A stretch of 64,000 nt of DNA. Source: Malaciobacter mytili LMG 24559 (GTDB lineage: Bacteria > Campylobacterota > Campylobacteria > Campylobacterales > Arcobacteraceae). Positions 1-64,000 of this stretch are shown here, piece by piece (within the stretch, counting starts at the first letter, position 1; each line of letters opens with the position of its first letter). The position numbers and the translations under genes were made by a program. The DNA lies in NCBI RefSeq assembly GCF_003346775.1, contig NZ_CP031219.1, forward strand, positions 620,001-684,000, written 5' to 3'. A model generated the notes under the pieces. It worked only from the letters and a program-made list of their open reading frames with translations. It had not been told where the DNA came from and ran no database searches.

Positions 1-546
1 ATCTCTTGTGGAATGCCATATGTTAATCATAGATGGTTAGGTGGTATGCTAACAAACTACGGAACAATTAAAAAATCAATTAGAAAATTAGAAATTATTA
101 AAAAAATGAGAGAAGAAGGACAATTTGATCTTCTAACTAAAAAAGAAGCTTTAATGCTTACTAGAAAAGAAGAAAAATTAGAATTATATCTTGGTGGAAT
201 CAAAGAGATGAAACAATTACCAGATATGATGTTTGTTCTTGATGCTGTTAAAGAAAGAATTGCTATTAAAGAAGCTAGAAGATTAGGAATTAAAGTTGTA
301 GCTCCATTAGATACAAACTGCGATCCAGATTTAGTTGATTTTCCAATTCCAGGAAATGATGATGCAATTAGATCAATTCAATTATTCTGCCAAGAAATGG
401 CTGCTGCTATGAACGAAGGTAAAGCTGCTGCTGCTGAAGAGGGAATTATTCCTGAAGAAACTCCAGTTTCTCAAGAAGAAGTATCTGAAGTTGTTGCTGA
501 AGCAATGTCTGAAGAAGAATTCGAAACTACTGAGGAGGAAGCGTAA
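1..546 (+). CDS. rpsB: 30S ribosomal protein S2, 5' end missing
   Basis: Small-subunit ribosomal protein S2, which binds near the S1 site of the 30S subunit. The reading frame is open from base 1, so the gene begins upstream of the window and only about the last 180 residues are present. The conserved [12 protein letters not shown] block lies right at the edge, followed by the typical S2 regions LPDMMFVLD and PLDTNCDPD. The C-terminal tail is unusually acidic, with runs of Glu after residue 140 of the visible part. The stop is followed after 2 bases by tsf, the usual rpsB-tsf operon. Family assignment is secure; the true start is not visible. Confidence 0.97.
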
Positions 547-548
547 TC

Positions 549-1601
549 ATGGCTGGAGCAACTCCTAAATTAATTAAAGAATTAAGAGAGATGACTGGTG
601 CTGGTATGCTTGATTGTAAAAATGCTTTAAATGAGTGTGAGGGTGATTTAGAAAAAGCCGTTCAACACTTAAGAGAAGCTGGGCTTGGAAAAGCTGCTAA
701 AAAAGCTGGAAATGTAGCTGCTGAAGGTTTAATTTCAATATTAATCAATGATAATTTTACAAAAGCTACAATGACAGAAATTAACTCTCAAACAGATTTC
801 GTTGCAAAAAATGAGAACTTTATTAACTTAACAAAAGATATTACTGCACACGTTCAATCAACAGGTGTAAGTGAAACTGAAGAATTAAAACAAACAACTA
901 TTAATGGTCAAGTTTTTGAAGAATTCTTAAATGAAAAAATTGCAACAATCGGTGAAAACATTGTTGCTAGAAAAATGGTAACTTTAGCTACAGATAGTGG
1001 TGTTGTAAATGGATATGTTCATGCAACAGGTAGAGTTGGAGTTTTACTAGCTGCAACTTGTGATGCTGCTGCAAAAGAAAAAGCAGCTGCATTATTAAAA
1101 AATATTGCAATGCACGCATCTGCTATGAAACCAACTGTAATCTCTTATAATGATTTAGACCCAGAATTTGTTGAGTCTGAAACAAGAGCTATTAAAGCAG
1201 AAATTGAAGCAGAAAATGATGAATTAAAAAGATTAGGGAAACCATTAAAAAATATCCCTGAGTTTGTTTCAAAATCTCAATTAACACAAGAAGCTTTAGC
1301 AAATGCAAAAGCTGCATTTGAAGCAGAATTAAAAGAGCAAGGTAAACCAGAGCAAATTTGGGATAAAATTGTTCCAGGTAAAATGGAAAGATTTATTCAA
1401 GATAACACTCAATTAGATGGTAGACTTGCATTATTATCTCAAAACTTTGTTATGGATGATAAAAAAACAGTTGAGCAAGTACTTGCAGAAACTGATCCTT
1501 CAATCAAAATTGTTGAATACGTAAGATTTGAACTTGGTGAAGGTATTGAGAAAAAAGAAGAAGATTTTGCAGCTGAAGTTGCAAAACAAATGGGTAACTA
1601 A
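549..1601 (+). CDS. tsf: Elongation factor Ts
   Basis: Guanine nucleotide exchange factor that recycles EF-Tu-GDP in the cytoplasm. The N-terminal UBA-like helix region carries REMTGAGM at residues 13-20, and the catalytic core motif TDFVAKN is at residues 82-88. At 350 residues it is longer than the roughly 280-residue E. coli protein, with an extra helical stretch in the second half. From memory this longer form is usual in Campylobacterota. It starts 2 bases after rpsB, so translation is probably coupled. A strong hairpin at 1655-1685 follows and may end some of the transcripts. Confidence 0.97.
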   Translation: MAGATPKLIKELREMTGAGMLDCKNALNECEGDLEKAVQHLREAGLGKAAKKAGNVAAEGLISILINDNFTKATMTEINSQTDFVAKNENFINLTKDITAHVQSTGVSETEELKQTTINGQVFEEFLNEKIATIGENIVARKMVTLATDSGVVNGYVHATGRVGVLLAATCDAAAKEKAAALLKNIAMHASAMKPTVISYNDLDPEFVESETRAIKAEIEAENDELKRLGKPLKNIPEFVSKSQLTQEALANAKAAFEAELKEQGKPEQIWDKIVPGKMERFIQDNTQLDGRLALLSQNFVMDDKKTVEQVLAETDPSIKIVEYVRFELGEGIEKKEEDFAAEVAKQMGN

Positions 1602-1618
1602 TCCCATAAAGTTTTATA

Positions 1619-2302
1619 GTGAACGAACAAGTAATTAACTCGTCACCTTCTACAAAACCCCTTTTGCTTCAAGCAAAAGGGGTTTCTCATAAATTTGACT
1701 ACGAACTATTTAAAGATATAAATTTACAATTACATCAACAAGAAAGCATTGCTATTATTGGTATGAGTGGAAGTGGTAAATCTACACTTTTAAATATCTT
1801 ATCTTCTTTATTAAAACCCAATAGTGGTTCGGTTCTTTTTAAAGATAATGAGATTTATAAATTAAAAAAATCTAAGCTTTTAAATATTCGTAGAGAAGAT
1901 TTTGGTATAATATTTCAAGCACATTATCTATTTAGAGGATTTAGTGCAAAAGAAAACCTAGATATTGCTACACTACTTAGTTCAAATGAGGTTGATATGA
2001 ACTTGCTTAAAACTTTAAAGATTGAGCATGTTTTAACTCAAGGAGTTGGTGAATTAAGTGGAGGACAACAGCAAAGATTATCTATTGCTAGGGTTTTAAC
2101 AAAAAAACCTAAAATAATTTTTGCTGATGAACCTACAGGAAATCTAGATAAAGAGACTTCATTATTGGTTATGGATGCTCTATTTAATTATATAAAAGAA
2201 AACAATGCTGGTTTGATTTTAGTAACTCATGAAGAGAATCTAGCTAAAAGATGTAATAAAACCTATAAAGTTGTTGATTTGAAGCTAGAGGAGATAAGGT
2301 GA
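1619..2302 (+). CDS. LolD/MacB-type ABC transporter ATP-binding protein, GTG start
   Basis: Cytoplasmic ATPase subunit of an ABC transporter of the LolD/MacB/FtsE type. Walker A GMSGSGKST is at residues 48-56, the signature LSGGQQQ at 146-152 and Walker B IIFADE at 166-171, followed by the H-loop region LVTHE. Length (227 residues) fits LolD. No LolC/E-like permease is near, so the partner must be elsewhere. The GTG start has no clear ribosome binding site, and a long inverted repeat covers codons 13-23, where the first beta-strand of the fold begins. It overlaps the next gene by 4 bases. In Campylobacter an ABC gene occupies the same place after tsf (from memory). The exact substrate is unknown. 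Confidence 0.85.
   Translation: MNEQVINSSPSTKPLLLQAKGVSHKFDYELFKDINLQLHQQESIAIIGMSGSGKSTLLNILSSLLKPNSGSVLFKDNEIYKLKKSKLLNIRREDFGIIFQAHYLFRGFSAKENLDIATLLSSNEVDMNLLKTLKIEHVLTQGVGELSGGQQQRLSIARVLTKKPKIIFADEPTGNLDKETSLLVMDALFNYIKENNAGLILVTHEENLAKRCNKTYKVVDLKLEEIR
1655..1685 (+). terminator. Perfect 15-bp inverted repeat inside the start of the ABC gene
   Basis: Arms 1655-1669 and 1671-1685 are perfectly complementary around a single central base, giving a hairpin with a GC-rich middle and a short T-run after it. It looks like the tsf terminator or an attenuator but lies within codons 13-23 of the downstream ABC ATPase. The T-run is short, so termination is probably partial. Confidence 0.55.
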
Positions 2303-3078
2303 ATTTATTATTAATAAGTGATACTCCAATAATAATAAAGATTTTTAAACTTGTTTGCAAAAAATTAAATTTAGAGTTATTAGTTCAAAATAATTATGAA
2401 GTAGAAACAAAAAAAGATTTTATAATTATAGATCAAACATATATTGATGATAAATTTAATACTTTAAAAAAGTTTTGTTCCAAGCTAGGGGCTATTTCAA
2501 ATGATGAATTACCTTTTGAAAAAGCAAGAGACTTTATTATTCCTAGGCCTTTTTTGCCTCTACAACTTCAAGAAATTATACAAGAACAACTAACTTTTAT
2601 AGATGAAGAGGCTACTATTTCAAAACAAGAAAATATTAAAAACACTGCAAAATATGAAGATTTTACAAATGATTTAACAAATTATGTGGAATCTTTAGCT
2701 GATGATATAGCTTTAGATATTGATGATGATAATGATGAAAGTATAGTTACTTTGGCTTCACTAAGAGATGGAGGAATATTAGATACTAAAGAGTTATCTA
2801 AAATCTCTGAAATTTTAAGATATGATAATATTCAAAATGAAGTAATGCACGAAGAAGCTGACTGGAAAGAGTTATCTGAAATAATTGATGAGGCTTTAAA
2901 TGAAGTAAATGAATTTACTTTAAAAGAGGATTTAGAAAATCCAACAACTTTAGTTTTAAATAGATATTCAATTGATGAATTAAGACCTTTACTTGAAAAG
3001 TTTGACCAAAAAATTATAGATAAGCTAACAAATGGTGAAGATATTGATTTAAAATTACGTTTAAAGGACAATAATTGA
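2299..3078 (+). CDS. Highly acidic protein of the tsf-gmk cluster, function unknown
   Basis: 259-residue soluble protein that I cannot assign to a characterised family. The first 110 residues alternate hydrophobic strands and helices in a way that recalls a receiver-like fold (LLLISD near the start, FIIIDQ near residue 47), but phosphorylation-site residues are not convincing. The rest is rich in Asp and Glu, including DIDDDNDES near residue 140. It starts with GTG inside the end of the ABC gene and overlaps gmk by 4 bases, so the three are co-translated. Campylobacter has a protein named only as highly acidic just before gmk (from memory), so this is probably its counterpart. Confidence 0.7.
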   Translation: MNLLLISDTPIIIKIFKLVCKKLNLELLVQNNYEVETKKDFIIIDQTYIDDKFNTLKKFCSKLGAISNDELPFEKARDFIIPRPFLPLQLQEIIQEQLTFIDEEATISKQENIKNTAKYEDFTNDLTNYVESLADDIALDIDDDNDESIVTLASLRDGGILDTKELSKISEILRYDNIQNEVMHEEADWKELSEIIDEALNEVNEFTLKEDLENPTTLVLNRYSIDELRPLLEKFDQKIIDKLTNGEDIDLKLRLKDNN

Positions 3079-3698
3079 TTAATAAATCAAATGGAGCAAT
3101 ATTAATTCTTTCAGGTCCTAGTGGTTGTGGAAAATCAACTTTATTAAAAGAGGTTTATAAAGATATAAAAGATTATTATTTTTCTATTTCTACTACTACT
3201 AGAGCACCAAGACAAGGGGAGCAACATGGAGTTGATTATTTCTTTGTTTCAAAAGAAGAGTTTGAAAAAGATATACAAAACAATGAATTTTTAGAGTGGG
3301 CTAGGGTTCATGATAATTATTATGGAACTTCATTAAAACCTATAAATAAAGCTTTAGAAGAGGGGAAATTAGTAATTTTTGATATTGATGTACAAGGACA
3401 TGATTTAGTTAGAAAGAGTTCTTTTAATAGCTTTGTAACTTCAGTATTTATAACTACTCCTTCTTTAAAAGAGTTAGAAAATAGATTAAATAGTAGAGCA
3501 ACTGATGCAAAAGAGGTAATAGAAAAAAGAATTAAAAATGCAAAAGTTGAAATACAATCAATTGATAAATATGATTATTTTTTAATAAATGATGATTTAT
3601 TATTAGCTAGCAAACAATTAGTTTCTATTGCCAATAGTGCTAGAATTAAAGCCTCTTTATATAATAAACAAGAAGTTATTACTAAGTGGATGAATTAA
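3075..3698 (+). CDS. gmk: Guanylate kinase, TTG start
   Basis: Phosphorylates GMP to GDP in purine nucleotide synthesis and salvage. The P-loop GPSGCGKST is at residues 14-22, followed by the GMP-binding motifs STTTRAPRQGE and GVDYFFVS, and the lid-type sequence IEKRIKNA. Length of 207 residues is normal. The start is TTG, overlapping the stop of the acidic protein, which fits translational coupling. It is the last gene of the cluster that begins with rpsB. Confidence 0.96.
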   Translation: MINKSNGAILILSGPSGCGKSTLLKEVYKDIKDYYFSISTTTRAPRQGEQHGVDYFFVSKEEFEKDIQNNEFLEWARVHDNYYGTSLKPINKALEEGKLVIFDIDVQGHDLVRKSSFNSFVTSVFITTPSLKELENRLNSRATDAKEVIEKRIKNAKVEIQSIDKYDYFLINDDLLLASKQLVSIANSARIKASLYNKQEVITKWMN

Positions 3699-3705
3699 TC
3701 CACTT
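3684..3705. terminator. Hairpin between convergent gmk and the GGDEF-EAL gene
   Basis: Arms of 8 bases at 3684-3691 and 3698-3705 around a 6-base loop, covering the gmk stop codon. It sits between convergent genes and could serve both strands, but it has no strong T-run. Confidence 0.4.
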
Positions 3706-3711
3706 ATAACT

Positions 3712-5331
3712 TTATACTTCATCAAAACTTACAGGTTTTCCAAAATAGTAACCTTGTGAGTAATCTATTCCTAAAGATTTTACTTTTTCAAAAATCTCTT
3801 TACTACTTACAAATTCAGCAACTGTTGTAAATCCAAACTCTTTTGAGAAGTTAGCAATTGTATTTACAATAATTTCTTGATTTTTAGAGTGATCAATTTC
3901 TTTAATTAGTGAGCTATCGATTTTTACAAAATCAATATTTAAATTTGTTAGCATATTAAAGTTTGAGTATCCTGCCCCAAAGTCATCAACTCCAACTGTA
4001 CAGCCTAATTGTTTAACATTATAAATAAAATCTTTTACAATTTTAATATCAGAGATTTCTTCACTTTCTAAAATTTCAAATTCTAAAAGTTTTGTTTCTT
4101 CACTATGTTTTTTTAACTCTTCGTAAATAAACTGTTGAGTTTCACTACTTGCAATATCTTCAAAAGAGATATTAACTGCAACTCTTTTTCTTTTTTCTTT
4201 TATTAGTGATAAGGCCTCTTTTAACATCACTTTAATAATATGTGGATATAACTTTGCTTTTTTTGCCACATCTAAAAATTTAAAAGGAGCTATTACTTCT
4301 CCATCATCTTCAATAAATCTAATTAAAGCTTCATATTTATATATTTGTTGTGTATTATTATCTACAATTGGTTGATAAAAACCTTTGAAATTGCCATTTT
4401 TTAACCCATTTTTGATTTTTTTAACCCATCTAATATTATCTTCAAAAGATTCTTGAATATTAAAAGAATCATCATATATCATAACTTGTTCAAATTTATT
4501 TCTAGCATATGCAATAACTCTTTGAGAGTATTTATAAGCTCTATTTCCATCCCCTTTTGCAATACCAATTGTTACATTTAAATCTATTTCATTATCATCT
4601 ATTAAAATAGTCTCTTTTTGAACGCTATTTGCAAAATTTTTACAGAGTTTTTTAAACTCTTCTATATCTTTTGTATGGTCTTTACATACAATAGCAAATT
4701 TATCAGCTTCTATTCTATAAATTTTATACTCTTGCTTACTAAAGTGTTCTTTTAAGTTATCAGAAAACTCAGAAAGAATTTTATCACCATTATTTTCACC
4801 AAATAAATCATTAATAGTTGAAAATTTATCAATATTTATTAAAGCCATTAAGTCTTCTGTTGTTTGAGCTAAATCTTTTTTTAATCTATTTCTATTTGGT
4901 AAGTGAGTAAGTTTATCAATATATAAATCTTTTAACTCATGGTAAAGTAAAGATTGACTCATTGTTTGAAGAAGTTTTTTCATATCAATTGGTTTTAATA
5001 CATATTTATCAACACCAATATCAATTGCTTCAAGTAGGTACTCCGTATTTGAAAATGCAGTTGCCACAATAATAGGAATATTTGGATTTAACTGTTTAAT
5101 CTCTTTTATCATCTCCAAGCCATTCATATGAGGCATATTTACATCAGTAATAATTAAATCAATCTCTTCTTCATTTTCTTTAAAAAGTTCAAGCCCTTCT
5201 CTACCATCTTTAGCAACAAATTGTTTTTTTGTAAAACCTTTTAATATATTTAATGTTATCTCTCTTAAACTAGCTTCATCTTCTGCATATAAAATAGTAA
5301 TATTTTTTAATATTGAGATATTGTTTATCAT
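3712..5331 (-). CDS. Response regulator with receiver, degenerate GGDEF and EAL domains
   Basis: Cytoplasmic signalling protein of 539 residues. Residues 1-125 form a receiver domain with the phospho-acceptor Asp in LIITDVNMP and a KPIDM segment. Residues 140-300 are GGDEF-like, but the signature reads EADKF instead of GGDEF, so cyclase activity is unlikely. Residues 310-539 form an EAL domain that keeps EALIRF, the DDFGAGYSNF loop and AEFV, so it is probably an active c-di-GMP phosphodiesterase controlled by phosphorylation. No histidine kinase adjoins it. Nearby receiver proteins at 10776 and 37493 share this receiver type. Confidence 0.9.
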   Translation of the reverse strand: MINNISILKNITILYAEDEASLREITLNILKGFTKKQFVAKDGREGLELFKENEEEIDLIITDVNMPHMNGLEMIKEIKQLNPNIPIIVATAFSNTEYLLEAIDIGVDKYVLKPIDMKKLLQTMSQSLLYHELKDLYIDKLTHLPNRNRLKKDLAQTTEDLMALINIDKFSTINDLFGENNGDKILSEFSDNLKEHFSKQEYKIYRIEADKFAIVCKDHTKDIEEFKKLCKNFANSVQKETILIDDNEIDLNVTIGIAKGDGNRAYKYSQRVIAYARNKFEQVMIYDDSFNIQESFEDNIRWVKKIKNGLKNGNFKGFYQPIVDNNTQQIYKYEALIRFIEDDGEVIAPFKFLDVAKKAKLYPHIIKVMLKEALSLIKEKRKRVAVNISFEDIASSETQQFIYEELKKHSEETKLLEFEILESEEISDIKIVKDFIYNVKQLGCTVGVDDFGAGYSNFNMLTNLNIDFVKIDSSLIKEIDHSKNQEIIVNTIANFSKEFGFTTVAEFVSSKEIFEKVKSLGIDYSQGYYFGKPVSFDEV

Positions 5332-5432
5332 TAAGACTTACTCCAAAATTAATACGCTATAATAATTAAATTTCATTATTATTTTAAGCAAATAATAATA
5401 TCATAAAAGTTTTTAAAAGAGTTTATATAAAC

Positions 5433-5438
5433 TATAAT
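5433..5438 (+). promoter_or_regulatory. Probable -10 element of ccoI
   Basis: TATAAT at 5433-5438 lies about 58 bases before the GTG start, in the 164-base gap between the divergent EAL gene and ccoI. Campylobacterota promoters often lack a clear -35 box, so only the -10 supports it. Confidence 0.4.
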
Positions 5439-5495
5439 TTAGTTACTTGTACTAAAGTTTAAAGCTTTGTAAAATAGCATATTAGGAAGATATTA

Positions 5496-7934
5496 GTGTC
5501 AAAAATCAAGTGTGACCACTGCCATTTAGAGTATGAAAAAGAAGTTATGATTAAAGATTATTCTTTACATTTTTGTTGTAAAGGTTGCCAAGGAGTTTAT
5601 CATTTATTAAAAACAGATGGATTAGATTCATTTTATGATAAGCTTGGAAATAAAACAATAGCTCCACCTCTTGAAGTTGATAATGATGTGGAGAAATTTG
5701 ATACACATAGTTTTGAAGAAAATTTTATTACTACAACAAATGAAGGCTTTAAAAAAATAGATTTAATTATTGAGGGAATTCATTGTGCTGCTTGTGTATG
5801 GTTAAATGAAAAAGTTCTTTTTGATACAGAAGGAATAATAGAAGCAAATATTAATTTTTCAACAAATAAAGCAAAAATTGTTTGGGATAATGAAAAAATC
5901 AAACTATCTCAAATTATACTAAAAATTCGAAGTATAGGTTATAATGCCTATGCATATGATGCAACTATTGCTGATGAAAAAGCAACAAAATCAAAAAGAG
6001 ATTTTTTTATTAGAATGATGGTTGCTGTTTTTGCAACTATGAATATTATGATGCTTTCTGTTGCAAAATATACAGGTTTTTTTACAGGTATTGATGAACA
6101 AATAAAAAATTATATTCATTTTGGAGAGTTTATCTTATCTACGCCTGTTTTATTTTATAGTGGTTGGATTTTTTTTAAAGGGGCATATTATGGACTAAAA
6201 AATCGTATTTTAAATATGGATTTTTTGGTAAGTTCTGGGGCTACTTTTTCTTATATATACTCTTTATATATTCTTTTTGGTGGAAAAGGAGAGAGTTATT
6301 TTGATAGTGTAGCTATGATTATAACTTTTGTATTAGTTGGAAAATATTTAGAGGTTATTGGTAAAAAATCAGCAGTTGATACTTTAGATAAAATAAAAAG
6401 CTCAATACCACTAGAAGCTACTATTATTGAAAATTCAATAAAAAAAGTATTACCTATTAATAGTGTAAAAGTTGGGGATATTGTTGAATTGAAAGATGGT
6501 GAAAAAGCCTCTTTTGATGGGGAACTTTTAAGTGAAATTGCTTCTTTTGATGAATCAAGTATTAGTGGAGAAGCTTTACCTGTGGATAAACAAAAAGGCT
6601 CAATTATTTATAGTGGAACAATAAATTGTGAAAGTGTAATAAGATATAAAGTTACAAAATCTTATAAAGACTCAACTTTAAACTCTATAGTTACACTTTT
6701 AGAAGACTCTTTAAGTTCAAAACCAAAAATAGAGCATAAGGCAAATGAGGTTTCAAAAGGGTTTTCAGTAACAATTTTAGGTTTATCTTTACTAACTTTT
6801 ATTGTTTGGTATTTTTTTGGTCTTGATTTAGGATTTGATTATAAAGGGACTGATCACTTTGAAAAGTCATTTATTGTTGCTATTTCTGTAATTGTAATTG
6901 CTTGTCCTTGTGCCCTTGCTTTAGCTACTCCAATTGCTAGTTTAATAGGTATTTCGGAACTTGCAAAAAAAGGTTTGCTTTTTAAAGAAGCAAAATTTAT
7001 TGAAACTTTAGCAAATGCAAATACTTTGGTTTTAGATAAAACAGGCACAATAACAAAGGGAAAATTAAAAGTAGTAAAAGCTAAAATAAAAGATGATAAT
7101 ATTCATAAATTAAATCTTTTATATTCTCTTTTAGATAGCTCTTCTCACCCAATTAGTCAATCAGTTAAAAAATATCTAAATGAAAAATATACTTTAGTAA
7201 ATAAAGAGTTATATGAGATAAAAACAATAAGTGCAAAAGGAGTAATTGCAAAATATAAAAATATAGATGGAAAAGTTTTTAATTTACTTGGTGGAAATAT
7301 TAAACTTTTAAGAGATAATAAAATCAATTATAAATTTGAAAGTAAAAATTCTGTATATATTTTTGCAATTGATTCTAAAGTAATTGCAACTTTTGAGCTT
7401 GAAGATGAGATAAAAGAAGGTGCAAAAGAGTTTGTTTCAAATATGAAAAAGATGAATATAGATGTGATTATGCTAACAGGAGATAATGAACAAACTGCAA
7501 AAGAAGTAGCTTTAAAAGTTGGGATAAAAAACTATGTTTTTGGGGTAAATCCAATTGAAAAGGCACAATTTATTAAAGAATTAAAAAAAGAGAATAAATG
7601 TGTAGTTATGGCTGGCGATGGTGTAAATGATTCTGTTGCTTTAGCTTCAAGTGATGTGGCAGTTGCAATGGGTAATTCAGCTGATATTGCCCTTAGTGTT
7701 TCAGATATTGTTTTATTAAATAACTCCTTAAAGAGTTTAGAAGAGTCTTTTACAATTTCAAAAAGAACATATAAATTTATAAAACAGAATCTTTTTATAT
7801 CTTTATTATATAATGCTATAACTATTCCTTTAGCAATGGCAGGATTTGTAATTCCTTTAGTTGCTGCACTTTCAATGAGTTTAAGTTCATTAATAGTTGT
7901 AGGAAATTCAATGAGAATAAAATTAAAAAGTTAG
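5496..7934 (+). CDS. ccoI: Copper-translocating P-type ATPase for cbb3 oxidase assembly
   Basis: Inner-membrane P1B-type ATPase (812 residues) of the CcoI/FixI type, which supplies copper to cbb3 cytochrome oxidase. An N-terminal cysteine-rich region has CDHC at 6-9 and CCKGC at 27-31, followed by a heavy-metal-binding domain with GIHCAAC at 94-100. The membrane CPC motif (ACPCALA) is near residue 468, the phosphorylation motif DKTGTIT near 514, and the GDGVND hinge near 708. The GTG start has an AGGAAG ribosome binding site 7 bases upstream. The N-terminal cysteine block plus the following ccoS set it apart from a general copper exporter. Confidence 0.93.
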   Translation: MSKIKCDHCHLEYEKEVMIKDYSLHFCCKGCQGVYHLLKTDGLDSFYDKLGNKTIAPPLEVDNDVEKFDTHSFEENFITTTNEGFKKIDLIIEGIHCAACVWLNEKVLFDTEGIIEANINFSTNKAKIVWDNEKIKLSQIILKIRSIGYNAYAYDATIADEKATKSKRDFFIRMMVAVFATMNIMMLSVAKYTGFFTGIDEQIKNYIHFGEFILSTPVLFYSGWIFFKGAYYGLKNRILNMDFLVSSGATFSYIYSLYILFGGKGESYFDSVAMIITFVLVGKYLEVIGKKSAVDTLDKIKSSIPLEATIIENSIKKVLPINSVKVGDIVELKDGEKASFDGELLSEIASFDESSISGEALPVDKQKGSIIYSGTINCESVIRYKVTKSYKDSTLNSIVTLLEDSLSSKPKIEHKANEVSKGFSVTILGLSLLTFIVWYFFGLDLGFDYKGTDHFEKSFIVAISVIVIACPCALALATPIASLIGISELAKKGLLFKEAKFIETLANANTLVLDKTGTITKGKLKVVKAKIKDDNIHKLNLLYSLLDSSSHPISQSVKKYLNEKYTLVNKELYEIKTISAKGVIAKYKNIDGKVFNLLGGNIKLLRDNKINYKFESKNSVYIFAIDSKVIATFELEDEIKEGAKEFVSNMKKMNIDVIMLTGDNEQTAKEVALKVGIKNYVFGVNPIEKAQFIKELKKENKCVVMAGDGVNDSVALASSDVAVAMGNSADIALSVSDIVLLNNSLKSLEESFTISKRTYKFIKQNLFISLLYNAITIPLAMAGFVIPLVAALSMSLSSLIVVGNSMRIKLKS

Positions 7935-7943
7935 GAAAATTTT

Positions 7944-8171
7944 ATGATTAATGATACTTTATTAATGATGTTAATAGTTGGGCTTGTTATCTCTTTTGCA
8001 ATTTTAGCAGTATTTATTTGGGGTGCAAAAGGTGGACAATTTGATGATGGTGAAAAGATGATGGGTGGTTTACTTTTTGATTCTACTGATGATTTAAATG
8101 ATGCTTATAAAAAAGAGCAAAAAGTAAAAGAGGCAAAAAAAGAACAAAAAAAAAGTAAATCACAAGAGTGA
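7944..8171 (+). CDS. ccoS: cbb3-type cytochrome oxidase assembly protein CcoS
   Basis: Small membrane protein of 75 residues needed for cofactor insertion into cbb3 oxidase. It has one N-terminal transmembrane helix (residues 8-28) and the conserved sequence WGAKGGQFDD just after it, which is diagnostic for CcoS. The tail is a lysine-rich hydrophilic stretch. It starts 9 bases after ccoI and shares its transcript. The oxidase genes ccoNOQP are not in the window. Confidence 0.92.
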   Translation: MINDTLLMMLIVGLVISFAILAVFIWGAKGGQFDDGEKMMGGLLFDSTDDLNDAYKKEQKVKEAKKEQKKSKSQE

Positions 8172-8180
8172 TTTACTTTT
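8151..8180. terminator. Bidirectional terminator after ccoS
   Basis: Perfect 13-bp stem (8151-8163 with 8168-8180) around a 4-base loop, overlapping the ccoS stop. A-rich on one side and T-rich on the other, so it can serve both ccoS and the convergent cytochrome gene. Confidence 0.75.
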
Positions 8181-8198
8181 CTTTTAATAATATTTAAA

Positions 8199-8480
8199 TT
8201 ATTTAAATGCAGCAATTTGTTTTGCTAAATCAGCAATATCAGCATCAGAAAGTCTTGCAACTTGACCTTTCATAACACCTTTCATAGCTCCACCATAAGA
8301 TCCATCTTTATAACCTTTTAATGCAGCAATAGTTTTAGCTTCATCCCAACCAGCAATAATTTGTGATTTTCCTAAAGCAGCTTTTTCAGCTTTTGCTCCA
8401 TGACAGCTAGCACATGGTGCAAAGTTTGCAGCCATTAAAGATGCAGCAGCAATAACTGTTCCTAAAACAATTTTTTTCAT
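8199..8480 (-). CDS. Periplasmic cytochrome c553-type monohaem protein
   Basis: Small electron carrier of 93 residues. A Sec signal peptide covers about residues 1-18 and the haem-binding CASCH is at 23-27, close to the mature N-terminus. The distal methionine ligand is probably in the MKGVMKGQ segment. Size and layout match the class I c553 proteins of Campylobacterota. These pass electrons from the bc1 complex to cbb3 oxidase, which fits the adjoining ccoIS genes. The ribosome binding site on the minus strand is good (aaggagag before the ATG). Confidence 0.92.
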   Translation of the reverse strand: MKKIVLGTVIAAASLMAANFAPCASCHGAKAEKAALGKSQIIAGWDEAKTIAALKGYKDGSYGGAMKGVMKGQVARLSDADIADLAKQIAAFK

Positions 8481-8695
8481 TAATCTCTCCTTATAAATGT
8501 AAAGTATGCATTTTATCTTTTTTTTTCTTGAATAAACTTTTAATATTAAAACTAATCTTAAGTATAAATAATTTTTATAATTATATTGTGATTCTAATTT
8601 ATAATTATTATTATTTTCTTATTCTTTTTTTAAAGGCATATTATAATATTATAAATATTTAATATGTAAATCGACACTTTTATATAAGGTTTTAA
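8481..8695. other. Divergent intergenic region, 215 bases
   Basis: Extremely AT-rich gap between the cytochrome c gene and the following ABC ATPase. It must hold both promoters. No clear dyad, small gene or terminator was found. Confidence 0.4.
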
Positions 8696-9307
8696 ATGCT
8701 TACTAATGACTTAGTTTTAAAAATTGAAAATTTAGATTTTGGTTATGATAAAAATGATTTAATATATAAAGATTTTAATTTAGAACTAAAAAAAGGCGAG
8801 TTAGTAGCTATTACTGGACAAAGTGGAAAAGGTAAAACAACTTTGTTTGAACTTATTTGTGAAAATTTAAAACCTTTAAAAGGGAAAATAGTTTCAAAAA
8901 AGGTAAGTTCTATTTATCAAGATCCTTATAGTTCTTTTCACCCTTCACATAAAGTTTTAAATCAAATTTTAGATGTGGTAGATAAAAATTATTTGGACAA
9001 TAATCTTAATAGACTTTGTAATGAACTACAATTAAATAATGAATTATTAGAAAAAAAACCACATCAATTAAGTGGCGGGCAACTTCAAAGATGCTCAATA
9101 TTAAGAAGTTTATTAATGCAACCAGAACTTTTATTGGTTGATGAGGCAACTTCAGCTTTAGATAATATTATTGCTTTAGAAGTAATGCAATTACTAATTA
9201 AAAATTTAGATAGATGTGGTATAGTTTTAATTACACATGATATCTCACTTGCAAATTGGAGTGCAGATAAAATAATAGATTTGGATAGGTTATATGAAAG
9301 AGTATAA
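8696..9307 (+). CDS. Stand-alone ABC ATPase, peptide/nickel importer type
   Basis: Cytoplasmic ATP-binding protein of 203 residues. Walker A reads GQSGKGKTT at 41-49, with Lys where Ser is usual. A Q-loop is present in SIYQDPYSSFHP, the signature LSGGQ is at 125-129, Walker B is LLLVDEATSALD and the H-loop ends in LITHD. The QDPYSSFHP loop resembles the DppF/NikE group. No permease or binding protein is adjacent. The end overlaps hemH by 14 bases, so the two are co-expressed. Substrate unknown; a link to metal or haem is only suggested by the position. Confidence 0.8.
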   Translation: MLTNDLVLKIENLDFGYDKNDLIYKDFNLELKKGELVAITGQSGKGKTTLFELICENLKPLKGKIVSKKVSSIYQDPYSSFHPSHKVLNQILDVVDKNYLDNNLNRLCNELQLNNELLEKKPHQLSGGQLQRCSILRSLLMQPELLLVDEATSALDNIIALEVMQLLIKNLDRCGIVLITHDISLANWSADKIIDLDRLYERV

Positions 9308-10226
9308 AAAAGCATTAGTTTTATTAAATATGGGTGGTCCAAGGACTAAAAATGAGTTAAAAATGTTTTTAACAAATATGTTTAATGACAAAAATATTTT
9401 AACTGTAAAAAGTTCTTTATTAAGAAGAATGATTGCATTTTTTATTGTTAAATCACGATTGGATTCAGCTTGGCAAAATTATGAAGAAATAGGTGGTTTT
9501 TCTCCAATTAATAAAATAACTGAAAGTTTAGTTGAAAAATTAAATAATAAGTTTGAGGATATTTATGTAACACAAGCTATGAGATATACTCCTCCTTTTG
9601 CAACTACTTGTGTAGAAGAGTTAAAGCAAAAAGGAATTAAGGAGGTGATTTTACTGCCTTTATATCCACAATATTCCACAACTACAACAAAATCTTCTTT
9701 AGAGGATTTTATTGAAGCAAGTAAAGAGGAGTTTAAAATTGAAGTAATTGAGCCTTTTTATAAAAATGAAAAATTCAATGAAACAATTATAAAAGAGCTT
9801 ATTTCAAATGTTCAGAATACAAATGAATATAATTTAATTTTTTCTGCTCATGGTTTACCTCAAAAAATAGTTGATAATGGTGATGTTTATGAGCAACATG
9901 TAAATGAGCATGTAAAAATTTTATCAAATATGTTAGAACAAAAAGGTTATAACTTTAAATCAATTAATCTTGCATATCAATCAAAAGTAGGACCATTAAA
10001 ATGGTTAGAGCCTTCTTTAGAAACTATGTTAGAAAAATTTAAAAATCAAAAAGTTTTAATTTACCCAATTGCTTTTATTATAGATAATTCAGAAACAGAC
10101 TTTGAATTAAGTATAGAGTATAAAGAAGTAGCTCATAAACTAAATATACAAGATTATAAAGTATGTAAATGTGTAAATGATAGTGATGAGTTTCAAGATA
10201 CTATTAAACAGTTATTAGGACGATAA
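9294..10226 (+). CDS. hemH: Ferrochelatase
   Basis: Inserts ferrous iron into protoporphyrin IX in the last step of haem synthesis. The N-terminus has the family motif VLLNMGGP, and the active-site His lies in LIFSAHGLPQKIVDNGD. The second conserved region is LAYQSKVGPLKWLEPS, followed by the acidic IDNSETDFEL segment. Length of 310 residues is normal. The start ATG lies inside the ABC gene and the stop overlaps the ATG of the AMMECR1 gene. Haem supply fits the neighbouring cytochrome genes. Confidence 0.95.
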   Translation: MKEYKKALVLLNMGGPRTKNELKMFLTNMFNDKNILTVKSSLLRRMIAFFIVKSRLDSAWQNYEEIGGFSPINKITESLVEKLNNKFEDIYVTQAMRYTPPFATTCVEELKQKGIKEVILLPLYPQYSTTTTKSSLEDFIEASKEEFKIEVIEPFYKNEKFNETIIKELISNVQNTNEYNLIFSAHGLPQKIVDNGDVYEQHVNEHVKILSNMLEQKGYNFKSINLAYQSKVGPLKWLEPSLETMLEKFKNQKVLIYPIAFIIDNSETDFELSIEYKEVAHKLNIQDYKVCKCVNDSDEFQDTIKQLLGR

Positions 10227-10774
10227 TGGATTTAAAAATATTGCTTGATATTGCAAGAAAAAGTATCTATACTGTTTTTGATAAATCATTACAAATAAAT
10301 AAAGATTATTATATTTCTTCTTTTAAAGAGTTAGAAGAACAAAGAGCAACTTTTATAACACTAACATTAAATGGCAATTTAAGAGGCTGTATAGGAAGTT
10401 TAGTTGCTCATAATAGTCTATATGATGATGTATTTATTAATGCACGAAAAGCAGCTTTTAATGACCCTCGATTTAACTCTTTAAGTTATGAAGAGTTTAA
10501 TAAAATCAAAATTGAAGTGTCTATTTTAACTCCTGCAAAGTTATTAAATTATAGTGATATTGAAGATTTAAAACAAAAGATTATTCCTTATAAACATGGA
10601 GTGATTTTAAAATATAAAAATAATCAAGCAACTTTTTTACCACAAGTTTGGGAACAATTAAATACTTTTGAAGAGTTTATAAGTTCACTTTGTAAAAAAG
10701 CAAATTTAGATTTTTCTATTTTATATAAAAACCCAGAAATATATTTATATGAAGCAATAAAGGTTAAGGAATAA
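10226..10774 (+). CDS. AMMECR1 family protein (AmmeMemoRadiSam system protein A)
   Basis: Cytoplasmic 182-residue protein of the AMMECR1 family, whose biochemical role is not established in bacteria. The hallmark block LRGCIGSL is near residue 51, followed by NARKAAFNDPRF, the long LTPAKLLN segment, and the QVWEQLNTFEEFISSLC region. It starts on the last base of hemH and is followed after 1 base by the HD-GYP gene. The other two parts of the AmmeMemoRadiSam set are fused in the gene at 12601, so all three components lie within 4.2 kb. Confidence 0.9.
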   Translation: MDLKILLDIARKSIYTVFDKSLQINKDYYISSFKELEEQRATFITLTLNGNLRGCIGSLVAHNSLYDDVFINARKAAFNDPRFNSLSYEEFNKIKIEVSILTPAKLLNYSDIEDLKQKIIPYKHGVILKYKNNQATFLPQVWEQLNTFEEFISSLCKKANLDFSILYKNPEIYLYEAIKVKE

Positions 10775-10775
10775 A

Positions 10776-12599
10776 ATGAATAAAATTTCTAAAAAGAATC
10801 TAACAATTTTATATGTGGAAGATGAAGAAATTATTAGAAAAGAAATCTCTACTATTTTAGGTTTTATTGCTTCTGAGGTTATTGTAGCTAGTGATGGGGA
10901 AGAGGGATTAAATAAATTTCAAGAAAATAAGATAGATTTAATTATCACTGATGTAAATATGCCAAAATTAAATGGTTTTGATATGTTAAGGGCAATTAGA
11001 GAACAAAGTCAAGTTCCAGCAATAATTTTATCAGCATTTTCCCAACCTGATTTTATAAAACAAGCTAATCAAATTGATATAGTTAATGAATATTTATTAA
11101 AGCCTGTGGATATAACTATTCTTTTTGATAAGATAAATAAAAACTATGAAAAAATAAAAAAACAAAGAGAATATCAAGAAGTAAGTAAGCTTTTAGAACA
11201 ATATAAAATAGCTGTTGATAAATCGGCAATTGTGTCCAAAAGTGATATAACTGGAAAAATCACTTACGCAAATGAGCAATTTTGCAAAATTTCTGGATAT
11301 AAGTTAGAAGAGTTAATAGGAAACTCACATAATGTAGTAAGACATCCAAATAATAGTAAGGCATTTTTTGAGGATTTATGGAATACCATAAAAGTTGAAA
11401 AAAGAATTTGGAATGGAAGATTTAAAAATAGAGCAAAAGATGGAACTACATATGTGGTTGATGCCACAATAGTTCCTATTTTAAATACTTTAAATGAGAT
11501 TGAAGAGTTTATTGCAATTAGATTTGATGTAACAGAAGTTGAAGCTTATAAGGAGTTTTTACAAGAAAAACTTCACTCTTCTCAAGAAGATGTTCAAAAA
11601 AAGATACACTTAGTTAAAGAGTATGAACAAATGATAAATATAAGTGCTTCTGTTATTCGTGTTGATATAAATAAAGAGATAACTTTTGCAAATGATAGAA
11701 TTTTACAATTATTAAATTATAAAGAAGAGGAACTTCTAAAAAAAGAGTTACTTTCAATAATTGATAAAAGTTCTTTAGAAACTTATAATAAAGTTTTTAA
11801 TGAAGTTATTGAAAAGAATTTTTGGCAAGGGGTATTAAAACTTTGTTGTAATAAAGAAAAAAATATTTACTATATGGATTTTACTTTTAGAACAATTAAA
11901 GATATAAAGGGTAATATCATCGAATTTATGGGAATAGGTAAAAATATTACAGAGACTATAAATTTATATAAAGAAATAGAAGATACTCAAAAAGATGTTA
12001 TCTTTTCCCTTGGAACAATTGGAGAAGCAAGAAGTAAAGAGACAGGAAATCATGTAAAAAGAGTTGCAGAATACTCTTATCTTTTAGCAAAAAAAGTGGG
12101 TTTAAGTGAGGAAGAAGCAGAACTTATAAAAATGGCTTCTCCTATGCATGATATTGGTAAAGTAGGAATTCCTGATGCTATTTTAAATAAACCAGCTAAA
12201 TTTACCCCTGAAGAGTTTGAGCAGATGAAAAAGCATACTAAAATAGGTTATGATATGCTAAAAAACTCAAATAGAGAGATATTGAAAGCTTCAGCTATTA
12301 TTGCCTATGAACACCATGAAAAATGGAATGGTCAAGGCTATCCTAGAGGATTAAAAGCTAATGAAATACATATTTATGGAAGAATAACTGCAATTGCAGA
12401 TGTTTTTGATGCTTTAGGAAGTAATAGGTGTTATAAAAAAGCATGGGAATTACATAGAATATTAGAACTTTTTAAAGAAGAAAAAGGCAAACATTTTGAC
12501 CCAGAACTTATAGATATTTTCTTTGAAAATCTTGAAGAATTTTTAGTAATTAAAGAGAAATATAAAGATGAATTTGATGAATTAGAGGTTTATAGATAA
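10776..12599 (+). CDS. Response regulator with receiver, two PAS and HD-GYP domains
   Basis: 607-residue cytoplasmic c-di-GMP phosphodiesterase candidate. A receiver domain (1-125) carries LIITDVNMP. The first PAS domain (about 140-255) has the Aer/haem-type NVVRHPN sequence, and a second PAS lies at about 285-400. The HD-GYP domain (405-590) keeps MHDIGKVGIPD, YEHHEKWNGQGYPRGL and ITAIADVFDAL, so the metal ligands and the GYP motif are intact. It is packed between the AMMECR1 gene and the radical SAM-Memo gene with 1-base gaps, implying co-transcription. PAS ligand and kinase partner are unknown. Confidence 0.92.
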   Translation: MNKISKKNLTILYVEDEEIIRKEISTILGFIASEVIVASDGEEGLNKFQENKIDLIITDVNMPKLNGFDMLRAIREQSQVPAIILSAFSQPDFIKQANQIDIVNEYLLKPVDITILFDKINKNYEKIKKQREYQEVSKLLEQYKIAVDKSAIVSKSDITGKITYANEQFCKISGYKLEELIGNSHNVVRHPNNSKAFFEDLWNTIKVEKRIWNGRFKNRAKDGTTYVVDATIVPILNTLNEIEEFIAIRFDVTEVEAYKEFLQEKLHSSQEDVQKKIHLVKEYEQMINISASVIRVDINKEITFANDRILQLLNYKEEELLKKELLSIIDKSSLETYNKVFNEVIEKNFWQGVLKLCCNKEKNIYYMDFTFRTIKDIKGNIIEFMGIGKNITETINLYKEIEDTQKDVIFSLGTIGEARSKETGNHVKRVAEYSYLLAKKVGLSEEEAELIKMASPMHDIGKVGIPDAILNKPAKFTPEEFEQMKKHTKIGYDMLKNSNREILKASAIIAYEHHEKWNGQGYPRGLKANEIHIYGRITAIADVFDALGSNRCYKKAWELHRILELFKEEKGKHFDPELIDIFFENLEEFLVIKEKYKDEFDELEVYR

Positions 12600-12600
12600 A

Positions 12601-14379
12601 ATGAAATACTACAAAGAAGAAAATGGAAAACAAATCTGTTTACTTTGTAGTTATTATTGCCACTTAAAACCAAATCAAATTGGAATTTGTGGTGTTAATA
12701 AAAATATAGATAATAAAATAGAGTGCTTAGTTTATGGGCATATTAGTGCTTTTAATATAGACCCCATTGAAAAAAAACCACTATATCATTTTTTGCCAAA
12801 TAGTAAATCCTTATCTTTAGGTACAGTTGGCTGTAATTTTAAATGCTCTTTTTGTCAAAATTATGGAATTTCACAAGAAAAAAATATTGATAAAAGTAGA
12901 TATATTTCCCCTAAAGAGATAGTTCAAATAGCTTTAAATAAAAAATGTGAATCTATTTCTTATACTTACAATGAACCAACTATTTTTTATCCTTTTGCTA
13001 AAGATATAGCCCTTGAAGCTAAAAAATTTGGTATAAAATCAGTTTTTGTTACAAATGGCTTTGAAAGTAGTGAAGTAATAGAAGATATGAAAGGTCTTAT
13101 TGATGCTGTGAATGTGGATTTAAAATCTTTTAATGAAAACTATTATAAAAAAGAGTTAGGTGGAAATTTACAGCAAGTTTTAGAAAATTTAATTCATTTT
13201 AAAAAAAATAATATTTGGGTTGAGGTTACCACTTTAGTAATACCTACTAAAAATGACTCAAAAGAAGAACTTTATAAAATAGCAAATTTTATAAAACAAA
13301 ATCTAGGAGAAGAAACACCTTGGCATATAAGTGCTTTTCATCCTGACTACAAAGAACTATCTTTAAATAATACCCCTTTTGAAAACTTAAAAGAGGCCTT
13401 TGATATTGGTAAGAAAGTAGGGCTTAAAAATGTTTACATAGGAAATATCGGCTATGAAAATAATACTTATTGCTCTTTTTGTAATGAGTTATTACTTAGT
13501 AGAGAGTATTATAAGATTAAAAAAAATATTGTAAAAAATGCAAGTTGTCCAAAGTGTAAAACAAAGCTTCAAGGAGTATTTAATATGAGTACAAGAGCAA
13601 AAGCAGTTGCAGGAACTTTTTATCCAAATAGCAAAGAAGAGATTTTAAAGTATATTCAACATTTTAATAATGGTTTTAAAATAAAACAAGAGCCACTAAA
13701 TGCAAAAGCAATTATATCTCCCCATGCAGGATATATTTATAGTGGTTTTACTGCAAATTTAGCTTTTAATTTAGCTTCTAAACAAGAGTATAAGACCGTA
13801 GTAGTTATAGGTCCTTCACATAAAGTTTATTTTGAAGGTTGTTCGGTTGCTTTATATGATGAGTATGAGACTCCTTTGGGAAATATAGAAGTTGATTTAA
13901 AATACTCTTTAAATTTAGTTGATAAATATAGTTGGTGTGATTTTTTACCAAGTGCTCATTTAGAACATTCAACTGAAACACAAGCCCCTTTTATAAAACA
14001 CTATTTTAAAAACTCTAAAATAGTTGAAATTGTTTATGGAAAAATTGATTTTAATCTTTTAGCCCTATTAATAGAAGATATTTTAAAACATAAAGATACT
14101 TTTTTAGTAATTAGTACAGATTTAAGTCACTTTTACACTTTAAGTGAAGCAAATAAAAAAGATAATATTTGTTTAAATGCAATAGCTAAAAAAGATATGC
14201 AACTTTTTGATAGTGGGGCTGAAGCTTGTGGGATGATAGGGGTAAAAGCACTTATTAAAAGTGCAATAAATTTAAAGTTAGAAACTGAAATTTTGCACTA
14301 TTGTACTAGTTATGATAGAACAAAAGATAATAGTAAAGTTGTGGGATATGCAGCTGCTTTAATAGGAAATAAAAACTAA
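12601..14379 (+). CDS. Fusion of AmmeMemoRadiSam radical SAM enzyme and Memo protein
   Basis: 592-residue fusion. Residues 1-290 form a radical SAM domain: an N-terminal cysteine cluster (C13, C16, C20, C30), then the 4Fe-4S motif C78-x3-C82-x2-C85 in GCNFKCSFCQNYG and the TYNEPTIF segment. A short zinc-ribbon-like linker (CSFC near 294, CPKC near 320) follows. Residues 329-592 are a Memo/AmmeMemoRadiSam B domain with SPHAGYIYSG, VIGPSHK, SAHLEHSTETQ and STDLSHF, which carry the family metal-binding His residues. An internal ATG at 13585 with a strong ribosome binding site falls exactly on the boundary. The substrate is unknown. Co-transcribed with AMMECR1 and the HD-GYP regulator. Confidence 0.9.
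   Translation: MKYYKEENGKQICLLCSYYCHLKPNQIGICGVNKNIDNKIECLVYGHISAFNIDPIEKKPLYHFLPNSKSLSLGTVGCNFKCSFCQNYGISQEKNIDKSRYISPKEIVQIALNKKCESISYTYNEPTIFYPFAKDIALEAKKFGIKSVFVTNGFESSEVIEDMKGLIDAVNVDLKSFNENYYKKELGGNLQQVLENLIHFKKNNIWVEVTTLVIPTKNDSKEELYKIANFIKQNLGEETPWHISAFHPDYKELSLNNTPFENLKEAFDIGKKVGLKNVYIGNIGYENNTYCSFCNELLLSREYYKIKKNIVKNASCPKCKTKLQGVFNMSTRAKAVAGTFYPNSKEEILKYIQHFNNGFKIKQEPLNAKAIISPHAGYIYSGFTANLAFNLASKQEYKTVVVIGPSHKVYFEGCSVALYDEYETPLGNIEVDLKYSLNLVDKYSWCDFLPSAHLEHSTETQAPFIKHYFKNSKIVEIVYGKIDFNLLALLIEDILKHKDTFLVISTDLSHFYTLSEANKKDNICLNAIAKKDMQLFDSGAEACGMIGVKALIKSAINLKLETEILHYCTSYDRTKDNSKVVGYAAALIGNKN
13571..13587 (+). promoter_or_regulatory. Internal ribosome binding site and ATG for a separate Memo product
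   Basis: AAGGAG at 13571-13576 is followed 8 bases later by an ATG at 13585-13587, in frame with the fusion gene (codon 329). The start coincides with the first residues of the Memo domain, so translation from here would give a 264-residue free Memo protein of normal size. Confidence 0.6.
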
Positions 14380-15122
14380 TGTTTTTTCTTAAAAAATTAA
14401 TTTCTGGGTTTTTAATGCCTTTACCTATAGCTTTAATATTACTATGTATTGCTTTATTCTTTTTACATAAAAAATCATATTTTAAAAGTAAAGTTTTTAT
14501 TAGTATTAGTCTGCTTTGGTTATTTTTATTTTCCTATTCTCCTATTGCAAATAGATTATTATTTCCATTAGAGTATTCATATAAAGCCTTAAAAACAATT
14601 CCCCAAGTTAATTATATAGTAGTTTTGGGAAGTGGTCATAAAACAAATGAACACTTAAGTATAACTTCTCAATTAAATACAACTGCTTTAAATAGATTTA
14701 TAGAAGCATATAGGCTTTATAAAAATTTACCAAATGCTAAATTGATTTTTTCAGGTTATGGTGGAAAAGATAAAACTTCTCATGCTTTTATGCAAGAAAA
14801 ATTAGCCCTTGAACTTAAGATAAAAAAAGAAGATATTATAACTATTTCAAAACCAAAAGATACAAAAGAGGAAGCTTTAGCTATAAAAGAGCTTTTAAAA
14901 GATGAAAAGTTTATTTTGGTAACTTCTGCTTCTCATATGAAAAGAGCAATGTTAATTTTTAATAATCTTAATTTAAATGCAATTCCTGCGGTTACAAATC
15001 ATTTGGCTAAAGATAAAGCAGATTTTTTTTCAAGACCTAGTGGTTTTAATTTATATAAATCAGAAGTGGCTTTTCATGAGTATATAGGAATTCTTTGGGA
15101 AAAGATTAAAGCTTCTTTTTGA
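14379..15122 (+). CDS. ElyC/YdcF-like DUF218 membrane protein
   Basis: 247-residue inner-membrane protein. Two hydrophobic segments lie at about 5-30 and 37-57, followed by a DUF218 domain from about residue 80: YIVVLGSGH, then RFIEAYRLY, LIFSGYGGKD and FILVTSASHMKRA, the family pattern. In E. coli, ElyC of this family affects envelope integrity and peptidoglycan lipid carrier metabolism. The ATG overlaps the stop of the radical SAM-Memo gene by one base, so it belongs to the same operon, but nothing in the sequence ties its function to that system. Confidence 0.85.
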   Translation: MFFLKKLISGFLMPLPIALILLCIALFFLHKKSYFKSKVFISISLLWLFLFSYSPIANRLLFPLEYSYKALKTIPQVNYIVVLGSGHKTNEHLSITSQLNTTALNRFIEAYRLYKNLPNAKLIFSGYGGKDKTSHAFMQEKLALELKIKKEDIITISKPKDTKEEALAIKELLKDEKFILVTSASHMKRAMLIFNNLNLNAIPAVTNHLAKDKADFFSRPSGFNLYKSEVAFHEYIGILWEKIKASF

Positions 15123-15183
15123 TATTAAATTAATAAACTATTGGATAATATTGCGACTTAGTTGCATATTATAAAGGTATAAT

Positions 15184-15918
15184 TTGAATATAGTAGAAAT
15201 AAAAAACTTATCATATAAGTATGATAAAGTAAATGTTTTAGAAGATATAAATTTACAGATAAAAAAAGGTGATTTTTTAGCTATTATTGGACCAAATGGT
15301 GGTGGAAAATCAACTTTATTAAAACTTATTTTACAATTGTTAAATCCACAAAAAGGGAAGATTAACAAACTTTTAAAAGAGGATGCATTTGGATATGTTC
15401 CTCAAAATACAAATTTAAATATAGATTTTCCTATTACTGCGCTTGAAGTTGTACTTATGGGGCATATAGGAAATAAAAGAAAATTTTTTGGATATTCAAA
15501 AGATGATATTTCTTGTGCAATGCACTCTTTAGAACAAGTTGGAATGAAAGAGTATGCAAATAATAAAATTGGAAATTTAAGTGGAGGACAAAGGCAAAGA
15601 GTTTTTATAGCTAGGGCTTTATGTGCAAATCCGCAAATAATGTTACTTGATGAACCCACTGCAAGTATTGATGTAAAGGGACAAAAAGAGGTTTATGAAT
15701 TACTTGCAAAACTAAATAAAAATATAACAATTGTTGTAGTAAGTCATGATATTTCAGTTTTATTAAATTATGCAAAGAGTGTTGCTCATGTGAATAAAAA
15801 TCTTGTTTTTCATAAATTAGATAATATAAATAAAAATCTAAATGAAAATGAACATTTATGTGAAGTTGAGCTACTTCGTGCTTTAGGAAAACAAAACTCT
15901 TGTGGATGTGGGTGTTAA
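15184..15918 (+). CDS. znuC: Zinc/manganese-type ABC transporter ATP-binding protein, TTG start
   Basis: ATPase subunit of a metal ABC importer of the ZnuC/MntB group. Walker A GPNGGGKST is at residues 36-44, LSGGQRQR near 137 and the Walker B IMLLDEPTAS after it. The start is a TTG preceded by AAAGG at a good distance; a TATAAT abutting the TTG at 15178-15183 is probably not its promoter. The last residues are NSCGCGC, a cysteine-rich tail that could bind metal. The permease follows directly. No periplasmic binding protein is present in the window. Zinc is the likeliest substrate but this is inferred from family similarity. Confidence 0.85.
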   Translation: MNIVEIKNLSYKYDKVNVLEDINLQIKKGDFLAIIGPNGGGKSTLLKLILQLLNPQKGKINKLLKEDAFGYVPQNTNLNIDFPITALEVVLMGHIGNKRKFFGYSKDDISCAMHSLEQVGMKEYANNKIGNLSGGQRQRVFIARALCANPQIMLLDEPTASIDVKGQKEVYELLAKLNKNITIVVVSHDISVLLNYAKSVAHVNKNLVFHKLDNINKNLNENEHLCEVELLRALGKQNSCGCGC

Positions 15919-15919
15919 T

Positions 15920-16714
15920 ATGATAGAAGCTTTATCTTATGATTTTGTGCAAAATGCACTTTTTGCAGGAGTCTTAATCTCAATTGCTGCTGGAATAATT
16001 GGTTCATTGGTAGTTGTTAATAGAATAACTTTTTTAGCAGGTGGAATTGCCCATAGTTCTTATGGTGGAATAGGGCTTGCTATTTTCTTAGGGCTTCCAA
16101 TTTTACTTGGTGCAACGGTTTTTGCAGTGTTATCTGCAATTTTTATTGCTTTTATAACACAAAACAATAAAAATAGAATAGATAGTATTATTGGTATGAT
16201 GTGGGCCTTAGGTATGGCTATTGGTATAGTTTTTGTTGATTTAACGCCTGGGTATAATGTGGATTTAATGAGTTACTTATTTGGGTCTATTATTGCTGTA
16301 TCAAATGAAGATATTTTATATATGGCAAGTTTGGATATTATTATAATATCTTTAGTTGTCTTTTTTTATAAAGAGATATTAGCAGTCTCTTATGATAGTG
16401 AGTTTGCAAAATTAAGAGGAATTAGTGTTAAGTTTTTTTATACACTTATCTTAATTTTAGCTGCTCTTTGTGTTGTTGCAGCTATTAGAGTAGTGGGGCT
16501 TATTTTAGTAATTGCTCTTTTAACTATACCCACATATTTAGCTGAGGTTTTTGCTTCAAGATTATCAAGTATGATGATTATTAGTTCACTATTTGCTGTT
16601 TTTTTTACTATTAGTGGACTTATTATTTCATATTTCTTTGATATTAGTTCAGGTGCTAGTATTATAATAGTTGGTGTAGCTACCTTATTGGCTGTAAAAG
16701 TAGTTAAAAGATAA
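15920..16714 (+). CDS. znuB: Zinc/manganese-type ABC transporter permease
   Basis: Membrane subunit (264 residues from the ATG at 15920) with about eight hydrophobic helices and the family sequences LAGGIAHSSYGGIGLA and VVAAIRVVGLILVIALL, typical of the ABC-3 family. An upstream in-frame GTG at 15902 would add six residues but lies inside znuC, so the ATG one base after the znuC stop is the better start. It pairs with the preceding ATPase. The following gene is separated by its own promoter. Confidence 0.87.
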   Translation: MIEALSYDFVQNALFAGVLISIAAGIIGSLVVVNRITFLAGGIAHSSYGGIGLAIFLGLPILLGATVFAVLSAIFIAFITQNNKNRIDSIIGMMWALGMAIGIVFVDLTPGYNVDLMSYLFGSIIAVSNEDILYMASLDIIIISLVVFFYKEILAVSYDSEFAKLRGISVKFFYTLILILAALCVVAAIRVVGLILVIALLTIPTYLAEVFASRLSSMMIISSLFAVFFTISGLIISYFFDISSGASIIIVGVATLLAVKVVKR

Positions 16715-16722
16715 AATTTAGA

Positions 16723-16728
16723 TATAAT
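16723..16728 (+). promoter_or_regulatory. Probable -10 element of the S1-domain gene
   Basis: TATAAT at 16723-16728, about 27 bases before the ATG at 16756, in the short gap after znuB. No clear -35 box. Confidence 0.45.
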
Positions 16729-16755
16729 CTAAGAAATTAAAACGGAAGAACCAAA

Positions 16756-17598
16756 ATGAATGAAAAAATTAAATTAGGTGAAATTAATACTTTAGAAATA
16801 AGTAGAGTAAGTGAACCAGGGCTATATTTAAAAAGCTTAGATAATAGTGAAGTTTTACTTCCAAATGTTTATATAAAACAAGAGATGCAATTAGGTCAAG
16901 AAATTGAAGTGTTTATTTACACAGATAGTGAAGATAGACTTGTAGCAACTACAATAATGCCAAAGGCAAAAATAAATGAGATAGCTCTTTTAGAAGTTGT
17001 TGATATTGCTAAATTTGGTGCTTTTGTTGATTTGGGCTTACCTAAAGATTTATTAGTTCCTAAGAATAAACAAAAATCACCTTTTCAAATAGGTGAAAAA
17101 AGACTTGTTAAAGTTATTGAAGATGAAAAGTCACATAGATTAATTGGAGTTGAAAAGTTTCAAGAAAAGTTTAATAGAGACCTTTCAAATTTCCAAAGAA
17201 ATGATGAGGTGCAGATTATTGTATACAAAAAAACTCCTTTAGGTTTTAAAGTATATGTAAATAGTAAATTTGAAGGGATGATTTATCATACTGAAATTTT
17301 TACAAAAATAAATATTGGTGATAAAAAAACTGCTTATATTAAAACTGTAAGAGATGATGGAAAACTTGATATTTCATTACAAAAAATTGCACAAGATAAT
17401 TCTAATGATGATACTTTAAAAATAATAGAAGTTTTAAAAATAAACAATAATGAATTAAAGATTACATCAAAAAGTGATCCTGAAAAAATAATTGAACTTT
17501 TTGAAATGAGTAAAAAAAGATTTAAAGCAGCTTTAAATAGCTTAATCAACGATAATATAGTTGTTTTAGAAGAAGATAAAATTTTATTAAAAGCTTAA
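16756..17598 (+). CDS. CvfB/YitL-like S1-domain RNA-binding protein
   Basis: 280-residue cytoplasmic protein of the CvfB family. It has tandem S1-type OB folds: residues 1-65, 70-140 (the segment VVDIAKFGAFVDLGLPKDLLV is split by the fold) and 150-215, then a winged-helix C-terminus (SKKRFKAALNSLI). CvfB in Staphylococcus is an RNA-binding regulator; the role in Campylobacterota is not established. Its gene has its own promoter and ends 55 bases before tpx. The ribosome binding site is ggaag, 9 bases before the ATG. Confidence 0.85.
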   Translation: MNEKIKLGEINTLEISRVSEPGLYLKSLDNSEVLLPNVYIKQEMQLGQEIEVFIYTDSEDRLVATTIMPKAKINEIALLEVVDIAKFGAFVDLGLPKDLLVPKNKQKSPFQIGEKRLVKVIEDEKSHRLIGVEKFQEKFNRDLSNFQRNDEVQIIVYKKTPLGFKVYVNSKFEGMIYHTEIFTKINIGDKKTAYIKTVRDDGKLDISLQKIAQDNSNDDTLKIIEVLKINNNELKITSKSDPEKIIELFEMSKKRFKAALNSLINDNIVVLEEDKILLKA

Positions 17599-17620
17599 GA
17601 GTTTTTTTAAACAAATTTTA

Positions 17621-17626
17621 TATAAT
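17621..17626 (+). promoter_or_regulatory. Probable -10 element of tpx
   Basis: TATAAT at 17621-17626, 27 bases before the tpx ATG, leaving a short leader that contains AAGGA. Confidence 0.45.
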
Positions 17627-17653
17627 TAATTAAATTAAAATTAAGGATAAAAA

Positions 17654-18190
17654 ATGGCAATTACACACTTAAAAGGTAATGTTGTAAATTTAGAAGGAAA
17701 TGAAGTAAATGTTTCTGATTTAGCTCCTGTTGTAAAAATAGTAGGACAAGATTTAAGTGAAATAGAAGTTGGTGGAGAAAAAGGTTGTGCACAAATCTTA
17801 GTGGTAGTTCCGTCATTAGATACTCCTGTTTGTGCAGCAGAAACTAGAAAATTTAATGAAGAAGCTGCAAAATTAGAAAATGCTCAAATTACTGTAGTTT
17901 CAATGGATTTACCATTTGCTATGGGAAGATTTTGTACAACAGAAGGTATTGAAAACTTAAAAGTTGGAAGTGATTTTAGAAATAAAGAACTTTCAAAAGC
18001 TTATGGTGTTTTAATTGCTGATGGACCTTTAGCAGGTATTTCTTGCAGAGCTATTTTTGTTATAAATGCAAGTGGAGTAGTTACTTATAAAGAAATTTGT
18101 AATGAAATTACAGAAGAGCCAAATTATGATGCTGCATTACAAGCAGCAAAAGAAGCAACTAGCACTTCTTGTTGTGGTTCTTGTCACTAA
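17654..18190 (+). CDS. tpx: Thiol peroxidase with cysteine-rich C-terminal tail
   Basis: Atypical 2-Cys peroxiredoxin that reduces hydroperoxides with thioredoxin. The peroxidatic cysteine is C60 in LDTPVCAAETRKF and the resolving one C94 in GRFCTTEG. The core matches the usual length of about 168 residues, but the protein ends with an extra CCGSCH (residues 173-178) that is not part of the standard fold. The tail could bind metal or form extra disulfides; this is inference. Monocistronic by spacing, with its own -10 element. Confidence 0.95.
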   Translation: MAITHLKGNVVNLEGNEVNVSDLAPVVKIVGQDLSEIEVGGEKGCAQILVVVPSLDTPVCAAETRKFNEEAAKLENAQITVVSMDLPFAMGRFCTTEGIENLKVGSDFRNKELSKAYGVLIADGPLAGISCRAIFVINASGVVTYKEICNEITEEPNYDAALQAAKEATSTSCCGSCH

Positions 18191-18246
18191 TCAATTTTTT
18201 TATTTAATAAAGTAGTTATAATTCCTAAAATTTTTTAGGAGTTATA

Positions 18247-19437
18247 ATGAAAAATTGGTATTTAAAATTTTCTTCACAGCCTCATCAACCATTTTTTTCA
18301 AGTGGTATGATATTTTTTATTATTTTTTTAACTTTACTTTTGGGCTCATTTTCTTCAGTATTTTCTTTGGATAGTTCCCTTTTAACATATCATGCCTATA
18401 GTATGATATTTATTGTTTTTGTACAATTTTTTATGGGTTTTTTATATGTGGTTTTTCCTAGATTTTTAGTGCAAGCTGAGATAAAAAAAGAACTTTATAT
18501 GAAGCATTTTTTCTTATATTTTTTCTCTAGTTTAGGATTTTTGCTATCTCTACTATTTGCAAATAATTTTATTTTTATTTTTACTTTATTTTTAATTTTA
18601 GCGCAAATTTTATCTTTTCGTATTTTATATTTAATATATGAAAATAGTAAAGTTGCAAATAAATATGATACTAAATGGATTTTAATTTCATTTTTATTTG
18701 GTCTTATTTCTCATATTATTTACTATTTTTCTCTTTTTGGTTTTTCAAATAGTTATTTTTTAGAAAAAATTGCAATTAATGGTGGTTTTTATCTATTTTT
18801 ATTTGGTCTTATTTTTTCAATATCTCAAAGAATGATACCTTTTTTTACACAAGTTAAAGTACAAACATATAAAATAAATAAAAGTGCAAAAATAATGGAG
18901 ATATTTTTTATCTTAATGATATTAAAAGTAGTGTTTTTAACTTTAAACTTAACTATATTTTCTTTAATAATTAATATAGCTTTTTTTATTTTTATTATAT
19001 TTGAACTTTATAAATGGAAACTGCCTTTATTTAATGTAAGTGCTATTATGTGGGTATTATATATTAGTTTATATTGGATACCTATTGGCTTTTTTATCTC
19101 AATTTTACAAAATAGTTTTGAATTACTTAATATAAATTTTGTTTTTGAAAAAGCTTCTTTGCATACTTTTGCTTTAGGGTATTTTTCAACTATTTTATTG
19201 GGATTTGGAACAAGGGTTGTTTTAGGGCATAGTGGTCAAACTCCCCATGCAAATAAATTTACAACTATTATTTTTATAGTAGTTCAAATAATAGTACTTT
19301 TAAGAATATTTACTTCTTTTTCTTTAAATTTACATTTTAATTATATCTTTTGGGTAAATTTAACTACAGCTATTTTATTGATTTCTTTAGTTATTTGGTC
19401 TTTAAAATATATAAAAATACTATTAAAAGGCAAATAA
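18247..19437 (+). CDS. NnrS family haem-copper membrane protein
   Basis: 396-residue inner-membrane protein with about 12 hydrophobic helices. The C-terminal half has the NnrS hallmark HTFALGYFSTILLGFGTR followed by VVLGHSGQ, where conserved His residues lie. NnrS proteins contain haem and copper and help relieve nitric-oxide stress in denitrifiers. Residues HQPFFSSG near the N-terminus also match the family (PHRPFFL in others). A TATAAT at 18217-18222 and AGGAG at 18237-18241 precede the ATG. Located between tpx and msrPQ, so this stretch looks like a block of redox-stress genes. Confidence 0.8.
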   Translation: MKNWYLKFSSQPHQPFFSSGMIFFIIFLTLLLGSFSSVFSLDSSLLTYHAYSMIFIVFVQFFMGFLYVVFPRFLVQAEIKKELYMKHFFLYFFSSLGFLLSLLFANNFIFIFTLFLILAQILSFRILYLIYENSKVANKYDTKWILISFLFGLISHIIYYFSLFGFSNSYFLEKIAINGGFYLFLFGLIFSISQRMIPFFTQVKVQTYKINKSAKIMEIFFILMILKVVFLTLNLTIFSLIINIAFFIFIIFELYKWKLPLFNVSAIMWVLYISLYWIPIGFFISILQNSFELLNINFVFEKASLHTFALGYFSTILLGFGTRVVLGHSGQTPHANKFTTIIFIVVQIIVLLRIFTSFSLNLHFNYIFWVNLTTAILLISLVIWSLKYIKILLKGK

Positions 19438-19444
19438 TAACTAC

Positions 19445-19500
19445 ACATATCCTTAACAAAGATGTTATAAACTTTTAATATAACAACTAAAAGGATATGT
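19445..19500. promoter_or_regulatory. Nested inverted repeats in the msrP promoter region
   Basis: An outer perfect 10-base dyad (19445-19454 with 19491-19500) encloses an inner 7-base dyad (19463-19469 with 19479-19485). The right outer arm contains the AAGGAT ribosome binding site of msrP. The inner dyad overlaps TATA-like sequences. It could be an operator pair or an RNA structure, depending on where transcription starts. Confidence 0.4.
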
Positions 19501-19501
19501 T

Positions 19502-20461
19502 ATGAATTTTATTAAAAGAAAAACTTGGCAAATATCTGAAAATGAAGTAACTTCAAAAGAGTTATTTGATAATAGAAGAACTTTTTTAAAACTAGGAGCT
19601 GCAAGTTTAGTAGCAAGTGGTTCGATTATTGAAGCACTTGCAAAAGATCAACTTCCTGTACAAAATTTAAAATTTATAAAAGATAATAATCCAAATAATT
19701 TAGTTTTAAATACTTATGAACAAATTACTTCTCATAATAATTTCTATGAATTTACAACAAACCAAAGTAGGGTGAAAGATTTAGCTTATACTTTAAATAC
19801 AAATAATTGGAAAATAGAAGTTGATGGCTTAATTGAAAAACCTGTTACTTTGGATTTTGATGATTTAGTAAAAAAGTTTGCTTTAGAAGAGAGAATTTAT
19901 AGATTTAGATGTGTTGAAGGCTGGTCTATGGTTGTACCTTGGATAGGTTTTGAACTTTCAAAGCTAATTAAATACTTAAAACCTTTATCAAGTGCAAAAT
20001 ATATAAGGTTTGAAACTTTATATGATGATGATATGTTCCCTGACCAAGCAAGAACAGTTTTTGGTGCAATTGATTATCCTTATGTTGAAGGACTTAGAAT
20101 AGATGAAGCTATGAATGAACTTGTAATTATGGCTGTGGGGTTATATGGCTCATCAATGCCAAAACAAAATGGTGCTCCTATTAGATTAATAGTTCCTTGG
20201 AAATATGGTTTTAAATCTATTAAGTCAATAGCAAAAATCTCTTTTACAAATGAACAACCTTTAAATACTTGGCAAAAAGAAAATCCAAAAGAGTATGGTT
20301 TTTATGCAAATGTAAATCCAAAAGTTGATCATCCTCGATGGTCTCAAGCAAAAGAGAGAGTTTTAGGCAAGTTTTTAAAACAAAATACTTTAATGTTTAA
20401 TGGATATGAAAAAGAAGTTGCATATTTATATAAAGGGATGGATTTAAGAAAGGAGTTTTAA
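19502..20461 (+). CDS. msrP: Protein-methionine-sulfoxide reductase catalytic subunit MsrP
   Basis: Periplasmic molybdenum enzyme that repairs oxidised methionines in envelope proteins, formerly YedY. A Tat signal has RRTFLK at residues 25-30 followed by a hydrophobic stretch ending near ALA at 47. The molybdenum ligand is C137 in [15 protein letters not shown], and the cofactor-binding segment [14 protein letters not shown] is near the end. Length of 319 residues is normal. The stop overlaps the ATG of msrQ by one base. Confidence 0.95.
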
Positions 20462-21012
20462 TGAAAAGTATTATTTTTATTCTTTTTTCTTTACCTTTAT
20501 TTATTACATTATATGAACTATTTATTTTAGAAAATATAAATGACCCAATAAAATATATTTATACTGTAAGTGGAGCAACAGCAACTGTGATTTTATTTTT
20601 TACTATAAGTATATCAATGATAAAAAAAAGAGTAAATTTAATCAAATATAGAAAAATGATAGGTTTATTTGGCTTTTTTTACGCTTTTTTACATTTACTA
20701 AACTTTATAGTTTTAGATGCTGAAATTAATTTTGCTTTTATTTTAAAAGAAAGTTTTGAAAAGCCTTTTATTTATCTTGGAATGATTGCTTTTTTTATAC
20801 TTTTATTTATGGCATTTACTTCTACCCAACAGCTATTTAAAAAGTATAATAAATATCATAAATTTATATATCTTGCTTTAATACTAATAACAATACATTT
20901 TGTAATGGCTCAAAAATCACTTTCTATAATACAATTTGGATATATTGTTATTATTTTATTTCTTGGCTATTGTAAACTACTTCAACAAATTATTAAAAAA
21001 AATAAAATATAA
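20461..21012 (+). CDS. msrQ: MsrQ haem-binding membrane subunit
   Basis: Inner-membrane b-type haem protein of 183 residues that passes electrons from the quinone pool to MsrP. About six hydrophobic helices are visible, with the conserved His-containing segments FYAFLHLLNF, YHKFIYLALILITIHFVMA and a positively charged KYRKMIGLFGF loop, matching the YedZ family. Directly coupled to msrP. It is the last gene before the phage-derived island; a 10-bp dyad follows. Confidence 0.9.
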   Translation: MKSIIFILFSLPLFITLYELFILENINDPIKYIYTVSGATATVILFFTISISMIKKRVNLIKYRKMIGLFGFFYAFLHLLNFIVLDAEINFAFILKESFEKPFIYLGMIAFFILLFMAFTSTQQLFKKYNKYHKFIYLALILITIHFVMAQKSLSIIQFGYIVIILFLGYCKLLQQIIKKNKI

Positions 21013-21014
21013 CT

Positions 21015-21045
21015 CTTCTTATCTTTATTAAATTAAGATAAGAAG
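21015..21045. terminator. Dyad between msrQ and the phage-type repressor
   Basis: Perfect 10-bp arms at 21015-21024 and 21036-21045, loop of 11. It lies between convergent genes and may act as a bidirectional terminator, although T-runs are weak. It also marks the left border of the accessory island. Confidence 0.5.
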
Positions 21046-21069
21046 TGTATGTATAATTGGCTTTATTAT

Positions 21070-21735
21070 TTAGAATTTTTTAGCTTCTTTTTGAATGTGT
21101 AATAATCTTGAAGCTTTTAAAAACTCTGGTTTATCAATTTCAATATTTTCATATCTCTCATTTAGTGGCTTTAAGTAAATCGATCCATCAGGGTTTTTTT
21201 TATAAACTTTTATTCCATTTATATCTTGATTATCTGAGCCAAAATCAAAGCTATAATGTACTACTTCACCATCTTCTAATCCATTATTTTTTAATACTTC
21301 AAAAAAGCAGATATCACCCTCATAGATATAATCTTCCATACTATCTCCAAAAGCTCTAATTGCATAAACCATATCTGCATCACCAGAATAAACAGTCGTT
21401 TCATCTGTATCATCATACCAATCTTTAAAGTAACTTTCACAAGGAACTGAACACCCACTATTCCCAACAATAGGAACTATTTTGGTGTATAGTTGAGCAT
21501 TATGGTCTATTATTTCTTTTTTATCTGTAAGTAGTATTTTGGGGTCAACTTTTAAAAATATTGCAGCTTTAATAATATATTCATTTGGAAATTCATGTAT
21601 TCCACTAAAGTATCTACTAAATCTAGTTCTTTCTGATCCTTCAATATCTTCTTTTCCTAGAAGAAATCTAATTAAATCAATTTGTTTTAAATTTTTTTCA
21701 TCAAGTATATATTTTATTTTTTCACCTATTTTCAT
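21070..21735 (-). CDS. CI/LexA-type repressor with S24 peptidase domain
   Basis: 221-residue phage-type transcriptional repressor. An N-terminal helix-turn-helix (about residues 1-70) is followed by a linker with VGNSGCS at 90-96, the expected place of self-cleavage, and an S24 peptidase domain. Catalytic Ser132 lies in GDSM and the catalytic Lys176 in NGIKVYKK, so RecA-stimulated self-cleavage is plausible. It is transcribed away from the island genes, with three operator-like repeats between it and the first rightward gene. This is the arrangement of a lysogeny switch. Confidence 0.88.
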   Translation of the reverse strand: MKIGEKIKYILDEKNLKQIDLIRFLLGKEDIEGSERTRFSRYFSGIHEFPNEYIIKAAIFLKVDPKILLTDKKEIIDHNAQLYTKIVPIVGNSGCSVPCESYFKDWYDDTDETTVYSGDADMVYAIRAFGDSMEDYIYEGDICFFEVLKNNGLEDGEVVHYSFDFGSDNQDINGIKVYKKNPDGSIYLKPLNERYENIEIDKPEFLKASRLLHIQKEAKKF

Positions 21736-21753
21736 ATTTTTACCTATATTTTT

Positions 21754-21840
21754 GTTACTAATATTGTAACATTTATTTGTTACGAATTATGTAATATTTT
21801 AAGAAATTATTAAATTTTTTAATGTTACGATTATCGAAAC
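21754..21840. promoter_or_regulatory. Three operator-like repeats of the phage repressor
   Basis: Three 17-bp sites share GTTAC-N7-GTAAC: 21754-21770 (perfect), 21779-21795 (GTAAT in the right half) and 21824-21840 (GAAAC in the right half). They lie between the divergent repressor and the rightward genes. The first covers the leftward promoter area; the third lies just before a rightward TATAGC at 21850-21855. This matches a CI-type operator region. Confidence 0.7.
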
Positions 21841-21875
21841 AAAAATATTTATAGCTTAATTATAAGGAGTAGAAA

Positions 21876-21998
21876 ATGAAAATAATAATTTTTGGAGATT
21901 TGCATGATTTTAAAAATATCAAAGATAAATGCAATAAACCAAATATAAAAAAGTTAGAAGTTAAAAATAAAGAAAATAAAAACCCCTTTGGTAAATAA
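21876..21998 (+). CDS. 40-residue lysine-rich peptide, first rightward gene of the island
   Basis: Short open frame of 40 codons with a strong AAGGAG ribosome binding site (21864-21869) 6 bases before the ATG. The peptide begins MKIIIFGDLHDF and is then rich in Lys and Asn, with no helix-turn-helix. It occupies the place where a Cro-type gene would sit in a phage switch, but the sequence gives no sign of a DNA-binding fold. Function unknown; it may be a regulatory or leader peptide. Confidence 0.55.
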   Translation: MKIIIFGDLHDFKNIKDKCNKPNIKKLEVKNKENKNPFGK

Positions 21999-22288
21999 CT
22001 TCATAAAGAGGTATTCGTAGCTTTCTATTGAGGCTTATTTTTTCCAAGTTGCTAATTTTTATCTCCTTTAGCAACAGTCTCTAAATATTTTTGCGATTTT
22101 TTGATAAGAGAGTGTCCTCGACCAAAATTTCACTCTCTTATTTTACACGAATTTAGAATAAGTGCCTAAGGATTATATCTAAAGGCTTATAGAACTTTCA
22201 ATTAAGCCAACTCCTATGTTCTTTATTCCTCCTACAAATCGGTAGGGGTTGGTTGGTTTAATTGAAGCGATTAATGTAGGAGTTAATC
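21999..22288 (+). promoter_or_regulatory. Structured leader with several hairpins and an anti-ribosome-binding-site
   Basis: 290 bases without a convincing gene. Visible structures: a 7-bp hairpin (22048-22054 with 22069-22075), an 11-bp hairpin (22104-22114 with 22131-22141) and a 15-bp stem with one G-T pair (22197-22211 with 22252-22266). Inside the last stem lie AACTCCTA (22209-22216) and CTCCTAC (22229-22235). Both are complementary to the TAGGAGTT ribosome binding site at 22277-22284 of the next gene, so alternative pairings could hide or expose it. Confidence 0.55.
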
Positions 22289-22645
22289 ATGAGTAAGAAT
22301 GAAATACCAAATATTTCACAATTTGAGTTAAAAAATCTAGCAAAAGATTTTATAGCAGAAGATACTAGGTTAATAGCATTGAGTAAGTTAATTAAAACTA
22401 AAAAATTACCTAAACGAAGAAAGGAAGTAGCAGAGGCTTTACTTTTATCTTTAGAACCTCAAACTTCATTAATGTTAGAAGTATGGTGTAGTAAACAAGA
22501 GAGATTTAAACACTTAAAAAGATGTACAATAACAGGAAGATTTAATGAGCTTGAAAAAGCAAAAATAATTAAAGTATTTAAAACTGCTCCTTGTAAAGTT
22601 ACAAGAAATACTGCAAAGTATTATACTGTGTCGGAAATTTTGTGA
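22289..22645 (+). CDS. Island protein with winged-helix-like C-terminus, function unknown
   Basis: 118-residue basic protein. The C-terminal half (CTITGRFNELEKAKIIKVFK, then residues ending in KYYTVSE) has the helix-turn-helix-wing pattern seen in small phage replication or regulatory proteins. The N-terminal half is helical with a KTKKLPKRRKE basic patch. Translation start is ATG at 22289 with TAGGAG 6 bases upstream, within the structured leader. The stop overlaps the ATG of the replication-like gene. I do not recognise a named family. Confidence 0.65.
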   Translation: MSKNEIPNISQFELKNLAKDFIAEDTRLIALSKLIKTKKLPKRRKEVAEALLLSLEPQTSLMLEVWCSKQERFKHLKRCTITGRFNELEKAKIIKVFKTAPCKVTRNTAKYYTVSEIL

Positions 22646-23472
22646 TGAAAGCATATTTATTTATAAATCAAAAAGCATTTATATCAATTGCAAACTCAAA
22701 AGGTAAAAAAGTAGATTATATAGATGGTGCTTTATTTGATTGGATAAATACATTTACTCATTCAGAAAAAGCACTTAAAAAACTAATAGATAATAAGCTT
22801 TTTATTTGGGTTAATTATACAGCTATTAGAGAAGATAATCCTATGGCAAATATTACTTCAAATGATGTTGTAGGTAGAAGATTAAATAAGCTTGTTGAAC
22901 TTGGAATATTAGAAAAATATTTATCTAAAGAAGATGGAAATAAAGTATTTTTTCATATAACTCAATTTGCTTATGACTACCTACTTGAAAGTAGGGAGCT
23001 ACCGACTCAAAAGTCGGAACCCCTCCCGACTCAAAAGTCGGATAATAGTAAGTTAAATAACAGTAAGTTAGATAGTAAAGAAAAAAATACTAAAAAAAGA
23101 AATTTGGAACATACAGAAAATCAAAATAAAATTAGCATAAATGAGATAATTGAGTTTTACAAAAAAAATATCTCTTCTAAAAATGCAAAAGTAAAAGAGC
23201 AATTGAGTTATAACGCAATTGTTTTACATCAAGAGCATATTGATAAGATTATACAAGGATTAAGAAACTATGCACTAATAAAGCCTAAAGATGAGCAGTA
23301 TATTTGCAATCTTCAAAGTTTTGTAAGAGAAAATATTTATCTTGATTACCAGATGAGAGAACAGAAAAAAATAAAATCAACTGGTCCTAGTGTTGAAAAT
23401 ACAAAGGCTATGATTGAGCAGTTATACTCAACTAGTCCAAGTGGTGTAATTGATTGTGAGGTAATATCATGA
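22645..23472 (+). CDS. Phage replication initiator-like protein
   Basis: 275-residue protein (ATG at 22645; a GTG 3 bases earlier is less likely). Residues 1-115 look like a winged-helix domain of the phage replisome-organiser kind (DVVGRRLNKLVELGILEK). A low-complexity linker follows with LPTQKSEP and LPTQKSDN, then SKLNNSKLD. Such linkers are common in phage initiators of the DnaD or lambda O type. The C-terminal part (about 165-250) is helical. The DNA of the linker contains repeats that could be an origin. Overlaps both neighbours by 1-4 bases, so it is part of one operon. Confidence 0.65.
   Translation: MKAYLFINQKAFISIANSKGKKVDYIDGALFDWINTFTHSEKALKKLIDNKLFIWVNYTAIREDNPMANITSNDVVGRRLNKLVELGILEKYLSKEDGNKVFFHITQFAYDYLLESRELPTQKSEPLPTQKSDNSKLNNSKLDSKEKNTKKRNLEHTENQNKISINEIIEFYKKNISSKNAKVKEQLSYNAIVLHQEHIDKIIQGLRNYALIKPKDEQYICNLQSFVRENIYLDYQMREQKKIKSTGPSVENTKAMIEQLYSTSPSGVIDCEVIS
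23002..23075. repeat. Iteron-like repeats inside the replication gene, possible origin
   Basis: Two identical 16-base repeats with internal dyads (CCGAC-N6-GTCGG) at 23002-23017 and 23026-23041, 24 bases apart. An AT-rich direct repeat based on AGTAAGTTA follows at about 23047-23072. Lambda-type phages carry their origin as iterons plus an AT-rich stretch within the initiator gene, and this has the same layout. Confidence 0.5.
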
Positions 23473-24080
23473 GTGCAGTAATACAACCAAAAGATTTTTC
23501 TAACTTTATTGTCGAAACTTTTAATATCAAAAGTGGGTCTATGCTTACAGTTATGAATATAAGCAAAAAGATTGAGAGTTTATCTGACCCTTTAGAGTTT
23601 ATTCAATATGCAGAGCAAACTGTATCTTGTCAGAAATTACAATTCTTAACAGGGTATCAAAAGTTTTTAAAAGTTTTCAATGATTATATTAAATCAAAAT
23701 TACAACTTAACCCTAAAGCAGAAGGACAGATTGCAGAGTTTTCAGATAAATTAACTAAGAGATTAACAGATATAGCAATACAAATACATTATCTTTTACA
23801 AGTAAATGGTCATCCTTTTAGTTGTTATATTAGAACTTTTGAAAAAAATTTAAATAATAAGCAAATTGAAGTATGTAAAGACATCGGAACTTGGGAAGAA
23901 GTTTATAAAATGGCATTAAATAGTTCATATAATTTGCAAAGAGATATTTTAGATATTTGTTATAAAAAAGCAATGTTAAAAATAAATGCAAATATTGAAA
24001 TAGAAAATAAAAATAAAGGTGTAATAAAAATTTGTAATTTAATTTCTAAAGAAATTTTAGTTTTTAAAAATAATGTGTAA
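23469..24080 (+). CDS. Island protein downstream of the replication gene, function unknown
   Basis: 203-residue, largely helical soluble protein that starts with a 4-base overlap on the replication-like gene. There is no Walker A motif, so it is not a DnaC-type loader ATPase. Position after an initiator is where phages often keep a helicase loader or accessory replication protein, but nothing in the sequence proves this. Cysteines are scattered (SCQKLQ, YIRTFEK region) without a metal-binding pattern. No named family recognised. Confidence 0.6.
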   Translation: MSAVIQPKDFSNFIVETFNIKSGSMLTVMNISKKIESLSDPLEFIQYAEQTVSCQKLQFLTGYQKFLKVFNDYIKSKLQLNPKAEGQIAEFSDKLTKRLTDIAIQIHYLLQVNGHPFSCYIRTFEKNLNNKQIEVCKDIGTWEEVYKMALNSSYNLQRDILDICYKKAMLKINANIEIENKNKGVIKICNLISKEILVFKNNV

Positions 24081-24147
24081 GTATTACTATAAAGCTAAAT
24101 AAAAATGAAATTAAATAGTTGAAATTAAAATTTTAAAGGTAAAATAA

Positions 24148-24336
24148 ATGAGTATAAATGAAAAAAATAGAAAAGCAATTACTGCACAAGTAAGACCATC
24201 ATTGGAAATAGAAACGATTATTACATTAGAGGCATTACAAAAGAGTATGCCTCTTGGTAAAACAATAGAAGAACTTCTTAAAGAATCTGCAACTTTTATG
24301 AAGAAAAAAGAAGAATTAATGAACTTTAAGGAGTAA
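24148..24336 (+). CDS. Small ribbon-helix-helix-like protein
   Basis: 62-residue protein with an AAGGT ribosome binding site. A basic N-terminus leads into ITAQVRPSLE, a possible beta-strand, followed by helices TIITLEALQKS and TIEELLKES. This is the order of an Arc/MetJ-type ribbon-helix-helix domain, as in small phage regulators or antitoxins. No toxin gene is adjacent. It is the last gene before the gene-free stretch that probably marks a deletion. Confidence 0.5.
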   Translation: MSINEKNRKAITAQVRPSLEIETIITLEALQKSMPLGKTIEELLKESATFMKKKEELMNFKE

Positions 24337-24382
24337 TTCTTTTTAACAATAACTCATTGCTATAATATAAAAAGGTATTTTT

Positions 24383-24420
24383 GGCTTGTGAGAAATGTTT
24401 TTAAAAACTTCACACAAGTC
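24383..24420 (+). ncRNA. Hairpin RNA candidate downstream of a TATAAT
   Basis: Arms 24383-24394 and 24409-24420 pair with one mismatch, and the interior GTTTTT/AAAAAC extends the stem. A TATAAT lies 17 bases upstream. No clear terminator follows, so the 3' end is unknown. Confidence 0.3.
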
Positions 24421-24590
24421 TCAATTGCATTATGTATTAAACTATCATCTCTATTTATATCTAAAAAATTACTAACTTCTTTTTACTGTTTCTAATTTAT
24501 TTTTATCTGGATAAACAACCTATTTTTACCATCATCTTGCAATAAATAGAATTTATAATATGTTTATCAAGCTTTATTTTACAAAAAATA

Positions 24591-24636
24591 GCACCACTTT
24601 TTACTCCCTTACTTTATTTAAAAAAACATATAAAAT
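24591..24636 (+). repeat. Repeated late-module motif, copy 1
   Basis: Bases 24591-24612 match 26472-26493 in 20 of 22 positions (GCACC-N2-TTTTT then ACTCCCTTAC). An A-run and a TAAAAT follow in both copies, extending the similarity to about 46 bases. It ends 30 bases before the first tail-fibre gene. A shared promoter or activator site for the late modules is possible. Confidence 0.5.
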
Positions 24637-24665
24637 TGCAGTCTAATTTAAATTAAGGAGAAAAT

Positions 24666-25640
24666 ATGCCTACAAATGAAATTGATGTTGTAGAAAATTT
24701 AGTTGATAGTGTAAGATTATTACTATCAAGTGATACAAGTTTAGAAAGTTTAAAAGAGATTGAACTTTGTGTAAAACAAAATAGAGTTGATGTTGAAAGT
24801 ATTGAAGTTTCAAAAATCATTGGATTAGAAGAACTTCTTGCTTCAAAATTAAATATTGCAGATATTGTTGATGATTTATTATCTACATTAGCTAATGTGC
24901 CACTTAGTGCAAATCAAGGTAGAGTTTTAAATGAAAAATTAGTAATTTTAAATGAAGCTATTGAAGCTATTAAAGTTGTTTTAGCAAGTGATGATACAAC
25001 TTTAGATGAGTTACAAGAAATTGTAAATTTTATTAAACAAAATAAATCTGAACTTCAAAATTTAGATTTAAGTAATATTGCTGAGACATTAGATTTAAAA
25101 CATTTTACTGCTGAATTAAAGGCAAAATTAGAATCTTTACCTCTTAAAGAAGAGTTAAAAACTTTTGCAGTGCCAACTGGAATGATTCTTATTAGTCCTT
25201 CTTCTATTATTCCTAGTGGGTTTTTAGAATGTAATGGTACAGAATTATCAAGAACACAATATGCTGAATTATTTGCTGTAATTGGTACTACATATGGAGT
25301 AGGGGATGATATTACAACATTTAACTTACCAGATTTAAGAGGCGAATTTATTAGAGGTTTTGATAATGGAAGAGGAATTGATAGTGGAAGAGTTATTGGT
25401 AGTTGGCAAAAAGCTTCAGCACAAATAGTAGACCCCAGTTTAAATGCTATTTATGCGACAGGAATTACTAATGCAGATAATAATACTAGTGAAATTAATG
25501 ATAGAGCAGGTTTAGATACAGTTAGTGCAAGTGACTATAATATAGTAGCTGGATATAGTAATGCTATTGGGGTAGGAAATTTTAATTTAGGTGGAACTAG
25601 ACCAAGAAATATAGCAATGATATATTGTATTAAATATTAA
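24666..25640 (+). CDS. Phage tail fibre protein with collar domain
   Basis: 324-residue receptor-binding-type protein. The N-terminal half holds two copies of a 45-residue repeat (SSDTSLESLKEIELCVKQNR, and ASDDTTLDELQEIVNFIKQN near residue 105) that also occurs in the next gene. The phage tail collar domain covers about 170-240: GMILISPSSIIPSGFLECNG, then FNLPDLRGEFIRGFDNGRG. The end region to YCIKY resembles the tip of many phage fibres. The ribosome binding site AAGGAG is strong. No tail tube or baseplate genes are nearby. Confidence 0.88.
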   Translation: MPTNEIDVVENLVDSVRLLLSSDTSLESLKEIELCVKQNRVDVESIEVSKIIGLEELLASKLNIADIVDDLLSTLANVPLSANQGRVLNEKLVILNEAIEAIKVVLASDDTTLDELQEIVNFIKQNKSELQNLDLSNIAETLDLKHFTAELKAKLESLPLKEELKTFAVPTGMILISPSSIIPSGFLECNGTELSRTQYAELFAVIGTTYGVGDDITTFNLPDLRGEFIRGFDNGRGIDSGRVIGSWQKASAQIVDPSLNAIYATGITNADNNTSEINDRAGLDTVSASDYNIVAGYSNAIGVGNFNLGGTRPRNIAMIYCIKY

Positions 25641-25657
25641 AAGTTAAAGGAAAAAAT

Positions 25658-26242
25658 ATGGATATTGTAAAAACAGATTTAGAAAACTTAATTGAAAGTT
25701 TTACTAATATATTAAAAACAAATGATACTTCATTAGATCAATTACAAGAAATTATTGATTTTATTAAAAAAAATAGAGAAGATTTAGAAAACTTATCTAT
25801 TGAAAATATTATAGGATTGCAAGATACTTTAAATTCAAAAGTTGATAATACTAAGGTATTAACACCAGTACCTGAAAATGCATTATTTACAGATACAAAT
25901 ACTTGGAGACCTATTAGTGATAGTGTTTCAAGTGTTGATTCAACAGTTAGTGCTAGTTCAAAAGCTGTAAAAATTGCTTATGATAAAGCTATGGAAGCTA
26001 TAAGAAAAGCTGCAACGGTTCCCTCTTCTATTGGTGGAGTTGGTACTTATGCTTTTTTAGCATATTATGGTTCAAAGACTTTTTCACCAGGATCTACATG
26101 GGTAGGTTCAAAATTAAGATATGCTGGAGTTTCTGAATATGGTTCTGTAAAGTTAGAAAATCAAAGTTTAAGTGGAACTTGGAGATGTATGGGGTATAGC
26201 ACTTCAAATACGCCAGCAACATTATTTTTAAGAATTGCATAA
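25658..26242 (+). CDS. Second tail fibre-like protein with shared N-terminal repeat
   Basis: 194-residue protein that begins with the same repeat (KTNDTSLDQLQEIIDFIKKN, then NIIGLQDTLNSK) as the preceding gene. Residues about 75-110 hold a STVSASSKAVKIAYDKA linker, typical of phage fibres that precede a knob domain. The C-terminal part is rich in Gly, Ser and Trp (GSTWVGSKLRYAG, GTWRCMGY) like phage gp53-type or pyocin knobs. It starts 17 bases after the first fibre gene. The shared repeat suggests that both attach to the same partner. Confidence 0.75.
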   Translation: MDIVKTDLENLIESFTNILKTNDTSLDQLQEIIDFIKKNREDLENLSIENIIGLQDTLNSKVDNTKVLTPVPENALFTDTNTWRPISDSVSSVDSTVSASSKAVKIAYDKAMEAIRKAATVPSSIGGVGTYAFLAYYGSKTFSPGSTWVGSKLRYAGVSEYGSVKLENQSLSGTWRCMGYSTSNTPATLFLRIA

Positions 26243-26254
26243 AAAAGGAAAAAA

Positions 26255-26446
26255 ATGAAAATAGAAATTAAAAACCCAAAATATTCAAATAAAGAAAAAA
26301 CACAAGTTGATGTTGAATTAAATCATCAAGAATTTGGATGGATCCCATATACTTTTCATTATGAAACAGAAGATGAAAGTTTTGATGGAGTAATTAGAGA
26401 ATATCTAAAGAATGAAAATATAGAAATAGAATTTTACTCTAAATAG
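26255..26446 (+). CDS. Small protein after the tail fibre genes
   Basis: 63-residue acidic protein starting 12 bases after the second fibre gene with an AAGGA ribosome binding site. The sequence PKYSNKEKTQVDVELNHQEF followed by GWIPYTFHYE resembles small proteins often found directly behind phage fibre genes, where a chaperone is usual. The family has no proven function, so tail fibre assembly is only a guess. Confidence 0.6.
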   Translation: MKIEIKNPKYSNKEKTQVDVELNHQEFGWIPYTFHYETEDESFDGVIREYLKNENIEIEFYSK

Positions 26447-26458
26447 TTATAAATTTAA

Positions 26459-26483
26459 ACAGGTGCAGAAAGCACCTGTTTTT
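26459..26483 (+). terminator. Rho-independent terminator of the tail fibre module
   Basis: Perfect 8-bp GC-containing stem (26459-26466 with 26472-26479), 5-base loop, followed by a T-run at 26479-26483. It ends the tail fibre transcript just before the lysis genes. Confidence 0.8.
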
Positions 26484-26517
26484 ACTCCCTTACAAAATCT
26501 AAAAAAATCCCTAAAAT
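26472..26517 (+). repeat. Repeated late-module motif, copy 2
   Basis: Second copy of the motif at 24591, beginning in the right arm of the terminator and running to about 26517. It precedes the lysis gene set by 70 bases, just as copy 1 precedes the fibre genes. Copy 1 lacks the left arm of the hairpin. Confidence 0.5.
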
Positions 26518-26588
26518 AAACAAAATATTTTATAAGTAATATATATTAAAGAACAAATAACAAATAAAATTTAAGAATTGGAAGAATA

Positions 26589-26969
26589 ATGAAAGTAATT
26601 TTATATGCCAATCCAAAATATTGGGCTTTATCTAATAAAGAAAAAAAAGAGATTTGTAATGGTTGTGGTGCAAAAGGTGCTTGGTACAATTTTTTAATAC
26701 CAGGTGGAATATTTAAAGAAGCTTGTAATATCCATGATTTTGATTATCTAATTGGTAAAACAGAAGAAGATAAAAGAAAAGCAGATAGAAGATTTATTCA
26801 AAATTTAAAAAGAATAGTTGATAAAACTGAAAATAGAGCTTTAAAAAAATATAGATTAGTTAAAGCAAAAGGTTTTTATAAAGCAGTAAAAGATTTTGGA
26901 GATGAAGCTTTTTGGGCAAATAAAATAGTTGATGAGAAAAATTCACAAGGAAAGGAAGTAGAAATATGA
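26589..26969 (+). CDS. Phospholipase A2-like phage protein
   Basis: 126-residue protein with the PLA2-type active-site pattern: a glycine-rich loop (CGAKGAWYNFLIPGG) followed by ACNIHDFDY, in which His-Asp is the catalytic pair and Tyr is conserved, then EEDKRKADRRF with the second acidic position. Similar proteins accompany holin and endolysin genes in other phages (from memory). There is no signal peptide, so it would rely on the holin or on lysis to reach the envelope. First gene of the lysis set. Confidence 0.72.
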   Translation: MKVILYANPKYWALSNKEKKEICNGCGAKGAWYNFLIPGGIFKEACNIHDFDYLIGKTEEDKRKADRRFIQNLKRIVDKTENRALKKYRLVKAKGFYKAVKDFGDEAFWANKIVDEKNSQGKEVEI

Positions 26970-27193
26970 AAAAGTTAGTTTTATTAATTATTGCTCTTGT
27001 AGCAGTATTTAGTGGTTGTGTTGCAACAAATGAGAATGGAGAAAAAGGTTTAAAAGGAGTTTATACAGGACACATCTATACAAAACAAGATTTGAATAGA
27101 TATAAAGAGATTTATAATGATGGTAAACATATTGTTTTGCAAGTAAAAGAAGAAGTAAATCTTGTGAAGCAAAGCTTAAAAGAAACAGAATAA
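26966..27193 (+). CDS. Small lipoprotein in the lysis set
   Basis: 75-residue protein with a signal peptide ending in the lipobox FSGC (Cys18). The mature part is short and ends in a helical KEEVNLVKQSLKETE stretch. Overlaps the PLA2-like gene by 4 bases. An outer-membrane spanin subunit is a possible role given its place before the holin, but the Pro-rich composition of Rz1 proteins is missing. Function open. Confidence 0.6.
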   Translation: MKKLVLLIIALVAVFSGCVATNENGEKGLKGVYTGHIYTKQDLNRYKEIYNDGKHIVLQVKEEVNLVKQSLKETE

Positions 27194-27216
27194 TAGTTAT
27201 ATGTTGGTGGTAAAAA

Positions 27217-27555
27217 ATGATAGATACAATTTCTCTAATAATAAGTAAACACTTTTTAGTTTTTTTATGGATTACAACATTATCTTTATTAGGTGGATTA
27301 GTGGGGTATATTAGAAAACTAAAAGAGGGTAGATATGAAAGATTTTCAATTACTGAACTTGTAGGAGATTTAGTAATATCATTTTTTATTGGTATTACAA
27401 CTTATTTTATCTGTAAGTCAGCAGGTTTTGATGATTGGTTAATTGCTGGACTAGTTGGGATTACTTCTCATATGGGTACAAGAGGTCTTGTTTTAATAGA
27501 ATCAATGGTTGAAGAGTATGTTAAAAGAATTTTTAAACTTGATAGTAAAAAGTAG
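27217..27555 (+). CDS. Phage holin-like protein
   Basis: 112-residue membrane protein with three hydrophobic segments (about 12-31, 48-66 and 72-87) and a charged C-terminus. GLVGITSHMGTRGLVLIES in the third segment resembles the conserved region of LydA and related holins. It lies directly before the endolysin gene, with GGTGG as ribosome binding site. Holins form the membrane holes that time host lysis. Confidence 0.78.
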   Translation: MIDTISLIISKHFLVFLWITTLSLLGGLVGYIRKLKEGRYERFSITELVGDLVISFFIGITTYFICKSAGFDDWLIAGLVGITSHMGTRGLVLIESMVEEYVKRIFKLDSKK

Positions 27556-27564
27556 GAGAATATA

Positions 27565-27996
27565 ATGCCTAGTTTTGGAAAGACTTCAATACAAAGATTA
27601 GAAACTTGCCATAAAGATTTACAAACAATTTGTAATGAGGTTATTAAGTATTATGATTTTTCAGTTATTGAAGGATATAGAACTTTAGAAATGCAACAAA
27701 AATATTTCAAAGATGGAAAATCAAAACTTGATGGAATAAATCAAAAATCAAAGCATCAATCATTGCCATCACTTGCAGTTGATGTTGCACCATATCCAAT
27801 TGATTTTAAAAATGAACATAAAGCAAAAGCAAGGTTTTATCATCTTGCAGGATATATGTTTATGGCAAGTGAGATTTTATATAAAGAAAAAAAGATTACT
27901 CATAAATTAAGATGGGGTGGAGATTGGGATATTGATAACTATTTTAATGACCAAAGTTTTGATGATTTACCTCATTTTGAATTAGTAAAGGTTTAA
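27565..27996 (+). CDS. M15-family endolysin (L-alanyl-D-glutamate endopeptidase type)
   Basis: 143-residue peptidoglycan peptidase. It carries VIEGYRTLEMQQKYFKDGKS, then KHQSLPSLAVDVAPYP with the zinc-binding His and Asp, and a final DLPHFELV with the third zinc ligand. Size and motifs match phage T5-type endolysins. All active-site residues are present and there is no signal peptide, so export would need the holin next door. A strong AGGAG precedes the ATG. Confidence 0.9.
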   Translation: MPSFGKTSIQRLETCHKDLQTICNEVIKYYDFSVIEGYRTLEMQQKYFKDGKSKLDGINQKSKHQSLPSLAVDVAPYPIDFKNEHKAKARFYHLAGYMFMASEILYKEKKITHKLRWGGDWDIDNYFNDQSFDDLPHFELVKV

Positions 27997-28123
27997 AAGT
28001 AATTTATGAAAATTTGGTATTACTTAACTGATTAATTAAGTAATAGAATATAGATAATAAAAAATAGTGTTAGTATTAACTTTTCATTAACCTTTTGTTG
28101 AAGTTTAGTTAATGGTTAAGTGT

Positions 28124-28129
28124 TATAAT
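28124..28129 (+). promoter_or_regulatory. -10 element of the small RNA candidate
   Basis: Perfect TATAAT in an intergenic region, preceded by dyads built on TTAACC/GGTTAA that could be regulatory sites. Predicted transcription start is about 28136. Confidence 0.5.
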
Positions 28130-28135
28130 TTTCTT

Positions 28136-28268
28136 AGAAATAAGCAAGAATACGGACTTACTTATTTTCCAATAGAAATTAGATAGCGAATTTCAAGTTT
28201 TCCGACAACTAATTTTTTATGTTTCCTTGTGTGTAAAAGGCTTCCTCCCCGGGAAGCCTTTTTTTTTG
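28136..28268 (+). ncRNA. Small RNA candidate at the right border of the phage island
   Basis: About 130 bases from a TATAAT to a strong terminator, with no good reading frame. Visible hairpins: a stem of 9 of 10 pairs at about 28139-28166, a 6-bp stem from GAAATT to AATTTC in 28177-28196, and the terminator. I do not recognise it as 6S, tmRNA, SRP RNA or RNase P. It could be a phage regulatory RNA or a host one. Confidence 0.5.
28235..28267 (+). terminator. Strong rho-independent terminator
   Basis: 11-bp stem rich in GC (28235-28245 with 28252-28262), 6-base loop, and nine consecutive T bases at 28259-28267. The best terminator in the window. Confidence 0.9.
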
Positions 28269-28335
28269 CTTGAAGCAAAGCAATTTTATGTTAATATTCG
28301 AAAATGATTAATCTTACAAAAAATGAATTCAACTA

Positions 28336-30381
28336 ATGCCCTTATCAAATCTAAATAAAGAACAATTAGAAGCTGCAACTTGTGAACCTGGATATAATTT
28401 GATTATTGCAAGTGCAGGGACTGGTAAAACTTCTACTATTGTTGGAAGAATTGCTAATTTAATAAATGGTGGAACAAAACCAGAAGAGATTTTATTATTA
28501 ACTTTTACTAATAAAGCAGCAGCAGAGATGGTACAAAGGGTTGCAAAGTTTTTCGGAAAAGAATTAGCTGCAAAAATAATGGCAGGAACTTTTCACTCAG
28601 TTTCATATAAGCTACTAAAACAACTTGAGATAAATATTACTTTAAAACAACCAAATGAGCTAAAAACTTTATTTAAATCTCTTTATGAAAAAAGAGTTTT
28701 TTATAATAGAGATGATGAAGCAAACCCATATGATGGGGGATATTTATATGATATGTATTCACTTTTTTTAAACTCAAATGATGGAGAAGAGTTTGGAGCT
28801 TGGGTTATTTCTAAAAATCCTGCCCATGAAATATATACTCCAATTTATGAAGATGTAGTTATAGAGTTTGATGAGTTAAAGAAAAAATATGGTTATGTAA
28901 ATTTTGATGATTTACTTGTATTAATGTTAAATACTTTAAAAGAAGAAGAGTTTGATTTTAAAGAAATTTTAGTAGATGAGTATCAAGATACCAATCCACT
29001 TCAAGGAAGATTACTTGATGCTTTTAAACCAAAGTCTCTTTTTTGTGTAGGGGATTATGATCAAAGTATTTATGCTTTTAATGGTTCAGATATAGGTATT
29101 ATTTCAACTTTTTCTAAAAGATATAATAGTGCAAATGTTTATACTTTAAGAAAAAATTATCGTTCTTCTAAACCAATTTTAGATCTAGCTACAAAAGTAA
29201 TAGAATTTAATGAAAGAATTTATGAAAAAAATTTAGAAGTTATGAGAAATGATGTTGATATAAAACCTAAACTTTTAGCTTTCAATGAACTTTTTGGTCA
29301 ATATGAATATATCTCAGAACTTATCTCAAAAAGTAGTACGCCCCATAGTGAAATAGCTATTATTTTTAGAAATAACTCAAGTGCAGATGGTATAGAAGCA
29401 AACTTAAGAGAGTTTGGAATTCCTGCAAAAAGAAAGGGAGGAATGTCTTTTTTTGATGCTTTAGAAGTAAAATTTGTATTAGATATTTTGATGATGCAAT
29501 TATCCCATAATGATATGATGGCTTTTATTCATGTAATTGAGTATGGGAAAGGTATTGGAAAAGCTATTGCAAAAGATATTTTTGATGCATTAATAAAACT
29601 TGGACATGGAAAGCTTTTTGATGGTTTATTCCATCCTGATGATAAGATAAAAAATCCTTATGAATCTAATAAAGTAAAAAATATTCAACTTGGGTTATTT
29701 GATGATTTTATAGAACTTGGTAGCTTATCAAAATTTAAAGAGTGCAATTTTGAAGAGAAGTTTTTATCAAATCCTATTTTAAAGCATCCTAAATTAACAG
29801 TTGAGGGTGCTTTATACTTATATGATTTTTATAATTTATTAAAAGAGTTAAGAAGGGTAAAATCTCCTGCTTCTCAAATAGAACATATTGTTAAAAGTTC
29901 ACTTTTTAATAGAATAAAAGAGTTTTTATCTACAAAAAGAGCAACACAAAAAGATGGAACAATAAATGAGAGTTTAAAAAGTAGTTCTATTACAAAAATC
30001 AATAGGAAAGCTCTTTTATTAAAAACACTTTCAACTCATTATAAAGACCTTTCAAAATTTATAAACTCTATGGTTTTAGGTGGAAGTGAGATGAGTGAAG
30101 GAGAAGGTGTTAATCTTCTTTCTGTTCATGCAAGTAAAGGTTTAGAGTTTAAAGAAGTATATGTAATAGACCTTATGGATGGGCGTTTTCCTAATAGAAA
30201 GCTTATAAGTAAAGGTGGAAGTATAGAAGAAGAGAGACGACTTTTTTATGTTGCAGTTACAAGAGCTAAAGATATTCTTTATCTAAGTTATGCAAAATAT
30301 GATAAAGTTAAAAAGTTAGATTTTATTTATTCACCTTTTCTAAAAGAAGCCGGACTTATAAAAGATGAGAGTTTAGATTAG
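28336..30381 (+). CDS. UvrD/Rep-type ATP-dependent DNA helicase
   Basis: Superfamily 1A 3'-5' helicase of 681 residues. Motif I ASAGTGKTST lies at residues 25-34, motif Ia LLTFTNKAA follows, motif II is VDEYQDTNP near 216, motif III is VGDYDQSIYAFNG, motif IV is LRKNYRS, and motifs V-VI are VNLLSVHASKGLEF and RRLFYVAVTRAK. Shorter than E. coli UvrD, as in other Campylobacterota. This appears to be a chromosomal gene that borders the phage island on the right. Acts in DNA repair or fork restart; which is not decidable here. Confidence 0.9.
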   Translation: MPLSNLNKEQLEAATCEPGYNLIIASAGTGKTSTIVGRIANLINGGTKPEEILLLTFTNKAAAEMVQRVAKFFGKELAAKIMAGTFHSVSYKLLKQLEINITLKQPNELKTLFKSLYEKRVFYNRDDEANPYDGGYLYDMYSLFLNSNDGEEFGAWVISKNPAHEIYTPIYEDVVIEFDELKKKYGYVNFDDLLVLMLNTLKEEEFDFKEILVDEYQDTNPLQGRLLDAFKPKSLFCVGDYDQSIYAFNGSDIGIISTFSKRYNSANVYTLRKNYRSSKPILDLATKVIEFNERIYEKNLEVMRNDVDIKPKLLAFNELFGQYEYISELISKSSTPHSEIAIIFRNNSSADGIEANLREFGIPAKRKGGMSFFDALEVKFVLDILMMQLSHNDMMAFIHVIEYGKGIGKAIAKDIFDALIKLGHGKLFDGLFHPDDKIKNPYESNKVKNIQLGLFDDFIELGSLSKFKECNFEEKFLSNPILKHPKLTVEGALYLYDFYNLLKELRRVKSPASQIEHIVKSSLFNRIKEFLSTKRATQKDGTINESLKSSSITKINRKALLLKTLSTHYKDLSKFINSMVLGGSEMSEGEGVNLLSVHASKGLEFKEVYVIDLMDGRFPNRKLISKGGSIEEERRLFYVAVTRAKDILYLSYAKYDKVKKLDFIYSPFLKEAGLIKDESLD

Positions 30382-31797
30382 GTTAAGTCTACTTCTAACT
30401 CTGTTTCTTCCAGAATTTTTTGCACTATAAAGATGAGTATCTGCTTTTTGAAGCATTTCATCTATATTTTTCATATTTTTTATATCAGTTATTCCAAAAC
30501 TAGCAGTTATATTTATAATATCATCTTTTATATAGATTTGAATTTTTTCAATTTCATTTCTTAATTCTTCAGCTTTTTTTATGGCATCTTCTAATTTATA
30601 ATTATTAAGAACTATTGCAAACTCTTCTCCACCTAGTCTTCCAAATATATCTTCACTATTTAAATGTTGTTTTATACAATCACTAAAAGATATTAAAACT
30701 CTATCTCCCATATCATGACCATAATTATCATTGATTTGTTTAAATTTATCAATATCTATCATTATTACACATAAATTTTTCTGATTTTTTTTAGCTATAT
30801 TAAAAATATTTTGTGCATGCATAAAAAAATGTCTTCTATTCATAGTTTTTGTCAAAAAATCTGTATGTGCTAGATCATATAGTTTAAGATTAACTTTTTC
30901 CAATTCATTTAATGCCGATTGTATTTGATGTGTTCTTTCTTCTACTTTCTCTTCTAATTCATTATTATGTTTTTTTACGGTTTTTTGATAGATATATGTT
31001 ATATAAAATAAAAGTGCTAGAAAAATAGATACAAATATAATAAAAATAGTAATTGTCTCTTTTCCCTCTTTAATTAAAATAGAATCATTTGATAATTCTA
31101 AAGAGAATAAAAATTTATTTTTATATCCGTAAAATGAGATTTTATTTATTACTTTTGTTGTCTCAATATTTGTATGCAATTCAATTTTTTTAAAATAAAG
31201 TGAGTTAAATTTATAATTACTATTTGTTGAATAAATATGTTCATCTATAAAATTTATTTCAGAAAAATTTTTAGAAAAACCTTTTAATTTTTTTAAAGAC
31301 AACTCTTTTAAAGCATAATATGTATTATTTAAATGATTAGTTTTAGTAATTAAAAATAGTTCTTTATTTATTTCTATTATAGTATTAAAATTATCAAATT
31401 CTTTATATATTTTAATAACTTCTTCTTTTAATGTTTGCATATTTTTTATAGAATTTTGAGAGGAACTAATATAAAAACTTGAAGAGTTATTTTGAAAAAT
31501 AAGTAAATCTATATTTAATGAATTTAAGATGTCTTTTGTTTTAACAATATTTTTCCCTTCTTTAATTAAACTAAAAAGTTCATTTGATGCTGTAAAAATA
31601 GTACTATTTTTATTATTTATTCTTATATTTTCTTCAATAAGTGAAATAAGAGATTTAATATGTTTTATATTTTGTTCATATTCTAATTTCTTATAATCCT
31701 CTAAAATTATAAAACAGTTAAAAACAATGAAAATAATAGTTATAGCTGATATAGAACTAATAAAAGTAAGAGTCTTATTTTTTATAATTTTTGTCAC
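30373..31797 (-). CDS. Membrane-anchored diguanylate cyclase
   Basis: 474-residue inner-membrane c-di-GMP synthase. One transmembrane helix near residues 10-30, a periplasmic sensor region of about 200 residues, and a second helix near 247-267 (TIFIIFVSIFLALLFYITYI). A short coiled coil then leads to a GGDEF domain (315-474) with an intact RLGGEEFAIV active site and the upstream DIDKFKQINDNYGHD. Its 3' end overlaps the helicase gene by 9 bases in convergent orientation. The ligand of the periplasmic part is unknown. Confidence 0.9.
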   Translation of the reverse strand: MTKIIKNKTLTFISSISAITIIFIVFNCFIILEDYKKLEYEQNIKHIKSLISLIEENIRINNKNSTIFTASNELFSLIKEGKNIVKTKDILNSLNIDLLIFQNNSSSFYISSSQNSIKNMQTLKEEVIKIYKEFDNFNTIIEINKELFLITKTNHLNNTYYALKELSLKKLKGFSKNFSEINFIDEHIYSTNSNYKFNSLYFKKIELHTNIETTKVINKISFYGYKNKFLFSLELSNDSILIKEGKETITIFIIFVSIFLALLFYITYIYQKTVKKHNNELEEKVEERTHQIQSALNELEKVNLKLYDLAHTDFLTKTMNRRHFFMHAQNIFNIAKKNQKNLCVIMIDIDKFKQINDNYGHDMGDRVLISFSDCIKQHLNSEDIFGRLGGEEFAIVLNNYKLEDAIKKAEELRNEIEKIQIYIKDDIINITASFGITDIKNMKNIDEMLQKADTHLYSAKNSGRNRVRSRLNLI

Positions 31798-32139
31798 ATT
31801 AATTACTTAATCTTTACCTAAATTTTTTTTAAACTATAATTCTAGCAGAAAATTTTAAAAAAGCTATAATTTTTAAACAGATTTTTGACTTTTTTTCTAA
31901 AATTAAATAAATAAAAAATATATAAGATTATTTTTATGGTTATTTTATTAAACAATATGTATAATTTTATCTTTTAAAATATATAATATAATCTTTTAAA
32001 TTATTAATAAAATAGTTAAACTAGATATAATAATTTTAAATATGTGAGTTTTTAAAGCCTTTGCCTTTGGAAATTTATTTACCTAAGATAAAACTACTTT
32101 TAGATATAATCGCGCATATTTAAATGATTAGGAATTTTA
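31798..32139. other. Divergent promoter region between the diguanylate cyclase and valS
   Basis: 342 bases of very AT-rich sequence without a gene. The right end has the valS -10 element. No other repeat or conserved structure was found. Confidence 0.5.
32105..32110 (+). promoter_or_regulatory. Probable -10 element of valS
   Basis: TATAAT at 32105-32110, 29 bases before the ATG, giving a short leader that contains AGGAAT. Confidence 0.55.
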
Positions 32140-34755
32140 ATGAGTGAAAAGTACGAACCATCAAAAATTGAAGATAATTTTTATAAAATTTGGGAAGAAA
32201 GAGGATATTTTGAAGTAGATGGAAATAAATCTATTCAGCAAAAAGATAAAAATTTTGCAATTATGATGCCTCCACCAAATGTAACAGGAAGTTTACATAT
32301 AGGTCATGCACTTACTTTTACCCTTCAAGATATTATTACAAGATATAAAAGAATGGATGGGTATAAAACATTGTGGCAACCAGGAACTGACCATGCTGGT
32401 ATTGCTACTCAAAATGTAGTTGAAAAACAACTTTTAGCTCAAGGTACTACAAAAGAAGAATTAGGAAGAGAAAAATTTTTAGAAAAAGTTTGGAAATGGA
32501 AAGAGTTTTCTGGTGGAACAATTGTTCATCAAATGAGAAAACTTGGTGTTACTCCAGCTTGGTCAAGAGAAAGATTTACAATGGATGAAGGTCTTAAAGA
32601 AGCAGTAAAAGAGGCTTTTGTTCATTTATATAATGAAGGTATGATTGTTCAAAATAACTATATGGTTAATTGGTGTACACATGATGGAGCCTTATCTGAT
32701 ATTGAAGTTGAGCATGAAGAAGTAAATGGTAAATTTTATCATATGAATTATCACTTTGCTGATGGTAGTGGCTTTGTAACTGTTGCTACAACTAGACCTG
32801 AAACATATTTTGGTGATACTGCTATTATGGTTCATCCTGAAGATACAAGATATACAAATATTGTGGGAAAAGAAGTAGTTTTACCTCTTACAAATAGAAA
32901 AATTAAAATTATTACTGATTCGCATGTTGATATGGAATTTGGAACAGGAGTTGTAAAAGTAACTCCTGCTCATGATCAAAATGACTATGAAGTTGGTATT
33001 AGACACGATTTAGAGTTTATTACTTGTTTTGATGAAAAAGGTATTTTAAATGATTATTGTGGAGAATTTGCAGGACTTGAAAGATTAGAAGCAAGGGCAT
33101 TAATTGTTAAAAAGCTTGAAGAAGAAGGTTTTATTGTAAAAATCGAAGAACACAATCATCAAGTAGGACATTGTTATAGATGTAAAAATATTGTAGAGCC
33201 TTATATTTCTAAACAATGGTTTGTAAGAAAAGAAGTAGCAAGAGGAAGTATTGAAAAGACTTATGCTGGACTTACTCAATTTTTCCCTGCGCACTGGATA
33301 AATTCTTATAGAGCATGGATGGATGATTTAAGAGATTGGTGTATTTCTAGACAACTTTGGTGGGGACATAGAATACCTGTATTTTATTGTGATGATTGTA
33401 ATCATCAATGGGCTGATAAAAAAGATGAGCCAGAAGCTTGTCCTCATTGTGCAAGTAAAAAAATCACTCAAGACCCAGATGTTTTAGATACTTGGTTTAG
33501 TTCAGGATTGTGGGCATTTTCTCCTCTTGGTTGGGGAAATAATGAAAAAATGAAAAATTGTTTTTCAGACTCTGATTTAAAAGACTTTTATCCAAATTCT
33601 TTACTAATTACTGGGTTTGATATTATGTTTTTCTGGGTTGCTAGAATGATGATGATGGGTGAACACTTTATGGGTGAATTACCATTTAAACATATTTATA
33701 TGCATGCTCTAGTAAGAGATGAAACAGGTGCTAAAATGTCTAAATCAAAAGGAAATGTAATTGACCCTCTTGATATGGTTGAAGAGTTTAGTGCAGATAT
33801 TGTAAGATTCTCTTTAGCATATTTAGCAGTTCAAGGAAGAGATATTAAACTTGGTAAAAAACATCTTGAACTTTATAGAAACTTTACAAATAAATTCTAT
33901 AATGCTTCAAACTTTTTATCTTTAAATGTATCAGTTTTCCCTGATTTAAAAGATATTGAAGTAAAAACAGCTTTAGGAAAATATATGCTATCAAAACTTT
34001 CAACTGCAGTTGATGAAGTTAGAGAAAATTTAGATACATATAAGTTTAATGAAGCAGCTTCTAGTTTATATAGATTTGTATGGAATGAGTTTTGTGATTG
34101 GGGTATTGAATACTCTAAAGCTTCAAAAGATTCAATTACAGAATTAGGAGCTATTTTTAAAGAGACATTAAAATTAACTTCTCCATTTATGCCATTTATT
34201 TCTGAGTACTTATATCAAAAATTAAGTGGAACACAGCTTGAAAATAGTGAATCAATTATGGTTATGAATTATCCAAAAGATTTAGCTAAAAACGAAGAAG
34301 TAGAAGCTATGTTTGCTATAATTGAAGAAGCAATTGTAAGTATTAGAAGAGCAAAAGTTGTTATTGATATGGGTAACTCTAAAATAGAAAAAGCTTATGT
34401 TAAATTAGATAAAAATATAGATAAAGAGTTAGCAAAACCATTTATTGAAAAACTTGCAAAAGTTGAAACTATTGAGTTTGTTGAAACTAAAGTTGAAAAT
34501 AGTATAACTGATGTTTCAAATAATCTTGAAGTATATATTCCAACTGCGCAAATTGATATGAGTGCAATTATTGATAAATTAACTAAGCAAAAAGAGAAAG
34601 CTTTAAAAGAGTTTGACAAATTAAATTCTATGTTATCAAATGAGAGATTTGTTGCAAATGCACCTGCAAATGTTGTAGAAGAAAATAAAAAAGCTTTAGA
34701 AGAAGTAAAAACAAAATTAGAAAAAATTGAAAATGAATTAAAAGCTATCTCTTAA
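32140..34755 (+). CDS. valS: Valine-tRNA ligase
   Basis: Class I aminoacyl-tRNA synthetase of 871 residues. The HIGH motif is in GSLHIGHAL near residue 50 and KMSKS in AKMSKSKGNVIDP near 535. The editing domain lies between them (VATTRPETYFGDTAIMVHPE), and the C-terminal tRNA-binding arm ends in a coiled coil (about 805-871) typical of ValRS. A cysteine set (CDDCNHQW and CPHCASKK) forms a zinc site. Length is as expected. Single gene with its own promoter. Confidence 0.97.
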   Translation: MSEKYEPSKIEDNFYKIWEERGYFEVDGNKSIQQKDKNFAIMMPPPNVTGSLHIGHALTFTLQDIITRYKRMDGYKTLWQPGTDHAGIATQNVVEKQLLAQGTTKEELGREKFLEKVWKWKEFSGGTIVHQMRKLGVTPAWSRERFTMDEGLKEAVKEAFVHLYNEGMIVQNNYMVNWCTHDGALSDIEVEHEEVNGKFYHMNYHFADGSGFVTVATTRPETYFGDTAIMVHPEDTRYTNIVGKEVVLPLTNRKIKIITDSHVDMEFGTGVVKVTPAHDQNDYEVGIRHDLEFITCFDEKGILNDYCGEFAGLERLEARALIVKKLEEEGFIVKIEEHNHQVGHCYRCKNIVEPYISKQWFVRKEVARGSIEKTYAGLTQFFPAHWINSYRAWMDDLRDWCISRQLWWGHRIPVFYCDDCNHQWADKKDEPEACPHCASKKITQDPDVLDTWFSSGLWAFSPLGWGNNEKMKNCFSDSDLKDFYPNSLLITGFDIMFFWVARMMMMGEHFMGELPFKHIYMHALVRDETGAKMSKSKGNVIDPLDMVEEFSADIVRFSLAYLAVQGRDIKLGKKHLELYRNFTNKFYNASNFLSLNVSVFPDLKDIEVKTALGKYMLSKLSTAVDEVRENLDTYKFNEAASSLYRFVWNEFCDWGIEYSKASKDSITELGAIFKETLKLTSPFMPFISEYLYQKLSGTQLENSESIMVMNYPKDLAKNEEVEAMFAIIEEAIVSIRRAKVVIDMGNSKIEKAYVKLDKNIDKELAKPFIEKLAKVETIEFVETKVENSITDVSNNLEVYIPTAQIDMSAIIDKLTKQKEKALKEFDKLNSMLSNERFVANAPANVVEENKKALEEVKTKLEKIENELKAIS

Positions 34756-34780
34756 TAGCTTTTAATTAAGGAGCTAAAAA

Positions 34781-35533
34781 GTGTATAAAAAACTTTTCTT
34801 ATCTATTTTTTTTATTACACTTTTTAGTGGATGTGCTAAGCATAATAAAGTAAATGAGCTTTTTCAAACAAATAAAGCAGTAGAAATAGCTAATGATTAT
34901 AAAGAGATTTTATCTTATTTAAATACATATAAAGTAAAGTTGGATAAAAGAAATCCAAAACAATTTAATAAAGATTTAAAAGTTGCTATTCACAATCAAA
35001 TAAATAGTTTAAATAATATTGTATCCTTAAAAAATTTTGATAATGAAATACTTATTAATTATAAACAGTATTTAGATATGGCTTTTTCTAGTAAAAATGT
35101 CTATTTTAGAAATGATTATCTTATTTTAGGAATGTATTATATGATTTATGATTCTTATTCTTTAAAAGAGTTTCATAAATTTACAGCTTTAAATTACAAT
35201 AAAGAAAAATTACAAAATCTTTATAAAAATCTTCATATTTTAAGATGGAGAATAAAAACTGCAAAAAATAGTGATGGTAAATATTTATTTCTAACATGGC
35301 AAAATAATTGGCAAGTGGAATTTATAAATAAAAATATTAAAAATTTAAATGAAATTAATGAATTAACATATATTAAAACTGCAAAAGAAAGTATTTTATC
35401 CCCTTCAAATTTTTCTTTTGAAGTTTTAATCTCTTTGATGATATTAAGAGTTGAAGATACTTTAAAAAATATTGGAAGTGAACCCTCTCAGATTACTATT
35501 GATACAATTAAATCTTTAGTATTTATTATCTAG
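34781..35533 (+). CDS. Lipoprotein of unknown function, GTG start
   Basis: 250-residue exported protein with a signal peptide and the lipobox LFSGC (Cys18). The GTG start follows AAGGAG at 8 bases. The mature part is helical and basic with no domain I can name. It lies 25 bases after valS and 42 before the sensor kinase at 35576, so it may share a transcript with either. Possible role as envelope partner of the kinase, only by position. Confidence 0.7.
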   Translation: MYKKLFLSIFFITLFSGCAKHNKVNELFQTNKAVEIANDYKEILSYLNTYKVKLDKRNPKQFNKDLKVAIHNQINSLNNIVSLKNFDNEILINYKQYLDMAFSSKNVYFRNDYLILGMYYMIYDSYSLKEFHKFTALNYNKEKLQNLYKNLHILRWRIKTAKNSDGKYLFLTWQNNWQVEFINKNIKNLNEINELTYIKTAKESILSPSNFSFEVLISLMILRVEDTLKNIGSEPSQITIDTIKSLVFII

Positions 35534-35575
35534 ATTTTAAAAAATATTTAAGTAAAATGCAATTTAACTAAGAAA

Positions 35576-37489
35576 ATGGAGTTTAATATAAATAAATTAT
35601 TGTTAATATTTTTCTTTCTTATTAATGTTAATGCCTCTGTTATTACTCTAAAAGAAGATAATAGATATAAAATTTCAACAAAAGATACAAAAGTATATAA
35701 AGATGAAACTAAAAACTACTCAATAAATGAAATTATAAGTAGAGTTTTTAGTGATATTAAAAATGATAGATTAAATTTTAAATATTCAGGAAATACTTAT
35801 TGGTTAAAATTTGATATTAAAAGAACAACTAAAGAAAGTTACTATTTAAAGCTTAATAATACTTGGCTAAATGAAGTAAATATTTATTATGTAAAAAATA
35901 AAGAGGTTTTAAAAGAGTATAAAACAGGTTTAAAATATAATCATCATTCAAAAGCTATTAGTTCTAATGAGTTTGCTTTTCCTTTAGATTTATATTTAGA
36001 TAGTTATACAATATATTTAAAAATAAATTCAGCAAATCCTATTTTATTGCCTTTAGAAATAATTAAAGAAAACTACTTTTTAAAAGAGCAAAATTTTAAT
36101 ACCATTTTTGATACAGTTTTTTATGCTTGTGTAATTTTAATGTTTTTTTACAATCTTTTTATTTATATTATTTCAAAAGTACAGATTTATAAATTTTATC
36201 TTAGCTATATAGTAGGAATAATTGGCTTCTTATTATATTATGATGGTTATTTGTTAAGTTTAGTATTTTATGATACTGCTTTGCTAAATGAGTTATTTTC
36301 ATATTTATTTTTTATTATGATTTTTATTTCAATTTCTGTTTTTTCTTCTATTTTATTTCAAAGTAAAAAATATGCTAATGTCCTTCATAATATTTTAATT
36401 TCAAGTTCAATTTATATTATGCCTTTATTGTGTTTATTGGCAATGTTATTAGTATATTTTAATCTTTTAACTTATTTATATTTATTACATAAGGCAATTA
36501 TTGTTACTTCTATTTTCATACTTTTATTAATTGTTTCAATTACAATTAGGCAATTTGTTATTAATAGGGTAATTGTTTCAAAAGTATATGCTTTTATTTG
36601 GGTTATTTTTATGCTTGTAACAATGTTTTATATAATGAATTTTGTTCTTGGAATTGTAGATATTCAATTAATGACAAAAATTTTAAAATTAAATATAGTC
36701 TTAGAAGTTGTTATGATGTCTTTATTAATTGCATATAAATTAAAAATAAGTAATGAAGAAAATTTAAAACTTGAATTAAAAAATAAAGAACAAGAACTAT
36801 ATATTTTAAGGCAAACTAGACTTGCTTCTTTTGGAGAAGTATTAAACTCAATTATTCATGAATGGAAGCAACCTTTGCATAGAATAAATATGATTTCTTT
36901 AGATTTAGAAATAACTTATAATAAAAAAGGTTTAACAAAAGAGTATTTATATCATCAATTAAATGAGATAGAAACACAAACTAAATATATGAATGATACA
37001 GTTACACAGTTTTCTGATTATTTCAATCCTAAAAAAGAAAAAGAGAAATTTTATTTAATAGATTGTGTAAAAGAAGCTATTAAGCTTTTAAGTGTAAAAT
37101 TTAATAAAAATTCAGTAAACTATCTAATAAATTGTACTGATAATAAAATAAGTACTAGTGGATATAAAAAAGAGTATATTCAAGTTATAATCATATTGTT
37201 AAACAATTCAATTGATGCAATAGTAAAAGAAAATATACAGAACCCAACAATAGTTTTTGAAATTTTTCAAAGGGATAATATTCCAATGCTTTGTGTAATA
37301 GATAATGCAGGTGGAATTAAAGTTAAACCAATAGATAAAATTTTTGATGCTAATGTTTCAACTAAAGATGAGAAAGTAAACTCAGGAATTGGTTTATTTA
37401 TTGCAAAAAGAATTATTGAAGATAATATGAATAAAAAGTTAATTTGCCAAAATCATTATGATGGGGCTAAATTTAGTATAATAGGATAA
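35576..37489 (+). CDS. 7TMR-DISM sensor histidine kinase
   Basis: 637-residue kinase. A signal peptide and a periplasmic 7TMR-DISMED2-type domain (about 20-170) are followed by seven hydrophobic helices (about 180-390), a coiled coil and a kinase core. The phospho-acceptor His is in IIHEWKQPLHRIN near residue 430. ATP-binding boxes are NNSIDAI, DNAGGI and SGIGLFIAKRI. It pairs with the response regulator 3 bases downstream. An inverted, related pair lies at 43455-46021. Ligand unknown; such domains often bind carbohydrates or other small molecules. Confidence 0.88.
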   Translation: MEFNINKLLLIFFFLINVNASVITLKEDNRYKISTKDTKVYKDETKNYSINEIISRVFSDIKNDRLNFKYSGNTYWLKFDIKRTTKESYYLKLNNTWLNEVNIYYVKNKEVLKEYKTGLKYNHHSKAISSNEFAFPLDLYLDSYTIYLKINSANPILLPLEIIKENYFLKEQNFNTIFDTVFYACVILMFFYNLFIYIISKVQIYKFYLSYIVGIIGFLLYYDGYLLSLVFYDTALLNELFSYLFFIMIFISISVFSSILFQSKKYANVLHNILISSSIYIMPLLCLLAMLLVYFNLLTYLYLLHKAIIVTSIFILLLIVSITIRQFVINRVIVSKVYAFIWVIFMLVTMFYIMNFVLGIVDIQLMTKILKLNIVLEVVMMSLLIAYKLKISNEENLKLELKNKEQELYILRQTRLASFGEVLNSIIHEWKQPLHRINMISLDLEITYNKKGLTKEYLYHQLNEIETQTKYMNDTVTQFSDYFNPKKEKEKFYLIDCVKEAIKLLSVKFNKNSVNYLINCTDNKISTSGYKKEYIQVIIILLNNSIDAIVKENIQNPTIVFEIFQRDNIPMLCVIDNAGGIKVKPIDKIFDANVSTKDEKVNSGIGLFIAKRIIEDNMNKKLICQNHYDGAKFSIIG

Positions 37490-37492
37490 AAA

Positions 37493-38164
37493 ATGAAACT
37501 TTTATTTGTTGAAGATGATGAATTATTAAGAAAAAGTTATAGTGTATTTTTAGAAGATCTTTTTGATGAAATTATTGAAGCTCAAGATGGAAAAGATGGT
37601 TTAGAAAAATATTATAAATATAGGCCTGATATTATAATGCTTGATATTAGTATGCCTCATATAAATGGTATGGATGTAATAAAAGAGATTAGAAAAAATG
37701 ATAATGATGTAACTATTATTATACTTTCTGCTCATAGTGACAAATCATACCTTTTTGATGCTATAGAGTTAAATATTTTTAAATATTTGGTTAAACCACT
37801 ACCTAGAAGCTTATTTAAAGAAGCAATAGCAAAAGCAATTGCAAGTCGAAGTGAACATGAAAAAAATGATTTAATCTACTTAGATGATGGCTTTGTATGG
37901 GATAGCTTTAATAAAATTTTAAAAAAAGATAATGAAACTGTTGATATTACAAAAAATGAATATAAAATACTTTCTAAGTTTTGTAATAAAGATATTCACT
38001 ATTTTACTTTAATGGATCTTTTTAATTGTATTTATGACTATAGTGAAGAGTTTAATGAAAATAAAATAATGATGATTTTAAAAAGATTTAGAAAAAAGAC
38101 TTCTACTAAGATTATTAAAAATATCTATGGAATGGGATATAAATTTAATATAATTAATCGATAA
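37493..38164 (+). CDS. OmpR-type response regulator
   Basis: 223-residue transcription factor. Receiver domain (1-120) with Asp in IIMLDISMPH and the KPLPR switch segment; winged-helix DNA-binding domain in about 135-220 ending in IKNIYGMGYKFN, the typical wing. Partner of the kinase 3 bases upstream. The related regulator at 45335 has the same layout. Confidence 0.88.
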   Translation: MKLLFVEDDELLRKSYSVFLEDLFDEIIEAQDGKDGLEKYYKYRPDIIMLDISMPHINGMDVIKEIRKNDNDVTIIILSAHSDKSYLFDAIELNIFKYLVKPLPRSLFKEAIAKAIASRSEHEKNDLIYLDDGFVWDSFNKILKKDNETVDITKNEYKILSKFCNKDIHYFTLMDLFNCIYDYSEEFNENKIMMILKRFRKKTSTKIIKNIYGMGYKFNIINR

Positions 38165-38207
38165 TAAAAAAATATTTTATAAAAAATAAAATAATTTATA
38201 TAGTGAC

Positions 38208-38260
38208 TTTCCTATGACTTTCATTTAATATAATATAAAGATAGTTTAAATCATAGGAAA
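38208..38260. promoter_or_regulatory. Dyad around the promoter of the gene at 38268
   Basis: Perfect 10-base arms at 38208-38217 and 38251-38260 flank a TATAAT at 38229-38234. The right arm contains the AGGAA ribosome binding site. Possibly an operator pair for the adjacent response regulator. Confidence 0.35.
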
Positions 38261-38267
38261 AAATTAT

Positions 38268-38831
38268 ATGATAGTTTTAAAAGATGAAATTTATAATAAT
38301 AGTTCAGTTATAAAACCACAGTCTGCAATTATTTCTAAAAATATAACTCAAAGTACAGAAGTTATATCTTCACTTCAAAACTCAATTATTCTAATAAATA
38401 AAGATAAAGAAAATTTTATAAATATAAAAATGAGATTGTATGAAATATATTTAGAAATAAAAAATAAAGAAGAGCTTTTTTTAGTAAATGAAGAGATACA
38501 AGATATAATTGATAAGCTTTCAAATAAACAAGAAATAACAAAATATAAAAACTTAATAAAAATGATAAATTTAAATATTAATTTTGATAAAGTATTTAAA
38601 AATATAGATGAAGAGATAAGAAAACTAAATAAACTTGAAGAGCTTTATTTTTATTCAATAGAGGAAATCTCAAACTCAATTAAAGAATTTTTAAAAACAA
38701 ACTATAAAAGTCAGATAGATTCTTATGAGGAATATACAACTTTTAGTAAAAAAAAAATTAAAGAAATAAAGGGTAGTTTTTTATTTTCTCAAAGTAATGT
38801 TTTACAAAACTATCTTTTTGATTTATTGTAA
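38268..38831 (+). CDS. Coiled-coil protein of unknown function
   Basis: 187-residue soluble protein, mostly helical with Lys, Glu and Ile-rich heptads (about 40-175). No signal peptide or membrane helix. The C-terminus (FSQSNVLQNYLFDLL) is hydrophobic. No named family recognised. Own promoter with a TATAAT at 38229-38234 inside a dyad. It stands directly downstream of the kinase/regulator pair and could be its target, which is inference. Confidence 0.6.
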   Translation: MIVLKDEIYNNSSVIKPQSAIISKNITQSTEVISSLQNSIILINKDKENFINIKMRLYEIYLEIKNKEELFLVNEEIQDIIDKLSNKQEITKYKNLIKMINLNINFDKVFKNIDEEIRKLNKLEELYFYSIEEISNSIKEFLKTNYKSQIDSYEEYTTFSKKKIKEIKGSFLFSQSNVLQNYLFDLL

Positions 38832-38865
38832 ATAAGTAAAGAAGAAACTCTTCTTTAAACTTATT
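38831..38865. terminator. Bidirectional terminator
   Basis: Left arm 38831-38844 and right arm 38850-38865 pair over 14 bases with a 2-base bulge and a 5-base loop, between convergent genes. Flanks are AT-rich. Confidence 0.6.
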
Positions 38866-40309
38866 GTATAAAATTTTTAAGTATTCTTTTATATCTTTTT
38901 TCACTATTACATTGAATTAAGAGCATATCATTCTCTTTTAAAATAGTAGAACCTGTTGGTTTTATATAATCATTTTCTCTTTTTATTAATAAAATTAAAA
39001 AATCTTGGGGTAGTTTTAATTCAACAATACTTTTCCCTAATACTATAGAGTTTTTCCCTATATAAAACTGTTTTAATGTATTTAAAAGTAAAGGTGAGAC
39101 TAAAACATTATTCTTTTTAGCTTTTATTGATTCAACTTTTAATATTTTTGCCATAAAAGGTAAAGAAGTTCCTTGAATTAAAATTGAAGATAATACAATA
39201 AAAAATACAGTATTAAAAATCAAATTTGAGTGTTCAAAATCTTTTAAATATGGATAAGTGGCCAATACAATAGGAACTGCTCCTCTTAATCCAACCCATG
39301 AGATAAATAACTTCTCTTTAAATTTAAATTTGCTAAAAGCCATACTTAAAAAAACACCAATAGGTCTTGCAATAAACATTAGCCATAAAGCAATTGCTAA
39401 ACCTTGAAAAGCAACTTCAGGTAATTGTGAAGGAAATACCAATAATCCTAAGGCTAAAAAGACTGTAATTTGCATTATCCAAGATAATCCATCATGGAAA
39501 CCTACTAAGTTTTTCTTGTGTACAAACTCTTTTGTATTTGCTACAATTCCAGCAATATATACAGCAAGGAAACCATTTCCTCCTAAAATTGAACAAGAAG
39601 CAAATAAAAGTAAAATCCATCCAATAGTAAATACAGGATATAATCCATAAAAATTTAAGTGGATTTTATTTAGGATTTGTGGTAGTATTATTCCAAATAC
39701 ATATCCTAAAACTGCACCTATTATAAATTGTAGAAAAAACTTAAAAATCCATGTTGAAATAGTAGCTTCTTGTGGAAAAAGTAGTATTTGTAAAATAGCA
39801 ATTGTAAGAAAAATTGCCATAGGGTCATTACTTCCTGATTCAAGCTCTAATAGGGGTGTGATTCTTTTTTTTAAAGCAATTCCTTTTGCTCTTAAAATAG
39901 CAAATACAGCTGCTGCATCTGTTGAGGAGATAATAGCACCTAATAATAAAGCTTCCAAAAAAGTAAAATCAAATAGATAATAAACCCCAATAGCAACCAT
40001 AAAAGCTGTAAAAAATACACCAATAGTAGCTAAAATTATTCCATCTTTTAAAACAGGTTTTATAGCTTTCCATGTGGTATCAAGTCCCCCACCAAAAAGT
40101 ATAAAAATTAGTGCTAAAGTTCCAATATTTTGTGCAATTTCAACATTATCAAAATAAATACCTAAAATTCCATCAGAGCCAGCTAGCATCCCCAATGCTA
40201 GGAAGATAAATAAAGAAGGAATACCAAATTTAGTAGAGAGTTTACTAGCTACTACACTAAGAAGAAGTAAAAAAGCAGTTATAAGTAAATATATTTCAAT
40301 TGCTTGCAT
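38861..40309 (-). CDS. CPA1-type cation/proton antiporter (CvrA/NhaP2-like)
   Basis: 482-residue inner-membrane transporter with about 12 helices. The core motif LESGSNDPMAIF near residue 155 carries the Asn-Asp pair of CPA1 antiporters, and SSTDAAAVFAILR precedes it. A C-terminal RCK_C/TrkA-C-like domain (about 400-480) follows, as in the potassium/proton antiporter CvrA. It begins 12 bases after the RND pump gene and is probably on the same transcript. It is the terminal gene of a regulator-kinase-pump-antiporter set. Ion selectivity is not visible. Confidence 0.88.
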   Translation of the reverse strand: MQAIEIYLLITAFLLLLSVVASKLSTKFGIPSLFIFLALGMLAGSDGILGIYFDNVEIAQNIGTLALIFILFGGGLDTTWKAIKPVLKDGIILATIGVFFTAFMVAIGVYYLFDFTFLEALLLGAIISSTDAAAVFAILRAKGIALKKRITPLLELESGSNDPMAIFLTIAILQILLFPQEATISTWIFKFFLQFIIGAVLGYVFGIILPQILNKIHLNFYGLYPVFTIGWILLLFASCSILGGNGFLAVYIAGIVANTKEFVHKKNLVGFHDGLSWIMQITVFLALGLLVFPSQLPEVAFQGLAIALWLMFIARPIGVFLSMAFSKFKFKEKLFISWVGLRGAVPIVLATYPYLKDFEHSNLIFNTVFFIVLSSILIQGTSLPFMAKILKVESIKAKKNNVLVSPLLLNTLKQFYIGKNSIVLGKSIVELKLPQDFLILLIKRENDYIKPTGSTILKENDMLLIQCNSEKRYKRILKNFIQ

Positions 40310-40321
40310 TTTTTCTCAAAT

Positions 40322-43300
40322 TTATTTTAATCTATATGCTAAAGTATATAAAACAGGTATATAAATTAGATTTAATACTGTTCCCCAAGCAAGCCCAAAT
40401 CCAAGTGCTATTGCAATTGGTTGGAAAATTACAGCTTGTCCTGTTGGGAAAAATATTAAAGAACTCATTCCAATTAAAGTTGTAACTGTTGTTAAGATAA
40501 TAGGTCTAAACCTTTTTGTTGCCCTATAAAAAACTTGTTCAATCTTTTTTGCTTTTTTTAGGTAAGTCATCATAATAATTCCATCATTTATAACCACTCC
40601 TGCTAAACCTAAAGAACCAATAATTGATGGCATTGTTAGATTTAATCCCATTATTTCATGACCTATTAAAACCCCTAAAAGAGAAAAAGGAATTACACTC
40701 ATAAGTATAAAAGTCTCTCTAAATGAATTAAATAGATACAACATTGATAGCATAATTAGTAAAAGAGATAAAGAAGTTGCATAAAGCATATCATTTTTTA
40801 AATCTTTTTTCTTTTCAGCTTCTCCTTTAAATACTAGTTTAATATCATCTTTTTTAATTTTATCTAATATTGGTGCAAGTTTATCTAATACTTCTGTGGC
40901 AGTTATTATTTCTGGATTAACATTTGCATATACATAGAAATTTTTTTCTGTATTATCTTTTACAAGTTGTTCAAATGATTTAATTATATTAAAATCGGCA
41001 ACTTCATATAATCTTACAAATTTTCCATTTGTAAGGGGAATTTCTATATTTTTAAAGTTATCATAATTATCTTTATTGATACTTTTTATTTTTATATCAA
41101 GCATCTCTTTTTCATCAAAAGATACACCTTTTTTCTTTTCTAAATATAAATTTGATAAATAAGAACCAATATAAGTCTCTGTAAGACCTAATTTTTCTCC
41201 ATATTCATTAATTCTTAATTTAATCTCATCAATACCAAATTTTAATGAATTTGAAGCAGAAACTATACCTTTCATATTTAGTAATTCTTCTGTTAGTTTT
41301 TGAACATTTTTTATAATTAATTGATTATTATCTGAAATTAGACCTATTTTAATATCTGATTTTACAGGACCTACTTTTCTTTCTAGAACTACTAGTTCAT
41401 TTAAATTAAATTTTTCTTTATATTTATTTTGTTCTAGAAATTTTTTTAATTTTAAAGCTATATCTTTTGATTTTTCTGTTCTTGTTCTTCCCTCACTATC
41501 ATAATAAAAACTAAGATATGGAGTGATATATTTATCTAAAAAATTCATCTCTTTTTGTTTTTGAAGTTCAACTGTCATATACATAACATATGGAAATCTT
41601 TCAGTATTATTTCCTGTATCTCTTCTAAATCCAGCAGTTGAGTCTATACTTCTAATAAAAAATTCATCTTTTTTATTTATTAAATCAGCTTCTATTTTTT
41701 GAACTATTGCATAGGCTTGTTCTAAAGTAGTATTTTCATCTGCTTTTATTGAAATTTTTATATCTGTAGCATCAAATTTTGGAAACATTTGAAACTTTGA
41801 AGTTGCAATAAAATATGCAGTTGCAAGGGGAACTAAAATAATAAATAAAGTTAAAAAGCTTTTTTTCCATCTCATAAAAAAATGAATAATATCACTATAA
41901 ATTTTATTTGCTTTTTCCCATGAAGTTACTTTTGAACCATTTTTTAAAGTATGGGCTGCATGAATTGGTAAAAAGATAAATGATTCTATTAATGAAGCAA
42001 CTAAAAGTGCAGATAAAGCAATAGGTATAAGCTTCATAACTTCTCCCATTGTCCCACTTATCATTAATATAGGTAAAAAAGAAAATAAAGTTGTAAGTGA
42101 AGCAATAGAAACTGGCATTACCATCTCTTTTGCACCCATTATGGCTGCTTCTTTTGGTTCATATCCCTCTTCAATATGTTGTTGAATATTTTCACTTACA
42201 ACAATAGCATCATCCACTACAATTCCAATTGCAATTAAAACTCCAACCAATGAAATCATATTAATTGTATAACCAAAAAGATACATATAAATAGCTGCAA
42301 TAACAAAAGAAGTTGGAATACCAATAGCAATAATAGCTGACATTCTAAAATTTATAAGTAAAGCAACTAAAATTGTAATTAATATAATTCCCAGTAAAAT
42401 ATTTGAAATTACAATATTTAATCTATCTCTAATTCTTTCACTATTATCATCTGCAATAGTTATATTTATATCACTATTTTTTTTATTTGCAATTTCTAGT
42501 AGTTTTTTCATATCATCTGAAACTTTAAGTGCATCTGATGTTTCTGATTGTTCTACTGATAAAGATAGGGCATTTTCTCCATTAAATGAAAAAAGTGTTG
42601 AAGCATCCTCATATTTTTTTTCAACTTTTGCAATATCTTTTAAATATAGTTTTTTATTATTGATTTTTATTAAAATATTTTCAAAATCTTTTGCATTTTT
42701 AGCTCCATTATATGTTGAAATATAAAAATGCTTTTTATTTCCTTCTATTTTACCAATAGGAAAAATATATGAAAGGTTAGAAATTACATTAAAAATATCA
42801 CTTTTATTTAAATCTAAAGCTTCAATTTTTCTATCATCTAATTGTATTTCAAAATATTTATCTGAATCTCCAAAGATAGTCACATCTCCAACACCAGCAA
42901 TTCCTAATATTTTACTTTTTAAATCATCAGCAAAGGGCTTAAGTTGGTCAGTAGTATATTTTTTTGATGTTAAAGCAATATCAATTAGGTTTTTATGCCT
43001 TTCCATAACATTAACGCTTGGTTCGTCCATATCAGAAGGAAGATTAGATTTTACAAGGGTTACACTATCTTTTACTTTATCTGCAATATTATATCTATTT
43101 TGTCCCTTTTCTAATTCTAAAACTATTGTAAAACGATTTGGACTAATAACTGTTGTAATATTATCAATTCCATTAATATTTTTAATATTATCTTCTATTT
43201 CAGAAACAGCCATTTTATCTAAAATATCAACACTTGCTCCGCTATATGATCCACTAACACTAATCATATCCAAATCAAAATTTGGAAAAATCTCTTTAGG

Positions 43301-43402
43301 TGTTTTTGAGTAAGACCAAATACCAATTGCAAATATTAAGAAAAATAAAGTATAGTTCATACGAGAATTTTCTACAAAAAATCTTAAAAATTTTTCAAAC
43401 AT
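40322..43402 (-). CDS. RND-family efflux pump inner-membrane protein
   Basis: 1026-residue protein of the AcrB/HAE1 family. Twelve transmembrane helices fall in the usual 1+5+1+5 pattern with two large periplasmic loops. TM4 has GIVVDDAIVVSENI with the proton-relay Asp pair, and the second half repeats it as GVVINDGIIMM. Length fits AcrB. No membrane fusion protein or TolC-like gene is present on either side, unlike typical tripartite loci. Starts 52 bases after the kinase gene, so expression is probably under the adjacent two-component system. Confidence 0.92.
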   Translation of the reverse strand: MFEKFLRFFVENSRMNYTLFFLIFAIGIWSYSKTPKEIFPNFDLDMISVSGSYSGASVDILDKMAVSEIEDNIKNINGIDNITTVISPNRFTIVLELEKGQNRYNIADKVKDSVTLVKSNLPSDMDEPSVNVMERHKNLIDIALTSKKYTTDQLKPFADDLKSKILGIAGVGDVTIFGDSDKYFEIQLDDRKIEALDLNKSDIFNVISNLSYIFPIGKIEGNKKHFYISTYNGAKNAKDFENILIKINNKKLYLKDIAKVEKKYEDASTLFSFNGENALSLSVEQSETSDALKVSDDMKKLLEIANKKNSDINITIADDNSERIRDRLNIVISNILLGIILITILVALLINFRMSAIIAIGIPTSFVIAAIYMYLFGYTINMISLVGVLIAIGIVVDDAIVVSENIQQHIEEGYEPKEAAIMGAKEMVMPVSIASLTTLFSFLPILMISGTMGEVMKLIPIALSALLVASLIESFIFLPIHAAHTLKNGSKVTSWEKANKIYSDIIHFFMRWKKSFLTLFIILVPLATAYFIATSKFQMFPKFDATDIKISIKADENTTLEQAYAIVQKIEADLINKKDEFFIRSIDSTAGFRRDTGNNTERFPYVMYMTVELQKQKEMNFLDKYITPYLSFYYDSEGRTRTEKSKDIALKLKKFLEQNKYKEKFNLNELVVLERKVGPVKSDIKIGLISDNNQLIIKNVQKLTEELLNMKGIVSASNSLKFGIDEIKLRINEYGEKLGLTETYIGSYLSNLYLEKKKGVSFDEKEMLDIKIKSINKDNYDNFKNIEIPLTNGKFVRLYEVADFNIIKSFEQLVKDNTEKNFYVYANVNPEIITATEVLDKLAPILDKIKKDDIKLVFKGEAEKKKDLKNDMLYATSLSLLLIMLSMLYLFNSFRETFILMSVIPFSLLGVLIGHEIMGLNLTMPSIIGSLGLAGVVINDGIIMMTYLKKAKKIEQVFYRATKRFRPIILTTVTTLIGMSSLIFFPTGQAVIFQPIAIALGFGLAWGTVLNLIYIPVLYTLAYRLK

Positions 43403-43454
43403 CTATTACCTTTAATTAAAAAAGACATTATAAATAATAATTATTAATAAAGAA

Positions 43455-45338
43455 TTAACATTTAGGAAAAGCTATCTTAAAAACTGCACCAGTTTTAGTA
43501 TTTGCAGCTTTAATTGTACCTTTTAATCTATTTTCTATTAATCTTTTTGTTAAGGCAAGTCCAATTCCACTTCCATTATTTTTCTTTGAAGAATAATCTA
43601 TATGAAAAAGCTCATCAAAATTTTTATTTTTAATTCCGCCTGCATTATCTTCTATCATAATTATAATAGTATCTTTAGTATCTTTTATAGTAATAAAAAT
43701 TTTTCTATTATTTTCCTTAAAATGAATTAGTTGATATATCGCATTTTCTAGTATTGACATTAATGAATTTGATAAACTACTTTTATATCCATAATATAAA
43801 ATTTCATCAATCTCTTTTATTATTTCAATATTATTATTTTCAATTTTATTTTTTAACATTCTTAAAATTGAATCAACTTCTTCTTCTATTATAAATTTTT
43901 CTTTTGAAACTGGATTTGCATAAAAATTATAAATATCATCCATTGTATGATTTAAGAATTTAATACTACTTTCTATTTGAGGTAAAGTATTTATAAAAGT
44001 ATTTTCAAAGTTTTTTCTATCTAAATTATGGGTTGCTTTTAGTAAAAATACTTGAGAACCTAGTTGTGAAATAGGAGTTTTCCACTGATGAGTTAAATCT
44101 GCAATTGTTTGTCCCATTGTTGAAAATCTTGATTGAGAAATTAGTAATTGTTCATTTTCAAGTCTTTCTTGCTCTATTTTTTTAACTTTCATAAATAAAG
44201 CAAAAGATAGAAAAATAACATCTACTATAACACCCAGTGGAATAAAAATCCAAATATTATTCACATGTTCAAAATATCCAATTGAAACAAATACTCCATA
44301 AAAAATTAATGTAAAATATAAAAGTTGAGCTAAGAAATAAAATCTAGCTCCCGGAAGTTTATGATACATTGCCCAAAATGAAACAAACAATAAAGTAGGA
44401 ATAGTTGCCGTTGTAACAAAATCAGTATATTTTGTAAGGTATCTTAATTGAGCATTTTCAATTGAAAATAAAAATAATACAACTATACAAATATTTATAT
44501 AAAATAAAAGTATTAGATATTTATATAATAATCCATCTTTTCTTGGTTTAAAAAAGAATATAGGAAATAAAATTACAAAAGCTTGAGCTAAAAAACCTGT
44601 TGACCAATTTATATTATGAAGAAATTTGATATTAAAAGAACTAAAGAATTGATAATAAAACCCATTTATATAAATTTGGTATATTGTAAAAAAGATCAAC
44701 ATAAATACATAAATTAAAAAAGAAATCTCTTTTATACTAAAATAAATAATAGTATTGTATAAAATTAAAGTAACAATTATTCCAATAAAAAATCCCCATG
44801 CAACTGCTTCAAAAGTTGCTGTTTTTATATAGCTATCCCTATCAAAAATCTTCCAAAAAGTTGAAATACTACTATAACCTTGATGCATAATATAAATAGT
44901 AAATTCACTATTTTTAGGAACATCTAAAATAAAAGTGCTTTTTCTTGTTTGCATTTCTCTTAATTGTATACTTCTATCATCTCCTAATTTTATCTTTCTA
45001 TATGGCATATTATTTTTAAAAATATAAATATCAATAATATCTAAAAGAGGTCTATCATTTTCAAAAAAAAGTTTTTTATTAAAAGAAGATAAATTTTTCA
45101 ATGAAAGTCTAGTCCAAATCTTATCTTTTGTAGCTTTATAATTAGTCTTTTTTATATGAGTAAACTCTTTTAATAATATAATATCATCAATTGTAAGCTT
45201 AGAAGTTTTATCTATATAAGTATATTGATATTTTGAAGTTTCAATTCCTGAAAGTTTTATATTATCTTCAATTATAAAAGTATTTGAAAATAAATAATTA
45301 AGTAAAAGAAGATTAATAATAAGTATTTTTTTTATCAT
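43455..45338 (-). CDS. 7TMR-DISM sensor histidine kinase, second copy
   Basis: 627-residue kinase with the same order as the one at 35576: signal peptide, periplasmic 7TMR-DISMED2-type domain (about 25-165), seven helices (170-390), coiled coil and kinase core. The phospho-acceptor His lies in LTHQWKTPISQLG near residue 418. ATP-binding boxes are ENAIYQL, DNAGGI and SGIGLALTKRLI. Its start overlaps the response regulator by 4 bases. Probably senses an envelope signal that sets pump expression; the signal is unknown. Confidence 0.88.
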   Translation of the reverse strand: MIKKILIINLLLLNYLFSNTFIIEDNIKLSGIETSKYQYTYIDKTSKLTIDDIILLKEFTHIKKTNYKATKDKIWTRLSLKNLSSFNKKLFFENDRPLLDIIDIYIFKNNMPYRKIKLGDDRSIQLREMQTRKSTFILDVPKNSEFTIYIMHQGYSSISTFWKIFDRDSYIKTATFEAVAWGFFIGIIVTLILYNTIIYFSIKEISFLIYVFMLIFFTIYQIYINGFYYQFFSSFNIKFLHNINWSTGFLAQAFVILFPIFFFKPRKDGLLYKYLILLFYINICIVVLFLFSIENAQLRYLTKYTDFVTTATIPTLLFVSFWAMYHKLPGARFYFLAQLLYFTLIFYGVFVSIGYFEHVNNIWIFIPLGVIVDVIFLSFALFMKVKKIEQERLENEQLLISQSRFSTMGQTIADLTHQWKTPISQLGSQVFLLKATHNLDRKNFENTFINTLPQIESSIKFLNHTMDDIYNFYANPVSKEKFIIEEEVDSILRMLKNKIENNNIEIIKEIDEILYYGYKSSLSNSLMSILENAIYQLIHFKENNRKIFITIKDTKDTIIIMIEDNAGGIKNKNFDELFHIDYSSKKNNGSGIGLALTKRLIENRLKGTIKAANTKTGAVFKIAFPKC

Positions 45339-46021
45339 TGATTTTCAACTTTTAAAGAATAACCTAAATTTCTATCGTTTTTTATTAGATCTTTTCCTAT
45401 TTTCTTTCTTAGTCTATAAATTACATTTTTTAGAGCATTTTCATTTATATATTTATCTTCATAAATAATAATTGCAAGTTCATCTTTTGTAATGATTTGA
45501 TTTTTTTTATTTATAAAATACTCGAAAATCTCTATTTCTATATGTGTTAAATAAATCTCTTTATTATCTATAAACAGCTTTTTTGTTTGAAAATCATAAG
45601 TTAATTTATTTGAAATTGTAAATCTTAAAAAATTATTCTTTTCCAAGTGATTTTTGCATAAATGTAAAGTATCTATAAGCTTATTGTATTCTATGGGTTT
45701 TTCTAAATATTGAGTTAGATTTAAAGGGATACATTTTAAAAGCTTTTCTTTATCTGTATAATTACTTAATATTACAATAGGAACTTTATAACATACTTTT
45801 CTAATTTCACATGTAAGCTCATATCCATCAAATATTGGCATAATAAAATCAGTTAGGATAATATTTGGAGTATATCTTTTAAAAAGCTCTAAAGCTTCTT
45901 TGCCATTAGAAGCAATATAAACTTTTGAGAAAAGCAGTTTTAATATTTTGCTAATATTTTCTTGTATTATTAAATTATCTTCAGCATATAAAATAGTTAA
46001 GTTTTTAAATTCATTATTCAA
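45335..46021 (-). CDS. OmpR-type response regulator, second copy
   Basis: 228-residue regulator. Receiver domain with Asp in IILTDFIMPIFDG and the KPIEY segment, then a winged-helix domain ending in IKNDRNLGYSLKV. First gene of the set that continues with kinase, RND pump and antiporter, all in the same direction with gaps of at most 52 bases. About 210 bases of AT-rich sequence with its promoter lie upstream. Confidence 0.88.
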   Translation of the reverse strand: MNNEFKNLTILYAEDNLIIQENISKILKLLFSKVYIASNGKEALELFKRYTPNIILTDFIMPIFDGYELTCEIRKVCYKVPIVILSNYTDKEKLLKCIPLNLTQYLEKPIEYNKLIDTLHLCKNHLEKNNFLRFTISNKLTYDFQTKKLFIDNKEIYLTHIEIEIFEYFINKKNQIITKDELAIIIYEDKYINENALKNVIYRLRKKIGKDLIKNDRNLGYSLKVENQ

Positions 46022-46232
46022 AAAAGGCCTTATTAAAAATAATTGAAATTATTACAAAAAAAAGTGTCAAAAAATATTATAGTATATTAAAATAATTTTA
46101 GAATTAAATAAAATTAGTTTAAATAATTATTTCTAAAAATAGTAAATATAGATTTTTTCAACTATTTGTAATATTGATGAATCTTAATATCATTTTGTTT
46201 GTGGAAGTTGTGAAAGAAAATAGTTTATGAAG
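46022..46232. other. Intergenic region upstream of the response regulator
   Basis: 211 bases between the response regulator and the end of the LapD-like gene, both on the minus strand. It should hold the promoter of the regulator-kinase-pump operon. I see no clear dyad or small gene. Confidence 0.35.
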
Positions 46233-48440
46233 CTATCTACTAGCTCCATAAACATCTAATTTTTCAATTGTTTTAAAATCTTCATCATCTTTAACATTTT
46301 CTGCAAATAGTTTAATATTTAATAGATTTGTCATTTCAACCATTGCTTCAATAAAACTTTGTTTTGAAGAGTCATTTTTAACATTATTTGTATATTCTCT
46401 TGCAAGTCTAATATAATCTAAATTTAAATCTTTTATATTATCAAGAGGTATAAATTTTGATTCAAATCTTTTTATAATTATTTTAGCACCTAAAGAGTGT
46501 ATAACATCTACAAAATCTTTAAATTTGTAAATATCTTTTGTAACTGCATAAGCAGTTAATGAAAATACTAATTGTGGCACTATTTCTTTATATTTTATTA
46601 AAGTCTGTCTTAGCCATAAAATAAAGTTTAAATCATCAATTGAATCAAGAGATAAATTAATTGAAATTGAGTGTTTAATATTTTCCATTTTTATATCACT
46701 AATTACTTTTGAAATAACTGCTTTATCAAAATCTACAATTTTTTCATATTGTTCAGCAATTGAGACAAAAGTTCCAATAGGTATATCATTGTTGTCTAAA
46801 TCATAGGCTTTTGTAAAGGCTTCTTGCATTACTATTTGCCCTTTATTCTCTGCATTTAAAACTTTTGCATCATTAATATAACTTATTTCAAATCTTTGAT
46901 TATCAATAATATCAAAAATTAAACTTCTCCATACATTCATATCTCTTACTAAATCATCACTATCTCTAATAAAAGCTTCATTTGGACCAATTAATTTAGC
47001 TTTTTCATAGGCTTCATTTGCTGCAAGTAGCATTTGTTCTGTTGTGCCAATTGGATTAAATGGTGTTGCTCCTATATGAGCAATTTCATTTTTTCCTATT
47101 TCATTTGAAAGATTTTCAAACTCTCTTTTGATTGTTAATGTAAGCTCTTGGGCCTCTTCATAATTTAAACCATCTGTAATAAGTGCAAATTCAGAACCAT
47201 AAAATCTATAAGCACTAATATTTGCATTTTTACCTGCTTTACACTCTTTTAAAATTTCTGCAAATTTTTTAATAAAGTTATTTACTTCACTTGGAGTGTG
47301 TGTTTTTGCAAAATCTCCTAAACTATCTATTTTTATACTAAAGATATATCCATTAGATTTTGAAATAAACATCTTTTTCATATCTGTTTCAAAAGTCTGT
47401 TTTATATTTAATCCTGTTAATTCATCTTTAGATAGTTTTTGTGTTAAATTTTCTAAATTTCTATTTAATTTACTAATTACAGATTCAATTTTTGCTGACA
47501 TTTCATTCATAGAAATAGCAACATTTTTTATTTCAGTTGTCCAAGGAAGTTTATCAATTGTTTTAAAATTTCCCATTGCAATATTTTGTGCAAGTTTTTC
47601 AATATTTTTAAGAGGTTGTAAAATATATTGTACAAAAACAAATAAAATAAGCATAGAGATTAAAAAAGCAAAAATAGAGTAAATAATTCCACTTTTTGCT
47701 TGTTCATATAGTTTTGCATATGCATCTCCTGCATTTGCACTTACATATATTGTTGCGGTTGTTTTCCATCCATCACTAATTTCACTTTTCATCTCATATA
47801 ATTTTATAGAAATAGTATCTATAAACCATTGTGGAACATAATCAAACTTTTCATCTCTAGTAACTTTTGCAATAGTTTTATCCACATTAATAAGTGCAAA
47901 AGTTTTAATACTATCTAATCCTTTTGAAGCTATAAATTCTACTTTAATTTCATTTGAGTTTAAATCTTTATTTGCAATAAAAGTATAAGTTTTAGTTTTA
48001 TCAAAACTATTTTCACTATTTTCTTCTAAAGCTTGTAATTCTTCTAAAAATTCTAATTGAGTATTATTGTCTTCTATCTTTCCATATTTTTCATCAACTT
48101 CTAATTTTGAAATTTGCCAGCTATTATCTATTGTTTTATTATTTGATAAGGAGATTAAGTCTTCTTTTTTTATTTGGAAAAATGAGTCTTCTAATCTTAT
48201 TTCCTTATAAAATCCACTATTTGCAATTGCACTAATAATAGATTGTATTTCAGGATCATTTTTATCTTTCATTAGAGTTTTTAAACTCATTCCTAAAGAA
48301 GTAGCAGTATCTTGTGCTTTTGTACTAGCTTCAGTTTGCAAATATTCTTTTGTATTTTTTACACTAATAATAAAATTACCAGTAAAAATCATCAAAAAAA
48401 TAAGTGAAATAATAATATATAGCTGTTTTGATAAAGACAT
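46233..48440 (-). CDS. lapD: LapD-like c-di-GMP receptor with degenerate GGDEF and EAL domains
   Basis: 735-residue inner-membrane protein. N-terminal helix (about 8-28), periplasmic LapD_MoxY_N-type region (30-245), second helix (250-270), HAMP domain (271-325), GGDEF-like domain (340-490) with YGSEF in place of the signature, and an EAL-like domain (510-735) with EAF instead of EAL. Both catalytic motifs are lost, which is the mark of a c-di-GMP receptor. LapD sequesters the LapG protease when c-di-GMP is high. The gene 10 bases upstream is a LapG-like protease, supporting the call. The EAL end stops at YGASR, shorter than catalytic EAL proteins. Confidence 0.88.
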   Translation of the reverse strand: MSLSKQLYIIISLIFLMIFTGNFIISVKNTKEYLQTEASTKAQDTATSLGMSLKTLMKDKNDPEIQSIISAIANSGFYKEIRLEDSFFQIKKEDLISLSNNKTIDNSWQISKLEVDEKYGKIEDNNTQLEFLEELQALEENSENSFDKTKTYTFIANKDLNSNEIKVEFIASKGLDSIKTFALINVDKTIAKVTRDEKFDYVPQWFIDTISIKLYEMKSEISDGWKTTATIYVSANAGDAYAKLYEQAKSGIIYSIFAFLISMLILFVFVQYILQPLKNIEKLAQNIAMGNFKTIDKLPWTTEIKNVAISMNEMSAKIESVISKLNRNLENLTQKLSKDELTGLNIKQTFETDMKKMFISKSNGYIFSIKIDSLGDFAKTHTPSEVNNFIKKFAEILKECKAGKNANISAYRFYGSEFALITDGLNYEEAQELTLTIKREFENLSNEIGKNEIAHIGATPFNPIGTTEQMLLAANEAYEKAKLIGPNEAFIRDSDDLVRDMNVWRSLIFDIIDNQRFEISYINDAKVLNAENKGQIVMQEAFTKAYDLDNNDIPIGTFVSIAEQYEKIVDFDKAVISKVISDIKMENIKHSISINLSLDSIDDLNFILWLRQTLIKYKEIVPQLVFSLTAYAVTKDIYKFKDFVDVIHSLGAKIIIKRFESKFIPLDNIKDLNLDYIRLAREYTNNVKNDSSKQSFIEAMVEMTNLLNIKLFAENVKDDEDFKTIEKLDVYGASR

Positions 48441-48450
48441 TTTTATTCCT

Positions 48451-49101
48451 TTAAAATCTACTCATTAAATCTTTCCAAGATTCAAGATTATTGTTTCCTA
48501 CTCTTTGTGAAGTTTGCCCTTTGTTTTGAGCTCTCCACAATCCACTAGCATTAAAACTATAAACTGGTTTTAAGTCATTTCTTTTATTTGCTAATACCAA
48601 TTTTTTATTTACATTATCTAAAACAATTGGTGTAGAATCAGGTGTATGATAATATGTAAGTACCATATGTGCTTGTTCAAACTTAGAATTTTTTCTAAGT
48701 AACTTAACATAAACAATTCTTAACTTATCATCAGGAATTCCCAATTGTCTTAAAGTATAGTATTTAGCAATAGCATAATCTTCACAATCTCCAGCACCAG
48801 TTCCTAAAAACTCAAAAGGACTAGCCCAATAATCATTTTTGCCCCAATGAACAGAGTCAAGTTTATAAGTAATTTTATTGAAAAAATCATTTACCATTTT
48901 AAGCTTATATAAAAGCTTTTCTTTTTTTGCATTTTCAATTAGATTATCCCATAAAGTAAGTCTTTGAGAAGCTTTTTCTCCATACTTTTCTTTAAATTCA
49001 TCAAATTTACTTTGGGTAAAGTTTTTAGGGACTGTTGCAGTAGAAAAAGAGATAAAGCTAGAAAAAATAAGAACAATTGCAATAAATGCTTTTTTCATCA
49101 C
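48451..49101 (-). CDS. lapG: LapG-like periplasmic transglutaminase-fold cysteine protease
   Basis: 216-residue exported protein with a signal peptide (about 1-23). The BTLCP domain holds the catalytic triad: Cys in GAGDCEDYA, His in QAHMVLTYY, and Asp in PIVLDNVN. LapG cuts the N-terminus of giant RTX adhesins to release them from the outer membrane. It is coupled to the LapD-like gene. No adhesin gene or type I secretion gene for it lies within the window. Confidence 0.9.
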   Translation of the reverse strand: MMKKAFIAIVLIFSSFISFSTATVPKNFTQSKFDEFKEKYGEKASQRLTLWDNLIENAKKEKLLYKLKMVNDFFNKITYKLDSVHWGKNDYWASPFEFLGTGAGDCEDYAIAKYYTLRQLGIPDDKLRIVYVKLLRKNSKFEQAHMVLTYYHTPDSTPIVLDNVNKKLVLANKRNDLKPVYSFNASGLWRAQNKGQTSQRVGNNNLESWKDLMSRF

Positions 49102-49147
49102 TTTACCTCTACTAGAATTTATAACTATGTAGATAGTATAAATAAAA

Positions 49148-50461
49148 CTATTTTAATAACTTCTTAACACTCTCTTCATCTATATGATTACTATCATATT
49201 TAACTACGATTATATGCTCAGTTTCATTTATATACCACTCATCAATATAAGTATTGTTATTTAGGTTTTTACCATTTTCTCTTTTGTATTCATCTAGATT
49301 TAAATATGCCATTTTTTTCTTAGCTGGATTTGGCATAGTTGCAATTAGTATTATCCATACTAAACAAATAATAGCAATTGTAATAACTAAAGTACTTAAA
49401 GATACATCTTCAAAAAAGATACCACCTAATAATCCACCAATAAAAGTTCCTAAATATCCACTTGAGTTAAATATTCCAAGAACTAATCCTCTTTGATGAA
49501 CTTTTGCAAATTTTGAAGCAAGAGATTGCATAATTGGCTCATGCATATTAAATCCTGCAAAGAAAATCACAACACCAATAACAAATAAAACTGCACTACT
49601 TGAAGTTCCAATAATTAAATATGAAATAGCAAAAAATGCAATTCCAATCATTAGAACTTCTTTATATTTGCCTTTTTTCTCGGCTAATATTGCAGCTGGA
49701 GCCATAGATAAAACCCCAACAATCATTGAAGGTAAATATACTTTCCATAATTCACTAAATTCCCATTGAAAGTTTTTTATTAAAACCATAGGAATAATCA
49801 TAAACGCAAATGTCATTAAGCCTTTTTGTAAAAAGTTTGTAATATTCATTTTTATTAAATTAGTATTTGAAAAAATTTGACTTAAATTTGCTTTTGCATT
49901 ATATGTATGTGTGATATGAGGAGGGTTTGGAACACCTTTAAAAAGTATTACAATAGAACCTAAAGCTAAAATCATTGTAATATAAAAAAGTGTACTAACC
50001 CCTGCAATTGCACCAATTGTAGGACCAGCAAGCATAGAAATTGCAAAACTCATTGCTATAAATCCACCCATTACTGCCATTGCTTTTGGTCTTTGCTCTT
50101 CTTTTACTATATCACTTATCATTGCAGTTACTACGGCACCAATTGCACCTGCACCTTGTAAAAATCTTCCTAACATTAAAGTTAAAATATCATCAGCAAT
50201 TGCACAGAAATATGAACCAATTGCAAATAATAAAAGCCCTGTAACAATAGTACCTTTTCTTCCTAGCTTATCACTCATAACTCCAAAGGGAACTTGAAAT
50301 AGCATTTGTGTTAAAGCATAACCTCCAACAACAATACCAACTATCTCAGTAGTAGCTCCTTTTAGATTTATAGCATAAGCTGATAATACTGGTAAAACTA
50401 AAAAAAGACCTAAAAATCTTAATGCTATAATTGAACTAAGAGGAATAATTGACTTAATCAT
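49148..50461 (-). CDS. YajR-like major facilitator transporter
   Basis: 437-residue inner-membrane transporter with 12 helices. The MFS motif A is GVMSDKLGRKG between TM2 and TM3, and motif C lies in TM5 (AMSFAISMLAGPTIG). After TM12 comes a soluble domain of about 60 residues (from NLDEYKREN on to the end), resembling the YAM domain of E. coli YajR. An upstream in-frame TTG at 50491 is possible, but the ATG at 50461 gives a normal N-terminus. Substrate unknown. Confidence 0.82.
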   Translation of the reverse strand: MIKSIIPLSSIIALRFLGLFLVLPVLSAYAINLKGATTEIVGIVVGGYALTQMLFQVPFGVMSDKLGRKGTIVTGLLLFAIGSYFCAIADDILTLMLGRFLQGAGAIGAVVTAMISDIVKEEQRPKAMAVMGGFIAMSFAISMLAGPTIGAIAGVSTLFYITMILALGSIVILFKGVPNPPHITHTYNAKANLSQIFSNTNLIKMNITNFLQKGLMTFAFMIIPMVLIKNFQWEFSELWKVYLPSMIVGVLSMAPAAILAEKKGKYKEVLMIGIAFFAISYLIIGTSSSAVLFVIGVVIFFAGFNMHEPIMQSLASKFAKVHQRGLVLGIFNSSGYLGTFIGGLLGGIFFEDVSLSTLVITIAIICLVWIILIATMPNPAKKKMAYLNLDEYKRENGKNLNNNTYIDEWYINETEHIIVVKYDSNHIDEESVKKLLK

Positions 50462-50586
50462 ATATAAAATCCCAAAATTTAAAATAGGCAAAGATTATAT
50501 ATTAATAAAGTTAATAAGATGTTAAAAAACTACACTTCTAGGAAGCTTTAAGAAAAGTTATAAAGCTAGTTTTTTTATAGTTTTAA

Positions 50587-50592
50587 TATAAT
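50587..50592 (+). promoter_or_regulatory. Probable -10 element of rdgB
   Basis: TATAAT directly before an ATG at 50593. Transcription would begin near 50600, after that ATG, which favours the later ATG at 50617 as the true start. Confidence 0.5.
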
Positions 50593-50616
50593 ATGAAAAA
50601 ATTTAAAAGGGATTTT

Positions 50617-51207
50617 ATGCGAATAGTTTTAGCAACAGGAAATAAAGGTAAAATTGAAGAGTTTAAAAAACTTCTACCAAAGCATGAAATAGTTACATAT
50701 AAAGAGCTTTTAGGGGATATTGAAATAGTAGAAGATAAAGATAGTTTTAAAGGTAATGCTATAAAAAAAGCAAAAACTATTTATGATTTATTAAATGATG
50801 AAACTGCTATTGTAATCTCTGATGATAGTGGAATATCAGTTCCTGCACTTAATAATGAACCAGGTATTTATTCAGCTAGATATGCTAAAGAAAATGCAAC
50901 AGACAAAGAAAATAATAATAAACTTATTTCAAAACTAAATGAAATAAATCTTGAAAAAACAGAAGCTTATTATACAGCTTGTATAGCAATAGTTTATAAA
51001 AATGAAGTTTATACTGTACATGGTTGGATGCATGGAAATGTTATTAATAAAGAGTTAGGTGAGGGTGGTTTTGGATATGACCCTATGTTTATTCCAAATT
51101 CATATGAAAAAACTTTAGGAGAACTTCCTTATGAAGTAAAAAAAGCTTTTTCACATAGAACAAAAGCTTTAAATTTAGCACTTAAGGTTCTTGATGTAAT
51201 AATATAA
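50617..51207 (+). CDS. rdgB: RdgB/HAM1 non-canonical purine NTP pyrophosphatase
   Basis: Removes ITP, dITP and XTP from the nucleotide pool. N-terminal motif [14 protein letters not shown], catalytic region [24 protein letters not shown] with the metal-binding Asp pair, [11 protein letters not shown] and SHRTKAL are all present. Start chosen at 50617 (AAAAGGGA 5 bases upstream); an earlier ATG at 50593 abuts the -10 element. 196 residues. Its end overlaps the convergent pseudopilin gene by 26 bases. Confidence 0.95.
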
Positions 51208-51511
51208 GAGTTTTATAAACTCTTATATTATACTCTTTTGCTTTTACAAAAATATCTGCCTTATTTTTATTTATATAGGCTTCTATTATAAATTTATCAT
51301 CTAATATTTCTATTTTTGTATCCTCCTTTATATCTTTTAAAGTTTTAATATACTCATTCAAAAATTCCAAATGATTTGAAGCTTGTATATATAAATATTG
51401 GTTTTTTATATTTATAGAGTTAATGGCTCTATTTTCTAAAAGTTTAATGCAAACAAAACCTAAAATAGATAAAAATAAAAGAGTAAAAAGTAAAGTGAAA
51501 GCTTTTTTCAT
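51182..51511 (-). CDS. Pseudopilin-like protein, third of the set
   Basis: 109-residue protein with a hydrophobic N-terminal helix ([15 protein letters not shown]), then a short soluble domain. The start overlaps the stop of the preceding gene by 4 bases. It lacks the classic Glu5 after the leader but its place in the set suggests a minor pseudopilin. In Campylobacter a transformation protein (CtsT) is encoded next to proC (from memory). Confidence 0.55.
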
Positions 51512-51861
51512 AGTTTAAATACCCACTTTACATAAAGATGATTTTTATATAAAAACTTTATAGTTATAAAATTGTTTTTCTCTTCTATGATAAAGTTTTT
51601 TACATTTTCTAAAAATAGACTATTATTAAAATAAAGTTTCTTATCTTGATATTTTAAAAGTTTTTTTATTTTATAAATATTTCTTTTAATAATAAGTTTT
51701 GAACTTAATAAATCTATTTTATATATGGCTATTTTTTGGCTATTTAATGAAAATAAATAAATATCTTTTATACTAATAAAAGTATTTATTATAATAATTG
51801 AAGAGATAACTACTACAAGTAACAATTCAAAAATAATAAAGGATTTTTTATTTTGGTTCAT
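51508..51861 (-). CDS. Pseudopilin-like protein, second of the set
   Basis: 117-residue protein from the ATG at 51861. N-terminal KKSFIIFELLLVVVISSIII has the prepilin pattern: Glu at position 5 after a possible cleavage point, then a long hydrophobic helix. An upstream start at 51909 would add 16 residues inside the preceding gene and is less likely. Likely part of a type II secretion-like DNA-uptake pseudopilus. Confidence 0.65.
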   Translation of the reverse strand: MNQNKKSFIIFELLLVVVISSIIIINTFISIKDIYLFSLNSQKIAIYKIDLLSSKLIIKRNIYKIKKLLKYQDKKLYFNNSLFLENVKNFIIEEKNNFITIKFLYKNHLYVKWVFKL

Positions 51862-52153
51862 ATTTATATAAAAGTATATTTTTATCTTTATAGATAACTT
51901 TTTTAACACTAATAGTTTTAGAACTATTATTAGTTATAACCTCTAAATTTTCTTCTTTTATTGTAAAGTTTTTATCATACTTTTTTAAAGTAAAACTATT
52001 TTCTATATTATTTAAAGTTTCAAATAAAGTAGTAAAACTATCATAATAAGTTAGTTTGTAAACTAAGCTTATTACAATAGCTAAAAGTGTAAGGCTAAGT
52101 AGGGTTTCAAATAGTGTAAAACTATTTTTTACTAAGCTCGATTGCTTTTTCAT
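51848..52153 (-). CDS. Pseudopilin-like protein, first of the set
   Basis: 101-residue protein with the prepilin pattern SFTLFETLLSLTLLAIVISL (Glu at +5, hydrophobic helix after it) behind a short basic leader. It overlaps the end of proC by 32 bases. Three such genes in a row behind proC recall the competence pseudopilin locus of Campylobacter (from memory). A prepilin peptidase and the assembly ATPase are not in the window. Confidence 0.7.
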   Translation of the reverse strand: MKKQSSLVKNSFTLFETLLSLTLLAIVISLVYKLTYYDSFTTLFETLNNIENSFTLKKYDKNFTIKEENLEVITNNSSKTISVKKVIYKDKNILLYKYEPK

Positions 52154-52886
52154 GGGCTTCTTGAATAGCTTTTATCATAGCATTTCTAACATTTCCTTCT
52201 TCAAGTGCTGCAAGTCCTGCTGCTGTTGTTCCCCCTGGGCTCATAACTGAATCTTTTATAATTGCAGGATGAGTTTTAGCTAAAAGAGCAGATGTTCCTG
52301 CAAATAATCCGTGGATTAATTCCACTGAGATATGTCTTTCAAGTCCTGCTTTTACAGCACCATCAGCTAAAGCTTCTGCTACTAAAGCTAAAAATGCTGG
52401 GCCACTTCCTGCAACTGCTGTTGCAATATCTAGTTGAGCTTCTGTATTTACCCATACAGTCTTTCCAATTGCATTAAAGATTTCTAATGCTGTTATTTTT
52501 GCTTCTTTGTCTCCTGTAATAGTAGTCATTGACATAGATAATGAGGCTGCAATATTTGGCATTGTTCTAATATAATAATTTGCACTAATTTGTTTTTTTA
52601 ATGTTTCAAGTTTTGTTCCAGCAAGAATAGAATATAAAGTATTTGCTTTTCCTTGTAATCTAACTGCAACACTTTGTAAAGCATATGGTTTTACACAAAA
52701 TATTATATTTTTATCTGTAATATCTTCTTGGTCATCAATTACTTTTATAGAAATTTGAGGAATTTTATCTTGCATAAGTTTTAGTTTTACTTCATCTCTT
52801 CCTATTACTTCTACTTCATAGTTTTTCACTAGTCCTTTAGCTAATGATTGTGCCATGATACCATTTCCAATAAGAGTTAGTTTCAT
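52122..52886 (-). CDS. proC: Pyrroline-5-carboxylate reductase
   Basis: Last enzyme of proline synthesis, reducing P5C with NADPH. N-terminal Rossmann segment LIGNGIMAQSLAKGL, mid region IIFCVKPYAL, and the C-terminal signature GSGPAFLALVAEALADGAVK, then SPGGTTAAGLAALE. 254 residues, slightly shorter than E. coli. First gene of the minus-strand set with three pseudopilins. Confidence 0.95.
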   Translation of the reverse strand: MKLTLIGNGIMAQSLAKGLVKNYEVEVIGRDEVKLKLMQDKIPQISIKVIDDQEDITDKNIIFCVKPYALQSVAVRLQGKANTLYSILAGTKLETLKKQISANYYIRTMPNIAASLSMSMTTITGDKEAKITALEIFNAIGKTVWVNTEAQLDIATAVAGSGPAFLALVAEALADGAVKAGLERHISVELIHGLFAGTSALLAKTHPAIIKDSVMSPGGTTAAGLAALEEGNVRNAMIKAIQEAHEKAIELSKK

Positions 52887-53004
52887 AATTTTGCCTTTTT
52901 CACATTTTATTTTTTATAGTATAGCAAATAATTAATAATATATTTTATTTCATATAAGCAACTATTAGATAAAATACTTCTTTTATCAAAAAAGGATTAT
53001 TCAG

Positions 53005-53664
53005 ATGATTAAAAACTTAAAATTAAAAAACCTATTATTACTATGTTCTGTTGGGGTAATGTTAGCTTCTTGCTCTTCTAAAAAAGAAGGGATTCAAGAG
53101 TATGACAGACCAGCACTATATTGGTATAATAAAATGACTAAACAAATTGCAGATTATGATTTAGAAAGTGCTGATGATACTTTTACTTCACTAGAGAGTG
53201 AACATAGAAATTCACCACTTTTACCAACATCACTAATTATCTTAGCAAATGCGCATATGGAAGAAGAACAATATGCTTTAGCAAATTTTTACTTAGATGA
53301 ATATATTAAAAGATATACGATAAGTAAAGAGATTGATTATGTTAGATTTCTTAAAATCAAAGCTAATTTTATGGGATTTACATATCAATTAAGAGATCAA
53401 CAATTATTAGATGACACAATAGCAGATATTAAAGTTTTTAAAACTACTTATCCACAATCACCTTATATGCCATTAGTAGATACTATTGATTCAAGAATCC
53501 ATATGGCAAAAGCTAACTTAGATAAAGAAATAGCAGATTTATATAAAAGATTAGGTAAAGATAAAGCTGCAAAAATCTATGAAGAAAAAGCTAAAAATAC
53601 TTGGGATAAACCAGAAGATATTAAAGATGTGGATGTACCTTTTTATAGAGCAATATTTGAATAA
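53005..53664 (+). CDS. bamD: Outer membrane assembly lipoprotein BamD
   Basis: 219-residue lipoprotein component of the BAM complex that inserts beta-barrel proteins. Signal peptide with lipobox LASC (Cys23), then tetratricopeptide-like helices: YNKMTKQIADYDLESADDTF, SLIILANAHMEEEQYALANF and DYVRFLKIKANFM, matching the YfiO family. It is 33 bases upstream of lon and likely co-transcribed, the same order as in other Campylobacterota (from memory). Confidence 0.88.
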   Translation: MIKNLKLKNLLLLCSVGVMLASCSSKKEGIQEYDRPALYWYNKMTKQIADYDLESADDTFTSLESEHRNSPLLPTSLIILANAHMEEEQYALANFYLDEYIKRYTISKEIDYVRFLKIKANFMGFTYQLRDQQLLDDTIADIKVFKTTYPQSPYMPLVDTIDSRIHMAKANLDKEIADLYKRLGKDKAAKIYEEKAKNTWDKPEDIKDVDVPFYRAIFE

Positions 53665-53696
53665 TTTTTATAAAATTTAAAGGGAGGAAAATATAA

Positions 53697-56114
53697 ATGG
53701 AATTAGAAAATTATGATTCATTTCCACAGCAAATACCATTAATTATAGAAGAAGATATATTTTTATACCCTTTTATGATTGCACCATTATTTTTAAATGA
53801 TAAAGTAAATATAGATGCTGTAGAAGATGCTATTAATAATAATAAACTTGTACTTGTAACAGTAAGTAAACAAGGTCATGAGAATAGTAGAAAAAAAGAG
53901 CATTTTTATGATGTGGGTGTAATTGGGAATATTATGAGAAAAGTATCTTTACCAGATGGTAAAACAAAGATACTTTTTCAAGGTTTAGCAAAAGGGAAAA
54001 TTACAGATTTCAATGAAGAAACGCCATCTTTTGCTGTTGTTGATTTGCTTCAACCAAAAGAGTTTCAAAAAGAAGCAGTTGATTCAATAATAGAAGTTTT
54101 AAGAGAACAAGTTAAAAAACTTTCAAGGGTAAATCCTAAATTTCCTGTTGATTTAATCAAAACAATAGAAGAAAATGATGATGCTGTAAGAATTGCTGAT
54201 TTAATTTCATCTGTTTTAAGAGTTAAGAAAGATGATGCTTATAGACTTTTTTCTGAAGTTGATGTGGAAAAAAGACTTTTAGATATTATTGAAACTATTA
54301 AAAAAGAGATTGAAGCACTTAGAATTCAAAAAGAAATAACTCAAAAAGTAAACTCAAAAATTGAAAAAACACATAAAGATTACTTTTTAAAAGAGCAAAT
54401 TAAAGCTATTCAAAAAGAACTAGGTGCAGATAATCAAAAAGAAAATGAAATTAAGTCTTATAAAAAAAGACTTAAAAAAATAAAAGAATTTATGCCAAAA
54501 GATGGCTATAAAGAGACAAAAAGACAAATAGAAAAATTAAGTAGAATGCACCAAGATTCACCTGATGCTTCACTTCTTCAAACATATATCGAACAAGTTT
54601 TAGAAGTACCTTTTGGTGAATATGCAGATGCCAAAATTTCAGTTGCTAATGTGGAAGATCAATTAAATAAAGACCATTATTCTTTATGTAAAGCAAAAGA
54701 GAGAATTTCTGAATACTTTGCTGTAAAAGAGTTACTTGAATCAAGAAATATCCAATCACAAAAATCAAGAGGAACTGTATTGTGTTTTGTGGGACCTCCA
54801 GGTGTTGGAAAAACTTCACTTGCAAACTCTATTTCTCAAGCTTTACAAAGACCACTTGTAAGAATTGCTTTAGGTGGAATGGAAGATGTAAATGAATTAA
54901 GAGGTCATAGAAGAACATATGTGGGAGCAATGCCAGGTAGACTTATCAAAGGTTTAGTTGATGCAAAAAAAATGAACCCAGTTATGGTTTTAGATGAAAT
55001 TGATAAATTAGGAGCAAATCATAGGGGTGATCCAACAGCTGTTATGCTTGAAGTATTAGACCCTGAACAAAACCATGAGTTTAGAGATTTATATTTAAAC
55101 TTTGCAATTGATTTATCACAAGTTATCTTTGTAGCAACTGCAAATGATGCAAGAAGAATTCCCGCTGCACTTAGAGATAGAATGGAGTTTATTGAAATTA
55201 GTTCATATACTCCAAATGAAAAATTTCATATTGCTAAAGATTATTTAATTCCTCAAGAACTAGAAAAACATGGGCTTAAAAAAAGCGAAATATCTTTAAG
55301 TAATACAACAGTTGAAAAAATCATCTCTGAATATACAAGAGAAGCAGGAGTTAGAAACTTAAGAAGAGTTTTTTCAAAATTATTTAGAAAAGCAGTTAAA
55401 AAAATAGTTTCAGATGAAAGTATTGATAAAGTAGTTATAAATACAAAAAATCTAAAAAACTATTTAGATAATCCAATTTTTGAAATTGACCCAGCTGATA
55501 AAAAAAGTGTTATTGGTGTTACAAACGGTCTTGCTTGGACAGCTGTTGGTGGGGATGTTTTAAAAACAGAAGCTATTAAGTTAAAAGGTAAAGGTGGTTT
55601 ATCTGTTACAGGAAATATGGGTGAAGTTATGAAAGAATCATCTAAAATTTCATATTCGGTTGTAAAACTTTTAATTGATGATAAAAAGTTAAAAATAGAT
55701 GAAGAAATTATTCCAAAAACACCTAAAGAAATAGAAGAAAAAGTAAAACTTGATCCAAGTGAAGTATATAAAAGATATGATATTCACTTACATATTCCAG
55801 AAGGTGCCACTCCAAAAGATGGACCAAGTGCAGGAATTACAATGGCAACAACTTTTGCTTCTATTTTAACTAATAAAGCTGTAAAATCAGATGTTGCTAT
55901 GACAGGTGAGCTTACTTTAACAGGAAAAGTTTTACCAATTGGTGGATTAAAAGAAAAATTAATAGCAGCATATAAAGCTAAAATGAAAAAAGTTTTAATT
56001 CCTAGAAAAAATTTCCAAAGGGATTTAGATGATATTCCTTATGAAGTTAAAAAAGATATGGAAATTAAGCCGGTTGATACTATAGAAGATGTATTAAAAG
56101 AAGCACTTATTTAA
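53697..56114 (+). CDS. lon: ATP-dependent protease Lon
   Basis: 805-residue cytoplasmic protease. N-terminal substrate domain (1-200), coiled coil (200-300), AAA+ domain with Walker A GPPGVGKTS near 365 and Walker B VMVLDEIDK near 430, and protease domain. The Ser-Lys dyad is Ser in DGPSAGITMA near 711 and Lys in GGLKEKLIAA near 753. AGGGAGG ribosome binding site precedes the ATG. Degrades misfolded and regulatory proteins. Confidence 0.97.
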   Translation: MELENYDSFPQQIPLIIEEDIFLYPFMIAPLFLNDKVNIDAVEDAINNNKLVLVTVSKQGHENSRKKEHFYDVGVIGNIMRKVSLPDGKTKILFQGLAKGKITDFNEETPSFAVVDLLQPKEFQKEAVDSIIEVLREQVKKLSRVNPKFPVDLIKTIEENDDAVRIADLISSVLRVKKDDAYRLFSEVDVEKRLLDIIETIKKEIEALRIQKEITQKVNSKIEKTHKDYFLKEQIKAIQKELGADNQKENEIKSYKKRLKKIKEFMPKDGYKETKRQIEKLSRMHQDSPDASLLQTYIEQVLEVPFGEYADAKISVANVEDQLNKDHYSLCKAKERISEYFAVKELLESRNIQSQKSRGTVLCFVGPPGVGKTSLANSISQALQRPLVRIALGGMEDVNELRGHRRTYVGAMPGRLIKGLVDAKKMNPVMVLDEIDKLGANHRGDPTAVMLEVLDPEQNHEFRDLYLNFAIDLSQVIFVATANDARRIPAALRDRMEFIEISSYTPNEKFHIAKDYLIPQELEKHGLKKSEISLSNTTVEKIISEYTREAGVRNLRRVFSKLFRKAVKKIVSDESIDKVVINTKNLKNYLDNPIFEIDPADKKSVIGVTNGLAWTAVGGDVLKTEAIKLKGKGGLSVTGNMGEVMKESSKISYSVVKLLIDDKKLKIDEEIIPKTPKEIEEKVKLDPSEVYKRYDIHLHIPEGATPKDGPSAGITMATTFASILTNKAVKSDVAMTGELTLTGKVLPIGGLKEKLIAAYKAKMKKVLIPRKNFQRDLDDIPYEVKKDMEIKPVDTIEDVLKEALI

Positions 56115-56115
56115 G

Positions 56116-56700
56116 ATGAAAAAGGGTGCTAGACCTAGCCAAATAATTAATAACTTTTTTACTTTTGGTACAATAGTTATGATTTCAATAGTCATAACTT
56201 TGTACTCAAAATATTTTGGACAAAACCAAAATGAACCACTTCCCCTTCCTTCAAAATTAAAAGTACTAGCTTGTTTTGATGAAAATAGTAAAGTAAGATT
56301 TACAAACTCTACACTTTTGCAAGAGGCTTCAAAAGCTTTATCTAAAGGTTTTTATAAAATAGATGGAGGGTATATTAAACCTTTAAATGCAAAGTCTTAT
56401 ATTCAAGAGTATATCTCTTTAGAAGAAATAGATAGTTTTTTTATAGAGTCTATAAAAACTGCTAAAGCTAAAAATCCTGCAAAATATATTACTATTAAAT
56501 ATGAAGTTATTGAAAATGATAAAAATGACACAACTTTAGAAGAAAAGAAAAAATTTAATTTTGGAGCATTACAAACTTCTATAAGATTAAATGGTAAAGA
56601 AATTTTATGGGTATTTACTGATTTTAGATTTTTTGATAAAATAGAATTGAGAAAAATCACAGACTGTACAATAAGGACACTTAAAGCTAATGCAAACTAA
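56116..56700 (+). CDS. Membrane-anchored protein between lon and the rhomboid gene, unknown
   Basis: 194-residue protein with one N-terminal transmembrane helix (about 15-35) and a soluble domain of about 150 residues, presumably periplasmic. No known motif. Starts 1 base after lon and overlaps the rhomboid gene by 11 bases, so it belongs to the same transcript. Possible envelope-quality role only by context. Confidence 0.65.
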   Translation: MKKGARPSQIINNFFTFGTIVMISIVITLYSKYFGQNQNEPLPLPSKLKVLACFDENSKVRFTNSTLLQEASKALSKGFYKIDGGYIKPLNAKSYIQEYISLEEIDSFFIESIKTAKAKNPAKYITIKYEVIENDKNDTTLEEKKKFNFGALQTSIRLNGKEILWVFTDFRFFDKIELRKITDCTIRTLKANAN

Positions 56701-57229
56701 TAATTTTACTATGACAAATATTGTTATTGCTATTACAGTATTAATGTATGTTATTCAATTAAACATTAATTATGGAAGCCTAATTTTAGGGCTAAATATG
56801 TATTTAGTTTATGAGGGCTTTTGGTGGCAACCTTTAACTACAATGTTTGCCCATGGTGGAATTGGACATTTGGGTATGAATATGTTTGTTTTATATCAAT
56901 TTGGAAATGCAGTAGAAAGATATAAAGGGAAAACACACTTTTTTATTGCTTATTTTGTATTTGGTTTATTAACTTCATTTTTAAGTTTTTTATATATTGT
57001 TTTTTTAGATAATCAAGTGAATTTAGTGGGTGCTTCAGGAGCAATTTGTGCTTTACTTGGATATATAGCTTTAATAGACCCTTATCAAAGAAAAGGAATA
57101 ATTACTTGGATTTTACTTATCTCTGTTGCACCAATACTAATAGGCTTACCAATTGCATGGTATGCTCATATTATTGGTTTAATAGTAGGTTATTTTGGTG
57201 GAATGATTTTAAGAAGAGTTACTTTATAA
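56690..57229 (+). CDS. Rhomboid-family intramembrane serine protease
   Basis: 179-residue membrane protein with six helices. The catalytic Ser is in GASGAICALLGY (about residue 116) and the catalytic His in YAHIIGLIVGYFGG (about 165). HGGIGHLGMNMFVLYQFG in TM2 is the family's second signature. Short and without extra domains. Last gene of the bamD-lon set. Substrate unknown. Confidence 0.92.
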   Translation: MQTNNFTMTNIVIAITVLMYVIQLNINYGSLILGLNMYLVYEGFWWQPLTTMFAHGGIGHLGMNMFVLYQFGNAVERYKGKTHFFIAYFVFGLLTSFLSFLYIVFLDNQVNLVGASGAICALLGYIALIDPYQRKGIITWILLISVAPILIGLPIAWYAHIIGLIVGYFGGMILRRVTL

Positions 57230-57377
57230 TATAAGTAAAGATACTCATAACTAATAATACAATAGCCAAACCTATAAAAACATCTTTTAGTTTTACTGTT
57301 GGATTTAAAATCCCACAGTAGGGACATTGTCTTTTTTTAGCTTCAATTTCTCTTTGGCAGTTTCTACACTTTTCTAT
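57219..57377 (-). CDS. Zinc-ribbon membrane protein with apparent ATA start
   Basis: 52-codon frame on the minus strand. It encodes a four-cysteine zinc ribbon (CRNC at 4-7, CPYCG at 18-22) followed by a transmembrane helix (about 32-50), a pattern seen in small conserved Campylobacterota proteins. The first codon in frame after the upstream stop is ATA at 57377-57375, 6 bases after an AAAGGA ribosome binding site. No ATG, GTG or TTG occurs before the second cysteine pair. The 3' end overlaps the rhomboid gene by 11 bases. Either a rare ATA start or a lost start codon. Confidence 0.6.
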   Translation of the reverse strand: MEKCRNCQREIEAKKRQCPYCGILNPTVKLKDVFIGLAIVLLVMSIFTYIIK

Positions 57378-57460
57378 TTTTTATCCTTTTATTTTTTCAA
57401 ATATTATCACAAATTGAAATATTTTTGGCTTATGTTTTTTTTATTTGATAAAATTTTATT

Positions 57461-58723
57461 ATGTTTTTGCATATGGATTTAGATTGTTTTTTTGTTTCTG
57501 CTCATAGAACTTTAGATAAAAATTTAGAAAAGATTCCAGTTGCGGTTGGAGGAAGAAGCAACTTAAATATCTTTGATAAAAAAAAGCAAGTAAGGGCTAT
57601 TAGTTCTAATAGTGGTGCTTTTGTAAGTTCTATTTTAACGGATGAACCAAATAAAACTTTCAAAGAGTATTTTAAAGATGAAAATGGACGAATAAGAGGT
57701 ATAATCACAACTGCTTCTTATGAAGCAAGAGCTTATGGTGTTAAAACAGCAATGAGTGTAAATGAAGCTTTACAACTTTGTCCTAAGCTTTTAATGATAC
57801 CTCCAAACTATCCTTTATATCATAAACTCTCAGAAGCTTTATATGAACTATTAAAAAAAGAGATACCTTTAGTTGAACAATTTAGTATTGATGAGTTTTT
57901 TGGAGATGTTACAGGGTATATTGAGGAAGAAGAAGTATATGAGTTTGCAAAAAAATTAAAACAAAAAATAAAAGATGAACTTGATTTACCAATTTCTATT
58001 GGAGTTGCCCATTCAAAGTATCTTTCAAAACTAATTACAGAATTTGCTAAACCTGATGGTATAAAATATATAAAAAAAGAACAGATGAGAGAGTTTATTA
58101 AAGATATACCAATTGAAAATTTTCCAGGTATTGGAAAAGGCTATGCTTCAAAACTAAAAGGCTATGCAATTAAAACTTTAGGTGATATTGAGAGTAAAAA
58201 AGAACTTTTTTACTCTTGGAAAAAGCCAGGAATAGATTTATATAATAGAGTATGTGGGATAAATGATAGAAAACTTACAACTTCAAGAGATAAAAAATCC
58301 ATAGGAATAGGCAGAAGTTTTGATGCTATTTATGATAGGGCTGAAATTCTAAGACGAGTAATGATTCTTTGTAGATATTTATGTTTTTTGGTTAAAAAAG
58401 AACAAGTAAATCCTTTAAGTTATGCAATAAAAATAAAGTATGAATATAATATAAAATCAAAAAATTATGTAAATGTAAATAGAGTTTTTAATGAAAGTGA
58501 TTTTAAATTAAAAGTAAAAGAACTTTTTATAAAAAGTGATAATCATCCACGACATGGTATTATTCAGTTAAACTTAACAGTGTATAATTTTGCAAATTCA
58601 AATTATACTTATAATCTTTTTGAGTATGAAGAGGATTTAAAGAAAAAAGAGCTTACAAATAAACTTCAAGCACTAAGAGATAAGTTTGGAATAGATATTA
58701 TAAAAAGTGCTTCAGAGTTGTAA
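57461..58723 (+). CDS. dinB: DNA polymerase IV (Y-family translesion polymerase)
   Basis: 420-residue Y-family polymerase that copies damaged DNA. Active site motif I is HMDLDCFFVSA (Asp6, Asp8), motif III is FSIDEFFGDVTGY near 144, and the thumb carries the helix-hairpin-helix FPGIGKGYASKLKG. The little-finger domain covers about 280-400. It has an insert around residues 30-70 relative to E. coli DinB (NLNIFDKKKQVRAISSNSG), which I believe is common in this phylum. No beta-clamp motif was verified. Confidence 0.92.
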   Translation: MFLHMDLDCFFVSAHRTLDKNLEKIPVAVGGRSNLNIFDKKKQVRAISSNSGAFVSSILTDEPNKTFKEYFKDENGRIRGIITTASYEARAYGVKTAMSVNEALQLCPKLLMIPPNYPLYHKLSEALYELLKKEIPLVEQFSIDEFFGDVTGYIEEEEVYEFAKKLKQKIKDELDLPISIGVAHSKYLSKLITEFAKPDGIKYIKKEQMREFIKDIPIENFPGIGKGYASKLKGYAIKTLGDIESKKELFYSWKKPGIDLYNRVCGINDRKLTTSRDKKSIGIGRSFDAIYDRAEILRRVMILCRYLCFLVKKEQVNPLSYAIKIKYEYNIKSKNYVNVNRVFNESDFKLKVKELFIKSDNHPRHGIIQLNLTVYNFANSNYTYNLFEYEEDLKKKELTNKLQALRDKFGIDIIKSASEL

Positions 58724-58726
58724 TGC

Positions 58727-58732
58727 TATAAT
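58727..58732 (+). promoter_or_regulatory. Probable -10 element before the gene at 58752
   Basis: TATAAT 20 bases before the ATG, just behind the dinB stop. Confidence 0.4.
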
Positions 58733-58751
58733 AAAATAAAAAAGAGTTTTT

Positions 58752-59066
58752 ATGAAAATAAAAGAAAAGATAAAAAATAGTTCAACAAAACTTTATAATA
58801 TTGCTTCTGAAAATGTATCAAAAGCCTTTGATTATCCAAGTTTAAAAAGTAAGGAATTAAAAGAAGCAATTGCAAAAAAGATAAGACAAAGGGCAATTTT
58901 AAGTACAAAAGCAAGGCTTGCAGAGAGAAATAAAAGCTTTGAAGATTATAGTGATGAAGAGTTAGAGATTATTATTAGTGATGAAGAAAGAAAAATCAAA
59001 GATGATTTAAAAACAAAATCTTTAGTTGCTGCTTTGGCAATTTTAGGTTTAGATTTTTTAATATAA
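58752..59066 (+). CDS. Small helical protein with C-terminal hydrophobic segment, unknown
   Basis: 104-residue basic protein. Helical regions with many Lys and Glu residues run to about residue 85, then a hydrophobic end (LVAALAILGLDFLI) that could anchor it to the membrane. Starts with ATG after AAGAG. The next gene follows after 9 bases and is also a membrane protein, so both may work together. No named family. Confidence 0.6.
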   Translation: MKIKEKIKNSSTKLYNIASENVSKAFDYPSLKSKELKEAIAKKIRQRAILSTKARLAERNKSFEDYSDEELEIIISDEERKIKDDLKTKSLVAALAILGLDFLI

Positions 59067-59075
59067 AGATAAAAA

Positions 59076-59471
59076 ATGTTTAGACAAGTAAAATCTGCAG
59101 TTTTTTGGTATTATTTATATAAGTTTAGAAAAAGAGTTGTAATAATAGCTTTGCTTTTAATTGTAGCTTTATTTGCAAATGCTATTTATTCAGATGTAGT
59201 TGAATATTTAAAATTAAAAGATAAATTGCAATATTTAGAAATTGCTTTATTTTCTAAATGGTTTATAATAATTTTTAATATAGTTTTTAGTGTATATTTA
59301 ATTTTAACTTTATTTAAAAATAATAAAAAAGAAGAAAAAACAACTATAAAAAAAGATAATAAAAAAGAAAAAAAAGTGTCTAATATGGAAGATAAACTTA
59401 GCCAAAGAGAACAGGAGTTTTTAGAAAAAAAGAACCTAAAATCAAAAGCAGATTATTTACTAGATAGATAA
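59076..59471 (+). CDS. Two-helix membrane protein with lysine-rich tail, unknown
   Basis: 131-residue protein with hydrophobic helices at about 22-40 and 61-82 and a strongly charged C-terminal tail (KKEEKTTIKKDNKKEKK, then a coiled-coil-like end). Probable partner of the preceding gene by spacing. No named family. Confidence 0.6.
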   Translation: MFRQVKSAVFWYYLYKFRKRVVIIALLLIVALFANAIYSDVVEYLKLKDKLQYLEIALFSKWFIIIFNIVFSVYLILTLFKNNKKEEKTTIKKDNKKEKKVSNMEDKLSQREQEFLEKKNLKSKADYLLDR

Positions 59472-59715
59472 TAACTTAAAACTTATAAAAAGATATTTCT
59501 ACAAAATTAATATATAAAATTACAAAAAAGTATAATTAAAAAATATTATAATTCTTAATAAATTACAATAGAACTAAAATAACTATACCAAGTATATAAA
59601 ATGTAGTCTATATTTATAAAAATACGATAGTTTTATATAAAAATGATACTTTTCTAATACTATTTTTATATATTATTCAAAATCAAGTTTATTAAATTTA
59701 CAGAGGTGATGTTAA
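59472..59715. other. Gene-free AT-rich stretch upstream of the taxis pair
   Basis: 244 bases without a gene. A CGATAG at about 59628 could be a sigma-28 -10 element for the taxis genes, but no fitting -35 element is evident. No stem-loop of note. Confidence 0.35.
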
Positions 59716-60108
59716 TTGGATAAAGAGATAATTTTGTCTAAAAATACAATGATTGTATCTGAAACAGATGCAAAGGGAATAATATTATATGCAAATAATG
59801 ATTTTTGTAAAATTGCAGGATATTTAAAAGAAGAACTTATTGGACAACCTCATAATATTTTAAGACATTTTGATATGCCTAAAGTTGCATTTAAAGATTT
59901 ATGGGATACTGTACATGCTGGAAAAACTTGGAATGGTATTGTGAAAAATCGCTGTAAAAATGGAGATTTTTATTGGGTAAATGCCACTGTTTATGGTATT
60001 GAAAAAAATGGTGAAAAAAGATATATTTCTGTAAGAGTAAAACCTACTAAACAAGAGGTTGATACTGCTGAAAAACTTTATATACAACTAAAAAAAGAAG
60101 AGAAATAA
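59716..60108 (+). CDS. Aer/CetB-like PAS-domain redox sensor, TTG start
   Basis: 130-residue protein that consists of one Aer-type PAS domain. The conserved region [20 protein letters not shown], then [10 protein letters not shown] and [16 protein letters not shown], match FAD-binding Aer. The TTG start follows GAGGTGAT at 6 bases. It ends 1 base before the methyl-accepting gene. In Campylobacter jejuni the bipartite CetA/CetB system splits Aer function the same way (PAS protein plus transducer). Confidence 0.88.
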
Positions 60109-60109
60109 T

Positions 60110-61414
60110 ATGTTTGGTTCCAATAAAGATATAGATAAAATTGAACTTTTTTTAGACTCTTTAGAAAAGTTTATTTTAAATGAAACAAATAGTCTAACTC
60201 CTTTAGATAAAATTGAAAAAAAAAGATTTAAAGTTTTAGAAGAAAAAGTTTTAAGAATTGCAAAAATAATTGAAAATAAAAAACTTGAAGATTTGAAAAT
60301 TTATGGAGAGATAATTCTTTCTTGTGAAAAAGTATCAGATGGGATTACTGATGATTTTATTGTTTCTAAATCTAATGATGCAAAAATTTCATACCTTTGT
60401 GAAACAATAAATGCAATGAATCAAAAACTTGATAATACTATGAATGAAGTTATTTTAAGATTACAAGAATATGAAAATCAAAACTATTTAAATGCAGTAG
60501 ATACAACTTTATTTAGAGGTGGTAAGTTAAAAGAGTTACTTTTAGGTATTAATTCCCTAAGAGAAAAAATCACTTTAAATTTACAAAAAAGTGTTAGAGA
60601 ATCTCTTGTTTTAAAATATGAATCTGATGTTTTAAGAAAAGAAGCTGATGTTCTTGCAACTTCTTCTATGAAACAAGCTACAACTATTGAAGAAGCTTCT
60701 GCTTCAATAGATGAAATAACTTCAAATATAAGTGAAAATAGAAAACTTACAAACTCTATGGCTCAAATAGGTGAAGAAGTAAAAAATTCTGCTTCAAAAG
60801 GAAAAACTTATGCTTCAAAAAGTTTAACTTCTATGGAAGAAATAGCAGAAGCAACAAAAAAAGCTTATGATGCTATAGGTTCTATTTCTGATATTGCTTT
60901 TCAAACAAATATTTTATCACTAAATGCTGCTGTTGAAGCTGCAACAGCAGGTGAAGCAGGGCGTGGTTTTGCAGTTGTTGCGCAAGAGGTGCGAAATCTT
61001 GCAAATAGAAGTGCAGATACAGCTAGAAATATCCAAGCACTTATGGATATTTTACAAGAAAAAACAAAAGAAGGTACATATACTTCTAATTTGATGAATG
61101 AGGAGTATGAAGTATTAAATAAAAATATAGAAGAGACTTTATCTTTAATTAATCAAGTTAATAATGCTACAAAAGAGCAAGAACTAAGTATTATTCAAAT
61201 AAATAATGCAGTATCTCAAATAGATACCTTAACTCAACAAAATGCAGAAGTTGCAAATACTGTAAAAGAAATCGCAATACAAAGTAATAATATAGCAACA
61301 CAAGCTGCAAAAACAGCAGAAAGTGCACAGTTTGAGGGTAAAGATAATATAAAAATAAGAAAAAGAGAAAGAATAGATAAATATAAAGGAGAAGAAAGAA
61401 GAGATAGATATTAA
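60110..61414 (+). CDS. Soluble methyl-accepting chemotaxis protein paired with the PAS protein
   Basis: 434-residue transducer without transmembrane helices. The N-terminal 190 residues are helical with no known sensor domain; the signalling tip is [20 protein letters not shown] followed by [21 protein letters not shown], at about residues 262-305. The tail ends in a short basic KGEERRDRY. It starts 1 base after the PAS gene, so the two probably form a cytoplasmic energy-taxis complex. CetA of Campylobacter is membrane-bound, so this version differs. Confidence 0.92.
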
Positions 61415-61493
61415 CTCTTTTTTTTTCTTAAAGAAGTATATATTTTAATATTGATATAATTTCAACTTCTTAAATTTATATTCTTCTTTAAAA

Positions 61494-61499
61494 TATAAT
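61494..61499 (+). promoter_or_regulatory. Probable -10 element of the tRNA-Leu gene
   Basis: TATAAT at 61494-61499, 25 bases before the mature tRNA 5' end; another TATAAT lies at 61455-61460. Confidence 0.5.
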
Positions 61500-61523
61500 A
61501 TATACTTAAGAAAACTACTATTT

Positions 61524-61608
61524 GCGACCGTGGTGAAATTGGTAGACACGCCATCTTGAGGGGGTGGTGCCTTTGGGTGTACGAGTTCAAGTCTCGTCGG
61601 TCGCACCA
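61524..61608 (+). tRNA. tRNA-Leu (anticodon GAG)
   Basis: 85-base class II tRNA. The 7-bp acceptor stem (GCGACCG with CGGTCGC), the D-arm with GGTAGAC, an anticodon stem CCATC/GGTGG around the loop TTGAGGG (anticodon GAG), the long variable arm and a T-arm with GTTCAAGTC are all present. The CCA end is encoded. GAG reads CUC and CUU. Confidence 0.97.
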
Positions 61609-61663
61609 TTTTTTGACTTTTAGATTTTATATAAAATTAGGAAAATATTAAAAAAGATAATAA

Positions 61664-62812
61664 ATGGAGATAATAAATAATACATCTGGCCTTTGCAAAG
61701 ATATTAAAATAGTTAATAATGTAATTAACTCAAATACTATTAAAAATCATAAAGAACTATTAAAATCTCTTATTTCTATTAGTGATAAAGTTATTATTGC
61801 TTCACCATTTTTAATGGAAGATTTTGAAGATTTCTTTAAAGAAATAAATATAAAAAATGTTTATTTTGAGCTTATAACAACATGTATACCTAGAGGAAAT
61901 GAGCAAATTATTAAACCTTTTCAATTAAATAATTTTGCTAAAACAATTAAATTATTTACAAATAAATGGCCAAAAATTCATTTAATGCAGTCATTGCATT
62001 CGAAAATTTATTTATTTTATAAAGATGATATTAGGTTATGTGGAATAGTTACATCTGCTAACTTTACTATTCGTGGATTAGTTAGTAATCACGAAACAGG
62101 AATAATAACAACATCAAGTCAAACAATAGAAACTTTAGAAAATGAATTATTATCAAGTATAGACTATGTTAGTTTATCAGAATATCAAATTAAACAACTT
62201 TGTGTAATTGCTGAAAAAATGAAAAATGAAAAAAGATTTGAATTTCAGAAAGATATTGATATTAGATTAGAAAAAAATATTGAAAAGTTATGTACTCCAA
62301 GTAAAGGTAATAAAAATATAAAATTAAAGGAAAATGCTCAATATTTTATTAAAGTATCAGGAGTTAAAGATAGGCCTATATTGCCAGCAGATAAAAGAAA
62401 AATCAATGAACCTCATACGGTCTTACATTTTGCAAGAGAACCTAAAAAAATAAAAAATGGAGATTGTTTATTGGAAGTTGCAGTAGGAGGAAAGTGTTTT
62501 TTAAGTTACTATACTAAAGCAAGTAATGTTTTTTTCAGAACAGAAAAAGAACAAGAAATAAATAAAGATTATAAAAGATGGCCATTTTATATTTATGCAA
62601 ATAATTTGTCTCTTAATTTTGGTGAAAAATGGTTTGAAACTCCATTATATTATGAAGATGTAATAAAAGGTTTTAAAAATAAATTTCCAAATTGTTATAT
62701 AACTTATGCAGGAGGAAACTCATTAAAAGGCGCAATACAATTAGGGAATAGTTATATTCAAGTAACTAAAGAATTTGGTGAATATGTAAAAGAAATAATA
62801 GATAACCAATAA
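61664..62812 (+). CDS. PLD-family nuclease, possible restriction or defence enzyme
   Basis: 382-residue protein. The N-terminal half (1-200) is a phospholipase D-type nuclease domain with one HKD-like motif: His112-Ser-Lys114 in LHSKIYLF, then SANFTIRG at 131-138 and Glu144. This resembles the NgoFVII/BfiI group, which works as a dimer and needs no metal. The C-terminal part (about 225-382) has KDRPILPADK, KNGDCLLEVAVGGKCFLSYY and KRWPFYIYANNLSL, which recall a PUA/EVE-like fold, but I cannot confirm it. No methyltransferase is adjacent. It lies 55 bases after tRNA-Leu, a frequent insertion place for accessory genes. Confidence 0.7.
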   Translation: MEIINNTSGLCKDIKIVNNVINSNTIKNHKELLKSLISISDKVIIASPFLMEDFEDFFKEINIKNVYFELITTCIPRGNEQIIKPFQLNNFAKTIKLFTNKWPKIHLMQSLHSKIYLFYKDDIRLCGIVTSANFTIRGLVSNHETGIITTSSQTIETLENELLSSIDYVSLSEYQIKQLCVIAEKMKNEKRFEFQKDIDIRLEKNIEKLCTPSKGNKNIKLKENAQYFIKVSGVKDRPILPADKRKINEPHTVLHFAREPKKIKNGDCLLEVAVGGKCFLSYYTKASNVFFRTEKEQEINKDYKRWPFYIYANNLSLNFGEKWFETPLYYEDVIKGFKNKFPNCYITYAGGNSLKGAIQLGNSYIQVTKEFGEYVKEIIDNQ

Positions 62813-62942
62813 GAGATAATATTTAATTTTGTTTAGAATTATTTCATAATTTAATATTATTAATAATTTTATAAATAAATAAATTAATTTAAAGATTTTA
62901 TTGAATAGTTTATAAAGTTTAAAATATATAATTAAAGAGAAA

Positions 62943-63968
62943 TTATTTTGTAATCTCTCTTCTTATATCTTTACTTAAAGTTGTAATAATTTCATAGCTT
63001 ATGGTATTATGAATTTTTGCAAGATTTTTAACATTATCAAATATGCAAACTTCTTCTTCATTACTATTTAAAGTTAAAAAATCCATTGAAACTCTACCTA
63101 ATACTTTAAAACCTTTTGGTGTTGTATAGTGTTGATTTTCATTTAATCTTAAAAATCCATCACCATAACCAATATCATATGTTGAGATACTTATATCTTT
63201 TTTAGAAGTATAAGTTCCTCCATAACCAACACTTTCCCCCTTTTTTAGTATCCTCGAAGATACTTTATTTGCCCATAAAGACATAATTGGTTTTAAATTA
63301 GGTAAAGTTTTACTATTTGTTTCAAGATAGCCATAAGTAGCAATACCCACTCTTACAAAGTCATCTTCTATACTTTTGTGTCTAAATAAAGCAGAAGAAT
63401 TACAAGAATGAAAAGCAGGAAGCTTTATAGAAAACCTTTTGCAGATTTTTTTTACTTCTTCTTTTATCTTTGAAAAAAGTAAATTTTGTTGTTCAAAATC
63501 TTTGCTTAATATATTATCAGCGTTTTTATGATGAGTAAAAACTCCTGTTATATTTATGTTTTTTTCCACTAATTTAAAAAAAGTATCTTCTAATTGTTCT
63601 GGTAAAATACCATTTCTATGCATACCTGTATCTACTTTTATATGAACATTTATATTATTTGGCAAATCTTTTATTAATTCAAAACAATTTAAAGCAAAAT
63701 GAAAATTATGATGAAAATTATTGAAGTTTTTATTTGAAAGAACTAAAATATAATCAAAATAATCTTTTATCTTAAGTGCTTCTTTGAAGTTCTTTACAAC
63801 AGCTTTTTTTATGCCAAACTCTTTTAATAAACTAGAAATCTCTATAATTCCATGTCCATAAGCATTGTCTTTTAATACAATTGCAACTTTTTGTATTTTG
63901 CCAGCTTGTTTTAAAATTAGATTTAAATTATGAAATAAATTTTCTTTATGTAGTAAAATTTTTGCCAT
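62943..63968 (-). CDS. alr: Alanine racemase
   Basis: 341-residue PLP enzyme making D-alanine for peptidoglycan. The PLP Lys33 is in [10 protein letters not shown], the catalytic Tyr in the [15 protein letters not shown] segment, and the GYGDGFLR block follows. The protein is slightly shorter than E. coli Alr, which is usual here. AAGG lies 9 bases before the ATG. It is convergent with the PLD nuclease gene across 130 bases of plain AT-rich sequence. Confidence 0.93.
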
Positions 63969-64000
63969 TTTTATTACCTTTTATTTAAATATCATAAGAA

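Follow-up and report, generated by a model that had tools for sequence, protein, structure and literature searches.

Gene organization of the island

The window analysed in this study is a 64,000-nucleotide stretch of the chromosome of Malaciobacter mytili LMG 24559 (NZ_CP031219.1, positions 620,001 to 684,000). Between msrQ and a gene for a UvrD-type helicase, it carries an island with repressor, replication, fibre and lysis modules of phage type (Table 1). All genes named in the preliminary description were open at the positions given there, and the absence of virion and integrase genes was confirmed: nothing between msrQ and uvrD was recognised as an integrase, transposase, terminase, capsid, tube, sheath or tape-measure gene. 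Within the island, the fibre genes were the only tail genes recognised, and no packaging or capsid-remodelling gene was detected.

Table 1. Features of the island and its chromosomal flanks, in window positions
Feature	Position	Strand	Basis
msrQ, left chromosomal flank	20461..21012	+	Ferric_reduct PF01794; msrP-msrQ order kept in relatives
Inserted island, inferred borders	21013..28075	.	msrQ-sRNA junctions of G078, G079, G094, G003 and G010 compared
S24/CI-type repressor, 221 aa	21070..21735	-	PF00717 3e-10, phrog_4 2e-22
40-aa ORF, first in divergent direction, perhaps not a gene	21876..21998	+	ORF list alone
118-aa early protein	22289..22645	+	phrog_1123 2e-7
RepO-like replication initiator	22642..23472	+	phrog_345 'replication initiation O-like' 2e-5
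203-aa protein, no convincing relative	23469..24080	+	
62-aa ORF	24148..24336	+	no family match
Late-promoter-like repeat, copy A, upstream of fibre operon	24590..24636	+	
Tail fibre 1, 324 aa: repeat stalk, Collar domain, tip	24666..25640	+	Collar 3e-23
Tail fibre 2, 194 aa	25658..26242	+	Phage_fiber_2 1e-5
Fibre assembly chaperone-like protein, 63 aa	26255..26446	+	phrog_4628 tail fibre assembly 9e-4 (weak)
Terminator-like hairpin and T run after fibre operon	26460..26483	+	read in sequence; absent from consensus terminator scan
Late-promoter-like repeat, copy B, upstream of lysis operon	26471..26517	+	
Phospholipase A2 (PLA2)-like protein (NGCG, CxxHDxxY)	26589..26969	+	weak Pfam match; profile match
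Small lipoprotein, start overlaps PLA2 stop	26966..27193	+	lipobox FSGC read in sequence
Holin, LydA type	27217..27555	+	PF16083 3e-19, phrog_785
Endolysin, M15 peptidase type	27565..27996	+	phrog_465 1.5e-33; PF13539 weak 0.0037
TTAAC-type box, four units, 11-bp period, chromosomal, at right border	28076..28112	+	
Predicted chromosomal small RNA with terminator	28136..28266	+	conserved in relatives; start inferred
UvrD-type helicase, right chromosomal flank	28336..30381	+	PF00580, PF13361; near sRNA in relatives

The left half of the island resembles a prophage early region (locus L073) and the repressor/RepO region of a prophage in genome G081. Inspection by eye revealed no Ala-Gly cleavage site in the repressor, which makes SOS control doubtful. 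The RepO-like gene starts at GTG 22642 or ATG 22645; its product was 30% identical over half to a RepO-like protein of Campylobacter phage DA10 (E 0.01), and its C-terminal part was 43% identical to a prophage protein in G081. The 118-aa early protein had no match in phage records. For the 203-aa protein, the search yielded two weak matches besides itself in 298 genomes and none in phage records, and its structure model was unusable (pLDDT 43).

The fibre and lysis operons are each preceded by a copy of a 47-nt repeat, which a repeat search found to be 79% identical between copies A and B. The 29-nt core showed no mismatch between the copies, and no such repeat arose in shuffled sequence. Judged by position alone, the repeat would be a promoter, and we refer to it as promoter-like. 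The core had no other occurrence in this genome within three mismatches, the resident Mu-like prophage included; the late regulon thus appears to consist of fibres and lysis genes only.

In comparison with genome contigs, the fibre 1 stalk matched 29 loci, one from Arcobacter (G081) and the others of Bacteroidota type. Among phage records there were 16 matches, 15 of them to Campylobacter phages and none covering more than 80% of the stalk, and among plasmid records collar-type matches occurred in 359, none extending over 80% of fibre 1. Relatives of fibre 2 and of the chaperone-like protein stood together in 27 of the 80 viral loci kept for fibre 2.

In the lysis operon, the PLA2-like protein matched Pfam weakly (9e-4, below the cut-off), while a profile of five sequences matched the solved bacterial PLA2 1FAZ at 8e-8. 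A fold search with a modest AlphaFold model (three sequences, pLDDT 73) gave no significant match in the PDB. The overlapping PLA2-lipoprotein pair was also found in L257, L051 and the Mu-like prophage. Of 50,697 phage records, 1196 matched the endolysin; a few of the matches carry the annotation L-alanyl-D-glutamate peptidase. Inspection by eye of the ORFs of at least 40 aa in the operon revealed no inner-membrane candidate for a spanin pair, although the lipoprotein is present. The PLA2-lipoprotein pair is a candidate for the means by which phages without spanins disrupt the outer membrane; among titles and abstract openings in the open-licence literature, we found no paper that describes PLA2 as a phage lysis factor.

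Borders and insertion site

The preliminary description had placed the right border at 28268. Comparison of the msrQ-sRNA junctions moved it to approximately 28075, as the final ~190 bp (28076-28268) belong to the chromosome and not to the phage, and comprise a conserved promoter and predicted small-RNA locus. The ‒10 element of the predicted small RNA is TATAAT at 28124-28129; an Rfam search of this locus returned nothing above the cut-off. The proposed comparison with relatives showed the site to be empty in them: msrQ, the sRNA and uvrD follow one another without an insert in G094, G003 and G010, and no island protein was found in the stretches around the sRNA of five congeners. The whole island was present in one of the 104 genomes of the family, that of the window itself. 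No flanking direct repeats or att site were seen by eye at the island ends. The TTAAC-type box at the right border occurs in this genome at two places without mismatch and at two more with three mismatches.

Search for longer versions of the island

The right half of the island has the gene order of the right end of a phage. In viral locus L257, a 1536-aa protein, judged by eye to be tape-measure-like, is followed by a fibre, a chaperone-like protein, PLA2 (72% identical), a lipoprotein, a holin and an endolysin. Scans of viral contigs detected 158 relatives of fibre 1 (80 kept), 122 of fibre 2 (80 kept), 13 of the holin, 17 of the endolysin and two of PLA2; the same scans with the RepO-like protein, the window repressor and the activator of the ilvD islands described below detected none. 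Early and late island genes occurred together in none of 346 loci besides the window's own stretches (E 1e-3). Since no longer version was found, the deletion that we propose below is one that we infer.

Parallel islands between ilvD and degQ

A second type of virion-less island was identified between ilvD and degQ in five of the 104 family genomes (G080, G081, G054, G069 and G084), representing three genera. These two genes were adjacent in 18 of 20 other genomes examined, that of the window included. The ilvD islands hold a repressor, an activator, related fibres and lysis genes, with no recognised virion genes, and their repressors show an Ala-Gly cleavage site on inspection by eye. Fibre 1 was 67% identical to the fibres of G080, G081 and G084, 56% to that of G069 and 42% to that of G054, and the 63-aa chaperone-like protein was 72% identical to the G054 copy. 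The regulators and lysis genes of the ilvD islands showed within-genus dN/dS values of 0.03-0.15, and the fibre tips differed between species.

Both types represent a virion-less set of regulator, fibres and lysis genes, but the ilvD islands occupy another site, have other regulators and endolysins, and lack replication genes and PLA2. The repressor of the window island was 28% identical to that of the G084 island. Since the repressors belong to different groups and, of the two types, only the ilvD islands have an activator, they are parallels and not copies. The TTAAC-type box was considered as a common insertion signal and rejected; the two types lie in opposite orientation to it, making a shared att site unlikely. 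The five parallel islands and their low dN/dS values indicate that retention of this gene combination is recurrent and selected at ilvD-degQ.

Tail genes elsewhere in the genome

The proposed search for tail genes elsewhere in the genome was carried out with three tail families, PF04865 (Baseplate_J), PF10145 (PhageMin_Tail) and PF13550 (Phage-tail_3). PF04865, which matched in 13 of the 104 family genomes, was found once in the genome of the window, within the Mu-like prophage; PF10145 also matched this prophage only, and PF13550 had no match. PF10145 and PF13550 were searched in six genomes, and PF10145 matched in three (prophages of G000 and G081, and weakly G080). The G080 match was rejected, being a 746-aa protein with an N-terminal sequence like that of a membrane sensor and not a tape measure.

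These results bear on the proposal that the island belongs to a tailocin or gene transfer agent with its tail genes elsewhere in the genome. Repressor, fibre and lysis genes together resemble the accessory part of pyocin-type loci, and the diversity of fibre tips among the ilvD islands is that expected of a killing particle. However, matches to the three families in the genome of the window are confined to the Mu-like prophage, which has its own fibre and endolysin, and only one of the five ilvD-island genomes had a PF04865 match. For either type of island, the late-promoter elements were found nowhere else in the carrier genomes within three mismatches. Neither these elements nor the three tail families revealed an orphan tail locus. 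The split-particle reading thus gained no support, and we consider it improbable.

The Mu-like prophage, which is apparently complete and shares the chromosome with the island, its baseplate gene being 111 kb away, could also serve as a helper. The island would then be a phage satellite that replicates by its RepO module, borrows the virion of, for example, this prophage, and adds its own fibres and lysis genes, consistent with the presence of a replication initiator and a regulator of its own. Against such an arrangement stand the lack of an integrase and of any recognised packaging or capsid-remodelling gene, the absence of the late-promoter core from the Mu-like prophage, and the occurrence of the island in one genome only. 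In addition, the N-terminal part of the Mu-like fibre (residues 2-159, phrog_327/1780 group) is missing in fibre 1 of the island. The satellite reading of the preliminary description likewise gained no support, and a satellite appears very unlikely.

Proposed origin and function

We propose that the island is probably the remnant of a temperate tailed phage between msrQ and sRNA-uvrD, of which a regulated core was kept. The integrase and all head and tail genes would have been lost, most simply by one internal deletion between the replication and fibre genes together with loss of one end. A prophage deleted but kept for its lysis and fibre genes was one of three readings in the preliminary description, and it is now the best supported. 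The deleted prophage is indicated by the phage-type order of both halves, the empty site in relatives and the comparable islands under purifying selection; that it was kept may be supposed by analogy with the ilvD islands.

A recent deletion derivative, or a decaying remnant without function, is unlikely, but it would be compatible with the presence of the whole island in a single family genome, and the frames of a young remnant would be open merely through youth. According to a survey of incomplete prophages, these are generally enriched in tail fibre genes, but lysis genes are preferentially lost from them (PMC7744054), whereas the lysis operon here is intact. Both matching promoter-like elements are also intact, and the parallel islands are under purifying selection. 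With the window island in one genome only, selection on it is inseparable from the recent deletion of a neutral remnant; by analogy with the five parallel islands of other species, it may nevertheless have been kept by selection.

In such a regulated core of a deleted prophage, stress or another signal would lift the S24 repressor, and the early operon for the 118-aa, RepO-like, 203-aa and 62-aa proteins would be expressed. Some island product would then activate the matching late promoters of both the fibre operon and the PLA2-lipoprotein-holin-endolysin operon, and the cell would burst and release the fibres. Inducibility, activator, lysis and fibre release are predictions of this scheme. 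Programmed lysis releasing fibres, as in a type 10 secretion system, would by analogy be the function of the island, and stripped-down phage leftovers of this kind may still do a job.

Comparison with known systems

As a rule, a defective prophage is interpreted as a ruin, a tailocin, a transfer agent or a source of single genes. None of these classes readily accommodates a fibre-plus-lysis regulon for which no particle was recognised and which is under purifying selection at a single chromosomal site in three genera, and we found no report of a virion-less fibre-lysis island in titles and abstract openings of the open-licence literature. If the regulon is functional, either free fibres do something or a particle type outside the searched families is present. 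A bolder and rather doubtful suggestion is that these islands form a new class of domesticated phage device in Campylobacterota, in which a repressor-controlled late regulon consists of receptor-binding fibres and a lysis operon only. A few cells would burst on cue, and free fibres would act on neighbours without a particle; they might, for example, block phage receptors on kin cells or bind to rivals. The device would have arisen at least twice (msrQ-sRNA and ilvD-degQ), with the stalk conserved and the receptor-binding tip exchanged.

R- and F-type pyocins combine a repressor and an activator under PrtR/PrtN-type control with fibres and lysis genes. The ilvD islands likewise have repressor, activator, fibres and lysis genes, but tail tube, sheath and baseplate genes are missing from the island, and the search for the same promoter element elsewhere led to no such gene. 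Phage satellites such as P4, PICI and PLE are small and have their own regulator and replication initiator but no virion; the window island differs in having no integrase or recognised hijacking gene and in carrying a full lysis operon and fibres.

In the survey cited above, incomplete prophages have lost virion and packaging genes and kept tail fibres, with lysis genes preferentially lost and integrases enriched (PMC7744054). The window island is likewise without virion and packaging genes and has tail fibres, but it keeps a lysis operon, the promoter-like element and a replication gene, and its integrase is gone. Type 10 secretion/lysis cassettes lie outside phages in Serratia and Yersinia entomophaga, where a burst of the producing cell is proposed to free folded, co-expressed cargo (PMC10847048). 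The window island likewise has a holin and an endolysin outside an intact phage; it differs in having PLA2 and a lipoprotein with no recognised Rz/Rz1 spanin pair, and in that the cargo would be phage fibres.

Gene content and borders of the island

According to the preliminary description, the island combines repressor, replication, fibre and lysis genes with open frames, and lacks integrase and non-fibre virion genes; gene calls and family matches bore this out. The island, bounded by msrQ and the UvrD helicase gene, opens with a leftward S24/CI repressor gene, followed rightward by genes for a 118-aa protein, a RepO-like initiator, a 203-aa orphan, a 62-aa ORF, two tail fibres and a 63-aa chaperone-like protein, and finally by PLA2, lipoprotein, holin and M15-type endolysin genes. 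Every reading frame was open, the GC content was similar to that of the flanks, and no integrase gene or virion gene besides the fibres was recognized between msrQ and the helicase gene. Three tandem palindromic repeats of ~20 nt (CTCCCGACTCAAAAGTCGGA type), 22–24 bp apart within the RepO-like gene, are positioned like origin iterons.

The previously proposed extent held for the genes but not for the right end, where the final ~190 bp are chromosomal. Four 11-bp units in this element form a TTAAC-type box, which is accompanied by TATAAT, an invariant TTTTATGTTTCCTTGTGT stretch and a terminator (variable among relatives); the element looks like a small RNA gene, for which Rfam gave no above-cut-off match. 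The predicted small RNA is conserved in Arcobacteraceae near msrQ or uvrD, with tandem copies in genomes G081 and G082. In G094, G003 and G010, which belong to other genera, uvrD lies within ~300 bp after msrQ with the element in between, and in the congeners G078 and G079 the element immediately follows msrQ, so that the proposed empty-site comparison yielded the msrQ–element junction without the island in these genomes. A host gene cluster of ~7 kb separates the element from uvrD in G078, G080 and G081, and follows it in G079 as far as the fetched sequence extends; in G080, G081 and G082, genes recognized by eye as urease genes lie on the other side of the element. Island proteins had no match in the fetched stretches of five congeners (tblastn, E 1e-4). 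Sequence comparison thus identifies the island as an insertion of ~7.06 kb between msrQ and the element. No direct repeats were seen flanking its ends.

Coordinates of features (window positions unless a handle precedes; G000, the window's own genome; L257, viral contig; L051, phage-like contig of G076; L042 and L043, loci of G080 and G081)
Feature	Position	Remark
Island	21013-28075	msrQ ends at 21012; UvrD gene starts at 28336
Palindromic repeats	22977-23042	
47-nt repeat, fibre operon	24590-24636	
47-nt repeat, lysis operon	26471-26517	
PLA2–lipoprotein pair	26589-27193	island; endolysin nearby
PLA2–lipoprotein pair	L257:10001-10716	endolysin nearby
PLA2–lipoprotein pair	L051:10138-10781	endolysin nearby
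PLA2–lipoprotein pair	G000:C1:756798-757447	resident Mu-like prophage
Predicted small RNA element	28076-28268	
TTAAC-type box, sRNA promoter	28076-28112	0 mismatches
TTAAC-type box, degQ promoter	G000:C1:2624644-2624680	0 mismatches
Mu-like prophage	G000:C1:738576-770363	L070, L071
Fibre, stalk and tip comparison	L042:10380-12960; L043:8000-8950	

Origin of the island

Tail genes were sought genome-wide with three families, Baseplate_J, PhageMin_Tail and Phage-tail_3. Members of these families, suspected elsewhere in the genome, were detected solely in an apparently complete Mu-like prophage: Baseplate_J gave a single match, 111 kb from the island, PhageMin_Tail matches were confined to the prophage, and Phage-tail_3 had no match in the genome. 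The prophage carries transposase, terminase, portal, sheath, tape measure, its own endolysin and its own fibre, the N-terminal part of which differs from that of the island fibre. Its portal and terminase genes lie on the opposite strand, and it also encodes, judged by eye, a Dam-like methylase, as well as a PLA2 and a lipoprotein of its own.

The right half of the island has the gene order of the phage right end in the 35 kb contig L257, in which genes for fibre, chaperone-like protein, PLA2 (72% identical to the island PLA2), lipoprotein, holin and endolysin come after the gene for a 1536-aa protein judged by eye to be tape-measure-like. The left half resembles the repressor–RepO part of a contractile-tail prophage found in G081 (30% identity; 43% for the C-terminal part). 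The suggested search for longer versions thus found a phage-like counterpart for each half, but both halves together in none of 346 loci, the window's own stretches aside. The simplest account is that a temperate phage would have lost its integrase and everything between the replication and fibre genes. The island is most likely a prophage reduced by deletion to a regulated core of fibre and lysis genes; to this extent the earlier interpretation stands, with a function that we infer rather than observe.

The fibre and lysis operons are each immediately preceded by a copy of a 47-nt repeat (79% identity). Its core, TTTTTACTCCCTTACNNNATNTAAAAAAA, was exact in both copies, absent from shuffles and found at no other place in the genome within 3 mismatches; the other 103 family genomes gave two single 3-mismatch matches, and the backward control none. 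The core was likewise absent from L257, and is therefore not a general mark of the PLA2–lipoprotein–holin–endolysin cassette. Position and pairing suggest that the copies are late promoters under an island activator, in which case the late regulon would comprise fibres and lysis only.

Parallel islands between ilvD and degQ

A DNA search with the window island led to a second locus, flanked by ilvD and by the gene for a degQ-type protease (both identified by eye), where 5 of the 104 family genomes, representing three genera, carry a compact island. Stretches were fetched from 20 other genomes, among them the window's own; in 18 of these, ilvD and degQ are adjacent, roughly 110–200 bp apart, and ilvD was missing from the other two stretches. 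The five islands encode a CI-like repressor (86–97% identical among them), a 92-aa protein with a match to late transcriptional activators (phrog_836, 2.5e-6), a ~102-aa protein with a weak spanin-like match (E 0.04), a ~134-aa protein with a weak holin-like match (E 0.004) and an endolysin, which is of the amidase type except in G080 and G081, where it is a different, chitinase-like one. No integrase or virion gene besides fibres was recognized. Of the 104 family genomes, 5 have the activator; an order-wide draw of 398 genomes gave 4 with it, all four among these five.

Each island has one fibre, G080 having two, related to window fibre 1 (67% identity in G080, G081 and G084, 56% in G069 and 42% in G054); that of G054 also has a chaperone, 72% identical to the window chaperone. 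Upstream of the fibre genes lies a conserved element, present in six copies, two of them in G080, where the extra 498-aa fibre has its own copy of this late promoter element; it was confined to these sites in six genomes searched. Between G080 and G081, the fibre stalk is 99% identical and the receptor-binding tip different.

dN/dS of ilvD-island genes within genera, with ilvD and degQ as flank reference
Gene	G080–G081	G069–G054
Repressor	0.028	0.048
Activator	0.073	0.096
102-aa protein	0.046	0.045
134-aa protein	0.087	0.092
Endolysin	0.133	0.154
ilvD (flank)	0.104	0.054
degQ (flank)	0.106	0.056

For fibre 1 of G080 and G081, dN/dS was 0.060 in the stalk and 0.609 overall, the latter because the tips differ. 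Across genera, values for regulators and lysis genes reached 0.26 (134-aa protein), some pairs being saturated with dS undefined. Most island genes had smaller synonymous distances than the flanks, and exchange between species after insertion is therefore likely, so that purely vertical inheritance cannot be assumed. Window genes gave 0.26, 0.26 and 0.12 (fibre-1 stalk against G080, G081 and G084), 0.14 (chaperone against G054), 0.29 and 0.15 (PLA2 against two phage copies), and 0.14 and undefined (endolysin against phage copies), values that include constraint in the other, relative or phage, lineage and are no test of the window copy alone. On its own the window copy would carry modest weight, which the five parallel islands under selection increase.

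Two further places in the window's genome match the TTAAC-type box at 3 mismatches (backward control, 0), and the sRNA box of G080 differs from it at 2; in G080 an OmpR-type regulator and kinase come after degQ. As a post hoc observation, both types of virion-less island lie just upstream of one of the two exact boxes, in opposite orientation.

Lysis genes and comparison with known systems

At four loci, the stop codon of a PLA2-like gene overlaps the start of the small lipoprotein gene that comes next. The pair is a candidate for the outer-membrane step of spanin-less lysis; a survey found no spanin in 91 of 677 phages (PMC6139136). Against this role, a PLA2-domain gene adjoins terminase and head genes in Vibrio phage 1.097.O.

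A survey of 1384 prophages describes incomplete ones as enriched in tail fibre, integrase and transposase genes, with lysis genes preferentially lost (PMC7744054); counter to that trend, the island kept its lysis genes. Type 10 secretion systems are lysis cassettes outside phages whose cargo is freed by killing the cell (PMC10847048). The island differs in having no recognizable spanin pair and is not classed as a member, but by analogy it would free its fibres as cargo by cell lysis.
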